Source of the DNA: an uncultured Myxococcales bacterium
GTDB taxonomy: Bacteria > Myxococcota_A > UBA9042
Assembly: GCA_903842345.1 (NCBI GenBank)
Contig: CAIMLR010000039.1
Coordinates: 62,001-126,000 of the forward strand
DNA: 64,000 nt
Reading direction: 5' to 3'
Shown in pieces: positions 1 through 64,000 of this stretch. The notes below the pieces were generated by a model. It was not told where the DNA came from. It saw only the letters and a program-made list of their open reading frames with translations, and searched no databases. The position numbers and the translations under genes were made by a program. Position 1 is the first letter of the stretch, and each line of letters begins with the position of its first letter.

Positions 1-1203
1 TTTCGCTACCGCGCGCCCGAGACGCGGATGCAGATGTACCTGGAGACGCTGATGGCGCGCGAGGACTCGGCCAAGGAGGTCAAAGTCTTCCAGTTTGGCC
101 CGCGGCTGCTGCAGCGCTACCGCGACATCTACCAGCAGGTCTACGAGGAAGATCGCACGCTGACCTGGCGGCGGCATCGCTGGGGTCTGGCGCTGGCGGT
201 GCTGGCGACGCTGGTGCTGTACGGCGCATTCGCGTGGCTGGCGCTGGCGACCTCCGCGGGCAAGTTGACGCTGGGCGCGATGACGGCCGGGCTCCTGGCG
301 TTCAAGCAGGGCCAGCAGGCGTTTGGCGCGCTGCTGCAGGCGATCGGCGGGCTGTACGAGGACAACCTCTACGTTTCGACGCTGTTTGAGCTCCTGGACC
401 TGCCGCCTGACCCGGATCCGGGGACTGCGACGTCGGGGCCGGATCCGCAAGACGGCCTGCGGTTTGAGGGCGTCGGCTTTCGCTATCCTGGCTCGGACGA
501 GCCGGCGCTGGCCGACATCACCCTGCACGTGCGCCCGGGCCAGACGCTGGCGTTGGTGGGCGCCAATGGCTCGGGCAAGACCACGCTGATCAAGCTGTTG
601 GCGCGCCTGTACCAGCCGACCTCAGGGCGCATTGTGCTGGACGGCCGCGATCTGCAGGAGTGGCAGCCCGCGGCGCTGCGGCTGCGGATTGGCGTGATTT
701 TCCAGGACTTCCTGCGCTACCAGTTCCTCGCCGGCGAGAACGTCGGCGTGGGCGACGACCGGCACTTTGACGACGAAGTGCGCTGGCAGGAGGCCGCCGA
801 GCACGCCGCGGCGCACGAGACGCTGACGAGCCTGCCGCAAGGCTATCGCACGCAATTGGGCAAATGGTTCGACAATGGCCGCGAGCTGTCCGGCGGCCAA
901 TGGCAGCGGGTGGCGCTGGCGCGGGCGATGATGCGGACGGACGCGCAGATTCTGGTGCTGGACGAGCCGACGTCGGCGATGGACGCGGCGGCCGAAGTGG
1001 AGATCTTTGACCGGCTGCAGGATCAGGCCAAGGGCCGGATGAGCATCCTGATTTCCCACCGGTTTTCCACCGTGCGGCGCGCGGACTACATCGCGGTGCT
1101 GGACGGCGGGCGGATTACCGAGCAAGGGAGTCACGCCCAGTTGCTGGCGGCGGACGGCACGTACGCGCGCCTGTTTGAGCAGCAAGCGCAGGGCTACCGG
1201 TAG
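1..1203 (+). CDS. ABC exporter, permease-ATPase half-transporter (5' end outside window)
   Basis: The reading frame is open from base 1, so the N-terminal part of the permease lies outside the window. The visible 400 residues hold the end of the transmembrane domain, with two hydrophobic segments around residues 70-110, and a complete nucleotide-binding domain. This domain has a Walker A motif (GANGSGKTT), the ABC signature (ELSGGQWQRVALAR), a Walker B motif (ILVLDEPTSA) and an H-loop (ISHRFSTV). That order is typical of ABCB-type exporters, in which two copies form a pump in the inner membrane. The cargo cannot be read from the sequence. The stop codon overlaps the convergent gene at 1194-2240 by 10 bp. 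Nucleotidyltransferase genes of that neighbour's kind often sit beside exporters in peptide natural-product clusters, so a secreted modified product is possible but unproven. Confidence 0.9.
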   Translation, partial: FRYRAPETRMQMYLETLMAREDSAKEVKVFQFGPRLLQRYRDIYQQVYEEDRTLTWRRHRWGLALAVLATLVLYGAFAWLALATSAGKLTLGAMTAGLLAFKQGQQAFGALLQAIGGLYEDNLYVSTLFELLDLPPDPDPGTATSGPDPQDGLRFEGVGFRYPGSDEPALADITLHVRPGQTLALVGANGSGKTTLIKLLARLYQPTSGRIVLDGRDLQEWQPAALRLRIGVIFQDFLRYQFLAGENVGVGDDRHFDDEVRWQEAAEHAAAHETLTSLPQGYRTQLGKWFDNGRELSGGQWQRVALARAMMRTDAQILVLDEPTSAMDAAAEVEIFDRLQDQAKGRMSILISHRFSTVRRADYIAVLDGGRITEQGSHAQLLAADGTYARLFEQQAQGYR

Positions 1204-2240
1204 CGCGACAACGCCGCGTTGGCCGTCAGGCTCGCCAAACCGATCGCACCGCGCGGAAACTCGACGGTCAGCAGCTCAGTCAGGGCGCTGAGCCGGGGCG
1301 GCAGCGGCGGACCTTGGCGGAGATAGTGGCGCTGCACGGCCGCGCGCTGCAGACGCAGCAGGTGGCGATCAACCGGCGGCAGCTGCGCAACCAGCGCTTC
1401 CAGGGGCGCGGACGGATTCAGCGGCTCCGCGAGCCAAGCGGCGCCGGCCCGCACCGCGCGCATCACGCCGAGCTGTGCGGCCAACGCCGGCACTGAGGCC
1501 AGCGCGTCGCCGTGTTGCGCCAGCCACTGCCGGGCATCGGCCACGTGGCGCAAATCGCCGCCGAGCCCCGCCGCGAGGTGGACGAGCAGGTGCAAGGTCG
1601 CATCGATGGGGTGCAGCACCCGCGTGCCGTCGGCCAGCTGGGTCGCGCGCGCGGCTGCGGCAGCCACGACCTGGGGCGTACCGTAGGCCGGAAAGCGCAC
1701 GGGGCAGCCGAGCAGCAAATGCAGATCCAGCGACGCGCCACCGGCGGCCGCCACGTACTGCTCCGTGCGACCACTCGGCGCGCGATAGACGCAGGCCATG
1801 CCGCTCCGCGTCAGGAACCTCCGCACGTCGGGCAGCGCGTCAGGGGCGACAAGTGCGTCGACGTCGATGGCCGGCCGCAGGATGCCAGGCGGATAGGCGC
1901 GCTCCTCGATCGACGTTCCCTTGAGGAGCACCAGCGCCGCCGACGGACCGGCGAAAAGTAGCCGCAGGCTCTGCCGCAGCGCATCCACTTCCAGCACGCG
2001 GCGCATTTCGACATTGGCCGCTTTCTGCAGCGCCGCGTGTTGCCCGGACGTCCACTGCACCAGCCCCTGCGCGGCGTGCTCCAGCAGCCACGACGCGCCG
2101 CGTTCCTGGATCGCCCGCTGGACCAGCCAGTCGCGCTGGGCATCGGAGAGCTGCGCGGCATCGCCCGGCGCTTGCATGACCGGACGCAACACCTGCGTGA
2201 GGACGCGATAGGCCTGGCGGTCTCCAATCGGCTGGTTCAC
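1194..2240 (-). CDS. Uncharacterised nucleotidyltransferase-family protein (PF14907/NTP_transf_5-like)
   Basis: This 348-residue soluble protein begins at a GTG with a short AGG box upstream. Residues about 105-135 contain the LLKGTSIEE segment followed by RPAIDVDALV. This matches the KG...R..D.D pattern of the uncharacterised nucleotidyltransferase family, where the aspartates would bind metal. A second acidic segment (LDLHLLL) follows at about residue 172, and the rest is Ala/Leu-rich helix. Members are often found with ABC exporters, PqqD-like proteins or sulfotransferases in peptide-modification clusters. Here it converges on an ABC exporter gene with a 10-bp overlap, so the two are neighbours but not co-transcribed. 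Substrate unknown; the family call is from motif recognition only. Confidence 0.65.
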   Translation of the reverse strand: MNQPIGDRQAYRVLTQVLRPVMQAPGDAAQLSDAQRDWLVQRAIQERGASWLLEHAAQGLVQWTSGQHAALQKAANVEMRRVLEVDALRQSLRLLFAGPSAALVLLKGTSIEERAYPPGILRPAIDVDALVAPDALPDVRRFLTRSGMACVYRAPSGRTEQYVAAAGGASLDLHLLLGCPVRFPAYGTPQVVAAAAARATQLADGTRVLHPIDATLHLLVHLAAGLGGDLRHVADARQWLAQHGDALASVPALAAQLGVMRAVRAGAAWLAEPLNPSAPLEALVAQLPPVDRHLLRLQRAAVQRHYLRQGPPLPPRLSALTELLTVEFPRGAIGLASLTANAALSRYR

Positions 2241-2312
2241 GGGACCTGTCTGGGCAAGCGCGCCCGGACGGCAAGGCTACGCGACTCGGTCCCGCCGGCC
2301 AAGACCCGCACT

Positions 2313-2924
2313 TCAGAACCGCATGGCCAGCAGCACGCCCTGCGGGGTCGGCACCACCGCCGCATACCGCGACGGCTGGCGCAGGAGCAGCCACGTGCCC
2401 ACACCCGCCACCGCCACGCCTGCCACCGCCACGCTCGCGCCGATCATCAGTTGGTTGTTGAGTGAAGCCGCCTTGTCCGCAACCTGCTGTTGCGCCGCCG
2501 GCGAAGCGTACTGCAGTGGATTGGCGGTCACCTGTTGGCGCAGCGTCAGGCCATCCTGCACCGCTGAATACGCCGACCCGCCGCCCATGCCGATCGCCAG
2601 CACACCCACGCCCAACGTCACCCATCCCGGCCAGCGCTGTGGCGCGTCCGACCGCGTCAGCGTCTGATTGGCGTAGTCCGCGATGCGCGGCGCGTCGTCA
2701 ATCGCGTGCACCACGGTGCGCGCCTCGTGGCGGTGCTCCACCGTGACCGTGTACGACGGCGCCTCCTCCGCGCTTGCCGGACGCGGGGCCAGCAGCATGC
2801 CCGCAAGCGCGGCCAATGACAGGAAGATCTCGGGCTCGCGGCGGACGAGACGCACAACCGCACGCCAGGTCGGCCGCACGTGCGGGTGCTGGCCAAGGCG
2901 CAGCGGAACGGGCCAGTGATTCAT
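2313..2924 (-). CDS. Hypothetical protein with two or three membrane segments
   Basis: The preferred ATG gives 203 residues and follows a G-rich box; the frame stays open 22 codons further upstream. There is a hydrophobic stretch ending in PRPASAEE near residue 50, which may be a cleavable signal or a first membrane helix. Two further hydrophobic segments (WVTLGVGVLAIGMGG and LMIGASVAVAGVAVAG) flank a polar loop. The last of these is followed by the basic stretch LLLRQPSR. I recognise no catalytic motif. The layout (signal, short periplasmic part, two helices) is common among poorly characterised envelope proteins of Myxococcota. It lies downstream of fhs on the same strand with a gap of about 150 bp that holds two small hairpins, so it may be transcribed separately. 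Confidence 0.6.
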   Translation of the reverse strand: MNHWPVPLRLGQHPHVRPTWRAVVRLVRREPEIFLSLAALAGMLLAPRPASAEEAPSYTVTVEHRHEARTVVHAIDDAPRIADYANQTLTRSDAPQRWPGWVTLGVGVLAIGMGGGSAYSAVQDGLTLRQQVTANPLQYASPAAQQQVADKAASLNNQLMIGASVAVAGVAVAGVGTWLLLRQPSRYAAVVPTPQGVLLAMRF

Positions 2925-2956
2925 AGCAACCCCCAATTCCCAAAAGGGAAACCTCA

Positions 2957-2973
2957 TCCGGAAAAGTCCCGGA
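2957..2973 (-). terminator. Possible weak terminator hairpin after fhs
   Basis: A 5-bp stem (TCCGG/CCGGA) with a 7-base loop lies about 105 bp beyond the fhs stop. A second small hairpin (TTCCC-AAAA-GGGAA, 2937-2950) lies just before the next start codon. There is no run of T after either stem, so this is a weak candidate. Confidence 0.3.
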
Positions 2974-3078
2974 CGCGCCAACCGTCTCACGGCATTGGGA
3001 TGTCAGTAGCGGCCGGAAAGTTCATCGCGGCGGTGGCCAGCGCGCGAGGGGGCGCAACGGCAGGAACCGGGCAAAGGC

Positions 3079-4758
3079 TCAAAACAGCCCTTCCACCAGA
3101 CCCTGTTCGTTGATGTGAATGTGGTTGGCCGCCGGAATCCGCGGCAGCCCGGGCATCGTCATCACTTCCCCGCAAATCACCACCAGGAATTCCGCGCCCG
3201 TCGCCAGCCGGATCTCGCGGATCGGCACGGTGTGGTTGGACGGCGCGCCTTTGAGGCTCTGATCCGTCGAAAAACTGTACGGCGTCTTGGCGATGCAGAC
3301 GGGAAAGTGGCCGTACCCGAGCTTCTCGTAGTTGTGGAGTTCATCCCGCACTTTCTTGTCGGCGATCACCTCGCTCGCGCCATAGAGCTTGAGCGCGATC
3401 GTTTTGACCTTCTCGAAGAGCGGCATGTCGTCCGGGTAAAGCGGCGCGTACTGAGCAGCACCGCTGTCGGCAATCGCCGCAACGGCCTTGGCCAACTCCG
3501 CCGTCCCCGCGCCGCCGTCAGACCAATGCGTGCACAGGAACGCCTGCGAGCCCATCTCGGCCGCCACGTCGCGCACGAGTTGGATCTCCTCGGCGGAATC
3601 TGTGTCAAAGCGGTTGATCGCCACGACCGCCGGCACGCCAAACTGCTTCAGGTTCGACAGATGCCGCTTCAGGTTGGCCGCACCCTTCTTCAGCGCCACC
3701 AGATCCGGCTTCTCCAGATCGGCCAACTCCGCGCCGCCGTGCGCCTTCAACGCGCGGATCGTCGCCAGCAGCACGACGGCGTCCGGACGCAGCCCGGCCT
3801 TGCGGCACTTGATGTCAAAGAATTTCTCCGCGCCCAGATCCGCGCCAAAGCCGGCTTCCGTCACCACGTAGTCCGCCAGCTTGAGCGCGGTCTTGGTCGC
3901 CACGACCGAATTGCAGCCATGCGCGATGTTGGCAAACGGCCCGCCGTGCACAAACGCCGGATTGCCTTCCAGCGTCTGCACGAGGTTGGGCATCAGCGCG
4001 TCCTTGAGCAGCACGCTCATCGCGCCTGGCGCGTGCAGATCGCGGGCGAACACCGGCTTCTTGTCAAACGTGTAGCCAATCAGGATGTTGCCAAGTCGGC
4101 GGTGCAGATCTTCCAGGTTCTCCGCGAGGCAGAAGATCGCCATGACCTCGGACGCCACCGTGATGTTGAAGCCCGTCTCGCGCGGCGTCCCGTCGCCCGC
4201 GCCGCCCAAGCCCGTGACCATGGAGCGCAGCGAGCGGTCGTTCATGTCCATCGCGCGCCGCCAGGTGACCCGCCGCAAGTCGATGTTGAGCGCGTTGCCC
4301 CAATGCACGTGATTGTCGATGAGCGCGGCCAGCAGGTTGTTCGCCGCGCCGATCGCGTGAAAATCGCCGGTGAAATGGAGATTGATGTCCTCCATTGGCA
4401 CGACCTGCGCGAAACCGCCGCCCGCCGCGCCGCCTTTCATGCCAAAGCACGGACCGAGGCTCGGCTCGCGGAGGCAGACCATCGCGTTTTTGCCGATTTG
4501 GTTGAGGCCGTCGGTCAGGCCGACGCTCAAGGTGGTCTTGCCCTCGCCCGCGGCGGTCGGCGAAATGGCGGTCACGAGGATCAGCTTGCCGCTCGGCTTG
4601 TCCTTGAGCGTGTCGATGAAGTCGAACGCGACCTTGGCTTTGCTCGGGCCATATTGGTACAGGCTGTCGCGCGGAATGCCGAGGCGGTCGGCGACGTGGC
4701 TGATGGGCCGAATCGGCGCGCTGCGGGCGATGTCGATGTCTTGCGGAATGGAGCGCAT
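3079..4758 (-). CDS. fhs: Formate-tetrahydrofolate ligase
   Basis: This enzyme makes 10-formyl-tetrahydrofolate from formate, ATP and tetrahydrofolate in the cytoplasm. The 559-residue product has the usual length of the family. It opens with the conserved N-terminal pattern [12 protein letters not shown], then has the P-loop [10 protein letters not shown] at residues 67-76. Other family blocks are [19 protein letters not shown], the FTGDFHAI segment, and the C-terminal [10 protein letters not shown]. The ATG at 4758 was chosen over an upstream extension because AGGGGA sits 6 bases before it and the family starts here. The formate dehydrogenase genes a few kilobases upstream on the same strand suggest a shared C1 pathway. 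The leader can fold so that the ribosome-binding site is paired (see 4762-4815). Confidence 0.97.
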
Positions 4759-4761
4759 GTG

Positions 4762-4815
4762 GATTCCCCTGCCGCGTCTGTTCCCCGTGCGGCGGGGAGT
4801 TTGTAGGGGGAAATC
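4762..4815 (-). promoter_or_regulatory. fhs 5' leader with a fold that can hide the ribosome-binding site
   Basis: On the transcript strand the ribosome-binding site AGGGGAAUC (4770-4762) is complementary to an upstream GAUUUCCCCCU (4815-4805), giving about nine pairs with a bulge on one side. Between them lies a second perfect stem, UCCCCG/CGGGGA (4798-4782). The two C-tracts and two G-tracts could also exchange partners. This is a candidate translation-control leader. I do not recognise a known riboswitch class. Confidence 0.4.
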
Positions 4816-4875
4816 GCGGCGGCGGCAAGTCGCTCCCCAAGGGTCACCGACGCGCATGCGAAGCCGAGCCGTCTC

Positions 4876-5436
4876 TCACTTGCACGAAGACCATCGTTGA
4901 ACGCTCCACGTCCCTGCCAGATCGTCGGTTTCTGCCATCGGAAAGTGCGCGCCGGTGTTGAACGAGACCATGCCCTTCACCCTCAACTGCAGGACGACGC
5001 TCGCGCCGGTGACGATTTCAGGCAACCCCGCGCGGGACAACACCTCGATCGTGAGCGTGGCCGAAGCGCTGCCCGTTGTTGCCGGGTCGCGCATACCGAC
5101 CGCCGTCACCGATTGCGGCGCGCCAGTCATCGGATCAAAATCGAATGTCATATCTTGCGTGCTGCCGCCTTCGGTGAGCCTCATGACGAGCAAGAGCGGC
5201 GCGCCCGGCGGGAGCGTACGCGCGCTTCCCTGTTCTGGGGCGTTGATGTTGAGTTCGTACGCCACGGTTTCGGTTTGACCGCCGGGGAGTGTGAGCGTGT
5301 TCGTCATCTTCAAAGGCGACCCGCTCTGCAGGAACGCGGATTCGCCCGGGTCGGGGCAACCGCTCGTGCAGCCACCAGACCCGATGATACCCGCGAGGAA
5401 CGACAGGACGACGATGCCAGGCCGGTCCAACTTCAT
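4876..5436 (-). CDS. Hypothetical lipoprotein
   Basis: The 186-residue product starts with MKLDRPG, a hydrophobic core, and the lipobox-like GSGGC with Cys23 as the likely lipidated residue. It is therefore predicted to be membrane-anchored and exported. The mature part is Thr/Ser/Gly-rich and looks beta-rich, with alternating hydrophobic strands such as LLLVMRLTE and VVLQLRVKG and a final WSSCK. A GGAGA box lies 9 bases before the ATG. It starts upstream of fhs on the same strand, 117 bp apart, and diverges from the DUF4160 gene. I recognise no known domain. It may be a small secreted binding or structural protein. Confidence 0.7.
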   Translation of the reverse strand: MKLDRPGIVVLSFLAGIIGSGGCTSGCPDPGESAFLQSGSPLKMTNTLTLPGGQTETVAYELNINAPEQGSARTLPPGAPLLLVMRLTEGGSTQDMTFDFDPMTGAPQSVTAVGMRDPATTGSASATLTIEVLSRAGLPEIVTGASVVLQLRVKGMVSFNTGAHFPMAETDDLAGTWSVQRWSSCK

Positions 5437-5567
5437 CAGAATGATCTCCTCAGCTTGGGGCTTCGCGCTAGTATCCGGTCTGCGGACGTGCAGTCAACTG
5501 TCTCTTGCCTCGCGCCCGGCCGGGTCCTACCATGAGGGCCCGTCGGTTCGGCGGTTGCAGGTCGGTC

Positions 5568-5837
5568 ATGCCCGTCATCTCCATGTTCTACGGCATCATC
5601 GTGCAGATGTTCGTGCTGGATACGGACCGCCATCACGCGCCCCATATCCACGTACGCTATGCCGAGTTCAACGCTTCGGTAGCCATCGACTCCGGTGAGT
5701 TGCTGGCCGGGCAACTTCCGGCGAGGCAACTGCGGTTGGTCCACGCATGGATCGAGATTCACCGGGAAGAATTGGTCGCGGATTGGACGCTGGCGGTGAG
5801 CGGCACACAGCCGTACAAGATTGAGCCGCTGCGATGA
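5568..5837 (+). CDS. DUF4160 family protein
   Basis: The 89-residue product starts MPVISMFYGI and carries the hallmark HHAPHIHVRY (family pattern H-P-H-F-H-V), followed by a short acidic/hydrophobic helix region ending near YKIEPL. That matches small DUF4160 proteins, which are widespread, mobile, and usually encoded right before a DUF2442 gene. The ATG at 5568 is preferred over upstream in-frame starts because homologues begin at this point. Its stop overlaps the next start (ATGA), so the two are translationally coupled. The biochemical role is not established. The pairing and small sizes have led to the idea of a toxin-antitoxin-like unit, which remains an inference. Confidence 0.85.
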   Translation: MPVISMFYGIIVQMFVLDTDRHHAPHIHVRYAEFNASVAIDSGELLAGQLPARQLRLVHAWIEIHREELVADWTLAVSGTQPYKIEPLR

Positions 5838-6112
5838 CGATCGGAAGTGACATGCTGGTTAGCGCCTCTGTGCCCGCAGCTGCCGACATTGTCGCTGCAT
5901 GCGCGCTGATTGGTGCCCAGCTCGCAGTCGAGTTCGCTGATGGCCGCAAGGGTTCGTTTGATACCCAGCCATTCCTGCGTTACCCGGCGTTCGCACAATT
6001 GGCGAATCACGCGTATTTCCAGCGCGTCTTTGTCGCTCACGGGACGATTTGCTGGCCGGATGGCGAAGACTTCTCGCCAGAGACTGTGGCGGCGCGGCTT
6101 GTCACAGCCTAG
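5834..6112 (+). CDS. DUF2442 family protein
   Basis: This 92-residue protein overlaps the DUF4160 gene by 4 bp. It contains the DUF2442 features: VEFADGRKGSFDTQPFL, a central FxxL segment, and the GTICWPDGEDFSPETV block that corresponds to the conserved W-P-x-G-x-D-x-x-P. Family members are small, soluble, and typically partner DUF4160 proteins or toxins. The gene ends 4 bp before the 3' end of the convergent fdhA gene. The pair sits between parts of the formate module without any obvious metabolic link, which fits an acquired accessory unit. Confidence 0.85.
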   Translation: MTIGSDMLVSASVPAAADIVAACALIGAQLAVEFADGRKGSFDTQPFLRYPAFAQLANHAYFQRVFVAHGTICWPDGEDFSPETVAARLVTA

Positions 6113-6116
6113 CGAA

Positions 6117-8825
6117 TCACGACACGACCACCCCAACCTCCACCGCCACAACCTTGTACTCCGGACACTTCGCCTCGGAATCCATCACGTCGCTCGTGAG
6201 CCGATTCACGTCGCTCTCCGGAAAATGGAACGTCGTGCTCAGCGTCCCCGGCAGCACCGCGTCCGTCACTTGCGCGTGCAGCTGGATTTCGCCACGCGCG
6301 GACGTCACCCGCACCCGCGCGCCATCGGCGATTCCGCGCGCCGCCGCATCGAGCGGATGCATCAGCAGCACGTCTTCCGACTTCAGCGCCACGTTGCCGG
6401 TGCGCCGCGTCATCGTCCCGCAGTTGTAGTGCACCAGATCGCGCACGGTCGAGAGCACCAGCGGGAATTGTTCGCCATGCTCGCTCAGCTCCGGGCTCTC
6501 GCGCCAGTCGACAAAAAAGAACGGCGCCTTGCCGATCTTGAACGCGTCTTTGTGCAGGATCTGCGTGTCGCGCCCATCCGCTGCCACCGGCCACTGCTTG
6601 CCCTGCTCGCCCAGACCTTGCCACGTCACGCCCGCAAAGAACGGCACCACCTGGCTGATTTCTTCCAGCATCCCCGCGGCGTCATATGGCGGCTGCGGAT
6701 ACCCCATCCGATTCATCACGCCGATGACAATCTCGCCATCGGGCTTGGTCCCCGCAATCGGCGCTACCACGCGCTGCACGCGCTGGATCCGCCGCTCGCC
6801 ATTGGTGAACGTCCCGTTTTTCTCCAGGAACGACGAGCCCGGCAGCACCACCGTCGCCAGCCGCGCCGTGTCCGTCATGAACAGCTCCTGGACAATCAGC
6901 AGCTCCAGGCTCTCGCACGCCGCCACGACCTTCGTCGTATTCGGATCGGTCTGCGCCACGTCTTCGCCCATGATCCACAGCGCCTTGAGCTTGCCTTCCA
7001 GCGCCGCGTCAAACATCTCTGGAATCTTGTAGCCCTTGGCCGACGGCACCGGCACGCCGTACTGTTTGGCGTAGTGCGCCAGGTTCTCCGCGACCGTCAC
7101 GTCCAGATAGCCCGCGCCCTGATGCGGCTGCACGCCCATGTCCGCCGCGCCCTGCACGTTGTTCTGCCCGCGCAGCGGATTCACGCCCACGCCCGGCCGC
7201 CCGATGTTGCCGGTGATCATCGCCAGCTGGGCAATCAGCATCACAGCGAACGTGCCCTGGTTGTGCTCCGTGACGCCCAGGCCATGGAACGACATCGCGT
7301 TGTCCGCCATCGCATACAGCCGCGCCGCCTTCTTCACCAGCGCACGTGGCACGCCGGAAATCTCCTCCAGCGCGGCGATGTCCACCTGCAGCATCCGCGC
7401 CTTGAACGCGTCGTAGCCGGTCGTCCGCTCCGCAACAAACGCTTCGTCCACAAGGCCGTCTTGCAGGATGTGGTACAGCAGCATGTTCAGCACCGCGACG
7501 TTCGTGCCCGGCCGCAGTTGCAGGTGCACGTCGGCATAGCGCGCCAACTCCGTCTTGCGCGGATCGATGACGATGAGCGGCACGCCGCGCAGCGCCGTCT
7601 GCTTGATCTTGGCGCCGGTGACGGGATGGCCTGACGTCGTGTTGCTGCCGATGACAAGCACGCAATGGGTGTGCTTCAGGTCCTCGATCGAGTTCGTCGC
7701 CGCGCCCAAGCCAAACGTCCGCTGCATGCCCAAGGCCGTCGGCGCGTGACAGACGCGCGCGCAACCATCGATGTTGTTGGTGCCGATGACCGCGCGGAAG
7801 AACTTCTGCATCAGGTAATTTTCTTCGTTCGTGCAGCGGGAGGACGAAATGCCGGCGATCGCATCCGGGCCGTGCTCCGCCTTGATGGCGGTCAGACGGT
7901 CGGCGATGAAGTCGAACGCCTCCTGCCAGCTCACCTCGACGAACGCGCCGTTCTTCTTGATGAGCGGCGACCGCAAGCGGTCTTTGTGGTTGTAGAACTT
8001 GAACGCGTACCGGCCTTTGACGCACAAATGCCCGGGATTGACGGCGCTGTCCCACGGCGCGCTGATGCTGTGGACTTCGTCATTGTCGACCGCGACGAGC
8101 AGGTTGCAGCCCACGCCGCAATACGTGCAGGTCGTGCGGACTTGCGTCTCCGGACGCGGTTTGGCGGACTCAAAGACGTCAGAAATGGCGGAGGTCGGGC
8201 ATGCCTGGGCGCACGCGCCGCACGCGACGCAGTCGGATTCCGCGAACGTCTGGTCCATGCCCTTGATGACGCGCGTCGCGAATCCGCGGCCGGCCATGCT
8301 GAGGACGAATTGGCCCTGGACCTCGTCGCAGGCGCGGATGCAGCGGTAGCAGTGGATGCACTTGGCGAGGTCGCTGGTCAAATACGTGTGGCTGTGGTCG
8401 GGCAACGTGGCGCTGTGGTTGGCGCCTTCCGGGTACCGAACGTCGCGGATACCGACCTGGGCGGCGACGTCCTGCAACTCGCAGTGGCCATTGGCTTCGC
8501 AGGTCGGACACGCGAGCGGATGGTTGGTCAGCACCAACTCGACGATGTTGCGGCGCAAGCGCAGGAGCCGCTCACTGTGCGTGATCACGTGCGTGCCCGG
8601 CGTCGCGGGCGTGTGACAGGCGCCCACAACGCGCCAGGGGCCGTCGGCAGAGCTGGCGACCTCCACCGAGCACAGCCGACAACTGCCAAACGGCTTCAGG
8701 TGCGGCGCGTCGCAGAGCGTCGGGATGAACTTCTGGCCTTTGTGGCGCTGGATGAACTGCAGCAGCGTCTCACCGGGCGCCAGCTCGTGGGCGTGATGGT
8801 CAAGCAGGATGGGCGCGTCGCTCAT
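6117..8825 (-). CDS. fdhA: Formate dehydrogenase catalytic subunit (NuoG-like N-terminus, Cys-type)
   Basis: This 902-residue molybdenum or tungsten enzyme oxidises formate or reduces CO2. Its N-terminal part resembles NuoG: a 2Fe-2S ferredoxin with C38, C49, C52 and C70, then a His-Cys3 4Fe-4S site (H102, C106, C109, C115). Two further 4Fe-4S motifs lie at C156-C166 and C199-C209. The catalytic domain begins with a 4Fe-4S site at C233, C236, C240 and C268. The metal-binding residue is C359 in CARVCHAPT, so this is a cysteine and not a selenocysteine enzyme. The chain of clusters implies electron transfer to the NADH-linked partner encoded immediately upstream, with which it overlaps by 4 bp (ATGA). 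Confidence 0.95.
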   Translation of the reverse strand: MSDAPILLDHHAHELAPGETLLQFIQRHKGQKFIPTLCDAPHLKPFGSCRLCSVEVASSADGPWRVVGACHTPATPGTHVITHSERLLRLRRNIVELVLTNHPLACPTCEANGHCELQDVAAQVGIRDVRYPEGANHSATLPDHSHTYLTSDLAKCIHCYRCIRACDEVQGQFVLSMAGRGFATRVIKGMDQTFAESDCVACGACAQACPTSAISDVFESAKPRPETQVRTTCTYCGVGCNLLVAVDNDEVHSISAPWDSAVNPGHLCVKGRYAFKFYNHKDRLRSPLIKKNGAFVEVSWQEAFDFIADRLTAIKAEHGPDAIAGISSSRCTNEENYLMQKFFRAVIGTNNIDGCARVCHAPTALGMQRTFGLGAATNSIEDLKHTHCVLVIGSNTTSGHPVTGAKIKQTALRGVPLIVIDPRKTELARYADVHLQLRPGTNVAVLNMLLYHILQDGLVDEAFVAERTTGYDAFKARMLQVDIAALEEISGVPRALVKKAARLYAMADNAMSFHGLGVTEHNQGTFAVMLIAQLAMITGNIGRPGVGVNPLRGQNNVQGAADMGVQPHQGAGYLDVTVAENLAHYAKQYGVPVPSAKGYKIPEMFDAALEGKLKALWIMGEDVAQTDPNTTKVVAACESLELLIVQELFMTDTARLATVVLPGSSFLEKNGTFTNGERRIQRVQRVVAPIAGTKPDGEIVIGVMNRMGYPQPPYDAAGMLEEISQVVPFFAGVTWQGLGEQGKQWPVAADGRDTQILHKDAFKIGKAPFFFVDWRESPELSEHGEQFPLVLSTVRDLVHYNCGTMTRRTGNVALKSEDVLLMHPLDAAARGIADGARVRVTSARGEIQLHAQVTDAVLPGTLSTTFHFPESDVNRLTSDVMDSEAKCPEYKVVAVEVGVVVS

Positions 8826-10447
8826 GGCTGGCCTCCCTGGAAATAGCCGGCGAGTTCAGCGGGAAAATGCGTCAGCAGGTTGCGAATCGGCAGCGGCAAG
8901 CCACCGCCCAGCGCGCACAGCGAGCCGATCTCCAGCGTCTCGAGCAGATCATCGAACAACTGCGGATCGATGGGCGCGGTCGCCGCCGCGTTGACCATTT
9001 CCAGACCGCGCTGCGTGCCGATGCGACAGGGATAGCACTTGCCGCAGCTCTCCGCCGCAGCGAAGGCGAAGAGGTGCGCCACGAGGTCGATCAGCCGCAC
9101 GTGCTCGGGAATCCCGACGATGCTGGCGTGCCCCAGCAGAAAACCGGCGTCGTGGAGCGACTCGAAGTCGAGGTGCAGGTCGGCTATCTGCGCCACTGGC
9201 ACGATGCCGCCGAGCGGTCCGCCGATCTGGAATGCCTTGACGGGGATCCGCGTGCCGCCGCCAAGGCCGTCGATGATGGCGGCGAGCGGCGTGCCCATGG
9301 GCACTTCATAGACGCCCGGGCGAACAAACGTGCCGTCCAGGCAGACGAGCTTGGTGCCGGTGGACCGGGCGCTGCCGCATTTGCTGAACTCCACCGCACC
9401 ATGCGCGACGACGCCGGGCAGGCACGCCAGCGACTCGACGTTGGACACGACCGTCGGCTGCAGGAACAGCCCTTGGACGACCGGAAACGGCGGCCGCACG
9501 CGCACTTCTGGCCGCTGCCCTTCCAGCGAGGACAGCAGCGCGGTCTCCTCACCGCAGACGTAGGAGCCGGCACCGGCAACCGCGATGAATTCAAGGTCAT
9601 GGTCCAAGCCATGCGCTTCCAGCGCGGCGATTGCGGACTCGATTGCGGCAAGCGCTTCTGGATATTCGGCGCGGATGTAAACGATGGCCGCATCCGCGCC
9701 GACGATGCGCGCGGCGATCGCCATGCCCAGCAGCACGAGATAGGGCTGTTGCTCGAGCAGGTAGCGGTCTGAGAACGCGCCGGGATCGCCTTCATCGCCA
9801 TTGCAGACGACGAACTTGGTCTCGCCGACCGCGTCCTGGCATGCCGCCAGCTTGCGCGCCAGCGGGAAGCCTGCGCCACCGCGCCCGCGCAAGCCACTCA
9901 CGTCGATCTCGTGGAGCAGCTCCGCCGCCGGCGTGGCGAAGATGCCGTCCAGGCGCGCCATGAACTGCGGCAAGTCCAGCGGCTGACCGGTCAGAAATTG
10001 GTGTTCGGTCATGGCCAGCGCGCGGATCGGCGTTTGCGGCGGCGCTTGGCCGGCGAACACCGCCGCGACGTCGGTCTTGCCGGAGAAATTGTGGTCGCCG
10101 ACCTGAAACGACGCGTTCTCATAGCAGCGCCCCAGGCATACCGCGTGGCCAATCCGTTCGGCGGGCACATGCGCGGCGATGGCCGCCTTGAGCGCAGGCT
10201 GGGTTCCGGCGAGTTCGCAGCAGGTCCCACTGCAGACCCGCACCTGGATGCCGGCTTCCTCCGGGCGCAGGTAGTCGTAGAACGACGCGGTGCCGTAGAG
10301 GTTGGCCGTGCCAAACAGCGACGTTTGGCTCAGCTCGCGGAAGTCGCTGCGGCCCAAGGCGTGCTGGCGCGAGCGGGCGACGAGCGCGCGGAAGATCCCG
10401 GCGCGCATGCCTTTCTTGCCGGAGAGGTGGGAGAGGTTGGCGGACAT
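8822..10447 (-). CDS. fdhB: Formate dehydrogenase diaphorase subunit, NuoE-NuoF fusion
   Basis: The 541-residue product joins two complex-I-type modules. Residues about 60-125 form a NuoE-like thioredoxin-fold 2Fe-2S domain with Cys pairs near C72/C77 and C104/C108. The remainder is NuoF-like: an FMN/NAD site (LRGRGGAGFPLARK, about residue 190), the NGDEGDPGAFSDR block, GSYVCGEETALL, and the 4Fe-4S motif ESCGKCYPCRIGTQRG near the C-terminus. It should pass electrons between NAD and the FdhA clusters. The ATG at 10447 is preceded by GAGGTCACC. The frame runs far upstream with no family similarity, so longer starts were rejected. In many bacteria NuoE- and NuoF-like parts are separate genes (as FdsG and FdsB). 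Confidence 0.93.
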   Translation of the reverse strand: MSANLSHLSGKKGMRAGIFRALVARSRQHALGRSDFRELSQTSLFGTANLYGTASFYDYLRPEEAGIQVRVCSGTCCELAGTQPALKAAIAAHVPAERIGHAVCLGRCYENASFQVGDHNFSGKTDVAAVFAGQAPPQTPIRALAMTEHQFLTGQPLDLPQFMARLDGIFATPAAELLHEIDVSGLRGRGGAGFPLARKLAACQDAVGETKFVVCNGDEGDPGAFSDRYLLEQQPYLVLLGMAIAARIVGADAAIVYIRAEYPEALAAIESAIAALEAHGLDHDLEFIAVAGAGSYVCGEETALLSSLEGQRPEVRVRPPFPVVQGLFLQPTVVSNVESLACLPGVVAHGAVEFSKCGSARSTGTKLVCLDGTFVRPGVYEVPMGTPLAAIIDGLGGGTRIPVKAFQIGGPLGGIVPVAQIADLHLDFESLHDAGFLLGHASIVGIPEHVRLIDLVAHLFAFAAAESCGKCYPCRIGTQRGLEMVNAAATAPIDPQLFDDLLETLEIGSLCALGGGLPLPIRNLLTHFPAELAGYFQGGQP

Positions 10448-10582
10448 GGGTGACCTCGGCTGCGAAACGACTGTGCGCTGGATGGCCAAGTGGGTCAAGG
10501 TAGGCCGATTGATTCCCGATGCCCGCGCAAAATCGCATACTGGCGACATGGGCCGGCATGCCAGCCGCCATTGAGGCAACCC

Positions 10583-12181
10583 GTGCGCATTCACGTGACT
10601 CTTCTGCTCGGCTTGGTCTCTGCCAGTGCGTGCCATTCTGCAACCTCGGCGCAGCCAGCAGCCGACGTCGCGATGCTGGACGTTCAACCCGACGGCGCAG
10701 GAGCGGACAGCGCCGACGCCGTGCCTGCCGTCGATGTGTCGCCCGTCACCGACGTGAGCGCCACCCCGGACGCGAGCGCGGACGCGGATTCGGATTCGGC
10801 GACAAAGGCTGAAGATGCCGCCGCCGATGCCATGCCCGATGCGGCGTCGATTGGCCCGGCGCCTGGACCGGCCATCACGCCGCCCGCCGATGCGACCTGG
10901 ACCCTCGTGGGCGATTGCGTGCAGCCCGATGCCGTCGCGACGCCGGCCTGCCTCACCGTCAAATGCACCAAGGGCAACGCGTGCATGGCCAACGGCATCT
11001 GCACGCCCACTGAACCGTTCATCGCCAGCAGCGCCACGGCCAGCCAGGTCGCGCCCGCGCTTGCCAGCCGACCCGATGGCGCCTGGGCATTGGCGTGGTA
11101 CGACGGCACGCTCGACACGGAAATGCACGTCTACCTGCAGATCTCGCTATCCGGCGGCGCGGCGCTGAGCCCGCCGGTACAGGTCGACGCACCCGGCGCA
11201 CATTTCGCGTTTGCGCCCAGCGTCGTCGCGCTCGCCGATGGCACGTGGCTCGTAGTCTGGCGCGACGAGCAGTTCTTCAAGGGCACGGTGCAATTCTTTG
11301 GCCGGCGCATGGCAACCGATGGCACCTTTGCCCTCGGGCCGCAATTTGAGATCACCAACGGCCCGCAGTGGGCGAGTGGCGGGTCGACCAACGTCGTCAA
11401 TCCGCTGGCGGTGCGGCTGCGCGATGGCAACGTGCTCGTCGCGTGGCCAGCATCCACCCAGCCCGGCGTGCTGCTGTCCGTGCACGCGCGGCGGCTGGAC
11501 TTGAACGGCAACCCGCTGGGACCGGAGCTCGATACCGGGTCAGGCGGGCCAGATACCGAGAGCTACTCGCCCGCCATCGCGCCCCTGCCCAATGGCGCAT
11601 GTCTGTTGGCGTGGCAATCCTGGAGCAACAAGGGCCACATCCAGGTCTTTGGCCGGCGCTTTGACGCCAGCGGCCAGCCGATGGGCGCCGTGCTCCCGCT
11701 GTCCGCCGGGTTCAAGGCGTATGAAGCGCTGCCCGCCGTCGCCGCGTTCCCCGATGGCGGCATCTTCATGAGCTGGAAAGAAGGCGACGTGACCACAAGC
11801 ACAACGCCCGTGGCGATTGCCGGCAAAGCGTGGTCACCGCTGCTGACGCCGCAGACCGCCGGCAAGTATCAGGGAATCGGCGCGGATCCCGACGGCACCT
11901 ATCCGGATCAAGGTCCGGCGACGGCGCTGCCGGGCGAGCGCGTGGCGGTCGTCTGGCATTCGGCGGCAGCGGAAGGCGGCATCTTCCTGCGGCGCTATTA
12001 CCGCGCGCCGGACAAGCTGGATTGCGAGACGACGGACGTCGCCGGGGCGCCGCTGCCGCCCTGGGAGGGATCGCGGCATCTGCCGGCGGCGGAGACGCTG
12101 GCAGACGGGCGGATTGTGGTGGCGTGGGACACGCTGATGAGCGGGATGCCGGTGGTGCGGGTGCGGATTTTGGGGTGGTAG
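10583..12181 (+). CDS. Secreted lipoprotein with Asp/Ala-rich tether and beta-propeller-like repeats
   Basis: The GTG start follows a GAGG box and yields 532 residues. The signal sequence ends at Cys17 in SASAC, a slightly atypical lipobox. A tether of about 70 residues rich in Asp, Ala, Val and Ser follows. Next comes a small Cys-containing stretch (residues about 115-145). The rest contains repeats built around W-A-W/L-x-x-x-D-G and F-G-R-R, for example LADGTWLVVWRDE, RDGNVLVAWP, LPNGACLLAWQ and LADGRIVVAWD. Such strands occur in surface beta-propellers. The function is unknown; ligand or matrix binding is the likeliest general role. It diverges from fdhB. Confidence 0.75.
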   Translation: MRIHVTLLLGLVSASACHSATSAQPAADVAMLDVQPDGAGADSADAVPAVDVSPVTDVSATPDASADADSDSATKAEDAAADAMPDAASIGPAPGPAITPPADATWTLVGDCVQPDAVATPACLTVKCTKGNACMANGICTPTEPFIASSATASQVAPALASRPDGAWALAWYDGTLDTEMHVYLQISLSGGAALSPPVQVDAPGAHFAFAPSVVALADGTWLVVWRDEQFFKGTVQFFGRRMATDGTFALGPQFEITNGPQWASGGSTNVVNPLAVRLRDGNVLVAWPASTQPGVLLSVHARRLDLNGNPLGPELDTGSGGPDTESYSPAIAPLPNGACLLAWQSWSNKGHIQVFGRRFDASGQPMGAVLPLSAGFKAYEALPAVAAFPDGGIFMSWKEGDVTTSTTPVAIAGKAWSPLLTPQTAGKYQGIGADPDGTYPDQGPATALPGERVAVVWHSAAAEGGIFLRRYYRAPDKLDCETTDVAGAPLPPWEGSRHLPAAETLADGRIVVAWDTLMSGMPVVRVRILGW

Positions 12182-12298
12182 GTGGGCGATTTGCTCCTCT
12201 GGCCCGCCCGTTGTCGCCGCGCCAGGCCCCTGGTACAAGCGGAGCCGTTCCGGTTCCAACGCTGATTTCCAGACGACCGCGGCGCGCGAGGCAGGACC

Positions 12299-12378
12299 AT
12301 GGCCAAGACCGATAACTGGAGCCGTGAGCAGTTGGCGATTGCGCAGAATCAAGCCCCCCGCATCCAAGGCAGCGCACC
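12299..12378 (+). pseudogene. Probable N-terminal remnant of an HNH-endonuclease-type gene
   Basis: An ATG with a good ribosome-binding site (AGGCAGGA) begins MAKTDNWSREQLAIA, which resembles the characteristic N-terminus of a family of HNH endonucleases (W-x-R-E-Q-L-x-x-A). After about 18 residues the resemblance stops, and the frame drifts into the next gene and ends at 12523. No HNH motif is present. It looks like the stump of a deleted nuclease gene directly before the helicase-nuclease gene. The alternative is a short upstream reading frame. Based on recall of family sequences, not a search. Confidence 0.4.
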
Positions 12379-15300
12379 ATGTCGATTCCCCTGCATCCCG
12401 GTCTTTACGAACAGCTCATCGATGCTGCCCTGCGCGGGCAATTGGCGGCGCAGGATGCGCTCGTGCCGACCATTCGCGACGTCGATCCTGCCGACGCGCC
12501 GCATGTGCTCGCGCGCCATCTGACCATCTGGCTACAGCGGGCGCTCTCGAGCCTGCCGGATGCCGACAAGCGGTTGGCCCTCTGTCAGGAGGTCTTCGAT
12601 GCCGTTGAACGCGCGGCGCCCAAGCTGCATGTCGGGGAGGAAGCCAAGCTGGAATTGAACCAGCTTCTGAGCCTCACCACGCGCGATGCGTTGGCTGAAC
12701 CGATCGAGATGCTGCGCCCCGGTCTGCCGCTGTCGGAACTCGCCCTGCTGGTAAATGCGCGCGGCGAGCATCGCATCGGCGACGAACTGGAGAAGGAGAT
12801 GGCGTCGGCGGATCGCGTCGATCTGCTTTGCGCGTTTCTGATCTGGTCGGGCTACGTGCGGATGCGCCCGGCATTCCAGAAGCTGCTGCGCGACCGGCAG
12901 AAGCCGCTGCGCATCCTGACGACCGCGTATTGCGGCGCGACCGAACGGCGCGTGCTGGATGAACTGTGCGACTTGGGCGCGGAAATTCGCGTCTCCTACG
13001 ACACGCGGCGGACGCGCCTGCATGCCAAGGCCTGGCTATTTCAACGCGAGACCGGTTTCCACACGGCCTACGTCGGCTCGTCCAACCTGTCCGCGCCGGC
13101 GTTGACGGAAGGGCTTGAGTGGAATGTTCGCCTGTCCTCGGTCGAGTCGGCCAAAGTCCTGGAGAAATTCCGCACGACGTTTGAGAGTTACTGGCAGGAT
13201 GGCGAATTCGAGCCGTATGACAAGAATCGCGACGCCCTGCGCTTTGATCGGGCCATTCAAGCCGAGCGCGGCGGCGGCGGGAGCGTTGCCGCGCTCATCA
13301 GCAACATCGAAGTGCGGCCGTACGATTATCAGCGCCTCATGCTGGAGCAGCTGGACACCGAGCGCCGCGTGCATGGTCGGTTCCGCAATCTGGTTGTCGC
13401 GGCGACGGGTACGGGCAAGACCGTGTTGGCGGCGCTGGACTTTCGGCGCGAAATGCAGCGCGCGGGTCGGCCGTTGCGGCTGTTGTTTGTCGCGCACCGC
13501 AAGGAGATCCTCACGCAGAGCCAGGCGACGTTCCGGCAAGTGCTCCGCGATGGCGAATTCGGCGGCCTGTACGTCGATGGCGAGCGCCCGCAGCCAGGCC
13601 AGAGTGTTTTTGCGTCCATCCAGAGCCTCGCGCGGCTGGATCTGGCCAAAATCGCCGCCGATACCTGGGATTTCGTCGTCATCGACGAGTTCCATCACGC
13701 CGCGGCGGATACCTACACGGCGCTGCTGCACCACCTGACGCCGCAAATTCTCGTCGGCTTGACCGCGACGCCAGAACGGGCCGACGGTCAGGATATTCTG
13801 CATTTCTTTGGTGGGCGGATCGCGACCGAGCTGCGCCTCTGGGACGCGATTGACCGCAGTCTGCTCTCGCCATTTCAGTATTTCGGCGTCGCCGATGGCG
13901 TCGACATCGCCCATTGCTGGCGCCGCGGCCAGCTGGACATGACGGAGTTGGACAACGTCTTCTCTGCGCACAACGCCCGCGCGCATCGCATCCTGAGTGA
14001 AGTGGCGGCACACGTGTTGAATCCGCGCAAGATGAAGGCGCTCGGGTTCTGCGTGGGCAAATCGCACGCGCGGTTCATGGCGCGCGAGTTTGAACGCAAA
14101 GGTCTGCCTGCCATGGCGCTGACCTCCGAGACGCCCGCCGACGAACGCGCCGCAGCCGTGCGTCAATTGAACTCCGGGGAGATCTGCGCGCTGTTTACGG
14201 TTGATCTGTTCAATGAAGGCGTTGACGTGCCTGCCATCGATACCGTCCTGATGCTGCGCCCGACGGAGAGCGCGACGGTCTTTCTCCAGCAGCTCGGCCG
14301 CGGTTTGCGCTTGGCGGAAAATAAATCGTGTCTGACGGTGCTGGACTTCATCAGCCACGCGCATCGGGAGTTCCGTTTTGATGTCCGCTATCGCGCGCTG
14401 CTGGGCGGCACGCGGCAGGATCTCGTGCGACAGATTGAGGACGGCTTTCCGATTCTGCCGGCGGGATGCGCGCTTCGCCTTGCGCCCGATGCTGCCAAAA
14501 TTCTGCTCGCCAACCTGAAAGAGACGCTGTCCGCGCGGACCGATCGACTCGTCCGCGAGCTGCGGGAACTGGGTGCGGGCACCACGCTGGCGGATTTCCT
14601 GGCGCATACGCGGCTGGAACTGTCCGAGTTCTACCGCAACAACCGTACGTTCACCTCGCTGCGTCGGGATGCCGGCTTGCCAACGCTGTCGGCGGGACCG
14701 GACGAGGCGACGCTGGCCCGCAATCTGGTGCGCATGCTGCACAACGACGACCCGCGGTTGCTCGACACGGTGCTCGCCAAGCTCGGCGACGCACAACCCC
14801 CGGTGCCCACTGGGCTCGATGCCCGCATATGGTCCACCGCGCTTGTCACGCTCCTGGGCGAACGCGCGGTGCTCGACCTGCCGGGCGCGTTGGCGCAGCT
14901 CTGGGCCCATCCGGCAGTGCGCGCGGAACTCGGGGCGCTGTTTGCGTTGCTGCGCGAACGCGTCGCCCATGTGCCGATTGCGTTTGGCCAGAAGCCCGAC
15001 GTCGCACTGCAGTTGCATTGCCGCTACAGCGGCGACCAGATCATCGCCGCGTTCCATTTCCTCAAGAATGGCAAGATGGCGGAGCGACGCGAGGGCGTCC
15101 TGTTCGAAGAAAAGTCCCAATGCGACTTGCTTTTCGTCACGCTGCAGAAGACGGAGAAACACTACTCGCCCTCGACGATGTACCAAGACTGCGCGTTGTC
15201 GCCCGAGCAGTTCCAGTGGGAAACGCAGGGGATTACGACGCCGCAATCGGTGCGCGGCCAGCGGAACCTGCGCCATCGCGAGCTGGGCATTCTGCCGCTG

Positions 15301-15471
15301 CTGTTTGTGCGCGAACGGCCAAAGGATGATCGCGGCGAGACCGTGGCCTTCGTGTTTCTCGGTCCCGCGGAACTGGTGCGACACGAGAGTGAGCGGCCGA
15401 TCCGCATCGTGTGGCAGCTGCAGGACGCGATGCCGGCGGACTTTTATCGCGAGGCGCGGGTAGCGGCGTAG
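12379..15471 (+). CDS. PLD nuclease - SF2 helicase - DUF3427 fusion protein
   Basis: This 1030-residue protein combines three parts. Residues about 130-290 form a phospholipase-D-type nuclease domain with H215 and K217 in RLHAKAWLF followed by VGSSNLS. Residues about 310-690 are a superfamily-2 helicase: Walker A ATGTGKT at 343-349, a DEFHHA box at 436-441, and the QQLGRGLRL motif VI segment. The C-terminal third matches the DUF3427 type of region. Proteins of this build are found near restriction and antiphage genes, often with an HNH nuclease. Here only a possible HNH stump precedes it. DNA processing or defence is inferred; no partner gene is intact in the window. Confidence 0.85.
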   Translation: MSIPLHPGLYEQLIDAALRGQLAAQDALVPTIRDVDPADAPHVLARHLTIWLQRALSSLPDADKRLALCQEVFDAVERAAPKLHVGEEAKLELNQLLSLTTRDALAEPIEMLRPGLPLSELALLVNARGEHRIGDELEKEMASADRVDLLCAFLIWSGYVRMRPAFQKLLRDRQKPLRILTTAYCGATERRVLDELCDLGAEIRVSYDTRRTRLHAKAWLFQRETGFHTAYVGSSNLSAPALTEGLEWNVRLSSVESAKVLEKFRTTFESYWQDGEFEPYDKNRDALRFDRAIQAERGGGGSVAALISNIEVRPYDYQRLMLEQLDTERRVHGRFRNLVVAATGTGKTVLAALDFRREMQRAGRPLRLLFVAHRKEILTQSQATFRQVLRDGEFGGLYVDGERPQPGQSVFASIQSLARLDLAKIAADTWDFVVIDEFHHAAADTYTALLHHLTPQILVGLTATPERADGQDILHFFGGRIATELRLWDAIDRSLLSPFQYFGVADGVDIAHCWRRGQLDMTELDNVFSAHNARAHRILSEVAAHVLNPRKMKALGFCVGKSHARFMAREFERKGLPAMALTSETPADERAAAVRQLNSGEICALFTVDLFNEGVDVPAIDTVLMLRPTESATVFLQQLGRGLRLAENKSCLTVLDFISHAHREFRFDVRYRALLGGTRQDLVRQIEDGFPILPAGCALRLAPDAAKILLANLKETLSARTDRLVRELRELGAGTTLADFLAHTRLELSEFYRNNRTFTSLRRDAGLPTLSAGPDEATLARNLVRMLHNDDPRLLDTVLAKLGDAQPPVPTGLDARIWSTALVTLLGERAVLDLPGALAQLWAHPAVRAELGALFALLRERVAHVPIAFGQKPDVALQLHCRYSGDQIIAAFHFLKNGKMAERREGVLFEEKSQCDLLFVTLQKTEKHYSPSTMYQDCALSPEQFQWETQGITTPQSVRGQRNLRHRELGILPLLFVRERPKDDRGETVAFVFLGPAELVRHESERPIRIVWQLQDAMPADFYREARVAA

Positions 15472-15519
15472 CGCGACGGGGCGCGGTCAGCCCAAGCCCG
15501 CCCAGCCTTTTTCCAGATC

Positions 15520-15555
15520 GCGGAAAGATCCCCACCGCCTGCGGAAGGATCCCCA
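15520..15555. promoter_or_regulatory. Tandem upstream boxes of the sigma-54 promoter
   Basis: Two 15-base direct repeats (GCGGAAAGATCCCCA at 15520-15534 and GCGGAAGGATCCCCA at 15541-15555) differ at one base and are 21 bp apart, two DNA turns. They lie about 75-110 bp before the -24 element at 15629. This is where an enhancer-binding activator would sit. No activator gene is identified. Confidence 0.5.
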
Positions 15556-15628
15556 GGATCGCGTGCGCCCACATCGCGCCGTTTTCCGCACTGCCTCCGC
15601 CTCTCCCGATCCGATCTTGTTTCAAGTT

Positions 15629-15644
15629 TGGCACGAAGCTTGCT
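15629..15644 (+). promoter_or_regulatory. Sigma-54 (RpoN) promoter
   Basis: TGGCACG-N4-TTGCT matches the sigma-54 consensus at every fixed position, with GG at 15630-15631 and GC at 15642-15643. Transcription should begin near 15655, about 45 bases before the ATG at 15702. A pair of upstream boxes at 15520-15555 completes the usual arrangement. Confidence 0.8.
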
Positions 15645-15701
15645 TCGTATGCATGCGTCGCTGTGACACCGAATGTGATCCTCTGTCCCCCGGAGTTCCT
15701 G

Positions 15702-16622
15702 ATGAACAACGCACGCCAGCATTCCGTTCCTTCCCCCATCTGGTCGCTGGTCCTCGCCGGCGGCGAAGGTACCCGCTTGCACTCGCGAACGCGGGGTGAC
15801 GACGGCGTGCCGGTGCCCAAGCAGTTCTTCCCACTGCTGGAGAACCGCGGAACGCCGCTGGAAGATACGCTGCACCGGATGCGGCCGCTTGTGGGAGCGC
15901 GGCAGTCCGTCGTGGTGGTGTCCGAACATCACCGCCCGCATTGGACCCCGCTGGTGCCCAAGGGTCTGTGCAGCCACTGGCTGGTGCAGCCGGAATCCCG
16001 CGGGACCGGCTTGGCGACGCTGCTGGGGCTGCTGCACATCGCGCGGCAGGAGCCGGATGCCATCGTGGTGATGACGCCCGCCGACCACGGCATCTGCCAC
16101 CCCGAGACGTGGCGCAAAGTGCTCGCCCGCGCCGCCAACTGGGCCGCGAGCGGCGTGACGCTGGTCGGCGTGCCAGGCGAAGGCTTGGACGATGGCTACG
16201 GCTGGATCGTCCCCGCGGTCCCGATGTCCGCGGACATCGCCCAGGTCGGCACGTTCGTCGAAAAGCCCGACGCGCGCACCGCCCACGCGCTCCGCGAAGC
16301 CGGCGCGCTGGTCAGCACCTTCGTCGTCGTGGGCCGCGTCAGCGACCTGATCGGCCTATTTGAAGTCGCCGTCCCCGCGCTCGTCGCCAACACGGTCGGC
16401 CACCTGGCCAACGCCCGCAGCTGGCTGCCCCGGCAAATCCGCCGCCTGTTCGGCCAAACGCCTGCGGTGGACTTCTCCGCCGACGTTCTGGCCACGGTAC
16501 CGCAACACCTGCTCGTGCTGCGCGCCCCAGACTGTGGCTGGTCCGATCTCGGCACGCCCGAACGTCTGGACGGTCACGTGGAAGCCCAACGCTCCTGGCA
16601 GGGGACGCCGATCGCGGCGTGA
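15702..16622 (+). CDS. Sugar-phosphate nucleotidyltransferase (mannose-1-phosphate guanylyltransferase-like)
   Basis: The 306-residue protein has the nucleotidyltransferase signature LAGGEGTRLHSRTRG, then VPKQFFPL and, later, a FVEKP segment. This places it with mannose-1-phosphate guanylyltransferases and relatives that make GDP- or NDP-sugars in the cytoplasm. It is shorter than ManC-type bifunctional enzymes and has no isomerase domain. The start is set by GGAG about 8 bases before the ATG. A sigma-54 promoter lies directly upstream, so expression probably depends on an activator, unlike the second guanylyltransferase at 48149-49231. A divergent sugar substrate is possible. Confidence 0.8.
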   Translation: MNNARQHSVPSPIWSLVLAGGEGTRLHSRTRGDDGVPVPKQFFPLLENRGTPLEDTLHRMRPLVGARQSVVVVSEHHRPHWTPLVPKGLCSHWLVQPESRGTGLATLLGLLHIARQEPDAIVVMTPADHGICHPETWRKVLARAANWAASGVTLVGVPGEGLDDGYGWIVPAVPMSADIAQVGTFVEKPDARTAHALREAGALVSTFVVVGRVSDLIGLFEVAVPALVANTVGHLANARSWLPRQIRRLFGQTPAVDFSADVLATVPQHLLVLRAPDCGWSDLGTPERLDGHVEAQRSWQGTPIAA

Positions 16623-17236
16623 GAAAGCCCCGTCAGGGCAGCTTCCCAGCGAAGCGCGAAGCGCAGAGCCGCCCATCCCCCAGCGTGCCCGGTGCCAAAG
16701 CACCTCCCCAGCGATGCGCGAAGCGCAGAGCCAAGCATCTCCCAGCAAACCAAGTGCCAAGGCACTTCGCCAGCGATGCGCGAAGCGCAGAGCCGTCCAT
16801 CTTCCCGCCGTTCAGCCACCCTCGCGCGGCCACCACCGGACCTTCGCGGGCGTGCATGGCCGGGTCCGCGCCTCAGCGCGCCGGCCGCCTGCGCAAGCCA
16901 CTCACCGCGCGGCCTTCCCCATACGGCCCCATGCCGGGGCGAGGACCGCGCGCAGCGCGACCGCAGCCCACCCCACCGCACCTCCGCCTTCCCCACCAAC
17001 AGGTGCCCGAGCCAAGGAAAGGGGAGTCCGAGGGGAAGACCTGCCGCAGGCTGGTTTTCCCCTCGGATCGCGAAAGAAGAATCAGCTCTATCCATCCAAA
17101 CAAGCGCGCGTATCCCAAGCTCGCGCCGCAGGCGCATCGCCGGGCGCCACCCCATCGCACCCTCGCACGGGTCTGTGCCTCAACGCTCGCGCCGCAGGCG
17201 CATCGCCGGGCGCAACCCGCAAAAGTCTGCCGGCCG
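16623..17236. repeat. Gene-free cluster of palindromic (REP/BIME-like) repeats
   Basis: No convincing gene is present in these 614 bases. A core of about 25 bases (CAGCGAWGCGCGAAGCGCAGAG) occurs three times at exactly 62-bp spacing, with hairpins at 16654-16664, 16715-16727 and 16777-16789 that share a GAA loop. Between the cores lie hairpins whose stems differ but stay paired: GGTGC/GCACC at 16691-16704 and AAGTGCC/GGCACTT at 16752-16767. Further GCA-loop hairpins lie at 16947-16959, 17123-17135 and 17189-17201. The last two sit in a 29-bp direct repeat (17119-17147 and 17185-17213). The region resembles clustered REP/BIME elements. Confidence 0.75.
17027..17067. other. Long near-perfect inverted repeat
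   Basis: TCCGAGGGGAAGACC pairs with GGTTTTCCCCTCGGA (one G/T mismatch), and the interior GCC-GCA-GGC extends the stem, giving about 18 pairs around a 3-base loop. It lies 170 bp beyond the end of the aldehyde dehydrogenase gene. It could stabilise mRNA ends or be a mobile repeat unit. Confidence 0.7.
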
Positions 17237-18766
17237 TCAGCCCAACACGGCCTTCAGCATCTGCACATCCCCCTGCACGGCCGTGCGCTGCCAATAAAAC
17301 CTCAGCCCGCGCTCCCCGCCCAGCTCCTCACCGCCGCCGGCCTTGCCCGGCCCGCCATGCACCAGCGCCGGCATCACCGCGCCATGACCGGTGCCCTGGT
17401 CAAACACCTTGGAGCTCGCCCAGTACACGCGGCCCGTCCACGGCGCGATGCCCAACAGCACGGTCCGCGACCACGCCGCGTCGTCGCTGTACACGCTCGT
17501 CGCCAAGCTGCCGCCGCCGCGCGCCACCAACTGCACCGCCAGTTCCGCCGACCCGTCGTACGGCAGCACCGTCGCCACGGGGCCAAAGACCTCATGGTCG
17601 TGCACGTACTCCGCGTCCAGACCCGCGTTGCTCCAGAACAGCTGCGGCCCGATGAAGCAGCCGCCGTCCGGCGCCTTGCCCGCGAACACGTTTTCCGCGT
17701 GCTTGCTCAGCTCCGCCACGCCCGCGATCACATCGCGCTGCTGCGAAGGTCCCGCCAGCGGCCCCAGGTTCGTCCGATCTTCGGCCGGATCGCCGACCTG
17801 GATATCGCCCAGCCGCGCGATCAACTCCGCCTTGAGCGCCTCCGCCTGCTCGTGCGGCACAAAAATCCGCCGGATCGCCGTGCATTTCTGTCCGGCCTTC
17901 TGGGTAATTTCCCGGGCGATTTCCGCGACCGCCATGTTGAACAGGTCGGAGCCCTCCACCACGTCCGGCGCGAGCACACACGCGTTGAGCGAATCCGCTT
18001 CCACGTTCACCGGCACGCTGTGGGCGATCACCGCCGGATGCTGGCGGATCGTCTGCCCGGTCGCGCCCGAGCCGGTAAACACAATCGCGTCCTGCGGCCC
18101 CACGTGATCGAGCAGGTCGCCCGCCGATCCGACCAGCAACTGCACCGCGCCCGCCGGCAGCAGCCCCTGCTCCAGCCACAGTTCGACGATCTTCACGGAC
18201 AGCCACGCCGTCGCCGTACCCGGCTTGGCCAGCACCGGCACGCCCGCGAGGATCGCCGTCGCCAGCTTCTCGCACAGGTTCCACGCCGGAAAATTGAACG
18301 CGTTGATGTGGATCGCCACGCCGACCTTGGGCGTCAGGATGTGCTGGCCCAGGAAGCGCGCCGAGCGCGAGAAGCGGATCGCCTCGCCGTCCAAAAGGAA
18401 CGTCCGCTCGCCGAGCGTCTTCCCGAGGTTGGCATAAAACGCCAGCGTGCCCGCCGCGCCGTCGATGTCGAACTTCGCGTCGCTGCGGGTCGTGCCCATG
18501 TTTTGCCGCGACACGTCGATTAGCGCGTCGCGCGCGCCGTGGATCGCCGCCGACAGCTTGTTCAGCAGGTCACCGCGCTGGGCAAGCGTCATCGCCCGCA
18601 GCGTCGGTCCACCAACCGTGCGCGCGTGCTGCAGCGCACCCGCGAGATCCAGGCCGCGCGTGCTTGTCTGGGCGATCGCCGTCTTGTGCGTCGGGTCGTA
18701 GAGCGGCGTTTGCGGATCCTGACCGCTTTGCCAAGTGTCGCGCAGATAGGAAGAAAGCGTGATCAT
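17237..18766 (-). CDS. PaaZ/BoxD-type aldehyde dehydrogenase
   Basis: The 509-residue product starts MITLSSYLRDTW, which is typical of the PaaZ aldehyde dehydrogenase domain. It contains the NAD-site segment FTGSGATGQ, the general-base region NVEADSLNA, and the catalytic cysteine in GQKCTAIRR. The C-terminal GGPGKAGGGEELGG is also typical. There is no MaoC hydratase domain after it, so it is closer in build to BoxD-like 3,4-dehydroadipyl-CoA semialdehyde dehydrogenases than to full PaaZ. It would oxidise a CoA-bound semialdehyde from aromatic breakdown. No other aromatic-degradation gene lies in the window, so its pathway is open. A TTGAGG box precedes the ATG. Confidence 0.85.
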   Translation of the reverse strand: MITLSSYLRDTWQSGQDPQTPLYDPTHKTAIAQTSTRGLDLAGALQHARTVGGPTLRAMTLAQRGDLLNKLSAAIHGARDALIDVSRQNMGTTRSDAKFDIDGAAGTLAFYANLGKTLGERTFLLDGEAIRFSRSARFLGQHILTPKVGVAIHINAFNFPAWNLCEKLATAILAGVPVLAKPGTATAWLSVKIVELWLEQGLLPAGAVQLLVGSAGDLLDHVGPQDAIVFTGSGATGQTIRQHPAVIAHSVPVNVEADSLNACVLAPDVVEGSDLFNMAVAEIAREITQKAGQKCTAIRRIFVPHEQAEALKAELIARLGDIQVGDPAEDRTNLGPLAGPSQQRDVIAGVAELSKHAENVFAGKAPDGGCFIGPQLFWSNAGLDAEYVHDHEVFGPVATVLPYDGSAELAVQLVARGGGSLATSVYSDDAAWSRTVLLGIAPWTGRVYWASSKVFDQGTGHGAVMPALVHGGPGKAGGGEELGGERGLRFYWQRTAVQGDVQMLKAVLG

Positions 18767-18880
18767 GTATGCCTCAAGAGGGTGTTGCCGGGCGCGCAAG
18801 GTAACGTAGCCGGACGTTTGCGGCAACGGCCGAGTCACGGCATGCTCGCGCAACCGGCGAGACCGGATGGGGAGATGGAC

Positions 18881-19390
18881 ATGCGGACGATGCTGGTGCG
18901 GATGGTGATGGCGACGGCGCTGCTGGTGGCGATGCCGGCATGGGCGGGCGAGAAGGAAAAGACGGCGGCGCTGGAGCTGGTCAAGATGGTCGTGCCGCAT
19001 GAGACGTACGACCAGATGATGGAGCAGATGACGGCGGCGATGTCCGATCAGTTCCGCAAGGCTGGCGAGAAGCTGCCGGCGGATTTTGACAAGAAGATCA
19101 CCGCGGCGGTCAACGACGTGATGTCCTATGACGACGTGCTGAGCTGGACCGCCGACATCTACGCCGCGCGGTTCACCGTGGAAGAACTCAAGGACATTGA
19201 GAATTTTTACCGCACGCCCGTGGGCAAGAAAGTGATGAAGCTGCTGCCGGAGCTGAGCGCGGAGATCGGCAAGAAGATCGCGACGATCCTGCCGGAGCGC
19301 ATGCCCGCGGCACTGAAGAAGCACGGGCTGATGCCCGATGAAGATGCACCGGCTGAAGCAGCGCCGCCGGCGAAGACCAGGAAGAAGTAG
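18881..19390 (+). CDS. DUF2059 exported protein
   Basis: The 169-residue protein has a signal peptide (hydrophobic core, then PAWAGE). The mature part is mainly helical and contains the DUF2059 hallmark FTVEELKDIENFYRTPVGKKV followed by MKLLPEL. The tail is Ala/Pro/Lys-rich. GGGGAG 6 bases before this ATG favours it over an ATG two codons upstream. Proteins of this family are periplasmic with no known activity. The gene diverges from the aldehyde dehydrogenase (114-bp gap) and converges on miaE. Confidence 0.8.
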   Translation: MRTMLVRMVMATALLVAMPAWAGEKEKTAALELVKMVVPHETYDQMMEQMTAAMSDQFRKAGEKLPADFDKKITAAVNDVMSYDDVLSWTADIYAARFTVEELKDIENFYRTPVGKKVMKLLPELSAEIGKKIATILPERMPAALKKHGLMPDEDAPAEAAPPAKTRKK

Positions 19391-19402
19391 CGCCTCGCAA
19401 CG

Positions 19403-19978
19403 CTACGCGTGAATCCGCGCGATCGGCGGCAGATTCTGCAAGATCGCGCACTCCGCCTCGGCCAGCTCCTGCAACCGCACGCGCACTTCTTCGCGCGGCG
19501 CCTGCATCTCGGCCAGGCGAATGAAGATGCCATAGTGGCGCGCTTCTGACTCCAGCAGGCTGCGAAACGTCTGGCGCAGGTGCGCGTCCGGGTGGTGCTC
19601 GCTCAACAGGCGGAAGCGTTCGCAGGACCGCGCTTCGATCAGCGCGCCCACCAGCAGCAAGTCCACAAGCTTGTGCGGCGCGCCCTTGCGGACCTGGCCA
19701 AAAAGCTGCGCCTGATAGCCGGAAGGCGATTGCGCGACCATCCCCACTTGGCGCGCGCGCAGGATCGCCAGGACCAGCTCAAAATGCTCCAGCTCCTCGC
19801 GCGCCAGCGCCAGCATCGGCTCCTGCAGTTCGGGATGGTCCGGATAGCGGCCCAGGAGGTTCAGCGCATTCGCCGCGGCCTTGCGCTCGCAGTGCGCGTG
19901 GTCGATGAGCACGTCGTCCGTATGGGCAATGGCGCGCTGGAGCCAGGCGTCTTGGGTATGCGATTGCAGGCAGAGCAT
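19403..19978 (-). CDS. miaE: tRNA-(2-methylthio-N6-isopentenyl-A37) hydroxylase
   Basis: MiaE is a nonhaem di-iron monooxygenase that hydroxylates the isopentenyl side chain of the modified A37 of tRNAs reading codons that begin with U. The 191-residue protein has four helices with di-iron ligand motifs: DHAHCERKAAANA, REELEHFE, LIEARSCERF and LLESEARHYGIF. The length is usual for the family. GGAGG lies 7 bases before the ATG. Neighbouring genes give no functional link. Confidence 0.9.
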   Translation of the reverse strand: MLCLQSHTQDAWLQRAIAHTDDVLIDHAHCERKAAANALNLLGRYPDHPELQEPMLALAREELEHFELVLAILRARQVGMVAQSPSGYQAQLFGQVRKGAPHKLVDLLLVGALIEARSCERFRLLSEHHPDAHLRQTFRSLLESEARHYGIFIRLAEMQAPREEVRVRLQELAEAECAILQNLPPIARIHA

Positions 19979-20047
19979 CGTGGGCCTCCAGGTGCGCGCG
20001 GCGCGGCGTTGTAGCACAATCTGCCGCAGCTGCAGAGGGAGGCGAGG

Positions 20048-20653
20048 ATGCGAACGACGGGAATGGTGCTTGTGGCACTGCTGATGCTGGGACAGGTGGC
20101 GGAGGCCAAGGAGAAGAAGCCCGAGGCCAAGGTGACGGCGCCCGCGACGCCAGTGGCCAAGCCGGTGGACAAGGACGCGCTGACGATCAAGCGGCTGGTG
20201 GACGGGTTGCGACAGGCGGCCAAGGCGTCCGCGGCGGCCAAGGAAGAGCCGGATCTGGTGTCCCTGCTGCTGGGCACCGTGGCGGAGACGGCGGTTTCAG
20301 GCGTCATCCACGGGCACTACGCGCTGGCGGGGTGCGGGCAGGCGCTGCGCTCGGGCGGCATGGGCGCGGACGACACGCGGGCGTACGCGCGGGACATGGC
20401 GCAGAACTGGCAGCAGACGAGCCAACTGTACGGCCGGCTGGCGGCGCACAAGGCGTTTGATCCGGAGCTGCGCAACATTTTCCAGTCGCTGGCGCTGATC
20501 AACGAGAAGGCCAGCCAGACCGCGGGGCTGCTGGCGCATTGGGCGGAACTGACGAGCGACAACGGCCGCGCGGCGACGTTTGAGGCGGCGCTGGAGGACT
20601 ACCGCGGCCAAGTGAAGGCGTTTGTGGCGTTTGTGCAGGGGCCGGGAAAGTAG
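20048..20653 (+). CDS. Hypothetical exported helical protein
   Basis: The 201-residue product has a signal peptide (MRTTGMVLVALLMLGQ, cleavage near VAEA-KE) and then a Lys/Pro/Ala-rich linker to about residue 45. The remainder looks helical, with a short Gly/His segment (GVIHGHYALAGCG) and a Cys at about residue 96. No family is recognised. It diverges from miaE with a 69-bp gap and converges on the next gene. Its size and layout suggest a periplasmic protein. Confidence 0.6.
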   Translation: MRTTGMVLVALLMLGQVAEAKEKKPEAKVTAPATPVAKPVDKDALTIKRLVDGLRQAAKASAAAKEEPDLVSLLLGTVAETAVSGVIHGHYALAGCGQALRSGGMGADDTRAYARDMAQNWQQTSQLYGRLAAHKAFDPELRNIFQSLALINEKASQTAGLLAHWAELTSDNGRAATFEAALEDYRGQVKAFVAFVQGPGK

Positions 20654-20656
20654 GGC

Positions 20657-21295
20657 TCATTCCTTGCGGCGCAGAAACGTGCCCGTCAGCCGCTTCCACA
20701 GATTGTCCGGCGGCGGTGGCGGTGGCGGCAACTGCGACGGCCGCGCGACGCGGGTCAGCAGGAAGGTCATCGACTGGCCCATCGCCTCGATCGGCGATTC
20801 GTTCCGCCAGCTCATCCGGAGCGCCAACTGGATACCGTGCAAACTGTCCGCTGAAACGCCGTTGCCGTGACCGTTGAGCATGCAATAGCGGCCATCGGGC
20901 GCGCTCCAGCACAGCTCCAGACTCAGCGCCCGCACCGGCGCCACATTGCCCACAACCAGCGTGACCGCGCCGCGGGACAACACGATGCCGTGCGGCCCGG
21001 TCAGTGGAACGGCCACCACGCGGCCGGTGACAAAGCCGGTGGATTCGCCCTCCTGCATCATCGTCAGGCGATCGGGCAGATCAAACTGCAAATCCGCGCT
21101 GGCTTGGATGGGCTCGGCAAGCGCCGCGCTGTCCGCCACGGGCGTCAGCAGGAAATCCCAGCGCTCGCGCCATTGCACGGGCCCTTCATTGGGCGCCGGC
21201 ACTTCCATGCGCGTGGCAGCGAGATCGAGATGGGGAGGTGGCGCGTATCCGTTCGTCACAGGCACCGGATCGGCGGCTCGCTGCCGCAACGGCAC
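20657..21295 (-). CDS. Hypothetical protein with a proline-rich tail
   Basis: The 212-residue product begins at a GTG with no clear ribosome-binding site; an internal ATG at 21208 is an alternative. There is no signal peptide. The middle is predicted beta-rich (GFVTGRVVAVPL, AVTLVVGNVAPV, LSLELCWSAP) and the C-terminus has a proline run followed by LWKRLTGTFLRRKE. I recognise no known domain. It faces the gene at 20048-20653 with only 3 bp between stops and lies downstream of ffh. Confidence 0.5.
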   Translation of the reverse strand: MPLRQRAADPVPVTNGYAPPPHLDLAATRMEVPAPNEGPVQWRERWDFLLTPVADSAALAEPIQASADLQFDLPDRLTMMQEGESTGFVTGRVVAVPLTGPHGIVLSRGAVTLVVGNVAPVRALSLELCWSAPDGRYCMLNGHGNGVSADSLHGIQLALRMSWRNESPIEAMGQSMTFLLTRVARPSQLPPPPPPPDNLWKRLTGTFLRRKE

Positions 21296-21345
21296 CTACT
21301 TTGGCACAGGCGGACAGTGCGGGCTACCGCAAAAAAACGCCGCCG

Positions 21346-22968
21346 CTACTTCTTGCGGTTCTTCTTGCGCGCCTTGTCCGCCATCTTGTTCTTGGTCTTG
21401 CGCTTGTCGCGGTCCACGCCCTTGCCCGGCATCGGCTTGGCCTTGGGCGCTTCGCCCATGCCTGGAAAGCCGCCCATGCCCGGGAAACCGCCCATACCGC
21501 CCATGCCCGGCATTCCGGGCATCCCCGGCATGCCGCCGCCCATTCCGGGCATCCCGCCTTCCAGCTGGTCAAAGAACTGGTCCACGCCCACGCCCGGCTT
21601 GGCCATCGCGCCCATCTGGCCAAAGCCCGGCATCTTGCCCAGCAGGCCCGGCGACTGCCCAATCCGCACCATCAACTGCTTCATCACGTTGTAGCGCTGC
21701 AGCAGATCCTGCACTTCGGCCGGCTTGTGGCCGGAACCGCGGGCGATGCGCTGCAGGCGACGGGCGTTGATGATCTCCGGCTTCTTGCGCTCGTCCGGCG
21801 TCATCGACTGGATCATCGACTCGATGATCACAAGCTGTTTGTCGTCAAACTTGACGCCGTCGGCCATCGCGTCGCTGAAGAACGGCAGCTTCTCCATCAC
21901 GTCGCGCAGGCTGCCCATCTTCTTGAGCATGCGGATCTGCTCGAGAAAATCGCCCAGCGTGAACTTGCCGGACAGCATCTTCTTGGCGTCGCGCTCCGCC
22001 TGCTTCTCGTCGACGACCTTCTCAAAGTCCTGCATCAGGCCGACGATGTCGCCCATGCCGAGGATGCGGCTGGCCATGCCTTCCGCGCGGAACGGCTCCA
22101 GCTTGTCCAGGCCCTCGCCCATACCGGCAAATTTCACCGGCGCGCCTGTCACCACCTTGACCGACACCGCCGCGCCACCGCGTGCGTCGCCGTCCAGCTT
22201 GGTCAGCACAACGCCGTCAATGCCGACTTTCTCGTTGAACGCCTTGGCCGTCGTGACCGCGTCCTGACCGATCATCGCGTCGATGACGAGCAGCGTGTGA
22301 TCGATCGCGACAAGCGAGCGGATCTTGGTCAGCTCGTCCATCAGCGCCTGATCAATCGTCAGACGGCCCGCGGTATCGAAGATCACGACGTTGCGGCCGG
22401 TCTGCTTGGCCTGCAGCAGGCCCTTTTCACACAGCTCCGGCGGCAGCATGCCCGGCACGCTGAAGACCGGCACGTCCAGCCGTTCGCCCAGCACCTTGAG
22501 CTGATCGATAGCGGCCGGGCGGTAAATGTCCGCCGCCACGAGCAGCGGCCGGTGGCCCTGGTTCTTGAAGAGGTTGGCCAGCTTGCCGGCCGTCGTCGTC
22601 TTGCCGGAGCCCTGCAGACCCACCATCATGATGATCGTGATGCCGCTCTTCTTGATGGCAAGGCCCGGCTCGCCCGGGTCCATCAGGCGAATCAGCTCGT
22701 CGTGGCAGATTTTGACAAAATGATCCTGCGGCGAAACCTTGACGGTCCGTCCCTTGTCATCGGTCGCTTTGACGCGAACGACTTCGCCCAGCGCTTTCTC
22801 TTTGACGTCGGCCAAAAACTGTTTGACTACGCCGAATTCCACGTCCGCTTCGAGGAGCGATGTGCGAATGTCCGCGAGCACTTCATCCAGCGTCTCTTCG
22901 TCCAGCTCGCGGTAGCCTTGCAGGCGGTGGCGCGCAGAACGAAAGCCTTTGGTAATTGTTTCAAGCAT
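21346..22968 (-). CDS. ffh: Signal recognition particle GTPase Ffh
   Basis: Ffh binds 4.5S RNA and signal sequences and delivers ribosomes to FtsY at the inner membrane. The 540-residue protein has the N domain (METITKGF start region), the G domain with GLQGSGKTTTAGKLA, DTAGRLTID and TKLDGDARGG, and the M domain with IINARRLQRIARGSG. The C-terminus carries an unusually long Met/Gly/Pro tract (repeats of GMPGMGG and GFPGMGG) and a Lys-rich end, which makes it longer than the usual 450-500 residues. GAGG precedes the ATG. The frame is open further upstream without similarity. Confidence 0.97.
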   Translation of the reverse strand: MLETITKGFRSARHRLQGYRELDEETLDEVLADIRTSLLEADVEFGVVKQFLADVKEKALGEVVRVKATDDKGRTVKVSPQDHFVKICHDELIRLMDPGEPGLAIKKSGITIIMMVGLQGSGKTTTAGKLANLFKNQGHRPLLVAADIYRPAAIDQLKVLGERLDVPVFSVPGMLPPELCEKGLLQAKQTGRNVVIFDTAGRLTIDQALMDELTKIRSLVAIDHTLLVIDAMIGQDAVTTAKAFNEKVGIDGVVLTKLDGDARGGAAVSVKVVTGAPVKFAGMGEGLDKLEPFRAEGMASRILGMGDIVGLMQDFEKVVDEKQAERDAKKMLSGKFTLGDFLEQIRMLKKMGSLRDVMEKLPFFSDAMADGVKFDDKQLVIIESMIQSMTPDERKKPEIINARRLQRIARGSGHKPAEVQDLLQRYNVMKQLMVRIGQSPGLLGKMPGFGQMGAMAKPGVGVDQFFDQLEGGMPGMGGGMPGMPGMPGMGGMGGFPGMGGFPGMGEAPKAKPMPGKGVDRDKRKTKNKMADKARKKNRKK

Positions 22969-23121
22969 CTTGGCCTCGTGCGTGTGGTGCACCGCGTGCA
23001 GGGCGGGCGCGGCAGGGTAGAACCGCTGCGTTTGCATTTCAAGCTGTTGACCAAGGGATAGCACTTGGCGTGCAATACAAGGCCCTGCCCGTTTGTCGCG
23101 CACCTACAGCCCGGAGTCATC

Positions 23122-24204
23122 ATGTCGCAAGTTTGTCTCATCCTCGGTGGCACCAGCGTGCTGGAACGGAGCATTCAAAACGCCTTGGGCAGCGCGCCGA
23201 TCGTGGTTGGCAGCGTGGAAGAGGTCGTGACGGAGCTCGCGAAACACCCTGGCGCCGTGGTTGTGCTCGGTCCGACGTTCCGGCGTTCGCTGGCGGCGGT
23301 GGCGCAGATTCGCCCGGAGGGCAAGACGCAGCCGCAGATCCTCGTGATCTACCGCGATGATCAGAAAGACGAGGTCAAGCGCCATCAGCGCGGCAAGACG
23401 CTCGCCGACAAGTACGTGCTGCAGTCGCGCGCCGCCAAGGATCTGGAGCCGGCGATCAAGGCGCTGTTCGCGGCGGACGTCGAGGAACTCGACGCGGTGG
23501 AACTGCTGGACGACGACGGCGACGAGACGCTCGCTGAACTCGATGGCGCGGCGCTGGAGCTTGTGGAAGACGACGCGGAGGAGATGGCGGACGCGGATAT
23601 CCAGCTGATCGAGGACGACGAGGCGATGCCCGCGACGATCCAGATGGACGTTGTGACGCTGAGCGCCGACGACGCGCTGGAAGAAGCGCCGACAACGCCG
23701 ATGCCGGGACGCGCGACGGCGCACGATGAAGTCCTGGGCGAGCTGGACGTGGAGGAACTGGACGGCGAGGAGCTCGTGGAGACGCTGGAGCCGGAAGCGA
23801 TCGAGCTGACGGACGACGGCGACGAGCTGGAGGCGCTGGAAGAAGTGCTCGATGAAGCCGTTCTGGAAGAAGAGACCGAGGCGGAAGACGAGGCGCAAGC
23901 GCTGGACGCCGACGATCTGCGCGAAGAGACGGCGCACGAGCACGACAGTGCGGTTCACGCGGAGCTGCAGGGGCTGCGCGACAAGCTGCAGGTCAGCGCC
24001 GCGCAGGTCGACGGACTGGAAACGCAGAACGGCGAGCTGCAGGCCAAGCTGGGCAAACAGAACAGCGAGATCGCCGCGCTGCAGGAGCAGCTCAAGTCTG
24101 CGCGCAGCCAGATCGCGACGCTGCAGACCAAGATGATCGATTGCCGGATTCAGGCGGAGGAAGCCGCGGGCATCGTGAAGGCGCTGGCCAACAAGCTCGG
24201 GTAA
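23122..24204 (+). CDS. Pseudo-receiver / acidic / coiled-coil protein
   Basis: The 360-residue protein has an N-terminal domain of about 115 residues with the alternating strand-helix pattern of response-regulator receivers, ending in TLADKYVLQS in place of the usual K-P loop. The phospho-acceptor position is not Asp (VVVLGPTFRR in its place), so this is a pseudo-receiver. Residues about 120-290 are very acidic, and the last 80 residues are a heptad-patterned coiled coil. The layout is like AglZ and FrzS, polarity and motility proteins of Myxococcus, though sequence similarity is only suspected. GGAG precedes the ATG. It diverges from ffh with a 153-bp gap. Confidence 0.7.
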   Translation: MSQVCLILGGTSVLERSIQNALGSAPIVVGSVEEVVTELAKHPGAVVVLGPTFRRSLAAVAQIRPEGKTQPQILVIYRDDQKDEVKRHQRGKTLADKYVLQSRAAKDLEPAIKALFAADVEELDAVELLDDDGDETLAELDGAALELVEDDAEEMADADIQLIEDDEAMPATIQMDVVTLSADDALEEAPTTPMPGRATAHDEVLGELDVEELDGEELVETLEPEAIELTDDGDELEALEEVLDEAVLEEETEAEDEAQALDADDLREETAHEHDSAVHAELQGLRDKLQVSAAQVDGLETQNGELQAKLGKQNSEIAALQEQLKSARSQIATLQTKMIDCRIQAEEAAGIVKALANKLG

Positions 24205-24206
24205 GG

Positions 24207-27200
24207 CTACCAGCCGGTTGTGGGCACGCCGGTGACGACTTTGTTGGTGTTGTCGCCGAAGCACTTGACCGTCTTGTCGGTCAGCACGCCGCACACGTTG
24301 TTTTCGCCGACGCCGATGGACAGCCATTTGGTGTTGGCGGGCGGCGTTGAGGCGCCAAAGCCGGTCGTCGTCCAGCAGGTCAACGTGTTGTCAGACCGGA
24401 TCGCGCATGCCGATGTGCCGGCGCCGACCGAGAGGAAGCTGCCGGTGTTGGGCGCTGCCGAGACCGCGTAGCTGGAATTGTCGCCCCAGCACACGATGCC
24501 GCTGCCGGACTTGCGGATTCCGCATGTGAAGAAGTCGCCCGCGCTGATTTGGCTGAACGTCTCGCCCGCCGGCACGGTGGTCTGTTTGTAGGTTGTGCCG
24601 CCCCAGCAAGCGACGCTGCCGTCCGCGCGCAAGGCGCAGCTGTGGTCGTAGCCGCAAGAGACCTGGGAAAACGCGCCGGTTGGCACGTTGGTGGTCTGCA
24701 GCGTGTCGGTGGACCAGCATTTCAGCGTGTCGTCGGACTTGATGACGCACGCCTGCGGATTGCCGACCGAGACTTGCTTGACGCCGGTCTGCGTGGTGCT
24801 GAGCCCGGACGGGGTGCTGGCGCCCCAGCACTTCATACTGCCGGCGGCGGTCACCACGCAGGCAAAAGAGTAGCCGGCCGAGACCTGCACGTACGTGCCA
24901 GTCGGCGGCGCGGCGGCGTTGCCCCAGGCGAGCAGGGAGCCTGACGCGTTCAAGCCCTCCGCGTAGGTGTTGCCGGCGTCCGCAAACGGCAAGCCCGCGC
25001 AGATCTGCGTGTGCGTGCAGCCGCTCGCCGGGACGCACGCGTCCGCCGTGCACACGTTGCTGTCGTCGCAGCTGCTGGCCGCGCCTTTGCACGCGCCGGC
25101 GCTGCAGGCGTCCGGACCGGTGCACGGGTTGCCGTCGTCGCACGCGAGCGCGTTGTTGCCGTGGCTGCAGCCGCTCGCTGCGGCGCACGCGTCCGTTGTG
25201 CACACGTTGCCATCGTCGCAGTTGACGGCCGTGCCTTTGCAGGTCCCCGTCGCGCAGCTGTCGCCCGTGGTGCACGCGCTGCCGTCGTCACACGCCGCGG
25301 TGCTCACCGTGTGGGTGCAGCCGCTGCCCGGCACGCACGCGTCCACGGTGCACGGATTGGCGTCATCGCACAGCCCTTCGTCCGTCTGGCCGTTGCAGTC
25401 GTTGTCTACACCGTCGCAGATCTCGGTCGCGCCGGGGTGGATGAGCGGCTTGCCGTCATTGCAGTCCAGGCTATTTGTCACAAACGTCGGCACCGGGCTG
25501 CACGACTGCAAGCTGACCAACGGGTTGCCATACGTGTCGCCATCGCCGTCGGCGAAGTAGACCGTGCCCGCGCCGTTGTCGATCGAGCCGTCGCAGTTGT
25601 CGTCCTTGCCGTTGCACGTCTCCGTCGCGCCGGGGTGGATGGCGCTGTCGGCGTCATTGCAGTCGCCTGGCACCGACGACGACCACAGGCCACTCGCCGC
25701 GCACATGCACTTGATGAGCGCCTGCGTGGTGCCGTAGCCGTCGGTGTCGCCGTCGTAAAAGAAGTTGCTGCAGGTATCGAGCCCCGCGGGATCGGTCACG
25801 CCGTCGCAGTTGTTGTCCAAGCCGTCGCAGATCTCCGGCGCGCCGGGGTGCACGCTGGCGTGCGTGTCGTCGCAGTCGGTGGCGTCGAGCGTGTGGTAAA
25901 CAGGGTCGGCGGCGCACGCGCATTTCACGTCCTGGCCGCCGTAGCCGTCGAGATCGGCGTCCACGTGGAAGCTGCTGCAGCCCTTGGCGCCCAGCTCGTC
26001 GGTCTGGCCGTTGCAGTTGTCGTCCAACGTGTTGCAGGTCTCCGTGGCGCCCGGGTGGATGGCGCTCGACGCGTCATTGCAGTCGCCGCCGATGGACACC
26101 GGATGCGCTGCGTCGGCCGCGCACAGGCAGGCCGCGACGTCGCCGCCATAACCGTCCTTGTCGCCGTCCGCATAGAACGTCGTGCAGTCGACGGGCGGAC
26201 CTTCGTCCGTCTGGCCGTTGCAGTTGTCGTCCGCGTTGTTGCATTTTTCCGGCGCGCCCGGATGGATGCCCGCGCTGGCGTCGTTGCAGTCGCCGGCCTT
26301 GTTGGCCGTGTGGTTGGCGTCCGAGACGCAGAGGCATGCGGCCGCGCCGGCGCCATAGCCGTCTTTGTCGCCATCCAGGTACCAGGAGCTGCAGCCGACC
26401 GCCGCGCCCTCGTCCTGTTTGCCGTTGCAGTCGTCGTCCTTGCCGTTGCTGCAGATCTCCTGCGCCTTGGGATGCACGCTGGCGTCGCCGTCATCGCAGT
26501 CGCCGCCCGCCGCCGCGGTATACGCGCCGGTTGGCCCGCAACTGCACTGGCTCACGCCCGCGCCGTAGCCGTCCCCGTCGCCGTCCACGTAGAACGCCGT
26601 GCAGCCGGGACCGCCCACTGCCACGTCCGTCTCGCCATCGCAGTTGTCGTCCACGCCGTTGCCGCAGGTGTCCGGCTGGCCGGGATGGATCGCCGCGCTG
26701 CTGTCGTTGCAGTCGCCGCCGCCGAACTTGCAGACCTTTGGCGTGCCGACAACGCTCGCCGCTTGATTGCACCAGCCGTCGCCGTCCGCGTCGCAGCCTT
26801 CGTCGGTTACGCCGTTGCAGTTGTCGTCGACGTCGTTGCAGATTTCCGGCGCGCCGGGGTAGACCGCGTAGTTGTTGTCGTCGCAGTCGGTGTTGCCGGC
26901 CGCCAGACTGGTGCCGACGTTGCTGCACAGGCACGTCGCGGCGCCGGCGCCGATGCCGTCGCCATCGTTGTCGCCGTAAAAGGACGTGCAGCCCGTGGCG
27001 CCCAGTTCGTCCGTCAGGCCGTTGCAGTTGTCATCCATGCCGTTGCAGGCTTCTGCCACCGCGGCCGGCGCGTCACACGCGGAGAGGCCGCCCGCCAGGC
27101 ACGTCCGCTTGCCTTGGCACGTCCCAACGCCGTTCTTGGCCACGCAAGGCGTCGAGGCGCCGTCGGCGGTCGCCTGCGCGGAGCACGGGCATTCGCCGCT

Positions 27201-27794
27201 CACGTGGAGGCATTGTTTGCCGCCCGCTGGACCGGACGTGCCCTCCGCGTCGGCGCAGATGTAGCCCTTGGGGCAGTCGCTGTTCGCCGTGCAGCCGCTG
27301 CCGCAGAAGCTGCCCGTCGTGCCGTACGCGATGCAGACCGCGGCGGGATTGAGCGCTTGGCATTCGCTGTCCTGCGCGCACGGGCGGCACAGCGCGGGCG
27401 GACCGTCGTCAACAGGCACCGTCGCGTCGCCCGCTGCGTCGATCGCCGCGTCGTCCGTTCCGTCGACCGCGGCATCGCCCACCGTCGCCGTAGCGTCATC
27501 GCTGTCACTGACAAGCGCGTCCGGGTTGACCGGCACGTCGCCATCCGCGGCATCGGCCGTGGCGTCGACGATCTCCTTGGCCGCGTCGCTGAACGCGTCG
27601 CCAGCGGGCGGAACGTCCGGAATGGCGTCCTTTCCTTGGCCCAAATCGGTCGAAATCACGTCAAATTTGGTCGTAAAACCGAGATCGCCGCCAAAAACGT
27701 CGTCAGCCGGCGCGTCGGCGGTTGGCGTGCCACATCCGGCAAGGGTCAGGACGGCGGCAACCGCCAAGAAAAGGGGGCGAACGGGGGCTTTCAC
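24207..27794 (-). CDS. Lipoprotein with nine MopE-type metal-binding motifs and RCC1-like repeats
   Basis: This 1195-residue surface lipoprotein has a lipobox at Cys21 (LTLAGC) and then an Asp/Ala-rich tether to about residue 130. A Cys-rich part follows (about 135-230). Next come nine copies of the E-x-C-N-x-x-D-D-N-C-N-G motif, most preceded by D-C-D/N-D..IHPGA; this is the MopE-type putative metal-binding repeat. Cys-rich CDDGN..C repeats follow (about 840-930). The C-terminal 250 residues hold RCC1-like repeats of the type C-A-x-x-x-D-G-x-x-x-C-W-G. Calcium or copper binding at the cell surface is inferred from the family. The gene ends 2 bp from the convergent pseudo-receiver gene. Confidence 0.9.
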   Translation of the reverse strand: MKAPVRPLFLAVAAVLTLAGCGTPTADAPADDVFGGDLGFTTKFDVISTDLGQGKDAIPDVPPAGDAFSDAAKEIVDATADAADGDVPVNPDALVSDSDDATATVGDAAVDGTDDAAIDAAGDATVPVDDGPPALCRPCAQDSECQALNPAAVCIAYGTTGSFCGSGCTANSDCPKGYICADAEGTSGPAGGKQCLHVSGECPCSAQATADGASTPCVAKNGVGTCQGKRTCLAGGLSACDAPAAVAEACNGMDDNCNGLTDELGATGCTSFYGDNDGDGIGAGAATCLCSNVGTSLAAGNTDCDDNNYAVYPGAPEICNDVDDNCNGVTDEGCDADGDGWCNQAASVVGTPKVCKFGGGDCNDSSAAIHPGQPDTCGNGVDDNCDGETDVAVGGPGCTAFYVDGDGDGYGAGVSQCSCGPTGAYTAAAGGDCDDGDASVHPKAQEICSNGKDDDCNGKQDEGAAVGCSSWYLDGDKDGYGAGAAACLCVSDANHTANKAGDCNDASAGIHPGAPEKCNNADDNCNGQTDEGPPVDCTTFYADGDKDGYGGDVAACLCAADAAHPVSIGGDCNDASSAIHPGATETCNTLDDNCNGQTDELGAKGCSSFHVDADLDGYGGQDVKCACAADPVYHTLDATDCDDTHASVHPGAPEICDGLDNNCDGVTDPAGLDTCSNFFYDGDTDGYGTTQALIKCMCAASGLWSSSVPGDCNDADSAIHPGATETCNGKDDNCDGSIDNGAGTVYFADGDGDTYGNPLVSLQSCSPVPTFVTNSLDCNDGKPLIHPGATEICDGVDNDCNGQTDEGLCDDANPCTVDACVPGSGCTHTVSTAACDDGSACTTGDSCATGTCKGTAVNCDDGNVCTTDACAAASGCSHGNNALACDDGNPCTGPDACSAGACKGAASSCDDSNVCTADACVPASGCTHTQICAGLPFADAGNTYAEGLNASGSLLAWGNAAAPPTGTYVQVSAGYSFACVVTAAGSMKCWGASTPSGLSTTQTGVKQVSVGNPQACVIKSDDTLKCWSTDTLQTTNVPTGAFSQVSCGYDHSCALRADGSVACWGGTTYKQTTVPAGETFSQISAGDFFTCGIRKSGSGIVCWGDNSSYAVSAAPNTGSFLSVGAGTSACAIRSDNTLTCWTTTGFGASTPPANTKWLSIGVGENNVCGVLTDKTVKCFGDNTNKVVTGVPTTGW

Positions 27795-27821
27795 GCGGCT
27801 CCTGTCATCACCCCGAACGCG

Positions 27822-28427
27822 TCATTGCTGTTCGCGGTGATTCTCACGCATGAGCGCGAGGAGCGCGCATGCCAGCAGGAAGCGAGTATCGACATTCTTG
27901 CCTTCCGCCGCCACCGTCAGCCGGTACTCTTTGACAAAAAAGCGGAAGACTTGGTCGACTTTTGCCACTTCTGCCTGCCCCAGCAGCACGCGCCAGTGGC
28001 CCAGCAGGATCGGAAAGATGCGCCGCAGCCAGGACAGGCCGACCTCTTCCAGCACGCCTTGGGCCTGCTCGCCCTGATCCAGCAGCTCCCACGTGTCGCG
28101 GACCATCGATTTCAGCCCGCGCGAACGCAGCGTGCCGATCCACTGGCCGGTCAGCGCGTCGGTCACGTCGTAGATGCGGTTGATCGCGATGATCTGCCGC
28201 GCCTGGATCGTCGCCACTGGTTGCTGCATCGCTTCATCGCCAAAAATCTGGAACTGCTCGCGCATGCGCATCAGCGGGTGGCGCACGTAGGCGATGAGCT
28301 GACCGCCCGCGTCAAAGACGCGAAACGTGCGATTGAAGAACGAAATCCACGGTCGCCGCACGGTGTAAACGCCATCGGGCACGGCAGGAACGATGGCAGC
28401 ACGCGGCGGGGCATAAGCGGAATCCAT
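27822..28427 (-). CDS. LURP-one/scramblase-like (tubby-fold) protein
   Basis: The 201-residue product has short beta-strand units, such as TFRVFDAGGQLIAYVR, EQFQIFGDEAMQQPVATIQ, DVTDALTGQWIGTLR and ILLGHWRVLLG. This pattern resembles LURP-one-related or phospholipid-scramblase-like tubby-fold proteins. One hydrophobic helix lies near the C-terminus (FLLACALLALM). GGAGG 8 bases before the ATG fixes the start. It follows the GH92 gene by 20 bp on the same strand, so they are likely co-transcribed. Lipid or membrane binding is a guess from the fold. Confidence 0.55.
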   Translation of the reverse strand: MDSAYAPPRAAIVPAVPDGVYTVRRPWISFFNRTFRVFDAGGQLIAYVRHPLMRMREQFQIFGDEAMQQPVATIQARQIIAINRIYDVTDALTGQWIGTLRSRGLKSMVRDTWELLDQGEQAQGVLEEVGLSWLRRIFPILLGHWRVLLGQAEVAKVDQVFRFFVKEYRLTVAAEGKNVDTRFLLACALLALMRENHREQQ

Positions 28428-28447
28428 TGTCGAACCTCCGGACAGGG

Positions 28448-30778
28448 TTACGGACAGGCGTTGGCGCCCCAAGTGCTGTCGCCCGGCGTGAGCGTCAACT
28501 CCAAAAAGCCGCCTTGCGCCAGCGCGCTGTGGGCGATGCGCGGCTCAGTCAGCGGCTGGCCATTCCATTTGGCGCTGACGATGTGCGTGGCGGTCGGCGC
28601 GCCCGGCGCTTCCACGCGCACGATCTTGCCGCCGACGTTGATCTCCGCGCGGGCAAAGAGCGGCGCTGTCAGCGTGTAGTACCCGTCGCCTGGCGCGACC
28701 GGGTAGAGGCCCAGCGCGGCGAAAACCAGCCAGCCGGACATCGCGCCCGCGTCGTCGTTGCCGGGCAGCCCGTCCGGCGTCGTGTTGAACTGCCCGGCCA
28801 GCAGCTTGTGCACGCGATCGCTGGCCAGATCCGGCCGGCCCACGTCGACGTAGAGCCACGGCGCGTGAAAGTCCGGCTCGTTGCCCATGTCAAAATGGCC
28901 GCCGTCAAAGAAGTCATTGAGCCGCTGCAGCGTCGCCGCCCGCCCGCCGATCTTCGCCACCAGCCCGCAGCGGTCCTGCGGCACGAGCCACTCGTAGATC
29001 CACGCGGTCGCTTCCGTGAAGCCGACTGTGCCCGCCGGGTCGAACGGCTCGTTCCAACTGCCGTCCTCCGCGCGCAGCTGCGGGTAGCCGTGCGGGCCCC
29101 AGGTGTTCTGCCAATTGTTGCCGCGCGGCGCCATTTGCTTGGCCAGATCCGCGTTGCCCATGGCCTGCGCGTACTGGCCCAGACACCAGTCGGCGTAGCT
29201 GTGTTCCAACGTCATGGACGCGCCCTGCATCAGGTCGCACTCCTGCGGCACCCAGCCATTTTGGACGTAGAACGGCGGCGAGCCTTGGTTGAAATAGCCG
29301 CAAATGCCTTCCTGGTAGGGATTGATCGAATCCGTCATCGCGCCGTGCTGCATCGTCGCCATCGCCGCTGCGGTGTCAAAGTCCTTCAGGCCCTTGACGA
29401 CGGCGTCCGCCATCACGCAAAACGTGAAATTGCCCGTCATCACGCGGGAATCGCCGGTCGCCTGCCAGGGACATTTGGGCAGGTAGCCCTCCGGCCCCGT
29501 CATCCACACAAGCGATTGCAGCATGTCGCCAACGACCTCCGGCTGGATCAGCGTCAGCAGCGGATGGACCGTGCGCGTGGTGTCCCAGACGCACCAGTCG
29601 TCGGTGTAGAAGTGCTTGCCGCCGGTCGATTGGACTTGCGCGACTTCCTTGCTGCCGTTCCAGAACTGGCCGTCTTCCGTGTAGTCCGCCGGCTGGAGCA
29701 TCGCGTGGTAGACGGCGGTGTACAGGCGCGTGCGCTCGACCGCGTCCGTCGTCTCAATCTGGATGCGCGACAGCAGCCCGTTCCACTCGGCGTGCGCCGC
29801 CGCGACAACGCCCTCAAACGTCGCGGTCGTCATCTCGTCCTGCAGGTGTTTCTGCGCCAGCGCATCGGAAATCAGCGACACACACACCCGCGCGTGAATC
29901 GTCTGCGGGGTCGCGCTCTGCCACTCCAACCACGCGCCGGAATCTGCGCCATCGGCCAGCGTGCCGGCGATCTCCTTGCGGCCCTGCCAGACGCCTGACG
30001 CCGTGGGCGGCGCGCTGAAGCGCACGTGGGCGTAGAGGCTCGACAGCCCAACGATCGGCTTCTTGTCCTGCAACAGGCCGCTGATCGCCGGGTGCACGTT
30101 GTAGTCGCCGCGGCCGCTCACGGTGTCGCCCGCGATCTGGACGTGACCACCGACGCTCTTGCCGCGCGTGTGGCCGTAATCCACCAGCACGCGCGCGGTC
30201 CCGGCCGGGAACTGGTACTTGTGCCAGCCGCAATGCCGCGTCACGCCCAACTCGACCGCGATGTCGTGCTCCGGCAGCGTCACAGCGTACCGCCCTGGCG
30301 TGGCGATCTGCGTGGCGCGGTCATACGTCGCGGCGTACTCGTCTTCCTGCACGGTGCGCGTGCCCATCGTCGGCATCAGCGCGATCTGGCTGTAACCGTA
30401 GGCGCTGCCGCCCGGGCCATCCAAGTGCGTGTGCGAAAACGTCTGAATCTTCTGGGCATTCCATTGGTAGCCCTTGATGTCCTGCGTGCCGTTGTCCGTA
30501 TCCGGACCCAGCTTGACCATGCCGTGGGGCAGCGTGACGCCAAAAAAGACGTTGCCGCTGCCGTCGGTGCCAATGCGCGGATCGACGGCCGTCGTCGGAT
30601 CGCCGGCGAGAACGAGCGCCGGCAAGTCGGGCTTGTAGGCCGGAACGTCGGCGGTGACATCGGCGGCAGCGTCCGCATCGTCACCTGCGGCAACATCGGT
30701 ATCGACCGCCGTGGCGGTCTGGCCGCATGCGCTCAGCATCAACAGCGGGAACATCGCAAGGGAGTGAAGAACTTTCAT
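28448..30778 (-). CDS. GH92 family alpha-mannosidase lipoprotein
   Basis: The 776-residue lipoprotein (Cys18 in MLSACG, Asp/Ala-rich tether to about residue 50) belongs to glycoside hydrolase family 92. These are calcium-dependent exo-acting alpha-mannosidases. Family landmarks are VDPRIGTDGSGNVFFG near the N-terminus, the YTDDWCVWDTTR block, ECDLMQGASMTLEHSYADW, GNEPDFHAPWLY, and the calcium-site segment GNDDAGAMSGWLVF. The whole family length is present, so it should act outside the inner membrane on mannose-containing glycans. The scramblase-like gene follows closely on the same strand. Confidence 0.93.
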   Translation of the reverse strand: MKVLHSLAMFPLLMLSACGQTATAVDTDVAAGDDADAAADVTADVPAYKPDLPALVLAGDPTTAVDPRIGTDGSGNVFFGVTLPHGMVKLGPDTDNGTQDIKGYQWNAQKIQTFSHTHLDGPGGSAYGYSQIALMPTMGTRTVQEDEYAATYDRATQIATPGRYAVTLPEHDIAVELGVTRHCGWHKYQFPAGTARVLVDYGHTRGKSVGGHVQIAGDTVSGRGDYNVHPAISGLLQDKKPIVGLSSLYAHVRFSAPPTASGVWQGRKEIAGTLADGADSGAWLEWQSATPQTIHARVCVSLISDALAQKHLQDEMTTATFEGVVAAAHAEWNGLLSRIQIETTDAVERTRLYTAVYHAMLQPADYTEDGQFWNGSKEVAQVQSTGGKHFYTDDWCVWDTTRTVHPLLTLIQPEVVGDMLQSLVWMTGPEGYLPKCPWQATGDSRVMTGNFTFCVMADAVVKGLKDFDTAAAMATMQHGAMTDSINPYQEGICGYFNQGSPPFYVQNGWVPQECDLMQGASMTLEHSYADWCLGQYAQAMGNADLAKQMAPRGNNWQNTWGPHGYPQLRAEDGSWNEPFDPAGTVGFTEATAWIYEWLVPQDRCGLVAKIGGRAATLQRLNDFFDGGHFDMGNEPDFHAPWLYVDVGRPDLASDRVHKLLAGQFNTTPDGLPGNDDAGAMSGWLVFAALGLYPVAPGDGYYTLTAPLFARAEINVGGKIVRVEAPGAPTATHIVSAKWNGQPLTEPRIAHSALAQGGFLELTLTPGDSTWGANACP

Positions 30779-30858
30779 GGCCGCATGGTTTCCCGTGTTG
30801 GCCGGCTTGGCAAGTGGCGGCTGCCGCGAGGGCAGACTAAACCGGCGGACCTTGGTGC

Positions 30859-30936
30859 GGTACCGAAGTTCGTCGGTCAGACCTGTTGGCTTTCGGACTG
30901 GGACCGGGCGCGTGCACCGCCGGCGGCACCCCACGG
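30859..30936. repeat. Dispersed intergenic repeat, copy A
   Basis: About 78 bp between the divergent GH92 and ferredoxin genes resemble 40476-40555. The 3' part (30881-30936 against 40500-40555) is identical at 46 of 56 positions, with no gap. The 5' part aligns with two single-base gaps. The best-preserved part is ACCTGTTG..TTTCGGACTGG. No reading frame is shared. The rest of this 220-bp intergenic region holds nothing I recognise. Confidence 0.7.
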
Positions 30937-30998
30937 ATCGCAGACGGATGATCTCGAGCTCAGGTCAGGGTGTATAAGCTGCCTACGGAGGAGTTTCC

Positions 30999-31289
30999 AT
31001 GTCGCAAGCATCCAAGTGCCGTACGCCAAACCTCGTGATCCCGCTGATCGACATCAACAAGTGCGAGGGCAAAGCCGATTGCCTGCGTGTGTGTCCGCAC
31101 GGCGTTTTCGAAATGGCGACGTTGACGGCCGAACACAAGGCGAAGATGTCGCTGATCGGCCGACTGAAGGCGCGCGTGCACGGCAATCGCCAAGCGTTCG
31201 CGGTGCATCTGGACGCGTGTCACGCGTGCGGCGTATGCGTGACGGCGTGCCCGGAGCGCGCGATCAAGTTGGTGAAGGTGGACGCGTAG
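30999..31289 (+). CDS. 4Fe-4S ferredoxin-type protein
   Basis: The 96-residue protein has a degenerate first motif (C22, C29, C33 in KCEGKADCLRVCPHG) and a full C-x2-C-x2-C-x3-C-P motif (HACGVCVTACP) near the C-terminus. It therefore binds iron-sulfur clusters and should carry electrons in the cytoplasm. An insert of about 35 residues lies between the motifs. AGGAG precedes the ATG. The neighbours are envelope genes, so its redox partner is unknown. Confidence 0.85.
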   Translation: MSQASKCRTPNLVIPLIDINKCEGKADCLRVCPHGVFEMATLTAEHKAKMSLIGRLKARVHGNRQAFAVHLDACHACGVCVTACPERAIKLVKVDA

Positions 31290-31356
31290 CGGCGGCGGAC
31301 GAAGCGGGCGCGCGGCATCGGCTGCAGGAGGACGCGGCGGGTCCGGGGGACTGCGC

Positions 31357-31377
31357 GGCGGGGGACAAGCCCCCGCC
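31357..31377 (-). terminator. Strong hairpin after the OmpA gene
   Basis: GGCGGGGG pairs with CCCCCGCC over a 5-base loop, directly after the OmpA stop at 31378 and before the convergent ferredoxin stop at 31289. There is no T-run, so it may act as a bidirectional block or an mRNA 3' stabiliser. Confidence 0.55.
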
Positions 31378-32490
31378 CTACTTGTCGGCGGGCAGGAAGT
31401 TGAACTCGACGCGGCGGTTCTTCTCGTACGCAGCCTTGTTCTTGGCCGGGTCGAGCGGGCGGTCCGGACCAAAGCCCACCGGCACCAGGCGGCTGCGGCC
31501 AATCCCGCGCTCCACCAGCGCCGCCACGACCGACGACGCGCGCGCCTGGCTGAGCTTCTTGTTCTTCTTGGCGTTGCCGGTCGAGTCCGTGTGGCCCTCC
31601 ACCTGCACGCGCACTTCGCTCTTCTCTTTGAGCGCCGCGGCGCATTCGTCCAGAATCTTGATGCTCACGTCGCCGACGATCGTCGCCTTGTTCACTGCGA
31701 ACTGAATCTGCTTCTTGAAGACGATCTTGTCGTTCTCAACTTCGATCGTGTCGTACTTCTTCGGCTCCGGCGGCGGCGGCGGCAGCTCGTCCGGGCAGCC
31801 GTCCATGTCGTCCAAACCGTTGAACGTCTCGGGCTTGTCCGGGCATTTGTCGTCGTGGCTCGGGAAGTCGATGATGCCGTCGCCGTCGTTGTCCACGTCC
31901 GGGCACCCGTCCGCGTCCTCAAAGCCGTCCTTGTCCTCGGCGTAGTTCGGGCATTTGTCCTTGGCGTCGTCGATGCGGTCGTTGTCGTTGTCGTTGTCCG
32001 GGCAACCGTCTTCGTCGAGGAAGCCGTCCTTGTCCTCGGGCTGATCCGGGCAACGGTCAAACTGATCCTTGATGCCGTCGTTGTCGCGATCGTATTCCGG
32101 GCATCCGTCGTCGTCTTCGTCGTTGTCAAAGTCCTCGGGATCGTCCGGGCACTTGTCCGCCGCGTCGCAAATCCGGTCGCCGTCGCGGTCCGGGCAGCAG
32201 CCCTTCTGGTCCTTGACCGCCGCAGCCTTTTCCGTGTGCTCTTTGGCAATGCTCAGGTTGTGACCCGCGCTCAGCATGTCGCCGTAGCTCGATTCCAGGT
32301 TGGCAAAATCGAGAAACGCTTCCGCGAGCGCCAGATCCTTGGGCGCGCAGTAGTACGCCGGAACTTTGACCTGGCGAATCGTCTCACTGAGTTTGGCCGA
32401 TTCTTCCTGCACTTCCCCGCCCGTGGCGCAGGCCGTGGCGAAAAAGGTCATGGCAATCAGGAGCAGCAGGTGCCGAAGGCTAGCGCTCAT
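31378..32490 (-). CDS. OmpA-family lipoprotein with thrombospondin type-3 repeats
   Basis: This 370-residue protein has a signal ending in FFATAC (lipobox-like), then a helical region to about residue 95. A long Asp-rich series of TSP3-type calcium repeats (C-P-D-D..DNDGDGI.D...C-P) runs through about residues 98-245. The C-terminal OmpA peptidoglycan-binding domain has VEGHTDSTGN and the LSQARASSV segment. It anchors the outer membrane to the cell wall. The start is chosen from AGGGGGG before the ATG, with the frame open further upstream. It overlaps the upstream DUF4398 gene by 4 bp (ATGA), so the two are one operon. Confidence 0.93.
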   Translation of the reverse strand: MSASLRHLLLLIAMTFFATACATGGEVQEESAKLSETIRQVKVPAYYCAPKDLALAEAFLDFANLESSYGDMLSAGHNLSIAKEHTEKAAAVKDQKGCCPDRDGDRICDAADKCPDDPEDFDNDEDDDGCPEYDRDNDGIKDQFDRCPDQPEDKDGFLDEDGCPDNDNDNDRIDDAKDKCPNYAEDKDGFEDADGCPDVDNDGDGIIDFPSHDDKCPDKPETFNGLDDMDGCPDELPPPPPEPKKYDTIEVENDKIVFKKQIQFAVNKATIVGDVSIKILDECAAALKEKSEVRVQVEGHTDSTGNAKKNKKLSQARASSVVAALVERGIGRSRLVPVGFGPDRPLDPAKNKAAYEKNRRVEFNFLPADK

Positions 32491-32912
32491 TTGCCCCCCT
32501 TCGGTGCCGGTGCGGCAGCAGGCGCGGGTGCGACGGGCGCCATCGAACCCGGAACAACGGGCGCCTTGGGCGCAACCGGTTCCTTGGGCGCGAACTTCAG
32601 CAGGCGCGCTTTGCGTTCCTTGCCCAAGCGCGCGACGTCCTGCGCCTTCTCCGCAGCCAACTGCGCCAACTTGGCATATTCCGCGGCCTGCTCGTACATC
32701 CCTTCGCCCGTCAGCTTTTTGGCTTTCTGGAAGTAGGATGTCGCCCGCGTGTACTCGTAAGGCGCGAATTCTTCGCCTTCCAATTTCGTGGCTTCGTCGA
32801 GTTGTTTCTGGGCATCGCCGAGCGACTGCTGCGTGGAAACCGCGCCACAGCCGAGCGCGGAAAACACCAGCGCCGCGCAAGCGAGCGCACGCGTGAAAGC
32901 CGCATTTTGCAA
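32487..32912 (-). CDS. DUF4398 lipoprotein
   Basis: The product carries a lipobox (FSALGC, Cys22 if translation starts at the TTG at 32912) and then a helical DUF4398 region with AQKQLDEATKLEGEEFAP and YEQAAEYAKLAQLAAEKA. The C-terminal 40 residues are Pro/Ala/Lys-rich. The start is uncertain: no ATG fits, and the frame is open to a TTG at 33044. The TTG at 32912 gives a textbook signal sequence but a weak ribosome-binding site. DUF4398 lipoproteins are regularly paired with OmpA genes, as here, where the stop overlaps the next start (ATGA). Confidence 0.8.
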   Translation of the reverse strand: MQNAAFTRALACAALVFSALGCGAVSTQQSLGDAQKQLDEATKLEGEEFAPYEYTRATSYFQKAKKLTGEGMYEQAAEYAKLAQLAAEKAQDVARLGKERKARLLKFAPKEPVAPKAPVVPGSMAPVAPAPAAAPAPKGGK

Positions 32913-33151
32913 CCGATTTCGGCGGGCAACGGCTGGGCGAACGATGGCGTCCAAGATGGTTCTCCGCGCGAGGTTGAGCGCGCCAAGGCCAGCGGCATCA
33001 AGCTCCAAGCTCGCTACTTTCACCGCGGGTCGCCGCCCTGTCAAGCTGACCGCCCGTTTCCACGGCGAATGCGGGCGTGAAACGCACTTGTCAGCAGGCT
33101 ATGCGCTAGGCCAAGATGCGCGTGCTGCGGCGTCGCCCGGCACGGAGATTC

Positions 33152-33775
33152 ATGGCGCACTCGTCCTCGTTTCGCCTGCGCACGTTGATCACTGTGAGCG
33201 CCGTCCTGGCGTTCGCAGCGCTTGGCGGCTGCAAGAAAGTACAAGCCGATCGACAGCTTACCGCCGCTGAAAAGCAGGCCAACACCGCCATTGAAAAGTA
33301 CTCGGCAGCATCAGCGGAGGCCAATGCCGCCCACCAGGCTGTCCTGCAGAGCTTTGAGCAAGCCAACCACGCGAGCGATTTGACCCTGTACAAACAGGCG
33401 CTCCGCGAAAAAGTGCTGCCGGCGATGGACAGTTTTGTCGAGCGCCTGAAGAAGATGCCGACGGAAACGCCGGAGCTCAAGCGGATTCACAGCGAGCTGC
33501 TGGACGCCTACCAAATGGCGCGCGGCGAGATCGACGCGTTTGAGCGCGAGCTGGATGGGGTCGACGGGCTGGCGAAGTTTGGCGACATTCGCAGTCGGCT
33601 ACAGACGGGCGTGCGCACGTACCGCGAGTCGCTTGCCGCCTACTATGCCGCCAACAAACGCCAGCTGAAGCTCGACGGACGCACCGCTGAGTCCACCAGC
33701 CACGCGCCGGAAGCCGCGACGCCCACCGCTGCGGCGATCACGACTGCGGCAAACGCGTCGGCCACGGGACAATAG
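33152..33775 (+). CDS. Hypothetical lipoprotein
   Basis: The 207-residue product starts after a GGAG box and has the lipobox FAALGGC, with Cys27 as the likely lipidation site. It is largely alpha-helical with alternating charged residues (LTAAEKQANTAIEKY, LYKQALREKVLPAMDSFVERL), and ends in an Ala/Thr-rich tail. An upstream ATG at 33116 was rejected since it lacks a ribosome-binding site. No family is recognised. It diverges from the DUF4398-OmpA operon and precedes the prenyltransferase gene by 19 bp. Confidence 0.65.
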   Translation: MAHSSSFRLRTLITVSAVLAFAALGGCKKVQADRQLTAAEKQANTAIEKYSAASAEANAAHQAVLQSFEQANHASDLTLYKQALREKVLPAMDSFVERLKKMPTETPELKRIHSELLDAYQMARGEIDAFERELDGVDGLAKFGDIRSRLQTGVRTYRESLAAYYAANKRQLKLDGRTAESTSHAPEAATPTAAAITTAANASATGQ

Positions 33776-33794
33776 TCCTCATTCTGGAACGCCT

Positions 33795-34769
33795 GTGACC
33801 GAACACCTGCCCGCCAACTTGCCCTCACACGACCTGCAAGCGCCGTCGCTCGGCTCGGAACTGCGGGCGTTGTGGCAGACGATGCGGCCGCACCAGTGGA
33901 TCAAGAACGTCTTTGTGCTGGTGCCGCTGGTCTTTGCCGGCCCGGAACTGCTGGCGCAGCAGAAGCTGAGCGCGGTGATGGTCGGGCGCGTGGCGCTGGC
34001 GATGCTGTGCTTTTGCATGGCTTCAAGCGCGACGTACGTGCTGAATGATCTGCTGGATGCCGAAGCGGATCGCGCGCACCCGGTCAAGCGCTTGCGGCCC
34101 ATCGCGGCGGGACGGCTGCGCGAACCGCGGGCGAAATTCTGGCTCGGCGTGCTGCTGGCCCTGGACGCACTTCTGACCACGGCGATCGCGATCTGGGTCG
34201 GCGAGACAGGTTGGGTCTACGCTCTGGCGATTGCCGGCTATTTTGTGCAGAACCTCGCGTATTCGCTGGGCCTCAAGCGCGTGGCCTACGTCGATGCGGC
34301 GATTATCGCGACCGGTTTTCTGCTGCGCGTGCTGGCGGGATCGGCCGCAGCGCCGGTGCAGGCGTCCCACTGGCTGCTGGCATGCACCGCGCTGCTGGCG
34401 ATGTTCCTGGCCCTGGGCAAGCGCAAGCATGAAGTGCTGACTTCGGACGTGAAGCACCGCGCGAACCTCAAGGTTTATCGGCTGTCGCACCTGAACTTCG
34501 CGCTGGCGCTGCTGGCCCTGCTCACCTCCGCGGCCTACCTGTTCTACACGCTGGACCCGGAGACGGTCTTCCGCTTTCACACCGCGCGCCTGCCGTGGAC
34601 GACGCCGTTTGGGGTCTTTGGCCTCTGGCGCTTCTCGCAGTTGCTGGACGCGCGGGATACGGCGCACAGCCCGACGGAGCGGATGCTGCGCGACACGCCG
34701 TTCCTCGTGAACCTCGTGGCCGGGACGCTGACGGTTGGCCTGCTGATCTACGGCGTGCTGCCGGAATGA
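33795..34769 (+). CDS. UbiA-family prenyltransferase, decaprenyl-phosphate phosphoribosyltransferase-like
   Basis: The GTG start gives 324 residues with about eight or nine membrane helices. The UbiA signature NDLLDAEADRAHPVKRLRP contains the metal-binding N-D-x-x-D-x-x-x-D, preceded by RPHQWIKNVFVLVPLV and followed by YSLGLKRVAYVDAAII. This pattern fits the DPPR-synthase subgroup, which attaches phosphoribose to a polyprenyl phosphate at the inner membrane. DPPR-based arabinose pathways need further enzymes (such as DprE1/2), which are absent here, so the acceptor and donor are not certain. Its stop overlaps the next start. Confidence 0.85.
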   Translation: MTEHLPANLPSHDLQAPSLGSELRALWQTMRPHQWIKNVFVLVPLVFAGPELLAQQKLSAVMVGRVALAMLCFCMASSATYVLNDLLDAEADRAHPVKRLRPIAAGRLREPRAKFWLGVLLALDALLTTAIAIWVGETGWVYALAIAGYFVQNLAYSLGLKRVAYVDAAIIATGFLLRVLAGSAAAPVQASHWLLACTALLAMFLALGKRKHEVLTSDVKHRANLKVYRLSHLNFALALLALLTSAAYLFYTLDPETVFRFHTARLPWTTPFGVFGLWRFSQLLDARDTAHSPTERMLRDTPFLVNLVAGTLTVGLLIYGVLPE

Positions 34770-35173
34770 AACGCGTGCTTGCCCTGTGCCTGACGCTTGG
34801 GTTGACGGCGTGCGGCGCTGCCGATGCCAACGCTCCGGAAAATCCCGTGCGCGCGGCGCTGGAGCAGTCGGTTGCTGGCCTGGATACGCAAACGCCGCTG
34901 ATCCTGCGCTACAACCCCGCCGCGTGCGCGTGCCCGCCTGCGGAAGTGCGCCTGGGCGGCCAATGGCTGCGCGCGGAACTGACGGGCGACAGCGCCGTCC
35001 AAACCTGGCTGGCCAGTCTTGCCCGGACGCCGCCGGAGAACCTGCCCGTGGCGCTGCAGGTGCTGGGCCAGATCGAGCGCGACGTCCTGCGCACGCCGCA
35101 GGGCAGCTACGCGGTGCGGATTGAAGTCGGCAAGATCCTCGGTCCGCCAGCGCCGACAACGCCGGCGAAGTGA
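34766..35173 (+). CDS. Hypothetical small lipoprotein
   Basis: The 135-residue protein overlaps the prenyltransferase stop by 4 bp (ATGA). The lipobox LGLTAC puts the lipidated Cys at 16. The mature part has a short Cys-containing segment (YNPAACACPPAEV) and an amphipathic region, then a Pro-rich end. No known family. Translational coupling to the prenyltransferase suggests related work at the envelope. Confidence 0.65.
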   Translation: MKRVLALCLTLGLTACGAADANAPENPVRAALEQSVAGLDTQTPLILRYNPAACACPPAEVRLGGQWLRAELTGDSAVQTWLASLARTPPENLPVALQVLGQIERDVLRTPQGSYAVRIEVGKILGPPAPTTPAK

Positions 35174-35261
35174 GCGGCAAATCGTCCGAAATGTTGACGT
35201 CCGCGCCAGCCCTGCCCACAGTTGCGCGCGCGCGGCGTCGCCGCAGTCATCGAGGTATCGC

Positions 35262-36056
35262 GTGAAGAAACAGCTGTTGTTGCTCGTCCTGGGTCTGGGT
35301 CTTCTGCCGGCCAGCCTGACGTTCGGCGTGCCCGCCGCCAAGCCCGAGGCGCTCGAGCTGCAGGTTTCCCTGAATGACAAGAAGGTCGGCACGGAGACGC
35401 TCCGCACGCAGTCCGGCCAGGAAGGTCGCTACGATTCGCTCGAGGCGTCCCTGCAGGACAAGGTCAACAAGGTCTGGAAGTCGTTCCAACAGCGCGCCAC
35501 GCTCGACAGCCAAGCGGACGGCACCATCAAGAGCTACCGCCGCGGCATCTACGTCACCGGCGCGACGATCAACACCAATCTCTTCAGCTACAACGGCGGC
35601 TGGCGCGTGGGCGCGCAGGCGGACGCGGGATCCAAGCCAAAGGTCACGGACCTCAAGCTCAAGGCGCCTTTTGTCGTGCTGGACGAACGCAGCGTGGCGC
35701 TCGTCGTGCTGGCGGCGGAGAAGCTGAGCAAGCTGGGCGAGGCGGACTACGTGCGCGTGGACAATGCGACGACGGGACACCTGACACTGACGTCGGAGGC
35801 GCTCGCGGCCGATGGCAAGCACTGGACGCGGCTGCACCTGCGCGACGGCAAGGGCATCAACCTGGAAGTGCTGAAGAGCCCGGGCGGCCAGGTCGTGGCG
35901 GTCAAGGGCCTGGAAGGCTGGAGCGGCGTCACCGTGGGGCAGAAAGTGCCGGGCAACCTGACGCCGGTGGCGCGTGAACCCAAGGACGTCAAAATCTTGG
36001 AACTACCCGTCGCGGCGACGCCGACGCAGCCGCATCCCAAAACCGCTGTTCCGTAG
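35262..36056 (+). CDS. Hypothetical exported protein
   Basis: A GTG start after GAGG gives 264 residues with a signal peptide (KKQLLLLVLGLGLLPA). The mature part is beta-rich and shows the LQVSLNDKKVGTETLR opening, a mid-part GTIKSYRRGIYVTG, and a C-terminal Pro/Thr-rich tail. The general layout is like secreted proteins that sample substrates through extended beta sheets, but no family is certain. An 88-bp gap separates it from the lipoprotein before it, and panD follows after 111 bp. Confidence 0.6.
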   Translation: MKKQLLLLVLGLGLLPASLTFGVPAAKPEALELQVSLNDKKVGTETLRTQSGQEGRYDSLEASLQDKVNKVWKSFQQRATLDSQADGTIKSYRRGIYVTGATINTNLFSYNGGWRVGAQADAGSKPKVTDLKLKAPFVVLDERSVALVVLAAEKLSKLGEADYVRVDNATTGHLTLTSEALAADGKHWTRLHLRDGKGINLEVLKSPGGQVVAVKGLEGWSGVTVGQKVPGNLTPVAREPKDVKILELPVAATPTQPHPKTAVP

Positions 36057-36167
36057 AGGCAAATTCAACCGCGCAGATCGCGCTTGATTCTGGCAGCAGA
36101 TCGCCTACGCTGTCAGGACGTCGGCGTCGACCTGCACCGAGCAGGCGGAGACCGATACGGAGGGCTT

Positions 36168-36566
36168 ATGCGCCGGCAGATGTTCAAGTCCAAATTGCAC
36201 CGCGCGACCGTGACGCAGGCAGACTTGGAGTACGAAGGTTCCGTCACCCTTGACCAGAATCTCATGGAAGCCGCTGACATCATTGAGCACGAAGCCGTTC
36301 ACATCTGGAATGTGACGCAGGGCACGCGTTTGCAGACGTACGCGCTCAAGGGGCCACGCGGCTCCGGCGTTTGCTGCGTCAACGGCGCCGCTGCGCACCT
36401 GTGCAATCCCGGGGACAAGGTCATCATCGCCACATTCACGGAATTGGAAGACGCCGAAGCGCGCATGCACGTTCCTACCGTCGTGCTGCTGGGCGAGGGC
36501 AATCGCATCCTGGACGCCCACGCGACGGAAGTCCCCGGCCCGCTGAAGCGCGCCGCTTGGGTGTGA
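36168..36566 (+). CDS. panD: Aspartate 1-decarboxylase
   Basis: PanD makes beta-alanine for pantothenate and CoA. The 132-residue pro-enzyme has the self-cleavage site YEGS at residues 22-25, where cleavage between G24 and S25 makes the pyruvoyl cofactor, the position known from other PanD enzymes. GGAGG precedes the ATG. The other conserved block [17 protein letters not shown] is present. It stands alone, without panB, panC or panE nearby. Confidence 0.97.
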
Positions 36567-36635
36567 ACGTCCGCGCTTGATTGCGATTCCAACCTGCACC
36601 ATGCTGCGCGCTGAACCCGACGGGAAGGTGCAGAC

Positions 36636-37214
36636 ATGGCAATTCCAACAGGCCCGGCTGGACGCGGCAAGCCCAAGAAGCCCCAGCCCATCGCTGAAGA
36701 CATTCGGACGCCTGTGGCGTCGACGGCGCGGCGCACGACCGATCGCCTGAGCCCCGAGGATCTCGCGCGGGCGCGTGCCGCAGCAGAGCGCGCGGAAGCC
36801 CGTGGTCTGCTGGATCGCGCGCCGCCGCCGCCCCAGGAAGGGCGCGACGCGGTGTCGCCCGCCGTGCTGACGCTGACGCTCGCGGACTTCTTTGACCTGT
36901 TCTACCAGAACCGCATCACGGCGGCGGACATCACGATCGATGAGCTGCTGCAGATGCGCGACAACGCCGCGTGGCCGGAGACGTTCACGGCGGGCGATCC
37001 GCGCGGCCTGTTCACGGAAGCGATGTGCCGCCGCGGCGAGTTTGTGCCGCTGGCCTGGCACGAAAGCGGCATGTATTTTGCGACCTGCAAAGACGACGCG
37101 GCGCAGGACGAGTTGATTCGCGCGCTGGACCTTCTGGTGCGCACGGAAGTGACGCTCTTCACGGCGACGCCTGAGATCCTGGACGCCGCGATCACTTGGC
37201 TGTATCGGCGGTAG
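36636..37214 (+). CDS. Hypothetical protein with a MshEN-like C-terminal domain
   Basis: The 192-residue protein is soluble. The N-terminal 65 residues are Pro/Arg/Ala-rich and probably disordered. The C-terminal 100 residues run LADFFDLFYQNRITAADI, then VPLAWHESGMYFATCKDD and VTLFTATPEILDAAITWLY. That order resembles the MshEN/GspE N-terminal domain, which in type II/IV secretion ATPases and related proteins binds cyclic di-GMP. No ATPase domain follows, so it would be a stand-alone sensor or adaptor. The similarity is suggestive only. The next gene begins 2 bp after its stop. Confidence 0.55.
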   Translation: MAIPTGPAGRGKPKKPQPIAEDIRTPVASTARRTTDRLSPEDLARARAAAERAEARGLLDRAPPPPQEGRDAVSPAVLTLTLADFFDLFYQNRITAADITIDELLQMRDNAAWPETFTAGDPRGLFTEAMCRRGEFVPLAWHESGMYFATCKDDAAQDELIRALDLLVRTEVTLFTATPEILDAAITWLYRR

Positions 37215-37216
37215 AC

Positions 37217-39046
37217 TTGAAGCTGTTCCTCGCATTGGCGTTCTTTGTGCCCGCTGCCGTATTTGCCGCCGCGCCGACTTCACTCAGCCAGATCGCGCTG
37301 GATCACCTGAAGGATCCGTCTGGCATCAAGCTGACTTCCATCGGCGATCGCACGCTGATCGCGGTTCCGCCGCCCGCGGGCGACGACAAAGGCGCGTTTT
37401 GGTATGGGGTCGACCCCGGCATGGACGCGCAGACGGCGCGCGTCGTCTGGAGCAGCCGCGTCGCATGCCCGGTGGCGAGCAGCAGCGGCGAGGTGTTGGC
37501 GACCCCGAGCGTTGTCCTCTGCCGCACCGACCACGACGTCTTTGCCTTGGCGCCGCAGGACGGCAGCGTGCGCTGGCGCTTTCACCACAAGCAGAAGCTG
37601 GCGGCGATGGTGACCGCAGGACAACGGGTCGCGGTGAGCGTGGACAATGAGGAGCTGAACGTGCTGGATCTGGCCAATGGTCGCGTGCTGCGGCGTTTTG
37701 CCATGCACGGCGCGCCCCTGCAGGCGGCGGCGCAATCGCCCAATGGCCCGCTGGCGTTCATTGTCGTGCGGATGCCGGAAGGCGCGCCTCCGGGACACAG
37801 CCACCGCATTGTCGCGCAGCCCTTGGCGGAAGCGGCGAGCACCACGGAAGCCAAGCTGGAGCCGCTGCAGCCGCTGTGGCACGTCGCGTTTGGCGGCGCG
37901 GACTACCGGCTGGTGCCGAGCCAAAGCACCTTGGTGGCGACGCCGGTGGCGGGCGTCATCGATGCGCGCGATCTGGCGACCGGCAAGACGCTGTGGGCGG
38001 ATCCCGTGCCGCTGCTGCCGACGCTCGAGCCGCTGACGGATGGCCTGGCGGTGGGCGGCATTCGTCCGGACGGGGTGCGCTGGATCGGCATCGCGGATGC
38101 CCGCACCAAGATCACGGTCTGGCGGCGGGCGTGGCCGTTTGGCGCGCTGCACGGCGTCGGTCTGGACAATGGCCACGTCGTGTGGCTGGGCGATGGCGGC
38201 TGGCTTGTGACGCGCGCGACCGACGGCCAGCTGGAAGCGAGCGCTGAGACAACTGACGACGGCGAGATTGCGACCGTGCAGGCCGCCGACCACGTGCTGA
38301 CGCTGCTGCTGTGGCAGGGAAAAACGGGTGGGTCATGGCAGCAGGTGCCGCTGAGTCCCAAGCAGGCCCCGCCGCCGCTGCCGGAGCCGGCGCAGTTGGA
38401 TTGGCTGGCGCCAGGTCGACAACTCATCTTCTTTGATTTTGAGCACAACGGCCGCGACCCGCAGACGCTCCTGCCCGGTGACGGTACGATGCAGGGGCTG
38501 ACCGTGTGGCCAGTGGCAACGACCGATGGCTGGCGGCTGGAGTACCGGCGTCAGGACGCCAAGGGCGTGAGCCAGTTGGGTGCGCAGACCACCACGCGCG
38601 AGGCGCTGGCGACGGCACCGCGCATGGACCTGACGCTGCTGCCGGGCGACGTGACCGCCACGGATCGGACCTCGCTGCGGCTCAGCAAGTCGCTGTGGCA
38701 GACGCTGACCCAAACGGGTCGCGTGGACGTGGCGCTGGACGGCGAACCGTTGGCGCTGCACGTGGAGGGCCTCGCGTCCGTTCGGCTGCAGGCGCGCGAC
38801 AAGGCCGGCGCGTTCCGCTGGGCGGACGTTGACGTGCAGGTGGCGGCCAATGAGGACGGCAGCGTGCGGCTGTGGTTGATGCCCTATGGCGATTCGGCGA
38901 TCGCAGCGCGCGCTGAGTTGCCGCATCGAACGTGGGCGCTGATGAGCGTGGATTGGCGGCCGATTGCCGCACCGACCGACGAGACAAAGCAGCGCGGCAA
39001 GTCGCTGCCGGGCAAAAAAGCTGCCAAACCGCGCAAGAAGAAATAG
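37217..39046 (+). CDS. Exported PQQ-type beta-propeller protein
   Basis: The likely TTG start at 37217 gives MKLFLALAFFVP, a clear signal peptide; a second TTG at 37196 would overlap the previous gene. The 609-residue product has propeller-like strands with repeats such as LAPQDGSVRWRF, LDLANGRVLRRF and DARDLATGKTLWADP, of the PQQ-binding-like type. These usually mark periplasmic beta-propellers. The last residues are Lys/Arg-rich. It is coupled to the preceding gene by a 2-bp gap and followed by folE after 20 bp. The role is unknown. Confidence 0.75.
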   Translation: MKLFLALAFFVPAAVFAAAPTSLSQIALDHLKDPSGIKLTSIGDRTLIAVPPPAGDDKGAFWYGVDPGMDAQTARVVWSSRVACPVASSSGEVLATPSVVLCRTDHDVFALAPQDGSVRWRFHHKQKLAAMVTAGQRVAVSVDNEELNVLDLANGRVLRRFAMHGAPLQAAAQSPNGPLAFIVVRMPEGAPPGHSHRIVAQPLAEAASTTEAKLEPLQPLWHVAFGGADYRLVPSQSTLVATPVAGVIDARDLATGKTLWADPVPLLPTLEPLTDGLAVGGIRPDGVRWIGIADARTKITVWRRAWPFGALHGVGLDNGHVVWLGDGGWLVTRATDGQLEASAETTDDGEIATVQAADHVLTLLLWQGKTGGSWQQVPLSPKQAPPPLPEPAQLDWLAPGRQLIFFDFEHNGRDPQTLLPGDGTMQGLTVWPVATTDGWRLEYRRQDAKGVSQLGAQTTTREALATAPRMDLTLLPGDVTATDRTSLRLSKSLWQTLTQTGRVDVALDGEPLALHVEGLASVRLQARDKAGAFRWADVDVQVAANEDGSVRLWLMPYGDSAIAARAELPHRTWALMSVDWRPIAAPTDETKQRGKSLPGKKAAKPRKKK

Positions 39047-39066
39047 CGCCACCCGCAGGAGTTCCC

Positions 39067-39642
39067 ATGTCAGCAGCCAAACCCAGGGCCATTGCAACCG
39101 ACGCGCCGACGATTGGCGCGTGGCTCAGCGCCCAGGTCACGCAGGATCCGCGCGCGCTCGCGTGGTTTGATCACGTCGGCGCCGAGGATCGCATTGCCCG
39201 CGCGTACAGGCAGTTGCTCGCTGGCTACGACAAGGATCCGGCGGCGGTGCTGAAGACGACGCGCAAGGTCGACGGCGTGCACTACGGCCACGTGACGGTG
39301 CGCGACATCAACTACTTCTCCATCTGCGCGCACCATTTCCTGCCGTTCTTTGGCCACGCCGCGATTTCCTACGTGCCGGGCGACCGCATTGTCGGCTTGG
39401 GCAAGCTGCCGCGGCTTGTGCAGATCTACTCCCAGCGCTTCCAGATTCAAGAAGACCTGGTCAAGGAGATCGCGGAAGCGATGATGACGCACGGCGGCGC
39501 GCGCGGCGTGCTGGTGACCGCCAACGGCCGCCACATGTGCATGTGCAGCCGCGGACCGTCCGACCAGACCGCCGTCACGGACACGTCCTACTCGCTCGGC
39601 AGCCTGCAGGGCATCACGCGCCATGAAGACGTGCGGGTATGA
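39067..39642 (+). CDS. folE: GTP cyclohydrolase I
   Basis: FolE opens GTP to dihydroneopterin triphosphate, the first step to tetrahydrofolate and pterins. The 191-residue protein has the zinc and substrate site residues CAHHFLPFFGHA, the YVPGDRIVGLGKLPRLV segment, SQRFQIQEDL, and the C-terminal HMCMCSRG. AGGAG lies 6 bases before the ATG. Its stop overlaps the start of the cytochrome c gene (ATGA), an odd partnership for a pterin enzyme. It complements the folate use by fhs in the same window. Confidence 0.97.
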   Translation: MSAAKPRAIATDAPTIGAWLSAQVTQDPRALAWFDHVGAEDRIARAYRQLLAGYDKDPAAVLKTTRKVDGVHYGHVTVRDINYFSICAHHFLPFFGHAAISYVPGDRIVGLGKLPRLVQIYSQRFQIQEDLVKEIAEAMMTHGGARGVLVTANGRHMCMCSRGPSDQTAVTDTSYSLGSLQGITRHEDVRV

Positions 39643-40454
39643 AGCGCGCGCTGCTGGCTCTGTGCCTTCTGGCGGCGTGCAAGCCCGCGCCGTCCGCGGT
39701 GGTGGCGTTTGCCGATCGCGCGAGCGCGGTGGCGAAAATCAACGTGGCTGAAGCTGGGTCGAAGCTGGCCGCCGAGACCGTGACGGTCTACGAGCCATAT
39801 GAGTTGCGCGAAGTGAGCTTCTCCGGTGTGCCTGCCAACGCGCTCCTGGACAGCGTCTACGGCGACAAATGGCGGAAAGCGGAAGCGTTCTCGCTCATCG
39901 CGCTGGACGGCTACACGTCGACCGTGCCGGTCAGCCGCTTTCTCACACACAAAGCCTGGTTCGCTTTTGCGCGAACGGACCGCGCGGATTTCGCGCTGGA
40001 CAAGCAGGTGCCCAAGGTCGAAACCGTCAGCATCGCGCCGGTCTACCTGGTGTGGGACAGCGCCAAGGACGCGGCGATTCGCGCGGAAGGCGACTATGGC
40101 TGGCCGTACCAATTGGCCAACGTCAAGCTGACGACGTTTGCCGACGCGTTTCCGGGTCTCGCGCCCCCGGAGCCGGGCACGCCGGAGAGCGCGGCGGGGT
40201 TTGAACTTTTTACGCGTTACTGCGCGACGTGCCACAGCCTGGACGGCCACGGCGGCAAGGTCGGTCCGGAGCTGAACGCCCCGCACAATGTGACGGAGTA
40301 TTGGCAGCCGCAGTGGCTGCACCAGTGGATCGACAATCCGCAGTCGATTCGCAAGGGCACGGCGATGCCGGGGATGCCGGCGCAAGTGCCGGAACGGCAG
40401 AAGGCCATCGCCAACGTCATCGCGTACCTGAAAGCGATGACCCACGGGCAATAG
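39639..40454 (+). CDS. Lipoprotein c-type cytochrome
   Basis: The 271-residue protein has a lipobox (CLLAAC, Cys14). The first 180 residues show no known domain. The C-terminal part is a cytochrome c domain with the haem motif CATCH at residues 195-199 and a likely axial Met243 (TAMPGMP). It should transfer electrons in the periplasm, anchored to a membrane. The start overlaps the folE stop by 4 bp, so translation is coupled. Its N-terminal part may bind a partner; no oxidase gene is near. Confidence 0.85.
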   Translation: MKRALLALCLLAACKPAPSAVVAFADRASAVAKINVAEAGSKLAAETVTVYEPYELREVSFSGVPANALLDSVYGDKWRKAEAFSLIALDGYTSTVPVSRFLTHKAWFAFARTDRADFALDKQVPKVETVSIAPVYLVWDSAKDAAIRAEGDYGWPYQLANVKLTTFADAFPGLAPPEPGTPESAAGFELFTRYCATCHSLDGHGGKVGPELNAPHNVTEYWQPQWLHQWIDNPQSIRKGTAMPGMPAQVPERQKAIANVIAYLKAMTHGQ

Positions 40455-40475
40455 CTACACGTGCTGATCCCATCT

Positions 40476-40555
40476 GGATACCAAACTTGATCGGGTCAAA
40501 CCTGTTGCATTTCGGACTGGGACCGCCAGCGTGCACGTCCGGTGGCACGCCGCGG
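40476..40555. repeat. Dispersed intergenic repeat, copy B
   Basis: This is the second copy of the element described at 30859-30936, in the short gap between the convergent cytochrome c and membrane-protein genes. It has a possible hairpin in its 3' part (GCGTGCAC with GTGGCACGC). It matches the first copy in the same orientation with respect to the plus strand. Confidence 0.7.
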
Positions 40556-40583
40556 TGCTGGAGGCTGTGACGTTGGCATGCGG

Positions 40584-41276
40584 TCAGCGTGCGTCGTCTT
40601 CCCACACCTCAGCAGGCGCGCGCCATGCCGCAAACGCGAGGAACGCGCCGTAGTACAGCGTATTCGGCACGAGCCGCAGGGCGAAACCGGCGTCGCGACC
40701 CGCGTCCGTCCCCGCCAGAATCAGGATGTCCGCGAGCGGCCACAGCGCGTACTGAACGATCTCAAACTGCGCGAGGTCGTAGATCCAGTTGCGCGTCGCT
40801 TCCGACACGCCCGCCACGCGCCGCGGCAGGACGGCCGCACGCCAGACAACCGCCAACAGCAGGAACAGCAACTCGTAGGCGAGGAAGGTGTGGCGCAGCG
40901 TCGGGAACGCCTGCGGCAGGATGGCGATCGCCGCGCCCTGCGCGACCGGCACGAAGAGCGCAAAACCCAGCGACACCAGCCACGGCCGCCAACGGGGACG
41001 CTGCGGCGCGCCAAAGCGCTCGGCGAGCAGGAAAAACCGCCAATCGCCGGCGATGACAAACGCGATCGCCAGCGGCTGGTTGAGCGGAGAAGTCGACGGC
41101 AGCGGATTCCACGCGCCGGTCAGGAAGTTGTCGAGGCAGAGCTGCAGCGCGAACAGGCTGAGCACGGTCCGGAGCCAGCCCTTGGGCTGACGCGTCAGCC
41201 AGAGCAGCGTCGCCGCGGTGAGAATCCAGCCGGCCAGCGGCTGGTTGAACGGGCTGTCATAGAGTTTTTGCCACAT
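40584..41276 (-). CDS. Hypothetical multi-pass membrane protein
   Basis: The 230-residue protein has about six hydrophobic helices (PLAGWILTAATLLWL, LAIAFVIAGDW, WLVSLGFALFVPVAQGAAIAI, LAYELLFLLLAVVW, and two near the C-terminus) with basic loops. No family is recognised. It starts 3 bp after the gatB stop, so it is the last gene of the phosphomannomutase-gatCAB transcript, but it has no clear link to amidation. Confidence 0.65.
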   Translation of the reverse strand: MWQKLYDSPFNQPLAGWILTAATLLWLTRQPKGWLRTVLSLFALQLCLDNFLTGAWNPLPSTSPLNQPLAIAFVIAGDWRFFLLAERFGAPQRPRWRPWLVSLGFALFVPVAQGAAIAILPQAFPTLRHTFLAYELLFLLLAVVWRAAVLPRRVAGVSEATRNWIYDLAQFEIVQYALWPLADILILAGTDAGRDAGFALRLVPNTLYYGAFLAFAAWRAPAEVWEDDAR

Positions 41277-41279
41277 GCG

Positions 41280-42713
41280 TCACGCGTCCAGTTTGTCCGC
41301 GAGCAGCGCGGCGATCGCCTGAGCATCCGCTTTGCCGGCAAGTTGCCGCATCGCCTGCCCCACAAAGAAGCCGACGAGCTGTTTTTGCCCCGCACGGTAC
41401 TTGGCCACCTCGCCCGGAAACTTGGCCAGCACCGCGGCAATCACCGGTTCCAGCGCCGCGACATCGCTGACCACCGCGCCCGCCAACGACTCCGCGTGCG
41501 CGAGCGCGTCGGCAAGCGGCTGGGCAGTATCGGCAAAAGCCGTCTGCAGCAGCTCCGCGAGCATCTTGTTGGCCAGCTGCCCTGCGCGCCACTTCCGGCA
41601 AATCCGCAGCAGCGCCGGCATCGCCGCGTCGACCTCCGGCCACGGCCGGTCATTGCGCTGCAACTGCGCCTGCACTTGGGTCATCAGGAAGGGTGCAAAC
41701 GCGGTGGCGAGCTCGGGCGCGTCCGCGATCGTCCGGTCAAACGCGTCCGCGCGCGGCGGCTCCTCGCACAGCCAATTCGCCGCGCGGGCATCCAGACCCA
41801 GCTCGCCCTGATACCGGGCCTTGCGCGCCGCCGGCAGCTCCGGCAAGTCCGCGCGCTGGAGCGCCAACCACGCCGGGTCGATGTGCAGCGGCAGCAAGTC
41901 CGGATCGGGAAAATAGCGGTAATCCGCCGCCTCCTCCTTGGACCGCATGGACTCCGTGCGCGAGAAATCCGCGTTCCACAGCCGGGTTTCCTGGCGGATC
42001 GCGTGGCCGTCCTGGATCACGTCCGCCTGCCGCCCGATCTCATGGGCGATGGCGTCGCGCACGCTGCGGAACGAATTCATGTTCTTGATCTCGACCCGCG
42101 TGCCGAACATTTCCTGACCGATCGGTCGAATCGAGACGTTGGCGTCGCAGCGCAGCGAGCCTTCTTCCATGTTGCCGTCGCACACGCCGAGCGTCACGAG
42201 GATGCCGCGCAGCTCGCGCAGGTAGCTGACCGCCTCGTCCGCCGTGCGCAGATCCGGATGACCGACGATCTCCACAAGCGGCGTACCGGCGCGGTTCAGA
42301 TCGACCCGCGTGCCAGAATCGCCGTGGATCGACTTGCCCGCGTCTTCCTCCAGATGGATGCGCTGGATGCGCGCCACCTTGCCATCGTCCAGCACGATCT
42401 GGCCATCCAGGCACACGGGCAGCTCCGCCTGCGTGATCTGGTAGCCCTTGGGCAGGTCCGGGTAGAAGTAGTTCTTGCGGGCAAAGACGGAAATCGCCTG
42501 CACGGTGCAGCCCGTACCGAGACCCGCGCGGACGGCCAGCCGCACGACCTCCGCATTCAGGACCGGCAGCGCGCCGGGCAGGCCGAGGCAAACGGGACAA
42601 GTGCGGGTGTTGGGCTCGCCGCCGACGGTCACGGCGCAACTGCAGAAGATCTTGGTGCGCGTCAGCAACTGCGCGTGCACTTCCAGGCCAATGACCGCCT
42701 CAAATGCGCTCAT
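41280..42713 (-). CDS. gatB: Asp/Glu-tRNA amidotransferase subunit B
   Basis: GatB phosphorylates the misacylated Glu-tRNA(Gln) or Asp-tRNA(Asn) and completes amidation with ammonia from GatA. The 477-residue protein opens with FEAVIGLEVHAQLLTRTKIF and has the zinc-type Cys pattern CSC...CPVCLGLPG, then KNYFYPDLPKGYQITQ. Later blocks are RFPD-like EAADYRYFPDPDLLPL and the tail domain with GKADAQAIAALLADKLDA. Its start overlaps the gatA stop by 4 bp, so GatA and GatB are translated together. Confidence 0.97.
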   Translation of the reverse strand: MSAFEAVIGLEVHAQLLTRTKIFCSCAVTVGGEPNTRTCPVCLGLPGALPVLNAEVVRLAVRAGLGTGCTVQAISVFARKNYFYPDLPKGYQITQAELPVCLDGQIVLDDGKVARIQRIHLEEDAGKSIHGDSGTRVDLNRAGTPLVEIVGHPDLRTADEAVSYLRELRGILVTLGVCDGNMEEGSLRCDANVSIRPIGQEMFGTRVEIKNMNSFRSVRDAIAHEIGRQADVIQDGHAIRQETRLWNADFSRTESMRSKEEAADYRYFPDPDLLPLHIDPAWLALQRADLPELPAARKARYQGELGLDARAANWLCEEPPRADAFDRTIADAPELATAFAPFLMTQVQAQLQRNDRPWPEVDAAMPALLRICRKWRAGQLANKMLAELLQTAFADTAQPLADALAHAESLAGAVVSDVAALEPVIAAVLAKFPGEVAKYRAGQKQLVGFFVGQAMRQLAGKADAQAIAALLADKLDA

Positions 42714-44098
42714 GCGGCCTCCAGCGTCGGGTCAAACGCGCGCTGCAGCACATCGCCAACCGCGAGAATTGTCGCTTCGTCAAACGCCCGGCCGATCAAC
42801 TGCGCGCCGATTGGCAAGCGCTGGATGTCCACGCCGACGGGAACTGCGAGCGCGGGCAGACCGGCCAGGCTCGGCCCGACGGTGAACGCGTCCATCAGGT
42901 ACATCGCCAGCGGGTCGGCGACTTTCTCGCCCAACCGCCACGGCGGCACCGGCGACGTCGGACCCAGCAACAGATCGCACGTCTGCCACGCTTGGGCAAA
43001 GTCGTCGGCGATCTTGCGGCGCACGCGGCAGGCCTTCTGGTAGAACGCGTCCTGAAAGCCGGCGGAAAGCGCGAACGTGCCAAGCAGGATGCGCCGCTGC
43101 ACTTCCTTGCCCAGCGCGTCGGCGCGGCTGTGCGTGTAGAGCGCGTCGAGCGTCGGCGGATTCGCTACACGCTGGCCATAGCGCAGGCCGTCATAGCGCG
43201 ACAGGTTGGCAGAAGCCTCCGCCGTCGCCACGAGGTAGTACGCCGCGATTGCGTGGCGCGTGTGTGGCAGGGACACCGGAACAATCACGGCACCGCGGGT
43301 CCGCAGCGCGTCCAGCGCCTGCTCCATGCGCTGCTTGACGTCCGCGTCGAGGCCTTCTGCGGCCAGCAGATGCTCGCGCGCCACGCCGATCCGCAGGCCG
43401 GCGAGATCGCCGCGCCAAGTGACGGGCGAGACCGGCTCGTCCGTGGACGTGGCATCCAGCGGGTCGTGACCGGCGATGACAGCGTAGACGCGGGCGACAT
43501 CGCGCACGGTCGTGGCCAGCGGGCCGACCTGATCGAGCGACGACGCGTAGGCGACAACACCCGAACGCGAAACACGGCCGTAGGTCGGCTTGAGTCCCGC
43601 CAGGCCGCAGAAAGCCGCGGGCTGGCGAATCGAACCGCCGGTATCGGTGCCCAGCGCGGCCCACGCCATGCCAGCGGCGACGGCAGCGGCCGAGCCACCG
43701 GAGCTACCACCGGGGACGCGCGTCACATCCAGCGGATTGCGCGTCGGGCCAAAACCAGAGAGCTCCGTCGACGAACCCATGCCGAATTCGTCCATGTTGG
43801 TCTTGCCGACGAGCACAGCGCCCGCCGCCAGCAACCGCGCCACGACCGTCGCATCGCGCGGCGGCACGTAACCCGCGAGCATGCGCGACCCGGCGGTGAG
43901 CGGCTGGCCCGCCACGGCGATGTTGTCCTTCACGGCGATCGTCAGGCCGTGCAGCGGCGCGCTCCAGTCAGCCTGCGCATCCAGCACCGCCGCACGCGCG
44001 CGGGCGCCGTCAGCGTCCACGTGCAAGAACGCGGCGATCTGGCCATCGCGCGCGGCGATCTGACCCAGACAAGCTTCAACGTGCGCGGTTGCCGTCAT
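42710..44098 (-). CDS. gatA: Asp/Glu-tRNA amidotransferase subunit A
   Basis: GatA is the amidase that releases ammonia from glutamine. The 462-residue product has the Ser-cisSer-Lys triad: K57 in TIAVKDNI, the GGSSGGSAAA loop near S132/S133, and the nucleophile S156 in DTGGSIRQPA. ATG 44098 was chosen because it overlaps the gatC stop (ATGA); the frame is open 9 codons upstream. Its stop overlaps the gatB start. The order gatC-gatA-gatB is the classic one. Confidence 0.97.
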   Translation of the reverse strand: MTATAHVEACLGQIAARDGQIAAFLHVDADGARARAAVLDAQADWSAPLHGLTIAVKDNIAVAGQPLTAGSRMLAGYVPPRDATVVARLLAAGAVLVGKTNMDEFGMGSSTELSGFGPTRNPLDVTRVPGGSSGGSAAAVAAGMAWAALGTDTGGSIRQPAAFCGLAGLKPTYGRVSRSGVVAYASSLDQVGPLATTVRDVARVYAVIAGHDPLDATSTDEPVSPVTWRGDLAGLRIGVAREHLLAAEGLDADVKQRMEQALDALRTRGAVIVPVSLPHTRHAIAAYYLVATAEASANLSRYDGLRYGQRVANPPTLDALYTHSRADALGKEVQRRILLGTFALSAGFQDAFYQKACRVRRKIADDFAQAWQTCDLLLGPTSPVPPWRLGEKVADPLAMYLMDAFTVGPSLAGLPALAVPVGVDIQRLPIGAQLIGRAFDEATILAVGDVLQRAFDPTLEAA

Positions 44099-44388
44099 CC
44101 GATCACCCGCGGCGTCAAGAAGCAACCGCCGTCCTGTGCCGGTGCGTTGGCAAGCGCCTGCGCCTGCGTCAGGCCGGTCTGCGGCACATCCGCGCGCGGC
44201 TTCAGCCCCTGCTCGTGCGGGTGCACCAGCGGCGCCACGCCCGCGACGTCCACCTCATCCAGCACCGCCACAAGCGCCAGGATGCGCTCAAGGTCGCGCG
44301 CCACGTCCGGCAATTCAGCGTCGGTCAGCGACAGCTTGGCCAGCTTGGCCACCTGCCGGACGATGGTGGCATCGACGTGCACCGCCAT
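44095..44388 (-). CDS. gatC: Asp/Glu-tRNA amidotransferase subunit C
   Basis: The 97-residue protein wraps and stabilises GatA. It shows the usual V-x-x-V-A-K-L-A-K-L-S-L-T start, the ERILALVAVLDEVDV segment, and the proline-rich end with GGCFLTPRVIG. It starts one base inside the phosphomannomutase stop (TGATG) and overlaps gatA by 4 bp, so all four genes form one transcript. Confidence 0.95.
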   Translation of the reverse strand: MAVHVDATIVRQVAKLAKLSLTDAELPDVARDLERILALVAVLDEVDVAGVAPLVHPHEQGLKPRADVPQTGLTQAQALANAPAQDGGCFLTPRVIG

Positions 44389-45770
44389 CAGTGCGCTCCG
44401 GCGGTCACCGGACGGCCGGCGGCGGCTTCGATGGCCGCGGTCAATTCAGCGCGGATGCGGTCGCGCGCTTCGGGCGAAGTCGCTTCGCACCGCAGCACCA
44501 GGACTGGCCCGGTGTTGGACGCGCGCACGAGCCCCCAGCCGTCCGCGAATTTCACCCGCACGCCGTCGATATCGATGACGTCGTGCGTCGCGCGGAATTT
44601 CGCCGTCACCGCCGCCACGACGCCGAACTTGATGTCATCCGGACACGTCAGCCGCAGCTCCGGCGTGGCGAAGGTCTGCGGCACGCCCGCTAGCAGGCTC
44701 GACATCGGCCCCTTGTGGTTGCTGAGAATTTCCAGCAACCGGCAGGAAGTGTACGTCGCGTCGTCGTAGCCAAAATAGCGGTGCTTGTAGAAGATGTGGC
44801 CGCTCATCTCGCCGGCCAGCAGCGCGTGCTCGTCCTTCATCCGCTGCTTGATGAGTGAATGCCCGACCTTGGACATCACCGGCCGACCACCATGCGCCGC
44901 GATGTCGTCAAACAGCGTCTGGCTGCACTTCACTTCGCCCACGATCGACGCGCCCGGCTCCACGGCCAGCAGCGCCCGCGACAGCACGATCATCAGCTGG
45001 TCGCCCCACAGGATGTGGCCCTGCTCGTCCAGCACGCCAATGCGATCGCCGTCGCCGTCGTAGGCAATGCCCACGTCCGCCTGCTGTTCCAGCACGGCCT
45101 TGCGCAGGTCCAGCAGGTTTTCTTCCACCGTCGGATCCGGGTGATGGTTGGGAAAGCGGCCGTCGGGATCCGTGAACAGACCGGTCACTTTGGCGCCTAG
45201 GCGCTCCAGAATCTTTGGCGAAATCGGCCCGGTCGGACCGTTGCCACAGTCCACGACGACGTTCAGCTTGCGCGGCCCCAACGCGATGTGGCTGGTCAGC
45301 CAGTCGGCATACGGCGTGTGAATGTCGACGTCCGTCACCAGGCCTTTGAGCGCCGGCGCCACGTAATCCGACTGCTCGGTCAGCACCCGCAGTTGCTGAA
45401 TGTCCTCGCCGTGCAGCGTATTCAAGCCGAGCATGACCTTGCAGCCATTGTCCTCGGCGGGATTGTGGCTGCCGGTGATCATGACGCCGCCATCGACGTC
45501 CAGATTGTGAACCGCGAAATAGAGCATGGGCGTGGCAACGACGCCGATGTCGCGAACCGTGAGGCCGGAGTCGGTCAGGCCGGCGAGGAACGCCTCATGG
45601 ATGCGTGGGCTGGAGAGGCGCGCGTCGCGACCGAGGGCGAAGACCGGCTTGCAGCCGCGGCGGATTGCGAGCGTACCCACGGCGCGGGCAATGGCGTAGG
45701 CGTCGGGCGAAGTGAGGTCGCGGTCGGCAATGCCGCGGATATCATAGGCGCGAAAAATGTTCGGATTCAT
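44388..45770 (-). CDS. Phosphomannomutase/phosphoglucomutase
   Basis: The 460-residue enzyme interconverts hexose 1- and 6-phosphates, here probably to make mannose 1-phosphate for GDP-mannose. Motifs are the phosphoserine loop TGSHNPAEDNG, the metal loop DGDGDRIGV, the sugar loop GEMSGHIFY, and the phosphate-binding RASNTGPVLVLRCEA. The start MNPNIFRAYDIRG is typical. A GGA box lies upstream. The guanylyltransferase genes at 48149 and 15702 could use its product. It leads the operon with gatCAB. Confidence 0.93.
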   Translation of the reverse strand: MNPNIFRAYDIRGIADRDLTSPDAYAIARAVGTLAIRRGCKPVFALGRDARLSSPRIHEAFLAGLTDSGLTVRDIGVVATPMLYFAVHNLDVDGGVMITGSHNPAEDNGCKVMLGLNTLHGEDIQQLRVLTEQSDYVAPALKGLVTDVDIHTPYADWLTSHIALGPRKLNVVVDCGNGPTGPISPKILERLGAKVTGLFTDPDGRFPNHHPDPTVEENLLDLRKAVLEQQADVGIAYDGDGDRIGVLDEQGHILWGDQLMIVLSRALLAVEPGASIVGEVKCSQTLFDDIAAHGGRPVMSKVGHSLIKQRMKDEHALLAGEMSGHIFYKHRYFGYDDATYTSCRLLEILSNHKGPMSSLLAGVPQTFATPELRLTCPDDIKFGVVAAVTAKFRATHDVIDIDGVRVKFADGWGLVRASNTGPVLVLRCEATSPEARDRIRAELTAAIEAAAGRPVTAGAH

Positions 45771-46283
45771 CGGGAGTCCTTTGGGCCACGCGGCCGCGAT
45801 GCATGGTAAGTCGGCGATCGCTGTCGGGCAACCCCGTGTGGGCAGCTCCGGCACTCGGGAAGCAACGGAGGGAGCGACCGGGCTGAAAATAAATTCGCGG
45901 CAAAAGCCGGGAATCCGCGAACACCAGATCGGCGGCGCAACCGAGCGGCGCTGGCGGGACTTGCGGAAGGCGATCGTACGGTCGGCCCCGCGCCGTCTAC
46001 ATCAACCAGGCCGGTGCGGCTCGCGGGACCTAAAGGACCCCGCCAGGCGCCGAAGGCGGGGCGGGCACGTCGCGAAAAAGCGCCGTGGGACCGCATTGGT
46101 GGCGTGCGTCCAGCGTCGGCTGGGGGCACTTCGGCGGGGAGGGACTTTTTGCCGGGAGGGACCCGGCGTCAGCCGGAACTCCGCCCCGAGCGCTTGCCAG
46201 GACCCGTGAACCCTCCACAGTGCGCATGGCTCCTACGCAGGCAGCTGCCGTGGATTGGCGCAGCGGCAGTTTGGAGGCGTTTC
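45771..46283. repeat. Gene-free region with paired hairpins
   Basis: No gene is supported in these 513 bases. The part at 46038-46176 is rich in palindromes. CCCCGCC/GGCGGGG (46038-46061) encloses CGCC-GAA-GGCG (46048-46058). Two more hairpins have the same form but different stems: CCAGC-GTCG-GCTGG at 46110-46123 and CCGGC-GTCA-GCCGG at 46163-46176. A GGGAGGGAC direct repeat lies between them. The first half (45771-46030) shows nothing I recognise. Confidence 0.6.
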
Positions 46284-46715
46284 ATGAGTACCCCGCAATG
46301 CATCATCACGCTCGGCAGCGGCAAGCGCGTCGACGCCCAGATCGGCAGCTTCACCATCCACACCGACCAGCCCGTCGCCGGTGGCGGTGAAGGCAGCGCC
46401 CCGGCGCCCTACTCGCTGTTCATGGCCTCGATCGGCACGTGTGCCGGCTTCTACGTGCAGAGTTTCTGCAGCAGCCGCGGTCTCAGCACAGATGGCATCC
46501 GGATCGAGCAGCGCTGGCTGTCCGATGAAGCGACGCACACGCTGCTCTCGGTCGAGTTGGATATCATCGTGCCACCGACTTTTCCGGAACAGTACCGCGC
46601 CGCGCTGGTCCGCGTCGCCGATCAATGCACCGTCAAAAAGGCGATCGCCGCGCAGCCGAAGTTCAACGTGCAGACCGTCGTGTCCGCGCACGTCGCCGCA
46701 GGCGCGGCTGCCTAG
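46284..46715 (+). CDS. OsmC-family protein
   Basis: The 143-residue protein starts at an ATG with GGAGG upstream; a longer frame from 46014 was rejected as low-complexity. It has the OsmC-type GSAPAPYSLFMASIGTCAGFYVQSFC, where two Cys (in GTCAG and SFCSS) are the likely redox pair, followed by FPEQYRAALVRVADQCTVKKAI. OsmC proteins are often thiol peroxidases for organic peroxides, but some members are not. It converges on the ABC permease with a 3-bp gap. Confidence 0.85.
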   Translation: MSTPQCIITLGSGKRVDAQIGSFTIHTDQPVAGGGEGSAPAPYSLFMASIGTCAGFYVQSFCSSRGLSTDGIRIEQRWLSDEATHTLLSVELDIIVPPTFPEQYRAALVRVADQCTVKKAIAAQPKFNVQTVVSAHVAAGAAA

Positions 46716-46718
46716 CCG

Positions 46719-47528
46719 CTACTTCCGCTCGCCCGCCAGCCGATCCAGCCGCAGCCGCTCGCGGTCGTCCGTCAGGTAGCGCAGCGTACCCATCACCGCC
46801 AGAAAGACTGCCAGCGCCGTCGCGCCGGCCACGAGCAAGATGATCATCATCTGGTACTTGATGGCCTCGTGCGGCGAGGTACCCGTCAGGATTTGGCCCG
46901 TCATCATGCCCGGCATCATCACCAGCCCCGTCGCCGCCATCAGATTCAGCGTCGGCAAGAGCGCCGTCCGCATCGCCCGCTGCAGGTGCGTGCGCATCGC
47001 GTCCTCAAAGCGCCGGCCAAGCAACAGCTGCGCCTCGATGTTGACGCGTTCCCGCAGCGCGTTCTGCGTCAGGTTGTCGATGCCCAGCGCGACCGCATTC
47101 ATGACGCTGCCGAGGATCATGCCGAGGATCGGCACGGCGTAGCGCGGCGCATACCACGGCGTCGGCGAGAGCTGGGTCAGCAGCGCGTAGCCCAGCGTCG
47201 TCAGCCCAGCCACGGCGATTGCGGCACCCGGCACCAGATAGCCGGTGCGCCCCGCAAGCGGCCGGGCAATCCGCCGCCACGTCTCCCAAGCGGCAAAACC
47301 GAGCATCACGAGCACCGTCAGCGCCGTCGCCAGCGCCGACTCGGTGTCAAACAGCCACTGCAGGATGACGGCCAGCAGGCTGAGCTGCACGACCATCCGC
47401 ACCGCGGCGATCAGCAGCGGCCGTGCGAGCTTCAACTGAAACCGGATGCTCAACCCGGCGTGCACGAGAAGCAGCAGGCTCGCCAGCGCCAGATCGCCGT
47501 AGGTCAGGTGCAGCGATGGCTCATGCAT
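46719..47528 (-). CDS. FetB/YbbM-family ABC transporter permease
   Basis: The 269-residue membrane protein has about seven helices and the family blocks WYAPRYAVPILGMILGSVMN and ALGIDNLTQNAL, with PGMMTGQILTGTSP near the end. Family members act with a small ATPase; in E. coli FetAB is linked to iron export and oxidative stress. The ATG at 47528 lies 8 bp inside the upstream ATPase gene, an arrangement typical for the pair. The substrate here is not known. Confidence 0.88.
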   Translation of the reverse strand: MHEPSLHLTYGDLALASLLLLVHAGLSIRFQLKLARPLLIAAVRMVVQLSLLAVILQWLFDTESALATALTVLVMLGFAAWETWRRIARPLAGRTGYLVPGAAIAVAGLTTLGYALLTQLSPTPWYAPRYAVPILGMILGSVMNAVALGIDNLTQNALRERVNIEAQLLLGRRFEDAMRTHLQRAMRTALLPTLNLMAATGLVMMPGMMTGQILTGTSPHEAIKYQMMIILLVAGATALAVFLAVMGTLRYLTDDRERLRLDRLAGERK

Positions 47529-48132
47529 GCGGCGCCTCAAACACGCCGCCGTGCTCCAGCGCAAAGCGGCGATCAGCGACGCGTTGTGCCTGCGCGGCAT
47601 CGTGCGTCACCCAGATCAGCGTCACGCCAGCGCGCTTCTGCGCCAACAGCCAGTTCTCCACGGCCAGCGACGTGTCCGCGTCGAGGTTCGCGGTCGGTTC
47701 GTCCAGCAGGAGCACGGGCGAATGCAGCGCCACCGCACGCAACAGCGCCAGCCGTTGCCGTTCACCGCTCGACAGGCGCGCGACCGGCCACGCACCGCAC
47801 TCGGGGGGTAGCCCGAGGGCCACGAGATCGTCAGTGAGGCTGGCAAGATCGCCAAAGTGCTCGGCGACGGTCTCCGCCCACCATCCTGCCGCGGCCGGCA
47901 CATACGCAACTTGCCGACGCCAATCATGTGGCGGGCAGGCGGACTGGCTGACGGCGCCGAGAAAGACTTCCCCGCGATGGGGATCCAGGTCGGCCAAAGC
48001 GCGCAACAACAGCGACTTGCCGACGCCAGATGGCCCCATGAAGGTCAGGCACGCGCCCGGCGCCGCGGCAAAGTTGAACGGCCCGCCGACTGCCGTGAAG
48101 ACGCTGTCGCAACGAAAGGGCGGAACGACCAT
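47521..48132 (-). CDS. ABC transporter ATP-binding protein (FetA-like)
   Basis: The 203-residue protein has Walker A GPSGVGKS, the signature LSSGERQRLAL, Walker B LLLDEPTANLD, and an H-loop near WVTHD. It is a short, single-domain ATPase of the kind that partners the FetB-type permease, which overlaps it by 8 bp. It follows the manC-like gene by 16 bp in the same operon. Confidence 0.9.
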   Translation of the reverse strand: MVVPPFRCDSVFTAVGGPFNFAAAPGACLTFMGPSGVGKSLLLRALADLDPHRGEVFLGAVSQSACPPHDWRRQVAYVPAAAGWWAETVAEHFGDLASLTDDLVALGLPPECGAWPVARLSSGERQRLALLRAVALHSPVLLLDEPTANLDADTSLAVENWLLAQKRAGVTLIWVTHDAAQAQRVADRRFALEHGGVFEAPHA

Positions 48133-48148
48133 GCAGACGCCTCGCGAA

Positions 48149-49231
48149 CTACAGCAGGTCCGCTCGCCCCAGCTTACTCAATTCCGCAACAACGAGGCGC
48201 ACGTCCTGCGAGCGATCCAGCGGCACGACGAGCGTGGCATCATCGGTCGCGACGACCGCCATGTTGCGCAGGCCCACCGCGGCGAGATACGGCCCTTTGG
48301 AGATCAGCACGCTGTGGTGGCTGTCCACCGCAAGCACGGGGCCGTGGACGAAGTTGTTCTCGCCATCGGGTCGCAAACCCAGCACGCTGTGCCACGTGCC
48401 AACGTCCGACCAGCCGGCGTCCAGCCGCACGCAGCGGATATCCTTCTCGCGTTCCGCCACGCCGTAATCGATGCTGACGTTGGGGCAATTCGGGAACGTG
48501 ACGCGCAACAGCGCCTCAAATGCCTCGCCGTCGTAGCGGTGCTTGCCGTCGCGCAGTTCCGCGAGCGCGAGGCCGATTTCCGGCACAAAGGCATCCAGCG
48601 ACGCCAGCGCCTTGTCCGCCCGCAGCACAAAGACGCCCGCGTTCCAGAGGTGCCGACCGCCGATCAGGTATTGCTCGGCGGTCTCCAGGCTCGGTTTCTC
48701 GACAAAACGTTCGACTGCAAAGCCGGCGTCGCCCAGGCCATCGCCCAGCTGGATGTAGCCATAGCCGGTCTCCGGCGTCGTGGGCTGAATTCCCAGCGTC
48801 ACGATGTGGCCGCGGTCGGCGTGCACTGCGGCGCGGAGAATCGCCGCGCGAAATGCCGCCGCGTCGGCGACAAAGTGATCCGATGGCAGCAGCACGAGGA
48901 TCGCGTCCTCGACGATCTGCTCGGCGACGATTGCGGCGATCGCCATGCACGGCGCGGTATTGCGCGGCGCCGGCTCAGCGAGGATTTGCCCCGGCCCCAG
49001 CTCCGGCAGCACGGCTTGCACCGCGTCCCGCAGATGACCCGCGGTCACGCAAAGTTGCCGCTCCGGCGGACACAGCGGCGCGATGCGCTCCATCGTCACG
49101 CGCAGCAGCGTCTTGTCGCCAAAAAACTGCAGCAGCTGCTTGGGCTCATGTTTGCGGCTGAGCGGCCAAAACCGCGTCCCTGAGCCGCCCGCCATCACGG
49201 CGCAGACAATCCGGTCTTCCAGCTTTCCCAT
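48149..49231 (-). CDS. manC: Mannose-1-phosphate guanylyltransferase
   Basis: The 360-residue enzyme makes GDP-mannose from GTP and mannose 1-phosphate. It has AVMAGGSGTRFWPLSR, KQLLQFFGDKTLL, EPAPRNTAP, LPSDHFV, RFVEKPSLETAEQYL, and WNAGVFVL. There is no isomerase domain, so it is a monofunctional GMP. The ATG at 49231 has GGAGG 5 bases before it and touches the upstream stop (TGATG). With the phosphomannomutase at 44388, it completes GDP-mannose supply. Confidence 0.93.
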   Translation of the reverse strand: MGKLEDRIVCAVMAGGSGTRFWPLSRKHEPKQLLQFFGDKTLLRVTMERIAPLCPPERQLCVTAGHLRDAVQAVLPELGPGQILAEPAPRNTAPCMAIAAIVAEQIVEDAILVLLPSDHFVADAAAFRAAILRAAVHADRGHIVTLGIQPTTPETGYGYIQLGDGLGDAGFAVERFVEKPSLETAEQYLIGGRHLWNAGVFVLRADKALASLDAFVPEIGLALAELRDGKHRYDGEAFEALLRVTFPNCPNVSIDYGVAEREKDIRCVRLDAGWSDVGTWHSVLGLRPDGENNFVHGPVLAVDSHHSVLISKGPYLAAVGLRNMAVVATDDATLVVPLDRSQDVRLVVAELSKLGRADLL

Positions 49232-49902
49232 CACGCCTCCACGCCGGAAACCGCGAGCTTGCGCAGGTTCGCCGCCACGCGCAGCGGCGCGCCGGTCAGC
49301 CGGATCACGTCTTCCACGCTCGTGTCTTCCGCGATCTCGATGAGCTCAAGGCCCGTCGGCGTCACGTCAATGACCGCGAGATCGGTGACGATGCGGTCCA
49401 CGCACGCCATTCCGGTCAGCGGCAGCGTACACAGCGGCAGGATTTTGGGCTCGCCCGTCTTTTCGCAGTGCTGCATCGTCACGACGACGCGCCGCGCGCC
49501 AGCAACCAGATCCATCGCGCCGCCCATCCCTTTGACCATCTTGCCGGGCACGACCCAGTTCGCCAGATCGCCGTTCGCCGCAACCTGCAGCGCGCCGAGC
49601 ACGGTGATATCGACGTGGCCGCCGCGGATCATCGCGAATGACTCCGCGGAGCTGAAGTACGACGCGCCGGGCATCTCCGTAATCGTCTGCTTGCCGGCGT
49701 TGATAAGGTCCGGATCTTCGTCGCCTTCGTACGGAAACGGTCCGACGCCGAGCATGCCATTCTCGCTCTGCAGGATCACGTCGATGCCGGTGGGGATGTA
49801 GTTGGCAACGAGCGTCGGAATGCCGATGCCGAGGTTGACGTAAAAGCCATCTTGCAGCTCTTCAGCTACACGCGCGGCAATTTCAAGGCGAGAGAGCGGC
49901 AT
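49231..49902 (-). CDS. CoA-transferase subunit B (ScoB/succinyl-CoA:3-ketoacid type)
   Basis: The 223-residue subunit has [15 protein letters not shown] and the catalytic glutamate in [12 protein letters not shown], then [22 protein letters not shown] and [14 protein letters not shown]. It should transfer CoA between succinate or acetate and acetoacetate. The matching A subunit is not in the window, which is unusual because the two genes are normally adjacent. The gene sits between a HEAT gene (21-bp gap) and manC (stop and start overlap). Confidence 0.9.
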
Positions 49903-49923
49903 CGTTCCTCCAGTCTGCGCCCG

Positions 49924-51138
49924 CTATTGGGGCTTGGCGGGCTTCTTGGCACTGTCTTTCTCGTCAAGCCCAACGTACTCGCGCCACGGCTTCTCGTCGG
50001 AGCCGTAGTGCAGGCCGGTCAGGTTTTCGAGCGCGAACACCACGTGATTGACAAGGAACTTGCTGTCGAGGCGCAGCAGCGGGACCAGGTCGGGCACGAT
50101 CGTCTTGTCGCCCAGCGTCGGCAGGAGGCGGAGAATGCGCACCGCCTCGTCCGGCTCGCTGGCGAGCGGCAGCTTCTGGAGGCGCTTGAGCAGCGTCGGC
50201 GCGGCACCCGGCGGCTTGAGCGCGGTGATGGCCAGATGCAGCGCGATGCGCTCGTCCGGCTCAATGTCGTCACGCACCGCGGTTTCCAGCACCCGCAGCC
50301 CGGCCGTCGTCATTTTGAGCGCCACGAGCGCCTGTGCCGCTTCCGCACGCGCGCCCGGCGTCTCCAGGCCGGCCAGCGCGGCGTTGTCGGCCCATTGGAC
50401 CGGTGCGGCGGCCAGCACGCGCAGCGCGGCGCGCGCGACTTCACGCGGCGTCGCATCGACAAGCATGGTCGCGAGCGCCACGGCAGTCTCCGAGTGCAGC
50501 GCCGCGAGGGCATCCAGCGCTTGGGCGCGCACCATTGCCAACGTACGCGGCGCCGCAGCGACGGCCAGCAGGTCCGCTTCCGCCTCCGCGCTGCCGATCA
50601 TGCCCAGCGCGTGGGCGGTCGCCGCCTGGACCCGCGGCGGGCCCACGTTCAGCAGCTTGCGCAACGCCGGGACTGCGGCCTTGTACCGCAAGAGGCCCAG
50701 GGCGCCAGCAGCGAGGATCTGCGAGCGGACATCCGCACTCGCGAGCATGGCTGCCAGCGCGGGCGCGGCGCGGGCGTCGCCCAGACGGGCTTGCGCCGCA
50801 CGCACATCGGCGGCCGACGGATCGGCGGGCATGTTCACCGCGGCGGCCTCCAACGCGTCCACTTCGGTCCGGGCGTCGAGCAGGCTCAGCGCCAGCGCAA
50901 TCTTGCCGGCCTCGCGCGGCGTCGCGCCCTTGAACTGCGCCGCCAACGCTTTGGCCACGTCATCGCGGCTGGCGAGGGCCGTGCTCAACGCGGCGCACGC
51001 GCCAAAGGACAGGCTCTCGCATTCCAGCACGTCCTTGGCGATTTGCGGCACGTCCGCGGCGGGCACATGCACTGGGGCTTGCGCCACTGCGGGCACCGCG
51101 AGCACCGCCATCAGGAACACCGTCAGAACACGCATCAT
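49924..51138 (-). CDS. Exported HEAT-repeat protein
   Basis: The 404-residue protein has a signal peptide (MMRVLTVFLMAVLAVPAVAQ). The rest is Ala/Leu-rich helical repeats of HEAT or HEAT-like type, such as ADVRSQILAAGALGLLRY, KAAVPALRKLLNV and RVQAATAHALGMIG. These form solenoids that bind other proteins. GGAGG precedes the first of two adjacent ATGs. A Lys/Pro-rich tail ends the protein. The general role is a periplasmic scaffold. Confidence 0.8.
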   Translation of the reverse strand: MMRVLTVFLMAVLAVPAVAQAPVHVPAADVPQIAKDVLECESLSFGACAALSTALASRDDVAKALAAQFKGATPREAGKIALALSLLDARTEVDALEAAAVNMPADPSAADVRAAQARLGDARAAPALAAMLASADVRSQILAAGALGLLRYKAAVPALRKLLNVGPPRVQAATAHALGMIGSAEAEADLLAVAAAPRTLAMVRAQALDALAALHSETAVALATMLVDATPREVARAALRVLAAAPVQWADNAALAGLETPGARAEAAQALVALKMTTAGLRVLETAVRDDIEPDERIALHLAITALKPPGAAPTLLKRLQKLPLASEPDEAVRILRLLPTLGDKTIVPDLVPLLRLDSKFLVNHVVFALENLTGLHYGSDEKPWREYVGLDEKDSAKKPAKPQ

Positions 51139-51200
51139 CCGAACCTCCGAACCGATAGTCTGCTGCGCCCGCGCGGCTGTGTCGAGTCGCAACCGCTGCG

Positions 51201-52151
51201 TTACTTGCGGCGCCATGCGGTGACGCCTACGCCGGAGAAGATGAGCGCCGCCGCCGTGAGCACTTGCCAGCCGGGACGGAGGCCAAGGACGCGCCCCGCC
51301 GCCAGCCCAGTCACCAAGGGCTGCAGGTAGACAAAGACCGCCACGGTCGACGCGCTGACAAACCGCAGCGCGTAGGCGTTGAGCAGGTACGCGGCGACGG
51401 AAGCGCCAAAGACGATGTAGGCAACGCCGGCCCAGACGCCGCCAGGCAGCCCTTGCCAGTCGACGACGAGCAGCGCCGGCAGACTGTACGGCAGCACTTC
51501 CAGCGCCGACCAGCCAAACGTCCAACCGGTCACCGCCAGCGCGCCGTGCTTGGCCACAAGCGGCCGGGACAGCACGAGATAGAAGCTGTACAGCAGCGTG
51601 TTGGCGCAGAGCGCAAGGTTGCCCCAGAGGCGATCGACGCCGAAGTCGAGCCGCTCCGCCCCGACGAGCCACAGCGCGCCGATGAGGGCCAAAACCACGC
51701 CGAGCATCCGCCGCCCGTCAAAGGCCTCCTGGCGCAACGCGACCGCGATGAGCAGCGTGTAGCAGGGAATCAGGCAGCCGAGGACCGCAGCGTTGATGGG
51801 CGTCGACCGCGACAGGCCTTCAATGAAGAGCGCCTGATTGGCGACGACCCCAAGGAGCGAGAGCCATGCGCACGTCAAAACTTCGCGCCGGTTCATCGCA
51901 GAACGCCATGGCCGCGTCGCGAGGAACAGGAGCGGCCCGGACAAGCCGATGCGCGTCCCCACGAGCGCGCGCGCCGGCAGGTACGGCAACACGAGCTTGC
52001 CGATGACCGGCCAGATGCCAAACACGATCTGCGCCAACGCCAACGCGGTCAGCGCACGAACCACGCGGCGCGCTTGGGCTTCCTGGCTAAGGGGGAGGTC
52101 GGTCACGCGCGATCCCAGGCCCGATTGCGGCCGGGGCGCGGAGGTCACCAC
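51201..52151 (-). CDS. EamA/DMT-type transporter
   Basis: The 316-residue protein has ten hydrophobic helices and two repeats of the EamA domain, with PINAAVLGCLIPCYTLLIAV and YLQPLVTGLAAGRVLG as typical segments. It is an inner-membrane exporter or importer of small molecules. The start is uncertain: the GTG at 52151 lies 3 bp from the previous stop with no ribosome-binding site, and a GTG at 52106 has GGGA upstream. Substrate unknown. It is in the same run as the DUF2330 and HEAT genes. Confidence 0.85.
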   Translation of the reverse strand: MVTSAPRPQSGLGSRVTDLPLSQEAQARRVVRALTALALAQIVFGIWPVIGKLVLPYLPARALVGTRIGLSGPLLFLATRPWRSAMNRREVLTCAWLSLLGVVANQALFIEGLSRSTPINAAVLGCLIPCYTLLIAVALRQEAFDGRRMLGVVLALIGALWLVGAERLDFGVDRLWGNLALCANTLLYSFYLVLSRPLVAKHGALAVTGWTFGWSALEVLPYSLPALLVVDWQGLPGGVWAGVAYIVFGASVAAYLLNAYALRFVSASTVAVFVYLQPLVTGLAAGRVLGLRPGWQVLTAAALIFSGVGVTAWRRK

Positions 52152-52154
52152 GGA

Positions 52155-54023
52155 TTAGCGGCGTTGGCAAGGCTCCAGACGCAGCGCGCGCCGACGCACG
52201 AGCAGCACCACGCCAGCGAGCAGCAGGCCAACCGCGCCCGACCCGGCGATCGGACTCGCCGTGCAACCGCCCGCCGCAGTCGTCCCGGAATTGACGTCCT
52301 GCGCCGTCGCGGTCGACTGGTCGGGCTTCCACGTGATAGGCGGCAGCGACTTGATGAAATCCGCCGGCAGGCTCGGCTGGCCCAGCTTGGCGTCGTTCAA
52401 CTGCGCGTCCACCTTGTCGGCGATGCTCGGGTCCACCTCAATCGGCGGCCCACTCTCGTCCAGCACTTCAACCTTCTCCGCGGGCTGGCCGCCTTCCGCG
52501 ACAATCGGCCCCTTGCCGTCGTTGTTGCCGTAGTAGGAATACGGCCCAAAGCAGTCGTACGGATTCTTCTTCGCCGGCAGCGGCACCTGATACGTCGTGC
52601 CATCGGCCATCGTCATTTCCGCGCGCACGGCTTCCGTCCCGCCCGCTTGGCAAATCGGCTTGGCCTTGGCGGTATGCGTCGCGCTCACCGCCGGCAGGTC
52701 CTTGTTCCACGCGAAAATCGGGTCCTTGTTCATCTCTTCGGGCGAGATCAGCGTCATCAGCCGCGTCAGATACGCCGTCTTGGCATACGCCGCCTGCACG
52801 TCGGTCAGCGGCTGGACGATGCCGTCCACAATCGCCTGCGTCATCGCCTTGGCGTCAAACGGCTGCGCGGCCACGGCGATCTTCATCGCCTTGCACGGGT
52901 CGTAGCACTGGTACGCTGTGCCGCAATTGTCGCTGTAGCAGCAGTCCTGCTGGACGCAGCCGTAGAACTCCTGATCCGTCGCCGTCGCAAACTGCGCGGG
53001 CTTGGGAATGAACTGCTTGATGATCGGCTGGAGCGCCTTGGACTGGCCATTGCCGATGGTCATCAGCAGCTGGTTCAAATACTTGCCCGGCTCCGCGATC
53101 GCCGCCATCGCCGCCGCATTCCAGCCCGGGACCGCAAAGTTCAGCGGCATGTCCGCGGCCTTCTGCGCGAGCTCCGTGATGAACGCGTGGCCAGATGCTT
53201 GGTCAATCGCCTTGGACGCGACGGTCAGGTAGTTGCCGCCCGCCGTCATCCAGTCAATCGTCTTCCAGTTCAGCTCCACGTGGAGCCAATTCTTGGGCAC
53301 CGCGCGCGCCGGACCCATCGTCCAGATGATGACCGGCATGTCCGGGTTCGCGGCCAGTTGCGTCAGGCGAATCGGCAGGCACGGCGACGGCTCTTGCATC
53401 TGGATGACGATCGGCACCAGGTCGCCATCGGACTTGTCCTTCTGCAGGCGCAGCGCCAGGAACACGTAGTTCTGCTTGGCGTACGCATCCAGGAGCGGCG
53501 CCGTCGCGGCGGGCTGGTCATAGCCGTTATCCGTCAGCCATTTCTGCAGTTCTGCGCCAGAGCTGCCCTGGATGACCTTGCTCTCGTAGGGCCCGACGTT
53601 GGCTTCCTGCAGCACGACGACGCCGCTCTTGGTGCCGCCATTGGACGCGTCGGAGCTGGAGACGCCGCCCGCCATCGCGTATTCGCAGTAGGGAAAGTGG
53701 CAGGACGCGTCGCCCTGTTCGTAGGTGAGGTTGAACGTCGGCCGCGTCGTGGACTCGAGCACGTTGAAGATGCCGTCGGAGCCGGTCTTCAAGGTCGGCA
53801 CGCTCTGCAGCGGCAGGACCCAGCTGAAGCTCGTTGACGGCCCCTGGTAGCTGATTTGTATGTGAACGGTGATCTGCGCGCCGTCCTGCACGTACAGCAC
53901 GCGCTCCGCTGCCTGGTTGACCGGCGACTGCAGGTTGCAGAAGAAACCGCCACAGGCCCAAGCCGGCGCGGCGAGAAGGAGACTGGCCATGGCCAGCAGA
54001 CGGAACAACAAACGGTGCAACAT
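52155..54023 (-). CDS. DUF2330 protein with MYXO-CTERM-type sorting tail
   Basis: The 622-residue protein has a signal peptide ending in AWA, then CGGFFC, a DUF2330 domain in the first part, and a Cys cluster near residue 370 (CVQQDCCYSDNCGTAYQC). The C-terminus is GGCTASP, a hydrophobic span (AVGLLLAGVVLLV) and RRRA, the tripartite MYXO-CTERM type processed by myxosortase-like enzymes to place a protein on the surface. The tail extends with about ten further residues after the basic cluster, longer than usual. GGGAG precedes the ATG. It diverges from the thioesterase gene. Confidence 0.9.
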   Translation of the reverse strand: MLHRLLFRLLAMASLLLAAPAWACGGFFCNLQSPVNQAAERVLYVQDGAQITVHIQISYQGPSTSFSWVLPLQSVPTLKTGSDGIFNVLESTTRPTFNLTYEQGDASCHFPYCEYAMAGGVSSSDASNGGTKSGVVVLQEANVGPYESKVIQGSSGAELQKWLTDNGYDQPAATAPLLDAYAKQNYVFLALRLQKDKSDGDLVPIVIQMQEPSPCLPIRLTQLAANPDMPVIIWTMGPARAVPKNWLHVELNWKTIDWMTAGGNYLTVASKAIDQASGHAFITELAQKAADMPLNFAVPGWNAAAMAAIAEPGKYLNQLLMTIGNGQSKALQPIIKQFIPKPAQFATATDQEFYGCVQQDCCYSDNCGTAYQCYDPCKAMKIAVAAQPFDAKAMTQAIVDGIVQPLTDVQAAYAKTAYLTRLMTLISPEEMNKDPIFAWNKDLPAVSATHTAKAKPICQAGGTEAVRAEMTMADGTTYQVPLPAKKNPYDCFGPYSYYGNNDGKGPIVAEGGQPAEKVEVLDESGPPIEVDPSIADKVDAQLNDAKLGQPSLPADFIKSLPPITWKPDQSTATAQDVNSGTTAAGGCTASPIAGSGAVGLLLAGVVLLVRRRALRLEPCQRR

Positions 54024-54194
54024 GGAAGACTCCCAGGGCAAAATACGGCGACAGACGCGCAGGATGGCGGGCGTTTGCGGCTCGGTTGTCAGGAGCCGAG
54101 TGGACGCTCGGCCAAGGAGTCTGGCACCCTCACGCTAACGGTGCGGCCGCGGGCTGTCAAGACGAACCGACAACGCCCCGCCATGAGGACCCAC

Positions 54195-54650
54195 ATGCCA
54201 GAACAGCTGAACCAGGATACCGCGCTTCCAGGAAGCCGCCACACGCAGTCCGGCGGCGTGCAGACCCAGTACGTTTGGCGCGCCGCGGATCGGGCGGTTC
54301 ACGGCGACCTGCAGTTCACCGCCGTGGCGGAAGGCCTCCCGGGCTACGTGCACGGCGGCGCGCTGTCGGCAATCGCGGACGAAGCGATGGGCCTCGCGTG
54401 CTGGAGTGAAGGTCATTGTGCGCCGGGCGCGCAGGTCAACGTCACCTTCCTGCAGCCCGTGCGCGCGGGTGATCACGGGCAAGTGCGCGCGTCGCTGGTG
54501 GAGACGATCGGCCGCAAGTTGCACTGTCAGGCGGAGATCCGCGTGGCGGATCGGGTGGTGGCGCGTGCGACCGGCATTTTCGTCTCGGTCCCGCTGCAGG
54601 ATCCGGCGCAATTCGCCGGCTGGCCCGGGCTCGCGCGCTTCCAGAAATAG
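54195..54650 (+). CDS. PaaI-type hot-dog thioesterase
   Basis: The 151-residue protein has the hot-dog fold landmarks GYVHGGALSAIADEAMG, with the usual HGG loop and acidic helix residue, VNVTFLQPVRAGD and ATGIFVSV. It should hydrolyse acyl-CoA thioesters. The GAGGA box sits about 7 bases before the ATG at 54195, favouring it over the ATG at 54183. It shares a 171-bp divergent gap with the DUF2330 gene that contains the inverted repeat CGGCTC/GAGCCG (54078-54098). Confidence 0.85.
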   Translation: MPEQLNQDTALPGSRHTQSGGVQTQYVWRAADRAVHGDLQFTAVAEGLPGYVHGGALSAIADEAMGLACWSEGHCAPGAQVNVTFLQPVRAGDHGQVRASLVETIGRKLHCQAEIRVADRVVARATGIFVSVPLQDPAQFAGWPGLARFQK

Positions 54651-54655
54651 TCGCC

Positions 54656-54695
54656 AAAAACGCCGACGCCGGCGAAGTTTCCCTCGCCGGCGTCG
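54656..54695 (-). terminator. Rho-independent terminator of the metzincin gene
   Basis: A 12-bp perfect stem (CGACGCCGGCGA/TCGCCGGCGTCG, 54664-54695) with an 8-base loop is followed, on the minus strand, by GCG and five T (54660-54656). It lies 21 bp beyond the stop of the metalloprotease gene and can also end the convergent thioesterase transcript, though with no T-run on that side. Confidence 0.85.
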
Positions 54696-54716
54696 ACCGT
54701 TCAGATGAACCAGCCC

Positions 54717-57700
54717 TTACGGGTAGAGCGCCTTGGAGTGCGGCGTCAGGTCCAGACCGTACGCGTCCACGGCCTGGCGCAGGTACGCCGGGATGGTCAC
54801 GTACTGCTTGAGCTTCATGCACGCCTGGTTGTCCGCGCACGTGCAGCCCGAGTTATCGGTCGCGCTGCAGTTCGGCGTGCCGCCGCCCTGCGTGAGCGGC
54901 TGCATCGTCGCGTCGTACTTGACCATCGCCGCGCCCGTCGCCGGATTGGCCTTGGCCAGGTACCACTCAGGCGTACCGTCGCCGTCCAGATCCGCACCCG
55001 GGTCGGTGACATACGCATCGACGAGCAGGCTGTTGGCGTATTCCAGCACGCGAGCGCCGATACCCTTCTGCACGGTCTTGCCGAAGATCTGCTCCTTGCC
55101 GAAGAAGCGCGCGACGTACGTCTTGCCGTCCGGGTAGTGGAATTCCATGCGATTCACACCCAGATCCGGATTCGCGTCGACGCCCAGTTCCCACAGACGC
55201 AGCTGGTCCAGCCAGTTCTCTTCCTGGTTTTCCATCAGGTAGAGCATCGTCCACGCGATGAAGAACTTCTGCTGCTCGTAGTTGATCTGCGGGTCAATCG
55301 CCGCCACATCCTTGGGCGACAGCGCGCCAAACGGCGTGGTGTTGTCCTGGCCAAACGCGCGGCAGATGGTCGAGCCGTTGCCCGGGAAGCAGGAAACCGG
55401 CGTCGCGCCGTACCACGACGTGAAGCCGATGCCCTTGGTCGGGTACTTGTCGGTGTCGACTTCCGGATCGCCGTTCGGCGCCTTCAGCGCGATGCGCGCA
55501 CCCTTGACGAAATCGTCGCCGGTGAGCGAGTTGGCGAGGAAGCGACGGTAGCCTTCCGGGAACAGGTCGGCGATGGAGACCGAGCGATAGCGCGCGTCTT
55601 CAAAGTCGCCCAGCGTCGAGCTGATGAAGTTGTCAACCGACTCGGTCAGCAGCATCGAGACCGCGGCCTTTTCGTAGTACGAACCGGCGTTGAGCGTGTA
55701 CTGCGAGTCGTACTCACCCATGTCGCTGGCCAGCGCGTTCTCGACCGGCTTGCCGCCGAAGCTGACGCCTTCCAGATAGCCCGTCGCGCCGTTCGGCACG
55801 ATGACCTTGGTCGCCGGCGGCGTGTTCGAGTTCGAGCCCGCCGAAGCGCGCAGGACGCCCGTCGGGTCGGTGTAGTGCTCGCCCGCTTCCGGACGCGCAG
55901 TGATCATCGTGAAGTGATCAAACACCATCGAGGCAGCGAGGACCGAATCCGGGAAGAAGTTCTGTGCGGCGTACGCCCACAGGTCATCCGGGTTCAGGTT
56001 CTGTTCCAGCGCGACGTCGCGGTAGATGTTGCGGTAGAGGCCAAGGCCCTTGGCGCCGTCACGCATCTTCTCGTAGTAACGCGTCAGCGAGCGGTTGTAC
56101 GCGGTGCGGACGGCGAAGCTCTTACGACCACGGCGATAGTTGTCGAAAATGTGGTTCACTTCCGGCTGCGTGATCATGAAGTTGAAGATTTCGTAGTTAT
56201 CCGCGCCGTTGTCGTGGCGGTAGACGCTGGCATTGCCAAGGTCCGCCCAGGTGTCCGTCGCGAAGCCATACGGCACGCGGGTGCGGCCGTCTTTGTCGAG
56301 CGCCTGACCACCGCGGTAGAAGCCGCTGAACTGGGTCTTGGTCGGCATCTGCAGCTCCTGCCACTGGACATAGTCCACCGGCTGCTGGCGGCAACGCGTG
56401 TACGCGCCGCCCTGCTGCACGAGCAAACCGTCCAACATCGGGTGGAACGCGCCATCGCGCTTGTCGTCCCAACGGCCCGGCTTCCAGTTGGCAACGTCGC
56501 TGATCGGCGCGCAATCCGCGATCAACGCATAGTTCTTCTGGTATTCCGAGTAGTGGATGTTCGTCGTGGCGCCCTTGGTCGAGCCGATGACCGGCTGGAC
56601 ACCGAGAATGCCGCCGAAGTTGTCCATCTTGCCGAGGACGCCCACGCCGCGCTTTTGGCCGACCTTGTACGAATCGTCCGCGTGCACGGCCGAGACATCG
56701 CCGTAGAACATGGCCGGCGCGTGGAAGTCATACGCGCCCAGACCGAGCAGGTCCTGCGTCGTTTCACCGGCGTAGTCCATGACCGAGGACTGCATCCACA
56801 TCCAAATCAGGTTGTCGCGCTCATCCTTGGTGACCGGGTCAAAGTAGCGCGGACCGACGCAAGCCGCGGCATCCGCGGTCTTCACGAGGCTCGTGCACTT
56901 CTTGCTGACCGTCGCGTCCTGGGTGCGAAGCTGCCAGTACTGCGGGCGGTAGTTGAACGCGTCAGCCGAGGAAATGAAGTTGTGACGCAGACCGACCGAG
57001 TGACCCATTTCGTGAATCACGACGGCATAGTGCACGCGACGGGCGAGGTACTTGCGCATCGCTTCCGCGCGCGTCTGCTTGCGGGCGGTGAAAGCCGCGT
57101 CCGTCTCGTTCGCGTCCGTCTTGGTCGGTTCGAACTTGCCGAACTTGTCCTGCAACACAGTGCCGAGACCGGCGATCGAAAGCGGCGCATCCGCCATTTC
57201 CATTTCGCACGCACCGCGGGAAGCCATCGCGTTCGCCTTCAGCTGCCGGAAGGAACGCTGGATCGACGGATTGCCACCGCGCATCGGGGAAACCATGTCC
57301 ATCAGGCCGGACGACATCTGCAGACCCTGGACGCCGTAGAACTTCTGCATCATCGGGGTCATGAGCGCCAGTTCAAACGCCGAGTTGGCCGCAGCCTGAC
57401 GGCGCGCCATGTACATCGGGTTCGAGACCGACGGCGCATCGTTCTGCGCGGTCACGCCGGCGAGCTTCTGGGCCACGCCCGCGACGAGTTCAGCCGCTTC
57501 CGGGTGCTGGTTGGCAAACTGCGCGGCGCGAGCCGGGTCAATCTGCTTGCCGCTGGAACGCGAGCGATCGCTGACCTGCTCAGCCGTCAAACCACCGGCG
57601 AGGCCGTCCGCGGAGGCAGCTTCAGCAGCGGCGCTCCAGTTGCGGATGTACTTGCCTTCCGTGATTTCAGAAGCCTGCAGTTCGCCAGCCGCGTAACGCG

Positions 57701-59642
57701 CCATGTCGACGGTGCCCTGGCTCCACAGTTCGTTGATGTACGTCCAGACGTTGATGCTGGCCGAAACCTTCTCGCCGTTGGTCGGGTCAGAACCGTCGAC
57801 CATGATGCCCCACGGGGACGGCGTGGCGGGCTCAACAATGCCGTTGACCTGGTGGTAACGCAGGTCGCCGCGGCGAACGTGCGTGGCCGCCTGGCAGATC
57901 GCGATGGTGGCCAGGTCGCCAGCGGTCTGCGCGTTGAAGCAGGCTTCCGCCGTCAACGTGGCCGGGAGGCGCTTGTCAGCCGGCGCGCAAACGTCCGGGT
58001 CATTGGCTTCCACCGGGCTGTGGCAGAGCACAACCTGCTCCGGGAGCTTGGCGATGGCGATGACGCCCGGCGCGAGGTTGCGCTTGGCGGCGCTGCCGAG
58101 ATCGTCAGCGATCGCGACGCACGCGGCTTCCGCGCGGTTCTTGTCCTTGTACGCGATGCCGTGGCGGCAGTCGTCGACTTCCTTGGCCAGCGCGATCACG
58201 TCTTCGTTGTCGTCCTGCTGACCAAAGAACACCGGGAACTTGGTGAGGCACTCGGCGCCGTCCGTGCCGACGCGCTTGCACTCAGCGTACTTGGATTCCT
58301 GCGCAGCGGCGCGGAGCGCGACGTCCCATTCGTGGGTCGCGTCTTCGGTCGGCTGGAAGTACTCGGGGTTGCTGCCGTCCGCGTAGTACCACGCGATCGC
58401 CTTGGCGGCGCGCAGCTGGTACGGCAGGGTGCAGCGCTGGCGGAAGGTGTCGCACTGCGAGCCGCCGATCTTGGTGGCGTCCGTGACGCCCTTGCACTCG
58501 TCTTCCGTGCCGTCGCCGTCCGTGTCGCGGTGCGGGTCTTCGCCGTACGGCGTGCCCACGCAGGTCTTGGTCTTGCCATCGGCGCCGAGGCACTCGCTCT
58601 CCGGAACAAAGCACTTGATCTCGCCGGACATCGCCTTCGCATCGGTGTAGTAGTGGCTGCGTTCCCAGATGTTGTAGCGCTCGACAAAGCGGTGCGTCAG
58701 CTGATCCGTGAGGCCGTAGTTGCGGGCATAGCCCTGGCGTTCGGTCGTGAAGGCGCCGGCGGACTGGAAGCGGTAGCCGTCCCATTCCTTGGGCTCGTAG
58801 TCGCTGTCGACAACCTTGCGGAAGGAGTGACGCAGGGTCAGTTCAACCGGGTTGCACGTCGCGGCGGGCGCTTGGCCACCGGCGAAGTCGGCGTCGAGGA
58901 AGCACGCGGGGTAGCTGTTGATGCCCCAGCCCAGCGACGACAGGTCGATGATGCCCGGCTTGGCGAACGACTTGGTCGTGATGTCAAAGTAGCTGCCGTC
59001 ATCGGCGAAGTACGGCGCATCTTCCTGGCTCGGGTCGAGCACGTCATACGCGAGCGACTCGTAGGTGATGCCGCCGATCACGCCCATCATGGAGAGCGTG
59101 TCGAAGTCGTAGCTGTCGACGTTGAGGTTCTTGGACCAGTCAACGCGGAAGTACTGGCGGTCGTACCACGGCGCATCAACGGCGTTTTCCTCGACGACGT
59201 TCATTTCCTCGCCCGTGGACGGGTTGTACGCGTGCTGGATGTTGAAGTGCGACTGAATGCGGAACGCGGCGACGATGATGCCGTTCTGCGTCACCTTGCC
59301 AACGCCCTTGCCGTCGGAACCCGGGATGCGCTCATAGGCGAGGCGGGCGATCAGCAAGTCTTGGGTCACCTGCCATTTCACGCGCGACAGCGGCTGCGCG
59401 TACGTCGAGGTGAACAAGCCGTCTTGCGCCGCGCCGTAACCGACGTCGGTGACGGTCGTGCGCGCCCAGAATTCCGGGTCGTCGGCCGTATCTACCAGCT
59501 TCTCACCCACGAAGAAGGACTTCTTCAGGGCGTACGGCTGCACACGATTGATGGGCGCGCGTTCCTGGGCACAACCGACAAACAGCGTCGAGAGCGTCAG
59601 GAGGAGGAAGGCGAGCGGTGCAAGAGAGCGACGGGCGGTCAT
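54717..59642 (-). CDS. Very large metzincin-type metalloprotease lipoprotein
   Basis: The 1641-residue lipoprotein has Cys24 in FVGC and then a long region without known domain that includes a DTDGDGTEDEC calcium-type loop. The zinc site H877-E878-x-x-H881-x-x-G884-x-x-H887 (HEMGHSVGLRH) is a metzincin motif, preceded by a helical span. A matching Met-turn candidate is SVMDYAGE about 65 residues later. The remaining 750 residues include more aromatic, Asn-rich segments and a Cys-containing end (CSATDNSGCTCADNQAC). It should act as a surface protease or peptide-degrading protein. The porin gene lies upstream with an 83-bp gap, and a terminator follows. Confidence 0.88.
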   Translation of the reverse strand: MTARRSLAPLAFLLLTLSTLFVGCAQERAPINRVQPYALKKSFFVGEKLVDTADDPEFWARTTVTDVGYGAAQDGLFTSTYAQPLSRVKWQVTQDLLIARLAYERIPGSDGKGVGKVTQNGIIVAAFRIQSHFNIQHAYNPSTGEEMNVVEENAVDAPWYDRQYFRVDWSKNLNVDSYDFDTLSMMGVIGGITYESLAYDVLDPSQEDAPYFADDGSYFDITTKSFAKPGIIDLSSLGWGINSYPACFLDADFAGGQAPAATCNPVELTLRHSFRKVVDSDYEPKEWDGYRFQSAGAFTTERQGYARNYGLTDQLTHRFVERYNIWERSHYYTDAKAMSGEIKCFVPESECLGADGKTKTCVGTPYGEDPHRDTDGDGTEDECKGVTDATKIGGSQCDTFRQRCTLPYQLRAAKAIAWYYADGSNPEYFQPTEDATHEWDVALRAAAQESKYAECKRVGTDGAECLTKFPVFFGQQDDNEDVIALAKEVDDCRHGIAYKDKNRAEAACVAIADDLGSAAKRNLAPGVIAIAKLPEQVVLCHSPVEANDPDVCAPADKRLPATLTAEACFNAQTAGDLATIAICQAATHVRRGDLRYHQVNGIVEPATPSPWGIMVDGSDPTNGEKVSASINVWTYINELWSQGTVDMARYAAGELQASEITEGKYIRNWSAAAEAASADGLAGGLTAEQVSDRSRSSGKQIDPARAAQFANQHPEAAELVAGVAQKLAGVTAQNDAPSVSNPMYMARRQAAANSAFELALMTPMMQKFYGVQGLQMSSGLMDMVSPMRGGNPSIQRSFRQLKANAMASRGACEMEMADAPLSIAGLGTVLQDKFGKFEPTKTDANETDAAFTARKQTRAEAMRKYLARRVHYAVVIHEMGHSVGLRHNFISSADAFNYRPQYWQLRTQDATVSKKCTSLVKTADAAACVGPRYFDPVTKDERDNLIWMWMQSSVMDYAGETTQDLLGLGAYDFHAPAMFYGDVSAVHADDSYKVGQKRGVGVLGKMDNFGGILGVQPVIGSTKGATTNIHYSEYQKNYALIADCAPISDVANWKPGRWDDKRDGAFHPMLDGLLVQQGGAYTRCRQQPVDYVQWQELQMPTKTQFSGFYRGGQALDKDGRTRVPYGFATDTWADLGNASVYRHDNGADNYEIFNFMITQPEVNHIFDNYRRGRKSFAVRTAYNRSLTRYYEKMRDGAKGLGLYRNIYRDVALEQNLNPDDLWAYAAQNFFPDSVLAASMVFDHFTMITARPEAGEHYTDPTGVLRASAGSNSNTPPATKVIVPNGATGYLEGVSFGGKPVENALASDMGEYDSQYTLNAGSYYEKAAVSMLLTESVDNFISSTLGDFEDARYRSVSIADLFPEGYRRFLANSLTGDDFVKGARIALKAPNGDPEVDTDKYPTKGIGFTSWYGATPVSCFPGNGSTICRAFGQDNTTPFGALSPKDVAAIDPQINYEQQKFFIAWTMLYLMENQEENWLDQLRLWELGVDANPDLGVNRMEFHYPDGKTYVARFFGKEQIFGKTVQKGIGARVLEYANSLLVDAYVTDPGADLDGDGTPEWYLAKANPATGAAMVKYDATMQPLTQGGGTPNCSATDNSGCTCADNQACMKLKQYVTIPAYLRQAVDAYGLDLTPHSKALYP

Positions 59643-59725
59643 GTTCAGCCTCAGTTCAAGAAAAAATAAATGCTCAGAAACAATCAGTTATGCACACAGA
59701 ACAACAGAATCAGCAGCGCCGGCGA

Positions 59726-60934
59726 TTACCAGAATCGCGGCAGCTTGTCAGGCGACAGGTTCAGTTCCAGATAGATCGTCGAGTAGCGGTTCAAGAACGG
59801 CGACTCGTACGTGGAATCCGGCTTCAATTGCGCGTTGTACGTTTCCGCACCGACGCCGATACCCAGCGCGGGGTGCACGCGGAACTCGGCGCCAAGGCCG
59901 TAGTACATGAGCGCGCGGAAGTTGGTGGCGTTCGGGTCGGCAGCGATCGTCGTCGCCGCGCCGTTCTTTTCGCCCGCGAGGTACACCGTGCTGGACGGCT
60001 GCGCGAACGGGAAGTCGCCGATCTGGCCGCCCGCGACGGAGAACGAGAGCCACGAGGTGGGTTCGTAGCCGATCGAGCCGATCGCCATGTAGCGCCATTC
60101 CGAGTTGCGCGAGCCGCTGATCTGGAACGGGTCGCAACCGGTGGCGAGACCCACGCAGTTGTCGAGCCACGGCTTGTCCATCACCGGATTCTGCGACTCG
60201 TAGAAGTAGTGCGTGCCGCGGCCGGTGACGCCGACGGAGAACGGACCCTTGCTGAAGCCCGCCGAAACGCCAATGCCGGTGCCGAGGCGCATGGTCTTGG
60301 CCAGCGAGCTCTTGGACGTCGGAATGGTGAACTGACCTTCCACGTTGACCGTCAGGCCGACTTCCTTGTTCTTGTAGACCGAGTAGCCGAGCGACAGGAT
60401 CGTGTCTGACAGCTGCCCTTCGTTCTTCTTGGTCGTCGAATCCGAGTTGCTCAGCTCGATGTTGGCGTACTGCCAGCCCTTCACGTAGAGGCGGCCGTCT
60501 TCCGTCAGCGCAAACCGCGGCGTCAGCATCAGCGCCAGCACTTCGTTGGGATTCCAGGTCGGGTCGGTCGACTTGATGAAGCTCGTCACGCCGGTCATTT
60601 GCCGCAGGATGATGCCCGTGCCCGCCCAGCGCGACGGCTTCTCGGACTTCTTTTCGCCTTCAACCGCGACGCCAGCAACGGGTGCTGCAGCCTCGGTTGC
60701 CGTCGGCGCAGGCGCCACAGCGATCGGCTCGGTCACGACCGGTGAGGTCAGCTTGGCCGGCTCAGCAGTCAATTTGGCCGGTTCAGCGGGCGGCGCAGGC
60801 TCAGCGGCAGGCGCAGTCGTCGCGGCGGGCGCTGGCGGTTCTTCCGCCATCACGGCCGAAGCGGACGCGCACGCAACCAGGGAGGCCAAGACTGCCGCGC
60901 ATCCGCGGGTGCGGAATAAAATCGAGCAGTGCAT
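59726..60934 (-). CDS. Outer-membrane beta-barrel protein
   Basis: The 402-residue product has a signal peptide ending near MAEEPP, a Pro/Ala-rich linker with the repeated AEPAKLT, and then about 290 residues of alternating amphipathic strands. It ends in LPRFW, with a C-terminal aromatic residue as in barrel proteins. The start is uncertain; an ATG at 60955 is in frame and neither has a strong ribosome-binding site. It is upstream of the metalloprotease gene on the same strand, so the two may be co-expressed. Confidence 0.8.
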   Translation of the reverse strand: MHCSILFRTRGCAAVLASLVACASASAVMAEEPPAPAATTAPAAEPAPPAEPAKLTAEPAKLTSPVVTEPIAVAPAPTATEAAAPVAGVAVEGEKKSEKPSRWAGTGIILRQMTGVTSFIKSTDPTWNPNEVLALMLTPRFALTEDGRLYVKGWQYANIELSNSDSTTKKNEGQLSDTILSLGYSVYKNKEVGLTVNVEGQFTIPTSKSSLAKTMRLGTGIGVSAGFSKGPFSVGVTGRGTHYFYESQNPVMDKPWLDNCVGLATGCDPFQISGSRNSEWRYMAIGSIGYEPTSWLSFSVAGGQIGDFPFAQPSSTVYLAGEKNGAATTIAADPNATNFRALMYYGLGAEFRVHPALGIGVGAETYNAQLKPDSTYESPFLNRYSTIYLELNLSPDKLPRFW

Positions 60935-61005
60935 GTGTTTGGAGCCGTTGAACATCACGTTGCAAACCATGGTCCGGGCGCGAGCCGTAGTGCAGGCGCA
61001 TGACA

Positions 61006-61071
61006 AAACATCCGGACTGACCCGGAGCAAACCTTGTACACGGGTCTTTTGCCGCGCGCAAGCGGATGTTT
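61006..61071. promoter_or_regulatory. Nested inverted repeats upstream of the barrel-protein gene
   Basis: AAACATCCG (61006-61014) and CGGATGTTT (61063-61071) form a 9-bp inverted repeat that encloses GACCCG/CGGGTC (61019-61046). On the minus strand a weak promoter-like pair (TTGCGC, 17 bp, TACAAG) lies inside it. This may be a regulator-binding site or a leader structure. The rest of the 178-bp gap holds nothing else I recognise. Confidence 0.4.
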
Positions 61072-61112
61072 CCGTCGCGTAACAACCGGAACACGGCGTT
61101 CCTGTATGCAGG

Positions 61113-63620
61113 CTACAGGCGCAACAGCAGGAGCTCGACGTCGGCCGCCGCTTCAACCGTCAAGGTCTCCCCAGTCGGTCCATCAGCAGTCTGCAGCGTC
61201 AAGGTAGCCTGCCAGACGCCCGGAGCCGGCGATCGCAGCGTGCACGCGTCGGCGAGGCGGCTGCGGTGGTCGAACACGATCGCCCCTTCGCTCTCCGCCG
61301 CCCGCTTCCACTGGGCCAACCGCTCGACAGTCCAAGGGGTTTCGTCCTCGTCCGGCCGCAGCATCGCCGCGGCGTCGTCCAGCGCCCCGCTTGCGATCGC
61401 CTGCAGCAGCGCCAGCGCCTCCACGCGCGCACGCGCCTTGAGCGCCTTGTCCGCCGCGCGCGGATCGGGCGGCATCGCCGGCATCTCGCTCACGACGTCT
61501 TTGCCCGTCCGCAGCCGCTCCCACTCGTCCAGCAGCGAGCGATCGACACGCGCCAACGCTGCCCGCAGCCACGCGATCAACTCCAGGAGCGCGTCCGTCT
61601 TCAAGTCCTCCGGCACGTTTTGGACAAGCACCTTGTAGACCTGCATCAGGTAGCGCAGCAGGACGCCCTCCACCGTTTGCAGGCCCAAATCGCGCACGTA
61701 CTCGTCAAAAGTGCACCACGCCTCGGCCATCTCCCGCACGACGCCCTTGGGCCGGATCGCGGTCTGCGCCACCCACGGGTGATGTTCACTGAACTTCTCA
61801 AAATTGGCGTAGATCCAATCCGCCAGCGGCTTGGGCCACGTCACCGCGTCCACAAGCTCCTTGCGCTCTTCGTACGCCATGCCGTCGTTCTTCAGCTCCG
61901 CGAGCAGCAGTTGCTTGTCCCGCTGCGCCTGCGCTTTGACCACTTGGGACGGGTTGTCGAGGATCGCCTCGCACAGCGCCAGCACCTCCAGCGCGTCCGT
62001 CGGCCGGCCTTCCTCTTCCGTCTGGGCGTCCAGATCGTCCAGCGCGCCTACCAGCCACAGCGACAACGCGTGATGCAGGGAAAAATCGCGCTGCAAGCCC
62101 ACCGCCAGCCGCGCGATCTTGCCCCGGCGACCGTCAGGCCGCGCCACCAGATCGACAATGCCGTTGCGCCACAGCGCCCGAAACAGCCGCGCCAGATCGC
62201 GCTGATGCTGGAGCTTCTGCGTGGGTCGCTCATGGCTGCGCCGGATCAAGGCCACCACGTCCCGCAGCCCGCCCTGGCCCAGCTCTTCCTCGGTGCGCGG
62301 CAGCATCGAGAGGATCAACCCTTCATCTACGCGGAAGATCGACTGCAGCGGCTCCGGTTTGCCATTTTGCAGTCGCTCAAAGCTCTCCGCGTTCCAGGGC
62401 ACAAAGCCAAATTCCGGCGGCTTCTGCTTCACGTACGGCTTGGACCGACCCTGCTGGTCGATCTTTGCCTCCATCCGCTTGTTGTAGATGACGTGCTCCG
62501 GCGCTTGCGCCACGACCCAACCGGCGTCGTCAAAGCCCTTCCGCCCCGCGCGTCCGGCCAACTGGTGGAACTCCCGCACGCTCCAGAGCCGCGTGTTTTC
62601 ACCGTCATAGCGACACAGCTTGGTGAAGACCACCGTCTTGATCGGCAGGTTGATGCCCACGCCGAGCGTATCGGTGCCGCAAATCACCGGCAGGAGGCCC
62701 TGCTGCGCCAACTTCTCGCACAGCAGCCGGTAGCGCGGCAGCAAGCCCGCGTGATGCAGCCCCACGCCGTGCCGCAGCAGCCGCTGGACGTCTTTGCCGT
62801 ACGGGCTGGGAAACCGCTGACCTTCCAGGACTTGGGCGATCCGGCGCTTCTGGTCCTTGTTGCACAGCTCCATGGACGTCAGCGCGTGCGCCGCCTCGCC
62901 CGCCTCGCGCTGGCTCGCGTGCACGAGGTACACCGGCGCGCGCCCCGACTTCAGCAATTCGTCCAGCGTCTCCGTGATTGGCGTCTCGCGGTAGTCAAAC
63001 GCCAGCGGCACCGGCCTCTCCGTCGCACTCACCAGCTTCACGTCCCGGCCCGTCAGCGCCACAAGCGCGTCGGCAATCCCCGTCGTGTCGCCAAGCGTCG
63101 CCGAGATCAGCAGAAAGCGCGCGTGCGGCAAAGTCAGCAACGGCGTCTGCCACGCCATGCCGCGATCCTTGTCGGCGTAGTAATGGAATTCGTCCATCGC
63201 GACGTCCGCGTTCTGGATCGACGGATCGCCGCGCAGGGCCAACTGCGCCAGCACTTCGGCCGTACAGCACAGCACCGGCGCGTCGGTGTGCACGGATGCA
63301 TCGCCCGTCGCGAGACCCACGCGATCGGCACCCAGACGCTCGCACAGCGCAAAGAACTTCTCGCTGACCAGCGCCTTGATCGGGCTCGTGTAGATCGACC
63401 GCCGGCCGGCCGCCAGCGCCAGCACGTGCATGCCTTCCGCGACCAACGACTTGCCCGATCCGGTTGGCGTCGCGAGGATGACGTGGTGGCCCGCCGCCAG
63501 CTCCAGCAGCGCCTCTTCCTGCGCCGGATAGAGCCGCCGGCCATCGGCCGTCACGGCGTCGACAAACGCCAGCACCGCTTCATCCGGATCCATGGCGTCC
63601 TGCAAAAACTCCAGCGCCAT
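61113..63620 (-). CDS. DUF3516-type SF2 helicase (Ski2-like)
   Basis: The 835-residue protein has helicase motifs ATPTGSGKS (Walker A), TSPIKALVSEKF, CTAEVLAQ, MDEFHYYADKDRG (DEFH box), LISATLGD and the HQLAGRAGRKG motif VI. Its C-terminal half is the DUF3516 region (NFEKFSEHHPWV, LRYLMQVYKVLVQN). Bacterial members resemble eukaryotic Ski2-like RNA helicases, and their targets are not known. The histidine kinase gene ends 21 bp upstream on the same strand. Confidence 0.9.
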   Translation of the reverse strand: MALEFLQDAMDPDEAVLAFVDAVTADGRRLYPAQEEALLELAAGHHVILATPTGSGKSLVAEGMHVLALAAGRRSIYTSPIKALVSEKFFALCERLGADRVGLATGDASVHTDAPVLCCTAEVLAQLALRGDPSIQNADVAMDEFHYYADKDRGMAWQTPLLTLPHARFLLISATLGDTTGIADALVALTGRDVKLVSATERPVPLAFDYRETPITETLDELLKSGRAPVYLVHASQREAGEAAHALTSMELCNKDQKRRIAQVLEGQRFPSPYGKDVQRLLRHGVGLHHAGLLPRYRLLCEKLAQQGLLPVICGTDTLGVGINLPIKTVVFTKLCRYDGENTRLWSVREFHQLAGRAGRKGFDDAGWVVAQAPEHVIYNKRMEAKIDQQGRSKPYVKQKPPEFGFVPWNAESFERLQNGKPEPLQSIFRVDEGLILSMLPRTEEELGQGGLRDVVALIRRSHERPTQKLQHQRDLARLFRALWRNGIVDLVARPDGRRGKIARLAVGLQRDFSLHHALSLWLVGALDDLDAQTEEEGRPTDALEVLALCEAILDNPSQVVKAQAQRDKQLLLAELKNDGMAYEERKELVDAVTWPKPLADWIYANFEKFSEHHPWVAQTAIRPKGVVREMAEAWCTFDEYVRDLGLQTVEGVLLRYLMQVYKVLVQNVPEDLKTDALLELIAWLRAALARVDRSLLDEWERLRTGKDVVSEMPAMPPDPRAADKALKARARVEALALLQAIASGALDDAAAMLRPDEDETPWTVERLAQWKRAAESEGAIVFDHRSRLADACTLRSPAPGVWQATLTLQTADGPTGETLTVEAAADVELLLLRL

Positions 63621-63641
63621 TTTGTCACCCCAAAGAAGTTG

Positions 63642-64000
63642 TCAGCCCAGCGGCAGCGTCACGACGAACTGCGCGCCCGGACCCGACTGGCTCACTGCCC
63701 GCACGTGGCCCCCGTGACGCTGCACCACATCGCGCACAATCGCCAGCCCCAGCCCGCTGCCGACGCCGCTTTTGTTGGGCCGATGGAAGGGCTCAAAGAT
63801 CGCCTCAAGCTGATCGGCGGGCACGCCCGGGCCATCGTCCGCGACGCGCAACTGCCAGACATCGGCCTGCCGGACGACGGCGATCGCCACGTAGCGCTGG
63901 GCAAAACGCACCGCATTTGCCAGCAGGTTGTCGACGACCTGCCGCAGCGCTGCGCCTTCCACGGGCGCGATCAGCCGCTCCGGGAGATCCAACGTCAGCG
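63642..64000 (-). CDS. Sensor histidine kinase, C-terminal part (truncated by window edge)
   Basis: Only the ATPase domain is visible, and the frame continues past the window end. It has the N box (VVDNLLANAVRFA), G1 (DDGPGVP), and the F and G2 boxes (FEPFHRPN, GSGLGLAIV). This is the usual HATPase order of a two-component kinase. The sensor part and the response regulator are outside the window. Confidence 0.9.
   Translation of the reverse strand, partial: LTLDLPERLIAPVEGAALRQVVDNLLANAVRFAQRYVAIAVVRQADVWQLRVADDGPGVPADQLEAIFEPFHRPNKSGVGSGLGLAIVRDVVQRHGGHVRAVSQSGPGAQFVVTLPLG

Follow-up and report, generated by a model that had tools for sequence, protein, structure and literature searches.

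Proteins with a match to the Pfam family PF11617 (MopE) are marked as copper-binding by their family name. In MopE of Methylococcus capsulatus (2vov) the motif DCND...HPGA...DxNCDG occurs once, at residues 13-44 of MopE*. Acyloxyacyl hydrolase (5w78-5w7f) also contains a single motif of this kind, DCNDSD...PG...DSNCNG, within an enzyme. Thrombospondin type 3 stalks are Asp-rich Ca2+ rods located beside binding domains. Among proteins with an RCC1-type propeller, the ectodomain of plant CRINKLY4/ACR4 (7a0j, 7a0k) combines C-x~10-CWG pairs with an adjoining Cys-rich region, and the bacterial BLIP-II (1jtd, 3qhy) binds a protein, according to the entry titles a beta-lactamase. For the CRINKLY-type propeller, passages of PMC4617170 describe C(X~10)CWG repeats with likely intra-blade disulfides and a ligand presumed to be a peptide or protein. 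RCC1-like proteins have been recorded in a myxobacterium (PMC3035250, in part).

We analysed a window of 64,000 nucleotides from an uncultured Myxococcales bacterium, in which one gene encodes a predicted lipoprotein of 1195 aa with MopE-type modules, a Cys-rich neck and an RCC1-type propeller. In comparison to MopE, this protein has eight modules instead of one motif, each with an additional DxDxDG loop. Unlike CRINKLY4/ACR4, it is a bacterial lipoprotein without a kinase, and it has a stalk that BLIP-II lacks. Its modules and the thrombospondin type 3 repeats are separate repeat families.

Gene and domain layout

The gene is an uninterrupted open reading frame with a GTG start and an AGGAG-like ribosome site immediately upstream (Table 1). 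NG86 dN/dS values against the orthologs were about 0.2-0.4 in every part of the gene (0.25-0.33 in the array), indicating that it is under purifying selection. Pfam assigned PF11617 nine times (E 8.6e-88), PF00526 Dicty_CTDC four times (E 2.4e-13) and PF13540 RCC1_2 five times (E 5e-29); as sequence matches these lie far above chance level. No TSP_3 match was found by Pfam, and NCBIfam held no family for the protein. The order of MopE motifs, CDDGN repeats and RCC1-like blades from the N- to the C-terminus, which an earlier note had read from the DNA, was confirmed by Pfam and by the sequence itself. Its count of nine MopE motifs agrees with the nine stretches assigned by Pfam, but inspection by eye revealed eight full modules of about 65-70 residues each (DxDxDGYG ... 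DCxD ... PG ... C...DDNCNG..DE), preceded by a half motif at around residues 244-262. Matches of paralogs to the protein also start around residue 133. The lipoprotein signal proposed in the earlier note was found as well: the lipobox cysteine is in place, which suggests that the protein may be located at the cell surface. The gene is thus genuine and its parts are ordinary and known, while their combination is unusual.

Table 1 Features of the lipoprotein gene and of the two genes upstream of it
Feature	Position in the window	Strand	Basis or remark
Whole gene, predicted lipoprotein of 1195 aa	24207..27794	-	Open frame, Pfam, dN/dS
Lipoprotein signal peptide, lipobox LAGC, Cys21	27732..27794	-	Read from sequence
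Asp/Ala-rich low-complexity linker, residues 22-132	27399..27731	-	Also in the syntenic G003 protein
Cys-rich N-cap, residues 133-265	27000..27398	-	Half MopE motif at its end
Eight full MopE-type (PF11617) modules, residues 266-810	25365..26999	-	Putatively Ca2+-type
Cys-rich CDDGN / Dicty_CTDC repeats, residues 811-935	24990..25364	-	
Seven-bladed RCC1/CRINKLY-type propeller, residues 936-1195	24210..24989	-	
Conserved protein of 216 aa, no Pfam match at E<=0.01	27822..28472	-	27-bp gap upstream of the lipoprotein gene; syntenic in the genus
GH92 glycosidase lipoprotein	28448..30934	-	Overlaps the 216-aa gene

Seven RCC1 blades were detected with a profile derived from the blades of this protein, and six of them contain the pattern C-x9/10-C[WF]; the head thus combines the seven blades of the RCC1-like superfamily with the cysteine pairs of the CRINKLY type. 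Its sequence matched ACR4/CR4 and BLIP-II with E values of 5e-18 to 2e-15. The same proteins occupied the top rows of a fold search (E about 1e-13), which was run with a low-confidence model from a single sequence (mean pLDDT 50.5).

We regard the protein as probably an envelope lipoprotein in which a stalk of MopE modules, stiffened by Ca2+ and disulfides, presents a ligand-binding propeller. The rod would consist of the eight modules, each shut by presumed cysteine disulfides and each holding Ca2+ through its invariant aspartates, and would raise the Cys-rich neck and the disulfide-pinned propeller off the membrane. The propeller would be the working end, with a protein or a glycan as its most likely partner. 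The array would set the length and stiffness of the stalk, the lineage would swap this stalk between heads, and the lipoprotein might cooperate with the GH92 enzyme encoded in the same gene string.

Distribution of the array and its absence from one ortholog

The arrays are abundant in these bacteria. In the genome that contains the window (G000), at least 150 PF11617 matches were obtained from 420 first-look candidates, and the matches listed are spread over 23 ORFs. PF11617 was present in all 22 family genomes searched, with 94 to at least 150 listed matches each, so the MopE array by itself is ordinary in the family. Seven paralogous array proteins contained PF11617 alone according to Pfam, and the paralogous arrays of the own genome carry other C-terminal tails of at least two similarity groups (loci L105-L117, tails without Pfam names). 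RCC1_2 gave 31 rows in eight ORFs of this genome. In the seven RCC1 ORFs other than the lipoprotein, of which C4 was scanned in part, Pfam reported Dicty_CTDC in three and MopE, at E<=0.001, in none. Other family genomes likewise encode additional RCC1 proteins, some with CDDGN-type necks, in which no MopE match was found. As a side observation, the Dicty_CTDC repeat has undergone an extreme expansion in G000 outside the window, with at least 150 matches among 1878 first-look candidates.

The domain order that the earlier note had called striking was searched for in related genomes. The joining of MopE and RCC1 proved rare, even though the parts and the array are common in the family; as far as searched, the order is confined to one genus, where four of the five genomes compared encode array and RCC1 head in one protein. 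At the level of the taxonomic order, the search covered no genomes beyond the 22 of the family. Twenty regions with RCC1-like matches yielded 17 ORFs that passed our patterns (none in L181, L185 and L196), and none of the 17 contained the MopE motif in a pattern-based search, which divergent motifs may escape. Home-made profiles found no ORF with both MopE and RCC1 in 77 related loci, drawn from the best 80 of 484, and in the doubtful loci L080 and L081 RCC1 was absent by Pfam. A single ORF of G016 (L202:7265-13612) combines nine TSP_3 repeats with 15 MopE matches and FG-GAP repeats and thereby joins both kinds of stalk repeat; this ORF directly adjoins an ortholog of the 216-aa protein of the window.

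Within the genus, orthologs with about 70% identity that include array, neck and head were found in G004 as a single ORF and in G001 and G002 split at contig ends. In G002 and G004 the alignment covered the array completely (545 of 545 residues); in the truncated piece of G001 it covered 530 of 545. At the syntenic site of G003, flanked by the 216-aa gene and by the genes for the coiled-coil-like protein and Ffh, an ORF of 537 residues retains the N-terminal linker, the neck and the propeller, the latter with 70% identity. This protein contains no full MopE module, only a half motif that scored 22.5 bits and thus below the cut-off. A simple assembly collapse at this locus is unlikely, as the non-repeated N-cap is missing too. 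The tree computed for the adjacent 216-aa protein nests G003 with the array-bearing G004 (support 74), which mildly favours an array loss in G003; the RCC1 tree was set aside for the direction of change on account of its very long outgroup branches.

The restriction of the fusion to this genus, together with a G003 head that is devoid of the array, suggests that the array is a stalk that can be exchanged and that the propeller is what the lineage retains. The exchange is further indicated by the other tails of the paralogs and by the joining with TSP_3 and FG-GAP in G016. The array-bearing and array-free syntenic copies are a natural experiment on stalk function, and the genus provides a ready test of it since one member has the same head without the stalk. 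Dicty_CTDC repeats take their name from slime-mould matrix proteins. A role as self-adhesive matrix or biofilm glue, in which sticky arrays would cross-link cells via Ca2+ and the propeller would be a mere cap, could account for the great number of arrays per genome and would agree with these namesakes of the neck repeats. We consider it unlikely, because G003 keeps the head without the array and the array length is fixed among the other members of the genus.

Neighbouring genes

The lipoprotein is encoded right after the GH92 lipoprotein, a member of what we take to be an alpha-mannosidase family, and the 216-aa protein. The complete string of GH92, 216-aa protein, lipoprotein, coiled-coil-like protein and Ffh is present in G003 and G004, and its upstream part (GH92, 216-aa protein) also in G001 and G002. 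GH92 did not adjoin the 216-aa gene in any of the three genomes examined from other genera. A GH92 operon as a general rule was rejected on this ground, and cooperation with the lipoprotein appears weakly supported, as the neighbourhood is absent from these genomes.

The propeller could serve as an accessory of this glycosidase that docks either the enzyme or the glycan it acts on at the cell surface. The neighbouring and partly overlapping genes on the same strand of the window and the same upstream genes in all four remaining genomes of the genus speak for such a role. The two proteins are separate lipoproteins, however, and the neighbourhood is absent from the three genomes from other genera, which leaves this alternative rather improbable. 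For the stalked propeller that we prefer, the GH92 glycosidase is a candidate partner within the genus.

On the other side of the lipoprotein gene, positions 23065-24204 encode an acidic coiled-coil-like protein of 379 aa without Pfam match. This gene, convergent with the lipoprotein gene, has syntenic counterparts in G001, G003 and G004.

Metal ligands of the MopE-type modules

The profile built from the modules of the window aligned to MopE* residues 13-44, and all matches to MopE* were limited to residues 12-74. Passages of PMC3423442 name His132, His203 and kynurenine 130 as the Cu(I) ligands of MopE*. The domain with this site was not matched by the 1195-aa protein, from which the sequence W-x-H (Trp-x-His) is absent. 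The same source, as far as these passages go, reports that the first 46 residues of MopE* are not visible in the crystal, that CaCl2 shielded MopE* against proteolysis and that MopE* devoid of its first 24 residues was no longer retained on a Cu(II) column. By alignment, these 24 residues contain the start of the motif, and His26 named in the source is the motif histidine. The weak Cu(II) sites of MopE* thus map to these 24 residues, and a motif of this kind may bind Cu(II) weakly.

Conservation of the ligands points to a different metal. In 48 aligned three-module segments, positions D12, D14, D16, D40 and D60 and their equivalents in modules 2 and 3 were Asp in 46-48 segments, whereas the residue preceding Pro was His in just 18-24. 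Among 739 distinct motifs from 77 loci, Asp occupied position -1 in 722, C+2 in 676 and the DDNC position in 737 (91-99.7% Asp), and the upstream Dx[DN]x[DN] was present in 718. The only His site was variable, with Asn in 277, His in 207, Tyr in 91 and other residues in the remainder. Because the cysteines, a proline, an acidic residue or Gln at one position, and the final Gly are prescribed by the pattern used for counting, the motif counts are uninformative on the conservation of these positions. Conserved hard oxygen ligands next to a variable soft ligand fit Ca2+, and the modules display the invariant-Asp pattern DxDxDG of Ca2+-type (TSP3/EF-like) stalk repeats.

Besides MopE*, the module profile matched the sequence of one other protein of solved structure, acyloxyacyl hydrolase (chains at E 0.006), which presumably binds Ca2+ at the shared motif. 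An AlphaFold model of three modules reached a mean pLDDT of 95. In Foldseek it returned acyloxyacyl hydrolase in eight of the nine listed rows, though with E>1 and thus not significantly, and no match of the module model reached a Z of 2 in VIA-align. Together with the Cu(I) site outside the motif and the near-invariant Asp beside a variable His, the match to acyloxyacyl hydrolase suggests that the modules are Ca2+-type rather than copper-binding.

A surface store or scavenger of copper, or of metal in general, with one copper ion per module as in methanotroph MopE, would suit the Pfam family name, the binding of Cu by MopE* and the His before Pro in 61 of 139 own-genome motifs, but the dense store considered in the earlier note is very unlikely and was rejected as best reading on ligand conservation and the position of the Cu site, given that the conserved residues are Asp and Cys instead of His and Met, that the syntenic G003 copy has no array and that PF11617, according to PMC6189053, corresponds to no more than a short portion of MopE/CorA and is not specific for them. 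In the other option of that note, an adhesin stiffened by metal, the stiffening agrees with our reading, with Ca2+ as the probable ion. As to a methanotroph context, with copper-regulated secretion as in MopE/CorA proteins, PF02461 had no match in the own genome, and the controls in the same search had none either. Literature on MopE in myxobacteria was not found, and PF11617 turned up in one paper.

We tentatively suggest that PF11617 may be misnamed and may mark a calcium rod module that is closed by disulfides and widespread, comparable in bacteria to the TSP3 stalk. This Myxococcota lineage would have expanded the module to hundreds of copies that serve as interchangeable stalks beneath heads of an adhesive or receptor-like kind; in the present protein the head is a CRINKLY-like propeller. 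Should the module be a calcium stalk, a large share of the surface proteins predicted for these uncultured Myxococcota would carry a wrong label.

Other observations in the window

An anti-phage role of the locus was rejected, as PADLOC gave no match. Positions 31378-32880 encode an OmpA-family protein with Asp-rich DxDxDG repeats ahead of the OmpA domain; the listed 5' end of this gene is overlapped by the frame of a DUF4398 protein (32487-33044). At 16638-16801, the window contains a tandem repeat with 2.6 copies of a 62-bp unit.
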